This document shows, in pieces, positions 1 through 9,398 of a DNA stretch of 9,398 bases (position 1 is its first letter; each line of letters starts with the position of its first letter). The stretch is from Pseudomonadota bacterium. GTDB taxonomy: Bacteria; Pseudomonadota; Gammaproteobacteria; Burkholderiales; Thiobacillaceae. The DNA is taken from NCBI GenBank assembly GCA_021791235.1, contig JAJYXA010000537.1, positions 1 through 9,398 on the forward strand, in the 5' to 3' direction. The notes below the pieces were generated by a model, which was not told the origin of the DNA, ran no database searches, and saw only the letters and a program-made list of their open reading frames with translations. A program made the position numbers and the translations under genes.

Positions 1-715
1 CGGCGTCGGCCTGGCACTGGGTTCGGCCTGCGGCGTCGATGATGCGCATGTCGAACAACTGGCTGCGCTGGTTGACCGCATCGAGCCCGTACGCGTGTCC
101 GACCATGCCTGTTTCGCGCGCGCGCCCTGGTCGCAGCGCGGCGTCATCCACGCCAACGACCTGCTGCCCATCGCGTTCACGCACGGTTCACTGGACATCC
201 TGTGCAGCAATGTCGGCCAGGTGCAGGAACGGCTCAAGCGACCTCTGCTGCTCGAAAACCTGAGCGCCTACCTGGATTTCGCCGAGCGCGACTTCAGCGA
301 GCCGCAATTCTTTGCCGAGCTGGGCCGTCGCACCGGCTGCGGCCTTTTGCTCGACGTCAACAACCTGATGGTCAATGCACTGAATGCCGATGAACCCGAT
401 CCGCTCCAATCCGTGTGCAACTGGATCGATGAAGTGGCAGACGTGGCAGCGCCTGGCTTCGTCGGGGAAGTTCACCTGGCAGGCTTCAGCGCGCAAGCGG
501 GCCTGATCATCGACGACCATTCCAGCCCCGTGTCGGAACCTGTCTGGCAGGCCTACCGACATGCATTGAAGCGGCTGGGCCCGCTCCCCACGCTGATCGA
601 GTGGGATGAACACCTGCCTGCGTTTTCCGTATTGCTCGATGAGGCCGCAAAGGCCGAGACCTTGTGCGTAGCGCACCGGGTCGCACGGGCTGCTGTCGCA
701 GGAGTTGAAGCATGA
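1..715 (+). CDS. bufB: DUF692 / MNIO-family RiPP maturation enzyme (BufB-like), 5'-truncated by window edge
   Basis: The reading frame is open from base 2 to the TGA at 713-715, giving 237 residues; about 40-45 N-terminal residues of the usual ~280 lie outside the window. The family (multinuclear non-heme iron oxidases on a TIM barrel) modifies cysteines in bufferin-type or methanobactin-like peptides in the cytoplasm. Family landmarks appear in order: SDHACF, LLLENLSAYLDF (Glu ligand region), GLLLDVNN, GEVHLAGF, DDHSSPV and, near the end, LIEWDEHLPAF. The metal-ligand His, Glu, Asp and Asn positions therefore look intact. The stop codon overlaps the start of the next gene (ATGA), so the two are translationally coupled, as is normal for bufB-bufC. 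The DUF2282 precursor gene (bufA) is expected just upstream but cannot be seen. The family call is firm; the bufferin assignment rests on the DUF2063 and DoxX neighbours. Confidence 0.9.
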   Translation, partial: GVGLALGSACGVDDAHVEQLAALVDRIEPVRVSDHACFARAPWSQRGVIHANDLLPIAFTHGSLDILCSNVGQVQERLKRPLLLENLSAYLDFAERDFSEPQFFAELGRRTGCGLLLDVNNLMVNALNADEPDPLQSVCNWIDEVADVAAPGFVGEVHLAGFSAQAGLIIDDHSSPVSEPVWQAYRHALKRLGPLPTLIEWDEHLPAFSVLLDEAAKAETLCVAHRVARAAVAGVEA

Positions 716-1557
716 GTCCTGCACCCCAATTCGAGCAATCCCGGATGTCCGAGGCGCAGCGCCAGCGCGAACTGATCGAGGCGATATTTTCCCCCCGAGC
801 GGCGGACGCCGCGTGCGCGGGCGCGCAGCAAAACGGTGCGCGCTGGCGGACGGGGCTTGCGGCCTACCGCGGCAACGGCCGCGCCCATGCGTGCAATGCC
901 TTGCACGTGCAGTTTCCCACCGTGCTTGCCATGCTCGGCACGGAGACATTCGATGCCTTGTGCTTCAGCTATTGGCGTACATGCCCGCCGCGCCGGGGCG
1001 ACCTCGCCTGGGTCGGTGAAGAATTGCCCGCTTACATCAAGACGCTGGAAACCTTGGCTGAATGGCCCTGGCTGGCCGACTGCGCGCGCCTGGACTGGGC
1101 CGTGTGGCAGATATCCGGCGCGCCCCCGGCGACATTCTCCGAAAGCGACCTGCGTCGCCTGGTCGACGGCGATCCCGCCGCGCTCTCACTCAAGCTTTCC
1201 CCCAGTGTGCGCCGGCTGTCCTCGGCGTGGCCCATCGTGACCCTCTACGACGCGCACCGTCAGGCGCATCCGGACTGGGAGGCCGTCACCCGGGCGATTG
1301 CGCAAAACCACGCGCAAACAGCCTGGGTATGGCGCCCGCATGATGACCTTGCCGCGGCGCCGGCGGTGGAACTGCTCGATGCGGCAAGCCACCGCTGGAT
1401 CGCGGCGCTGGATGCCGGGCAAACGCTCGACCTTGCGCTCGACTCGGCCGGCGAGACGTTTGATTTCGCCGCCTGGCTGGAACAGGCAATCCGGCAAGGC
1501 TGGCTCGACGCCGTGGCCGATAGGCATGCGCCGTCAGATGCGATGGGCAATGCCTGA
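712..1557 (+). CDS. bufC: DUF2063 family protein (BufC-like partner of the DUF692 enzyme)
   Basis: This 281-aa soluble protein has the DUF2063 (HvfC/BufC N-terminal) signature between about residues 48 and 108: GLAAYRGNGRAHACNAL, then FPTVLAMLG, then a YWRTCPPRRGDL segment and VGEELPAYI. In bufferin systems this protein is thought to act as the peptide-binding partner that presents the precursor to the DUF692 oxidase, although the family was once labelled a putative DNA-binding domain. The start is set by AGGAG at 700-704, 7 bases before the ATG, which overlaps the bufB stop as ATGA. A later Met at residue 12 is possible but lacks such a good ribosome site. The C-terminal half is less conserved and I see no further motif in it. 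The family is confident; the partner role is established knowledge for homologues, not shown here. Confidence 0.88.
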   Translation: MSPAPQFEQSRMSEAQRQRELIEAIFSPRAADAACAGAQQNGARWRTGLAAYRGNGRAHACNALHVQFPTVLAMLGTETFDALCFSYWRTCPPRRGDLAWVGEELPAYIKTLETLAEWPWLADCARLDWAVWQISGAPPATFSESDLRRLVDGDPAALSLKLSPSVRRLSSAWPIVTLYDAHRQAHPDWEAVTRAIAQNHAQTAWVWRPHDDLAAAPAVELLDAASHRWIAALDAGQTLDLALDSAGETFDFAAWLEQAIRQGWLDAVADRHAPSDAMGNA

Positions 1558-1613
1558 ATCCACGCATTCTCCCGCGAGCTTCAACTCAATCCAGCAACTT
1601 GAGGAACGACACC

Positions 1614-2105
1614 ATGAATACTTTGAGCCCAAATATTACGGCCCATCAGGAATCCAGCATGCTCCGACGCGGCTGGTCCGGCCTGGAGGCCGTGCTGGAC
1701 TGGCTGCAAGCGCCGGCGCTTCTGGCCGCCAGGCTCTATGTCGCTTATGTGTTTTTTGCGTCCGGCCTCGAAAGCCTGCGCAGCTGGGATGCCACCCTCT
1801 ACCTGTACGAGAGCGAATTCCATGTCCCGATCCTGCCGCCGCATGTCGCAGCCGTGATGGGCACGGCAGGGGAGGTGCTGCTGCCGCCACTCCTGCTGCT
1901 GGGGCTGTTCGGCCGCTTCAGCGCGCTGGGCCTGTTCGTCGTCAATGCCGTGGCCTTGCTGTCCTACCTGTATGCGCTGCAGCCCCCGGCCATCCTGTTT
2001 CATGTCATCTGGGGCATCTTGCTGATCGTGGTGGCCCTGTGGGGACCGGGCAGGTGGTCGGTCGATTACGTGCGGACACGGCACGCGCGCGGCCCGGGCG
2101 GGTGA
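1614..2105 (+). CDS. DoxX-family integral membrane protein at the end of the bufferin operon
   Basis: This is a 163-aa protein with four predicted membrane helices at about residues 33-51, 78-99, 103-122 and 126-144, the usual DoxX layout. The segment AARLYVAYVFFASGLESL matches the first DoxX helix with its Arg and Gly, and MGTAGEVLLPPLLLLGLFGR matches the second. I chose the ATG at 1614 because GAGGAA at 1601-1606 sits 7 bases before it; an in-frame TTG at 1599 would leave no ribosome site. It lies 56 bp after the DUF2063 stop in the same direction, so it probably belongs to the same operon. DoxX proteins commonly accompany DUF2282-DUF692-DUF2063 sets, where they are called the D component, with an undefined role in the inner membrane. 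The DoxX call is firm; its function is unknown. Confidence 0.88.
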   Translation: MNTLSPNITAHQESSMLRRGWSGLEAVLDWLQAPALLAARLYVAYVFFASGLESLRSWDATLYLYESEFHVPILPPHVAAVMGTAGEVLLPPLLLLGLFGRFSALGLFVVNAVALLSYLYALQPPAILFHVIWGILLIVVALWGPGRWSVDYVRTRHARGPGG

Positions 2106-2154
2106 AATGATGACGGGTTGCCGACGGTGGAGTGGGCTGTCGGTTCGTGCGCAT

Positions 2155-2184
2155 GTCCGTTATGGGGAGGTCCTCGTAACGGAC
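2155..2184. repeat. 8-bp perfect inverted repeat (stem-loop) between DoxX gene and cassette
   Basis: GTCCGTTA at 2155-2162 is exactly complementary to TAACGGAC at 2177-2184, with a 14-base loop that contains GAGGTCCTC. It lies about 50 bp after the DoxX stop. No T-run follows on either strand, so it is not a classic intrinsic terminator. It may be a processing or attenuating hairpin at the end of the bufferin operon, or a piece of the same intergenic repeat family as the 71-bp repeat 49 bp further on. The rest of the gap from 2106 to 2232 holds no ORF that I would call a gene. Confidence 0.5.
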
Positions 2185-2232
2185 CGGAGCCGGCCAATTT
2201 GAGACGGCCAGGCTGATCGCTATGACCGTCTA

Positions 2233-2303
2233 TTGTTCGGCCATTGCGGACGGTCGGGGGCCGCAGAGCGAACGGCTGCAGTAAGTTCTACTGTTGCCGT
2301 TCG
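2233..2303 (+). repeat. Left copy of a 71-bp inverted repeat bounding the central cassette
   Basis: Aligned by hand, this segment matches the reverse complement of 5561-5631 at 64 of 71 positions with no gaps. Both copies begin TTGTTCGGCC at the outer end. The longest shared run includes GCCGCAGAGCGAACGGCTGC. The inner part is itself palindromic: CGAACGGC (2269-2276) pairs with GCCGTTCG (2296-2303), and inside it CAGTA (2279-2283) pairs with TACTG (2289-2293). It could be the end of a mobile cassette or a member of a structured intergenic repeat family that has mediated insertion. No duplicated target site is visible outside it. Confidence 0.85.
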
Positions 2304-2409
2304 AGGATTCCGTTTCATGTGAGGCCTAACCCTCACGAGGGGAGGCAATGTGTGCCGCTATAGCTATCTATCGCCGCCGCTACGCGAAAGATTAAAAAAT
2401 GATGATTGC

Positions 2410-3075
2410 CTAAATGCCTAGGCTAAGTTGTACCTGAGCACGAGCCGTTGCTCTTTTCCAGAGCCACGCGTCAAATTCACGCCGTGGGAGCGCGAGTAAA
2501 TCCGCGGCACAGCAGAACGATCTCCGCAAAAAATGATAGTCGTCGTTCGCGACTCCAACCTGCCTCGCGAACGTACGCACATGTCGGTCGACCGCGATGG
2601 AATCGATGCCAACGAGGCACGCCATGTAATCAACAGTCTTAGGACCAATACCGTTGATGCTCTGAATAGCGTGACAGAACTGTTCGGAGGCCAGGTGGGT
2701 CCGCAAATCCTTAACGTCTTCGATGTCCCACTCCTTCAGGAAGGCGACTAGCATTTCGAAGCGGATTACCTTCTCATGATGGCGCCAGTTCAGGAACACG
2801 CCGGTGCTACGTTCCTCAATCAGCTCCAGCAACGCAGAAACCGTGTCCCGGTTGGGATAAGTCCGCAGAATGGTCAAGACTCGCGGACGAACAACAGTTG
2901 TGTAATTGAGTCCAGCTTGGAGCACCGAGTCCGCAAGAACCGCCCCTAAATGCTCACAAATAGCACGCGGAGCTTTTCGCTCCCCTAGTGCACCTTCGTC
3001 CATCGCGTGGTCAGCAATGCGACGTGCTGCAAGCAGAATCTCAATGGCAGACTCTTTTGCCCCAGTAAAACTCAT
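2410..3075 (-). CDS. HhH-GPD DNA glycosylase-like protein (OGG/EndoIII-like), QueC-associated
   Basis: This 221-aa protein has a helix-hairpin-helix at about residues 139-150 (INGIGPKTVDYM), followed by DSIAVDRHVRTFARQVG. Lys146 lies where EndoIII-type enzymes carry their lyase Lys, and Asp163 in AVDRHV matches the catalytic Asp of the HhH-GPD superfamily, so the active site looks intact. There is no C-terminal four-cysteine iron-sulphur motif, and the protein is close to the minimal fold. The N-terminal ~100 residues are helical and unlike housekeeping glycosylases. I chose the ATG at 3075, which overlaps the upstream stop as ATGA; upstream in-frame starts reach 3117 but run deep into the previous gene. 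Last gene of the operon. OGG-like genes sit beside QueC-like genes in type IV CBASS, so a role in recognising or cutting phage or modified DNA is plausible but unproven. Confidence 0.82.
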   Translation of the reverse strand: MSFTGAKESAIEILLAARRIADHAMDEGALGERKAPRAICEHLGAVLADSVLQAGLNYTTVVRPRVLTILRTYPNRDTVSALLELIEERSTGVFLNWRHHEKVIRFEMLVAFLKEWDIEDVKDLRTHLASEQFCHAIQSINGIGPKTVDYMACLVGIDSIAVDRHVRTFARQVGVANDDYHFLRRSFCCAADLLALPRREFDAWLWKRATARAQVQLSLGI

Positions 3076-3692
3076 ACTAGCCCCGCCTCTTTCAACGCAT
3101 TGAGGCGCTCGACGCAATTAGGACATGCACCGCACGGGAACTGTCCTGACGCCTGGCACGAATAGGTTCGGCCGATTGGCACCCCGAGTTCGACTGCCGC
3201 GCGAGCCACTTCTGCCTTGGGCGAGTGACGAAACGGGGAATGGAAGCGAACGGGACCAATACTCGAAGTAAGTCCATCAAGGCTGTTCATAAACGCTGCA
3301 GTGCAATCAATTTCTTTAGCATGGTTGCTGTTGATGAAGCCAGTGAAGACGTCAAGGATGCCGACGGTCTGTGCCCGAGCAGCGGCGGCTGCAAAAAAAA
3401 GCATCGTCCGATAGGGGATGTACAGGTCATCGTCCTTTACCTCTTCATTCCAGAGGTCGGCCTCGCGGATTAACCGCGACTGCGAGCCTCTGAAGATGTC
3501 TGATATGTCGAACCTTTCCGGTCGATGCATATCGGCGGGCAATACTTCATTAACGCGACTCCACTCAACTTCTACGCAATGCTGACCGTAATCGAAAAAT
3601 ATAGGTACGACCTGGACGCCTTCTGACATGAGTTGGTACCCAACAGTCGTTGAGTCCAACCCGCCCGAAGCCAAGAGAAGAGCCTTCTTCAT
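3072..3692 (-). CDS. QueC-like 7-cyano-7-deazaguanine synthase family protein (defence-type paralogue)
   Basis: This 206-aa PP-loop ATPase carries the N-terminal pyrophosphatase motif SGGLDS (residues 9-14), FDYGQ (33-37) and a C-terminal zinc site Cys179-x7-Cys187-x2-Cys190-x2-Cys193 within SCQASGQFPCGACPNC. Canonical QueC uses ATP and ammonia to turn 7-carboxy-7-deazaguanine into preQ0. Here the usual VPGRN segment reads YIPYRT (91-96) and the PDCR segment reads EIDCTAA, so the substrate pocket is altered. It is therefore likely a specialised paralogue such as those of type IV CBASS (Cap9) or qatABCD (QatC), not the queuosine-pathway enzyme. No queD, queE or queF is nearby. The start overlaps the preceding stop as ATGA and the stop overlaps the next start in the same way. 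Family call firm; substrate unknown. Confidence 0.88.
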   Translation of the reverse strand: MKKALLLASGGLDSTTVGYQLMSEGVQVVPIFFDYGQHCVEVEWSRVNEVLPADMHRPERFDISDIFRGSQSRLIREADLWNEEVKDDDLYIPYRTMLFFAAAAARAQTVGILDVFTGFINSNHAKEIDCTAAFMNSLDGLTSSIGPVRFHSPFRHSPKAEVARAAVELGVPIGRTYSCQASGQFPCGACPNCVERLNALKEAGLV

Positions 3693-5020
3693 TTCGACTC
3701 GGCCCTCAATTTTGCTAGTGCGTCAAAGACGCCATTGAGGCACTCATCAAGGTCCGCAGAGTATACGAAACTTCCGACAACGACCATTGTGTTGTTGTTC
3801 TCGTTTCGTGGGTCGAAGGTGATGACGGGTTTGCCCAACGCGACTGCCATGCCGATTTCGACTAACGTTCCAGGGTCGCGACCAAGCGGGACTGCGAAAA
3901 GAGCATCACACTCATTCAAAAGGTGGTAGTCCATGCCATAGGCGCGACGCAAGTCAGCCTGGTTTGCTGGCCGTTCGAGCTCACCATTTTCTAGGATTGG
4001 GCGACGCACCAAAAAATTGTGGTACTCAAGGCTGTCAACTACGCGATCAAGTTCTGGCTTCTGAACATACGAGAAATCAGGACCAGCTAGGTAGATAGAG
4101 AACCGCTGACGGTCGTGCCACGGCAGGATAGTGCCACCTAGCGTTCGCAGCGTCTCCACTGACAGGTTGAAGCCGCGCTGGATATCACGTTTCAGGTCAT
4201 CAGGGTATGTGGTTTGCGAATAAACCGTCGCAGCCTGACATCCGCGCCACGCTGCTTCACCCCAGCCCTTTCCTGAGAATCCATACATGACCGCTGAATA
4301 AACATCACCAACACCAACCGAGTTGACGGTCTTGCCTAGAGACGCTGGAATTTCTTCGACGGTGCCATCTAGCAGATTGAATAGCCTGCTTCCACCACGA
4401 TTTTCCTTTAACAAAAAAACGTCAGGCAAAAGCGCTTTAACCTCACTAATTAAATCTCCGATCTTCTCCATGCCCGCGGCCAAGAAGAGCGGGGACGATG
4501 TCGATATGATAATTGCGTGCAGGCGTCCCTTGAAAGCCTGAAGCGAAGAAAAATCCTTGACGTCATACGCGATGTCTAAGGCCAGCTTCGCTTCTGGCGA
4601 AAATCGCTCCAGCAGCCCGTTGATATCATATTTTCCTGGAAAAACAATTATCTTCTTGTAGCGTTCTAGATTCGGAAATGGCTCGCGCAGTTTGATTTCT
4701 TTACTGTCACGCAGCAAGTCCTGATAGCCCTGATGGGAGACCTCAATCGGGTCACCAATAATGATGATATTCGGAGACCCAACTATATCTCCCAACCAGA
4801 AGAACTCTTTGCATCCATGCGCTGCTAAATAACGACGCGCCTCGTCAGCAAGATATTGAGGGCAGAAAGCTGCTATCGAGTATTCCAACCCTGACGCCCA
4901 GAGGCCTCTTGCGGCATGGACTATGCCACCCAATCGAAGCTTGCACTCGGCACCATGTTGAGGGAGCGTAAAATCAACAACAATCTCCCCAACAATCAAG
5001 ACTTGATCAGTCATGGCCAT
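3689..5020 (-). CDS. PfkB-family kinase fused to a nucleoside 2-deoxyribosyltransferase-like domain
   Basis: This 443-aa protein has two domains in one uninterrupted frame. Residues ~5-300 form a PfkB/ribokinase-like kinase: VLIVGEIVVDF at the start, the Gly-Gly segment LRLGGIVHAARGL (28-40) and the C-terminal signature NSVGVGDVYSAVMYGF (233-248) with catalytic Asp239 in GVGD. Residues ~306-430 form a nucleoside 2-deoxyribosyltransferase-like Rossmann domain: FSIYLAGPDFSY (307-318), NECDALFAV and GTLVEIGMAVALGKPVITF (384-402) with the predicted nucleophile Glu388. Such domains cleave or exchange the base of a deoxynucleoside or nucleotide, and PfkB enzymes phosphorylate sugars or nucleosides. 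A joint role in handling a modified nucleoside or in breaking down nucleotides is inferred. The start ATG at 5020 is 2 bp after the previous stop; a second Met at residue 3 is equally possible. No strong ribosome site, so coupling is likely. Confidence 0.85.
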   Translation of the reverse strand: MAMTDQVLIVGEIVVDFTLPQHGAECKLRLGGIVHAARGLWASGLEYSIAAFCPQYLADEARRYLAAHGCKEFFWLGDIVGSPNIIIIGDPIEVSHQGYQDLLRDSKEIKLREPFPNLERYKKIIVFPGKYDINGLLERFSPEAKLALDIAYDVKDFSSLQAFKGRLHAIIISTSSPLFLAAGMEKIGDLISEVKALLPDVFLLKENRGGSRLFNLLDGTVEEIPASLGKTVNSVGVGDVYSAVMYGFSGKGWGEAAWRGCQAATVYSQTTYPDDLKRDIQRGFNLSVETLRTLGGTILPWHDRQRFSIYLAGPDFSYVQKPELDRVVDSLEYHNFLVRRPILENGELERPANQADLRRAYGMDYHLLNECDALFAVPLGRDPGTLVEIGMAVALGKPVITFDPRNENNNTMVVVGSFVYSADLDECLNGVFDALAKLRAESK

Positions 5021-5022
5021 AA

Positions 5023-5400
5023 TTACTGCGCGACGAAATCAGCCTCCACGGATGGGATCGGGGAAACTGTTGATGATTTGACGACACCAACGTAGCTAAT
5101 TCCACTAGCTAGGCATGCAGCAAGGTAATTGAATGAAGTGGGAAGTGCACCAACTGTGGCGCCACTCGAATCAACGGCAAATATTCGTTCATTCAGAACG
5201 ATGCTGAGCTGAGAGTTATGCAAAGGAACTGTTTTCGATTTGGCGTAGTAATCGCATTGAGCCACTTCCTCCAATATGCACGAGAACGCCTGCCGGCATT
5301 TATCAACACCGCTCGCACCACCTCCTGTTCCCTGACCGGTGTCACCGCCGCTTTTTGCGCCGGAATAGTCAGAAAAACGACCAGAACCCGTGCTTCCCAT
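5023..5400 (-). CDS. Small unknown protein with Met-Gly-Ser start and Gly/Ser-rich tail, first gene of the cassette operon
   Basis: This 125-aa protein belongs to no family I can name with confidence. Residues 1-32 are rich in Gly, Ser and Thr and begin MGSTGSGRFSDYSG, suggesting an exposed flexible tail whose initiator Met would be removed to leave an N-terminal Gly. Residues ~33-125 look folded: a helix with DKCRQAFSCILEEVAQCDY, then alternating beta segments (LSIVLNERIFAVD, TVGALPT, a short NYLAACLASG helix, SYVGVVKSS, VEADFVAQ). The order strand-VGALP-helix-strand faintly recalls HIRAN-like small beta barrels, but this is weak. There is no signal peptide or membrane segment. AGGAGG at 5405-5410, 4 bases before the ATG, is the best ribosome site in the operon, so this gene is probably made in excess of the rest. 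Being first and strongly translated fits a substrate or binding protein. Confidence 0.8.
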   Translation of the reverse strand: MGSTGSGRFSDYSGAKSGGDTGQGTGGGASGVDKCRQAFSCILEEVAQCDYYAKSKTVPLHNSQLSIVLNERIFAVDSSGATVGALPTSFNYLAACLASGISYVGVVKSSTVSPIPSVEADFVAQ

Positions 5401-5404
5401 AGCG

Positions 5405-5435
5405 CCTCCTTGTATGTTTGATGTAGTTTCTACAT
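5405..5435 (-). promoter_or_regulatory. Strong ribosome site and adjacent perfect palindrome in the cassette operon leader
   Basis: Reading the minus strand, AGGAGG (5405-5410) lies 4 bases before the start of the small-protein gene. Ten bases further upstream is a perfect inverted repeat, ATGTAG-AAA-CTACAT (5421-5435). As DNA it could be a dimeric repressor operator; as RNA a 6-bp stem with a 3-base loop near the ribosome site. Upstream of it I see TTGGTA and TACACT elements but no convincing sigma-70 pair, so the promoter position is not assigned. No regulator gene is present in the cassette. Confidence 0.45.
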
Positions 5436-5560
5436 GCCTTATGCATGCTTCGTTCTAGCCAGTGTACCAAAGTGCGAGATAAGACTCTCTTGCCGCCCGT
5501 CTCGGTTCGGGTACTATCGTTCGGTCCGAGTGAGGACTACCGTTCAGGCCGAAAACGCTT

Positions 5561-5631
5561 CAAACGGCAGCAGTAGAACTTGCTGCAGCCGTTCGCTCTG
5601 CGGCACCCGACCGTCGGGAAAGGCCGAACAA
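5561..5631 (-). repeat. Right copy of the 71-bp inverted repeat bounding the central cassette
   Basis: The reverse complement of this segment matches 2233-2303 at 64 of 71 positions without gaps. Its palindromic core is kept but partly degenerate: AACGGC (5563-5568) pairs with GCCGTT (5588-5593), and the inner arm has one G-U to G-C change and one broken pair relative to the left copy. The copy lies 160 bp upstream of the operon start codon, so the operon promoter is probably inside the repeat boundary. Outside it, 5632-5697 has only a short direct repeat of GGCCGACCT (5669-5677 and 5689-5697) before the DUF488 stop. Confidence 0.85.
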
Positions 5632-5697
5632 GAGCCAGTCGAACGACGAAGCTTGAACTTCCGCACATGGCCGACCTCTGAAGTTCCGGGCCGACCT

Positions 5698-6288
5698 TCA
5701 GCGCGGGCTGCTTGCGCTTCCGTGATCCTCAGGCGCCAGCGCGTAGGTCAGCCGGCCCTCGACAATGCGCGCCGGCGAGGTGTACGGATGCACGATGCCA
5801 TGCGTGGCATCAACGATGTGGATCACTTCGATGCCACGCACGCGCAGCACGTCGGCGATCAGCGCGCGATGACAGCGCCACCATACCGCCTCGGCGCACA
5901 TCATCGCGGTTCGACGCTGCCCGGCCAGCGTCAGCAGTGCGTCCAGGCCTTCGGCAAACTCGGCACTCGCAAGATGGTCGGCGTAACCGCGGAACGCAGC
6001 GTTGCGCCAGGCATTGTTCGGTGAATCGGGCTGCACCGGGTGCCGGCCGCCGAGCTTCGGAAACCACTGATACGCGATGCCGTGCGCCGGCAGCGTCTCG
6101 CCCAGCGCATCCCGGGCGAAGTGTGGGTAGCGCCGCGAGCCGGGAAAGCGCCGAACATCGGCTACCGCCTCGATGCGGTATTCAGCCAGCACAGCGAGAA
6201 ACGCTTCCAGCGTGCGGGTCGAGTGGCCGATCGTCCAGATCGTTTCGACCCCCGTGACGTTGCGATCAGGCGGCGCTGCCTCGACCAT
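5698..6288 (-). CDS. DUF488 family protein
   Basis: This 196-aa protein has all the DUF488 landmarks: IWTIGHSTRTLEAF near residue 17, VADVRRFPGSRRYPHF at about 37-52, PKLGGRHP, and MCAEAVWWRCHRALIADVL with its conserved Cys, Glu and His in the C-terminal half. Length is typical. The biochemical role of the family is not established. The gene starts 9 bp after the transketolase stop on the same strand, and lacks a clear ribosome site of its own, which suggests co-transcription and translational coupling. The annotated ATG at 6288 is the first in frame; a GTG ten residues further in, just before the TIGHST motif, is a possible alternative. Its stop lies within the short direct repeat next to the cassette, so the last few residues (GSASSPR) could have been altered by the insertion. 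Confidence 0.88.
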   Translation of the reverse strand: MVEAAPPDRNVTGVETIWTIGHSTRTLEAFLAVLAEYRIEAVADVRRFPGSRRYPHFARDALGETLPAHGIAYQWFPKLGGRHPVQPDSPNNAWRNAAFRGYADHLASAEFAEGLDALLTLAGQRRTAMMCAEAVWWRCHRALIADVLRVRGIEVIHIVDATHGIVHPYTSPARIVEGRLTYALAPEDHGSASSPR

Positions 6289-6297
6289 CGATAGTCA

Positions 6298-8346
6298 TCA
6301 TCGCGTCAGCAATGCCCTGGCGCGCGCGACCACGTTGTCGACGGTGAAGCCGTATTCGCGCAGCAGAACGTCGGCCGGGGCCGAGGCGCCGAAACGCTCG
6401 ACGCCGAGCATGTCGCCGTGGGCGCCGACGTAGCGGTACCAACCCTGGGACACGCCCAGTTCGACCGCCAAGCGCGCAGGTACGTCCGGCGGCAGCACCT
6501 GATCGCGATACGCCTGCGGCTGGGCGTCGAACAATTCCCAGCTCGGCATCGACACGCAGCGCACGGCGATGCCTTCGCCTTGCAGGCGCTCGGCGGCGGC
6601 GAGGATCAGGCCGACTTCGGAGCCGCTGGCGATCAGGATCAGCGCAGGCTCGTGATCGTTCGCATCGCTCAGCACATACGCGCCACGGCGCAGGCCGTCG
6701 GCGCTGGCATGGCGGCTGCGGTCGAGCGTGGCCACGTCCTGCCGGGTCAGCGCCAGCAGCACCGGGCGGTCGCGGGTTTCCACCGCCACCTTCCACGCCA
6801 CCGCGGTTTCGTTGGCGTCGGCAGGCCGAATGACGGTGAGCCTGGGGATCGCGCGCAGGCTGGCCAGCTGTTCCACCGGCTGGTGGGTGGGGCCGTCTTC
6901 GCCAAGCGCGATGCTGTCGTGGGTAAACACGTGCACCACGTGCAGGCCCATCAGCGCGGCAAGGCGGATCGCCGGGCGCATGTAGTCGGAGAAGATCAGG
7001 AAGGTGGCGCCGTACGGGACGAAGCCGCCATGCGCGGCCAGTCCGTTGACGATGGCGCCCATCGCATGTTCGCGCACGCCGAAGTGCAGGTTGCGGCCGG
7101 CGTAACTCCAGCCGCCGCTGTCGGACCCTTCGGTGATCTTGCCGGATGCCAGGGTTGGGTTGAAGTCGCCCAGCCCCTTCAGCGCGGTGTGGGTCGACGG
7201 ATCCAGATCGGCCGACCCGCCGCCAAGCGCGGGAAGTTTCGGCACGAACGCATTCATGATCCTGCCGCTGGCGACGCGGGTGGCCATGCCCTTGGCGTCG
7301 GCGGGAAAGACCGGGATATCGGCGTCCCAACCCGCAGGCAGCTCACCGCGCAGGCGGCCTTGCAGCTCTTCTGCCAGCTCGGGAAACGCCTTGGCATAGG
7401 CGTCCAGCCGTCCGTTCCATTCGGCTTCCGCCCTGGCGCCACGGTCCAGTGCCTCGCGAAAATGCGCCAGCGCAGGTGGGGGCACCCGAAACGGCGGATC
7501 GACCGGCCAGCCAAGCTTCTCCTTGGTCCTTTTCACATCCTCGGCGCCGAGCGGCGAGCCGTGTGCCTTGTAGCTGTCCTGCTCGGGCGAGCCGAAGCCG
7601 ATGTGCGAGCGCACCAGGATCAGCGATGGCCGGGACGTGTCGGCGCGGGCAGCATCCAGCGCGGCGCTGATCGCGGCCACGTCATTGCCGTCGGCCACGC
7701 TGAGGGTCTGCCAGCCATAGGCTTCGAAGCGTTGGGCGCGTTCCTCGGAAAACGTGATGTCGGTGCCGGCCGATAGCGTGACGGTGTTGTCGTCATACAG
7801 GCAGATCAGCTTGCCCAGCTTGAGGTGCCCGGCCAGCGAGGCGGCCTCGGAGGCGACGCCCTCCATCAGGTCGCCGTCGCTGACGATGGCCCAGGTATGG
7901 TGATCGATCAGCGTGTGGCCGTCGCGGTTGTAGCGCGCGGCCAGATTCGCTTCGCCGATCGCCATGCCGACCGCGTTCGCCAGGCCTTGCCCGAGCGGGC
8001 CGGTGGTCACTTCGACGCCGGGCGTGTGGCCGCGCTCGGGATGTCCCGGCGTCCTGCTGCCCCATTGGCGGAATTGCTTGATGTCGTCCAGCGACAGGCC
8101 GTAGCCGGTCACGTACAGCAGGCTGTACAGGAGTGCCGAGCCGTGTCCGGCCGACAGCACGAAGCGATCACGATCGACCCAGTGCGGGTTGGCCGGGTGA
8201 TGCTTTAAGTGGCGCGTCCACAGCGCGTAGGCCATCGGCGCGGCACCAAGCGGCAGGCCCGGGTGGCCGCTGTTGGCCTGCTGCACCATGTCCACCGACA
8301 GGAAGCGCAGCGTGTTGATGCAAAGTTGGTCGGGTGGGCCGGACAT
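6298..8346 (-). CDS. tkt: Transketolase
   Basis: This 682-aa protein is full length for bacterial transketolase, the thiamine-diphosphate enzyme that moves two-carbon ketol units between sugar phosphates in the non-oxidative pentose phosphate pathway. Seen in order: NSGHPG with His28, [13 protein letters not shown] (58-70), GPLGQG (116-121), the cofactor/metal motif VSDGDLMEG (155-163), AHGSPLG with His262, the catalytic Glu426 in [11 protein letters not shown] (421-431), the transketolase signature [20 protein letters not shown] (482-501), and the C-terminal domain ending at the stop. The start is fixed by AAGGAG about 6 bases before the ATG. Active-site residues match the well-studied E. 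coli enzyme. It is followed by the DUF488 gene and preceded by gamma-glutamyltransferase on the same strand, with a 127-bp gap that holds a plausible promoter. Confidence 0.97.
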
Positions 8347-8386
8347 GATGACTCCTTCGAGCGGTCAGGGATGACTGAAGCATTTG

Positions 8387-8411
8387 AAATGATGAAAGGC
8401 TGGCATCATTT
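8387..8411 (-). promoter_or_regulatory. 8-bp perfect stem-loop in the transketolase leader
   Basis: AAATGATG (8387-8394) is exactly complementary to CATCATTT (8404-8411), with a 9-base loop. On the minus strand it falls right after the predicted transketolase transcription start and about 40 bases before the start codon. It could also be read as the terminator of the preceding gamma-glutamyltransferase gene, but the stem is AT-rich and no T-run follows, so an operator or leader hairpin is at least as likely. Confidence 0.4.
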
Positions 8412-8418
8412 ATAAAAG

Positions 8419-8447
8419 CTTAGACGTGTCCAGACAGTGCAGTTCAA
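8419..8447 (-). promoter_or_regulatory. Candidate sigma-70 promoter for transketolase
   Basis: On the minus strand TTGAAC (8447-8442) is followed after exactly 17 bases by TCTAAG (8424-8419); each box matches 4 of 6 consensus bases. Transcription would start near 8412, giving a leader of about 65 bases before the transketolase ATG. It sits just downstream of the gamma-glutamyltransferase stop, allowing transketolase to be expressed separately. Confidence 0.35.
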
Positions 8448-8473
8448 GTCTCCCCGTCCGCAGAACCGGCCAT

Positions 8474-9398
8474 TCAACGCCCCACCCGAATCACCGTCCC
8501 CTCGCGCCGCATGTCGGCGGCGCCGCGATGCGCGCCGGTCGCGGGATCGATGACGACGGCCTGCACCGAGCCGATCGCGTCCTTGCAGCCATCCGTCCCC
8601 GCTTCGCCCAGACCGGTATGCCCCAGCTTGCGCAGCGCGTCCTGCGTGGCGATGCTGAAACGCGGTTGCATGAAATCCTGACCGCCTTCGCAGCTCATCT
8701 TGCCCGCTGCGTTCGTGACCGACAGGCGCGGCGCATCGATGGCCTGTTGCAGCGTCATGCCATGGTCGATGAGGTTGAGCGTGACGTTGAGCACCGAGTT
8801 GATGATGGTGGCGCCGCCGGGCGAGCCGTAGGCGGCGACGGGCTGGCCGTCTTTCAGCAGCAGCAGCGGCGCCATGCTGGAGCGCGGCCGCTTGTAGGGC
8901 GCGACGTCGTTGGCGCCGGGGTTGCCTTCGGCGGCATCGGCGCTGGGCAGGAAGTTGAAATCGGTCAGCTCGTTGTTGAGCAGGAAGCCGTAGCCCGGCA
9001 CGGTGATGCCCGAGCCCCAGGTGTATTCGATGGTGGTGGTATAGCTCACCATGTTGCCCCAGCGGTCGACGATGGCGAAGTGCGTGGTGTGGAGGCTTTC
9101 TTCGCGGGTGCGCGACGGTTTCGGCCTCATGGCGGCAGAGGCATCCCAGGGCGTGAGGTCGCCTGCCTGCGGCGTGTCCATGCGGCGATCCGTTTTGATC
9201 AGCGCCGAACGCGCCGCCAGATACTCGGGATTCAGCAGGGCGCGTTGCGGCACCGGCGCGGCATCGTCGTCGCCGATCCACACCGCGCGGTCGGCGAAGG
9301 CCAGGCGCATCGCCTCGATCATCACGTGCAGGGTCTTGGGGCTGCCGAAGCCGTAGCCCTGCGCCGCGTCGCCGAGCGGAAGACGCTTGAGGAGTCTC
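8474..9398 (-). CDS. ggt: Gamma-glutamyltransferase (C-terminal part, truncated by window edge)
   Basis: The frame is open to the window edge, giving about 307 C-terminal residues of a protein normally near 560-590 aa. It covers the end of the large subunit (beginning around LGDAAQGYGFGSPKTLHV and MRLAFADRAVWIGD) and the small subunit. The autocleavage and nucleophile site is the second Thr of the segment SLHTTHFAIVDRWGNMVSYT. The downstream SSMAPLLLLKDGQP and YGSPGGATIINSVLN motifs match the conserved substrate-binding loops, including the Ser-Ser and Gly-Gly pairs. The enzyme hydrolyses or transfers the gamma-glutamyl group of glutathione and is usually periplasmic; any signal peptide lies outside the window. 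The first Met in view (9325) is internal, not a start. The gene ends with VIRVGR and a TGA. Confidence 0.93.
   Translation of the reverse strand, partial: RLLKRLPLGDAAQGYGFGSPKTLHVMIEAMRLAFADRAVWIGDDDAAPVPQRALLNPEYLAARSALIKTDRRMDTPQAGDLTPWDASAAMRPKPSRTREESLHTTHFAIVDRWGNMVSYTTTIEYTWGSGITVPGYGFLLNNELTDFNFLPSADAAEGNPGANDVAPYKRPRSSMAPLLLLKDGQPVAAYGSPGGATIINSVLNVTLNLIDHGMTLQQAIDAPRLSVTNAAGKMSCEGGQDFMQPRFSIATQDALRKLGHTGLGEAGTDGCKDAIGSVQAVVIDPATGAHRGAADMRREGTVIRVGR

What the first reader, a model, noticed from the sequence alone, without database searches (positions are those of the whole stretch)
2410..5400. Undescribed four-gene operon: small Gly-leading protein, PfkB-deoxyribosyltransferase fusion, QueC-like and HhH glycosylase-like
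The four genes are fused by ATGA overlaps or a 2-bp gap into one unit, sit on a lower-GC cassette and join three nucleobase or nucleoside enzymes with a small unknown protein. QueC-like and OGG-like genes are known accessories of type IV CBASS, and QueC-like is part of qatABCD. However, the nucleotide cyclase, TGT-like protein, QatA ATPase and TatD nuclease are all missing. This suggests a separate, compact anti-phage or nucleobase-conjugation system in which the kinase/deoxyribosyltransferase protein takes a slot filled by other enzymes in CBASS.
Basis: partly seen in the sequence, partly recalled or inferred. Interest (0 to 1): 0.88.

Follow-up and report, generated by a model that had tools for sequence, protein, structure and literature searches.

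The report
Four-gene QueC–HIRAN phage-defence cassette
A small set of four genes that travels between very different bacteria and phages looks like an undescribed anti-phage system in which a tRNA-modification-type enzyme attaches a nucleobase to the glycine start of a DNA-binding protein.

Summary
The unit is real: 36 of 38 genome loci found with the QueC-like protein carry all four genes in the same order; the other two are cut by a contig end. Close relatives occur in distant bacteria, plasmids and phage contigs, some beside defence genes, 9 of 38 beside a dGTPase.

The small protein, of no known family, is a disordered, glycine-starting tail (G2 in 155 of 155 sequences) on a predicted HIRAN DNA-binding fold. 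This matches the substrates of the QueC-like enzymes of type IV CBASS (MGGS) and qatABCD (MGTS). A sister branch, matching published "Cluster 4" (read there as purine salvage), has a similar small protein–PfkB/NDT–QueC core.

Best explanation: a third class of QueC-based defence. The QueC-like ligase joins a carboxylated, guanine-like base to Gly2; the kinase/deoxyribosyltransferase reads or processes the tag; glycosylase and dGTPase attack DNA or nucleotides. Nine of 35 hosts lack canonical QueC and none of those nine matched a QueE model, so the base may not be host CDG. Defence activity and chemistry are inferred, not shown.

The parts
5023..5400 (-). Small protein (125 aa): glycine-starting disordered tail MGSTGSGRFSDYSG (residues 1-30) plus predicted HIRAN-fold domain (about residues 31-125); proposed conjugation acceptor and DNA-binding part
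3689..5020 (-). PfkB-type kinase (residues 2-294) fused to nucleoside 2-deoxyribosyltransferase (residues 309-408)
3072..3692 (-). QueC-like ATP-dependent ligase; proposed to join a carboxylated base to Gly2 of the small protein
   Evidence: PF06508 110.7 bits; SGGLDS, YGQ, four zinc-type cysteines and D129 invariant in 42 of 42; Tyr of YPDC replaced by E127 in 42 of 42
2410..3075 (-). HhH (OGG/EndoIII-type) DNA glycosylase-like protein
   Evidence: PADLOC OGG E 6.2e-5; weak alignment to EndoIII 1orn E 0.053 over the HhH core; K146 and D163 in 42 of 42
2224..2304 (+). Left arm of the 81-nt inverted repeat that brackets the cassette; it contains a hairpin
   Evidence: 88% complementary to 5560-5640; fold z -4.7
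5560..5640 (-). Right arm of the 81-nt inverted repeat
   Evidence: fold z -2.7 for the + strand

Best explanation
A compact, horizontally mobile anti-phage defence system, third in the line of type IV CBASS and qatABCD. (1) Met1 of the small protein is removed, exposing Gly2 on a flexible tail (inferred). (2) The QueC-like enzyme adenylates the carboxylate of a guanine-like base and joins it as an amide to Gly2 (inferred from motif conservation and from Cap9; D129 for the guanine edge and the ATP and zinc sites are kept, but the stacking Tyr is replaced by Glu127). (3) The HIRAN domain holds the tagged protein at DNA, probably at ends or 3' single strands made during phage replication (inferred from the predicted fold). 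(4) The PfkB-NDT fusion reads the base tag or modifies it by adding or removing a (deoxyribosyl) sugar and phosphate, filling the place that the transglycosylase-fold protein Cap10 has in CBASS (inferred). (5) The HhH glycosylase/lyase, in some loci with a neighbouring dGTPase, damages or starves phage DNA (inferred). Shown here by sequence: the fixed four-gene unit, conserved active sites, the invariant Gly tail, predicted folds, near-identical proteins in distant taxa, and defence-type neighbours.
For: All four genes in the same order in 36 of 38 genome loci, the other two cut by a contig edge; the first three genes in 12 of 12 viral-contig loci and all four in 10 of 12; all four in 3 of 3 plasmid loci read. 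Reverse direction: 4 of 4 plasmid records with the small protein also carry the QueC-like protein at 70-85% identity. M1 G2 in 155 of 155 small proteins; residues 1-14 are more conserved (mean top-residue frequency 0.87) than 15-27 (0.43) and 28-125 (0.68) although modelled as mostly unstructured. CdnD (MGGS) and QatB (MGTS) are the published precedent (PMC13279940). HIRAN fold. In 9 of 9 Cluster-4-like loci read, a small protein with a glycine-rich tail, a PfkB-NDT fusion and a QueC-like protein stand in this order; small-protein homology was tested for seven, QueC for nine. Neighbours match PtuA, PtuB, GajA, dGTPase and type I RM; 486 PADLOC families hit against 37 around canonical queC in 20 of the same hosts. 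dGTPase in 9 of 38 genome loci, 3 of 9 sister loci, 0 of 20 controls. QueC-like identity 86% in a deltaproteobacterium and in Kosakonia.
Against: No experiment. The Tyr that stacks the 7-deazaguanine in Cap9 and QueC is Glu127 here. Nine of 35 hosts lack canonical QueC, none of those nine matched the QueE model, and seven have no QueD match, so host CDG cannot be assumed. HIRAN is a fold match only: best Foldseek E 1.5e-3, none at 0.001 or below, no Pfam HIRAN hit, 11-15% identity. Sister small proteins mostly start MSG, not MG. The HhH assignment is weak by sequence, and the HhH ORF is short (127 aa) in L014. No dGTPase in 29 of 38 genome, 12 of 12 viral and 3 of 3 plasmid window-clade loci. 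Neighbour counts rest on crude ORF calls and redundant PADLOC models; the GajA and PtuA models may hit the same ATPases.
Confidence: 0.6

Rival explanations
1. A nucleoside or purine salvage operon (the reading published for the sister Cluster 4): the QueC-like enzyme amidates or activates a purine-like acid, and the NDT-kinase recycles nucleosides.
For: Three of the proteins are of nucleobase/nucleoside enzyme families and keep catalytic residues; PMC13329287 proposes salvage for the PfkB-NDT partner of Cluster 4.
Against: Salvage does not need a 125-aa protein with a DNA-binding-type fold and an MG start in 155 of 155 sequences, nor a DNA glycosylase; patchy occurrence (1 of 274 sampled genomes of one class, and that one the chosen centre); cassettes beside phage genes and beside matches to Septu, Gabija and RM families.
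Confidence: 0.12
2. A DNA base-modification or restriction module: the QueC-like enzyme and NDT-kinase make an unusual deoxynucleotide for DNA, and the glycosylase removes bases from unmodified or foreign DNA (Dpd-like logic).
For: QueC, NDT, a nucleoside kinase and a glycosylase would fit making and policing a modified base; QueC-like proteins occur in 221 phage records at under 60% identity; one Dpd system lies among the control canonical-queC neighbours.
Against: No base-inserting transglycosylase among the window's proteins; the Gly tail of the small protein would be unexplained; hosts without QueE and mostly without QueD.
Confidence: 0.13
3. A phage-borne counter-defence or superinfection-exclusion moron rather than a bacterial defence system.
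For: Twelve IMG/VR loci; in L037, L049, L052 and L054 the gene upstream of the cassette is a phage family of unknown function (phrog_6367), and in L049 a tail-terminator gene follows directly.
Against: Genome and plasmid copies also lie beside bacterial defence-type genes; how many copies are prophage-borne was not counted. Superinfection exclusion by a prophage would still be defence.
Confidence: 0.1

Closest known systems
Type IV CBASS (Cap9 QueC-like, Cap10 TGT-like, CD-NTase; the OGG accessory is recalled, and is a PADLOC model name)
   Same: QueC-like enzyme of similar length (206 against 191 aa chain) with the same kind of ATP and zinc motifs (C-x7-CxxCxxC); OGG-like partner; a substrate-like protein starting MG on a flexible tail; a second nucleobase enzyme beside it
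   Different: No CD-NTase and no TGT in the unit; the substrate candidate is a predicted HIRAN-fold protein; a PfkB-NDT fusion stands where TGT would; base-stacking Tyr replaced by Glu127
qatABCD (QatB/QatC)
   Same: Protein with an unstructured, conserved MG-S N-terminus encoded with a QueC-family enzyme
   Different: QatC is about 400 aa with extensions; QatB is all-helical (PMC13279940); no QatA ATPase or QatD nuclease in the window; the window QueC-like scores 14.7 against the QatC cut-off 280
PF06508 Cluster 4 of Libby et al. 2026 (QueC-like beside PfkB-NDT); my nine loci are assigned to it by motif and neighbour
   Same: Same gene order small protein-PfkB/NDT-QueC; homologous small proteins (hhalign probability 97 for seven of them); OGG-type glycosylase in 6 of 9 and dGTPase in 3 of 9 loci
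   Different: Separate, fully supported clade (100/100 and 100/99); CH-x5-CxxCxGCxK against CQ-x6-CGACPNC; His in place of Glu127; small proteins start MSG/MSS/MGG/MCG; the genes after the core vary (nitroreductase-like, dGTPase, Mrr nuclease)
[quoted passage not shown]
   Same: SGGxDS, YGQ, Arg95, Asp129, zinc-type cysteines
   Different: 97.9 bits against the 150.3 TIGR00364 cut-off; E127 replaces the YPDC Tyr; Thr96 replaces Asn of VPxRN; no queD/queE among the window's genes
HIRAN domains of HLTF/Rad5 and the HamB C-terminal part (Hachiman)
   Different: Stand-alone small protein with a Gly tail; 11-15% identity; DNA-contact residues not compared

Membership tests
Type IV CBASS | CD-NTase (cyclase) in the operon | tested here: not met
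   No nucleotidyltransferase hit among the window's ten proteins at E <= 1. In other loci the junctions leave no room for a fifth gene inside the unit; their flanks were not searched for a CD-NTase one by one
Type IV CBASS | TGT-like Cap10 | tested here: not met
   No TGT hit in Pfam for the window's ten proteins or in PADLOC for the four
Type IV CBASS | QueC-like Cap9 and OGG partner | tested here: met
   PADLOC QueC 2e-23, OGG 6.2e-5; Cap9 chain 9nto matched at 1.1e-9
qatABCD | QatA ATPase, QatD TatD nuclease, about 400-aa QatC | tested here: not met
   No such Pfam hits in the window; QueC-like is 206 aa; QatC model 14.7 bits against cut-off 280
Canonical QueC | Score over the TIGR00364 equivalog cut-off and YPDC motif | tested here: not met
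   97.9 against 150.3 bits; AKEIDC in place of YPDC in 42 of 42
PF06508 Cluster 4 | C-terminal CH(x)5CxxCxGCxK motif | tested here: not met
   Window clade CQ-x6-CGACPNC. The motif is met by 8 of 9 sister proteins; L059 lacks the His and the final Lys. The paper's YGQ(x)6E reads YGQ(x)5E in my alignment
Nucleoside 2-deoxyribosyltransferase | PF05014 over cut-off with catalytic Glu | tested here: met
   57.3 against 28.8 bits; E388 in 40 of 40 and 9 of 9; that it is the nucleophile is recalled
PfkB/ribokinase family | Ribokinase fold with GxGD catalytic Asp | tested here: met
HIRAN domain | HIRAN fold | tested here: met
HIRAN domain | Pfam HIRAN sequence model and DNA-contact residues | tested here: inconclusive
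   No HIRAN Pfam hit for the window protein or three sister proteins; contact residues not compared
HhH-GPD DNA glycosylase | HhH motif with catalytic Lys/Asp | tested here: inconclusive
   K146 and D163 in 42 of 42, aligned to GRKT and AVDTH of EndoIII at E 0.053; no HhH-GPD Pfam hit
Anti-phage defence system | Protection against phage | not testable with these tools
   Context only
N-terminal nucleobase conjugation | Base joined to Gly2 by the QueC-like enzyme | not testable with these tools
   Acceptor motif and active-site conservation only

The most novel reading that the evidence does not exclude
The system builds a nucleotide on the end of a protein: a carboxylated guanine-like base, possibly not made by the host but cut out of phage DNA by the HhH glycosylase or made by phage enzymes, is joined to Gly2. 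The NDT domain then moves a deoxyribose onto it (donor: deoxyguanosine supplied by the dGTPase), PfkB phosphorylates it, and the HIRAN domain brings this protein-borne nucleotide to phage DNA ends. This would be a new class of nucleotide-protein conjugate immunity that senses foreign bases.
Probability: 0.1. Interest if true: 0.96.

Novelty: new variant of a known kind. Interest (0 to 1): 0.8.

Why it matters
It would make nucleobase-protein conjugation by QueC-like enzymes a general strategy with at least one further class, and give a 125-aa predicted HIRAN-fold protein as candidate substrate for the open question of what the base tag does. The host survey makes a directly testable prediction, that the base is not (or not only) host CDG. 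It also re-reads a published QueC cluster (Cluster 4, 'purine salvage') as a probable defence family with a small partner protein; two bacterial and one haloarchaeal example of that partner have no Pfam hit over its cut-off, so a Pfam-based neighbourhood analysis would not see it.

Tried and rejected
Rejected: a housekeeping queuosine operon (no other queuosine gene in the window; below the equivalog cut-off); membership in CBASS IV, Qat or Cluster 4 (defining features not met). Led nowhere: E. coli genomes searched with the Kosakonia operon, no match; a plasmid search with the inverted-repeat region, no match; finding the repeat or an empty insertion site in relatives of the window host, nothing rang in 11, 11 and 2 genomes, which shows nothing without a positive control; PDB sequence search with the small-protein profile gave only marginal hits (best E 0.016, an S-layer protein). 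The de novo TIM-barrel matches of the HhH profile (E 2.9e-5 to 1.9e-4, better than EndoIII at 0.053) were set aside as chance because they are repeated low-scoring stretches outside the HhH core.

Limits: loci were found by exact peptide patterns (DDDLYIPY, TGFINSNH), so 38 is a lower bound. Of the 188 small-protein relatives only the best 120 are listed and were used. Gene calling around loci was crude (longest non-overlapping ORFs). Neighbours came from 40 loci (33 or so of the genome loci and viral ones with enough flank; L032 and L044 left out as near copies, L035, L036, L040, five short viral loci and the plasmid loci not used). Of 136 neighbour ORFs listed (up to two per side, 120 aa or more, over 900 aa left out) I submitted 114, dropping 22 by hand, mostly short ones. 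Of 120 control ORFs (three per side, 20 loci) I submitted 114. PADLOC family counts are not protein counts and many models overlap. Canonical QueC was tested in 35 host genomes (L035, L036, L040 left out as near copies or the same genome as others); QueD and QueE, one model each, in 17 of those 35 (all nine QueC-negative and eight QueC-positive hosts); among the nine, four are MAGs or uncultured by title and the rest drafts. In viral locus L047 the fusion matches only in part. The nine sister loci were chosen for diversity from 24 plasmid records at 42% identity or more, so '9 of 9' is not a random sample.
Full report
THE OBSERVATION. The window holds four - strand genes at 5400-5023, 5020-3689, 3692-3072 and 3075-2410, joined by a 2-bp gap and two 4-bp ATGA overlaps. 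They lie in a low-GC block (0.48-0.56 against 0.62-0.70 in flanking windows away from the borders) between ordinary chromosomal genes (MNIO/DUF692-type, DUF2063 and DoxX on one side; DUF488, transketolase and gamma-glutamyltranspeptidase on the other). An 81-nt, 88% inverted repeat brackets the block (2224-2304 and 5560-5640).

PRECEDENT. In type IV CBASS the QueC-like Cap9 joins 7-carboxy-7-deazaguanine to the N-terminal glycine of the cyclase (N-terminus MGGS). In qatABCD, QatB has an unstructured tail with an essential MGTS start and QatC is the QueC homologue (PMC13279940, parts 1-3 of 6 read; PMC11996544, abstract only). The window's MGS tail, its disorder and the nearby QueC-like gene fit this pattern.

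THE UNIT IS REAL AND MOBILE. A scan of one genome per species with the QueC-like alignment gave 38 loci. All four genes lie in the same order in 36 of them; in L006 and L040 (two contigs of one genome) the contig ends inside the fusion gene. The fusion-QueC junction is the 4-bp overlap in 34 of these 36 loci. Of 12 viral-contig loci, 12 have the first three genes (in L047 the fusion matches only in part) and 10 all four; L050 and L053 end within or just after the QueC-like gene. Three plasmid loci read have all four. Going the other way, all 4 plasmid records that encode the small protein also encode the QueC-like protein. QueC-like proteins 84-92% identical to the window's occur in Burkholderiales, Kosakonia, Pectobacterium, Marinobacter, Halomonas and a deltaproteobacterium, yet the small protein was found in only 1 of 274 sampled genomes of one class, namely the centre itself. 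A search of 5,426 E. coli genomes with the Kosakonia operon found nothing.

CONTEXT. In L037, L049, L052 and L054 the gene upstream of the cassette is a phage family of unknown function (phrog_6367), and in L049 a tail-terminator gene follows directly. Among 114 near neighbours, PADLOC matches (E <= 1e-5) include dGTPase (6 members), PtuA (5), PtuB (4) and GajA (4), with 486 families hit in all (models overlap, and GajA and PtuA models may hit the same ATPases); Pfam adds phage integrase (4) and type I RM domains (2). Some models are promiscuous: mad3 and AriA hit 5 neighbours each here and 3 and 2 in the control. Around canonical queC in 20 of the same hosts, 114 neighbours hit 37 families, many from one Dpd system. 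By tblastn a dGTPase lies within the held flanks of 9 of 38 genome loci (L030, L032, L034-L036 are close kin, so about five independent cases), 0 of 12 viral and 0 of 3 plasmid loci of the window clade, 3 of 9 sister loci and 0 of 20 controls.

A SISTER BRANCH. A plasmid search with the QueC-like protein led to a locus with a 30% identical protein, and a search with that one to 24 records at 42% identity or more. In nine such loci read (L004, L055-L062) a small protein with a glycine-rich tail, a PfkB-NDT fusion and a QueC-like protein stand in this order in 9 of 9, including two haloarchaeal plasmids and a cyanobacterial one. Eight of the nine QueC proteins carry the motif published for Cluster 4 of PF06508 (L059 lacks the His and final Lys; PMC13329287, parts 1-2 of 5 and the section on Cluster 4 read); assignment to Cluster 4 is thus by motif and neighbour. 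There about 89% have a PfkB-PF05014 neighbour and purine salvage is proposed; a find in that paper's main text for glycosylase and OGG gave none, and the parts I read do not mention the small protein. Seven sister small proteins start MSG or MSS, the two haloarchaeal ones MGG and MCG; hhalign links the seven to the window family (probability 97); the haloarchaeal two were compared only by eye. Genes around the core vary: nitroreductase-like in 5 of 9 loci (weak by Pfam, E 0.02), dGTPase in 3, Mrr-type nuclease in 2, OGG in 6, a Dam-like methylase in 3. A maximum-likelihood tree of 35 proteins puts window-clade, Cluster-4-like and canonical QueC in three supported groups (100/100, 100/99, 97/89), so the window clade is a distinct branch.

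WHICH BASE? In QueC and Cap9 a Tyr stacks the base and an Asp reads its guanine edge (PMC13279940). Here the Asp is kept (D129, 42 of 42 and 9 of 9), but the Tyr is Glu127 in the window clade (42 of 42) and His in the sister branch (9 of 9). Canonical QueC is over cut-off in 26 of 35 host genomes. Of 17 hosts tested further with one QueD and one QueE model, all 8 with QueC have a QueD and a QueE match (5 and 4 of them over cut-off); of the 9 without QueC, none has a QueE match and 7 no QueD match (one has QueD over the cut-off, one a weak hit). Five of these nine are isolates by record title (Sediminimonas, Paracoccus, Pleomorphomonas, Mesorhizobium liriopis, Aminobacter), and their stretch GFINSNHAKEIDC is the same as in the other hosts. 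Draft genomes can miss genes and other QueE types were not searched, but the pattern suggests that host-made CDG is not always the substrate.

INTERPRETATION. The best-supported reading is a defence system in which the QueC-like ligase tags a DNA-binding HIRAN-fold protein at Gly2 with a guanine-like base, the PfkB-NDT fusion reads or rebuilds the tag, and glycosylase and dGTPase act on DNA and nucleotides. Steps shown: gene unit, conservation, predicted folds, context. Steps inferred: Met removal, conjugation, tag processing, DNA targeting, protection. I put 0.6 on this statement as a whole and more on 'mobile defence system' alone.

IN PRINT? Full-text searches for deazaguanylation, QueC with defence and NDT terms, HIRAN with deoxyribosyltransferase, HIRAN with QueC and anti-phage, PfkB with QueC/NDT names, HIRAN domain with phage and QatB/QatC with N-terminal glycine showed no description, among the listed titles and abstract openings, of this four-gene set or of the small protein; several of these lists were capped, and the library lacks most subscription journals and bioRxiv.

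Noticed in passing
2224-2304 and 5560-5640: 81-nt inverted repeat (88%) bracketing the cassette, each arm with its own strong hairpin; may mark how the cassette was inserted. No copy found in the few genomes searched.
   Followed up: partly
L055, L056, L057, L062 (and L004:8599-9237): Cluster-4-like loci carry a small nitroreductase-like protein right after QueC, in the slot held by the HhH gene in the window (weak Pfam match).
   Followed up: partly
L055, L057, L062: A Dam-like DNA methylase and an OGG-type glycosylase form a pair on the opposite strand just downstream of the Cluster-4-like core.
   Followed up: partly
L059, L061: Haloarchaeal small proteins (211 and 219 aa) appear, by eye, to carry two copies of the HIRAN-like domain behind the glycine tail.
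   Followed up: no
L013, L044: In Pectobacterium and one viral contig the cassette lies near a 917-aa protein that looks like a P4-type primase (by eye) and a gene matching a phage regulator family (phrog_129), suggesting a P4-like satellite.
   Followed up: partly
window 2-1557: MNIO-family RiPP enzyme (MbnB/TglH/ChrH) followed by a DUF2063 protein and DoxX: looks like a RiPP cluster whose precursor gene would lie outside the window.
   Followed up: no
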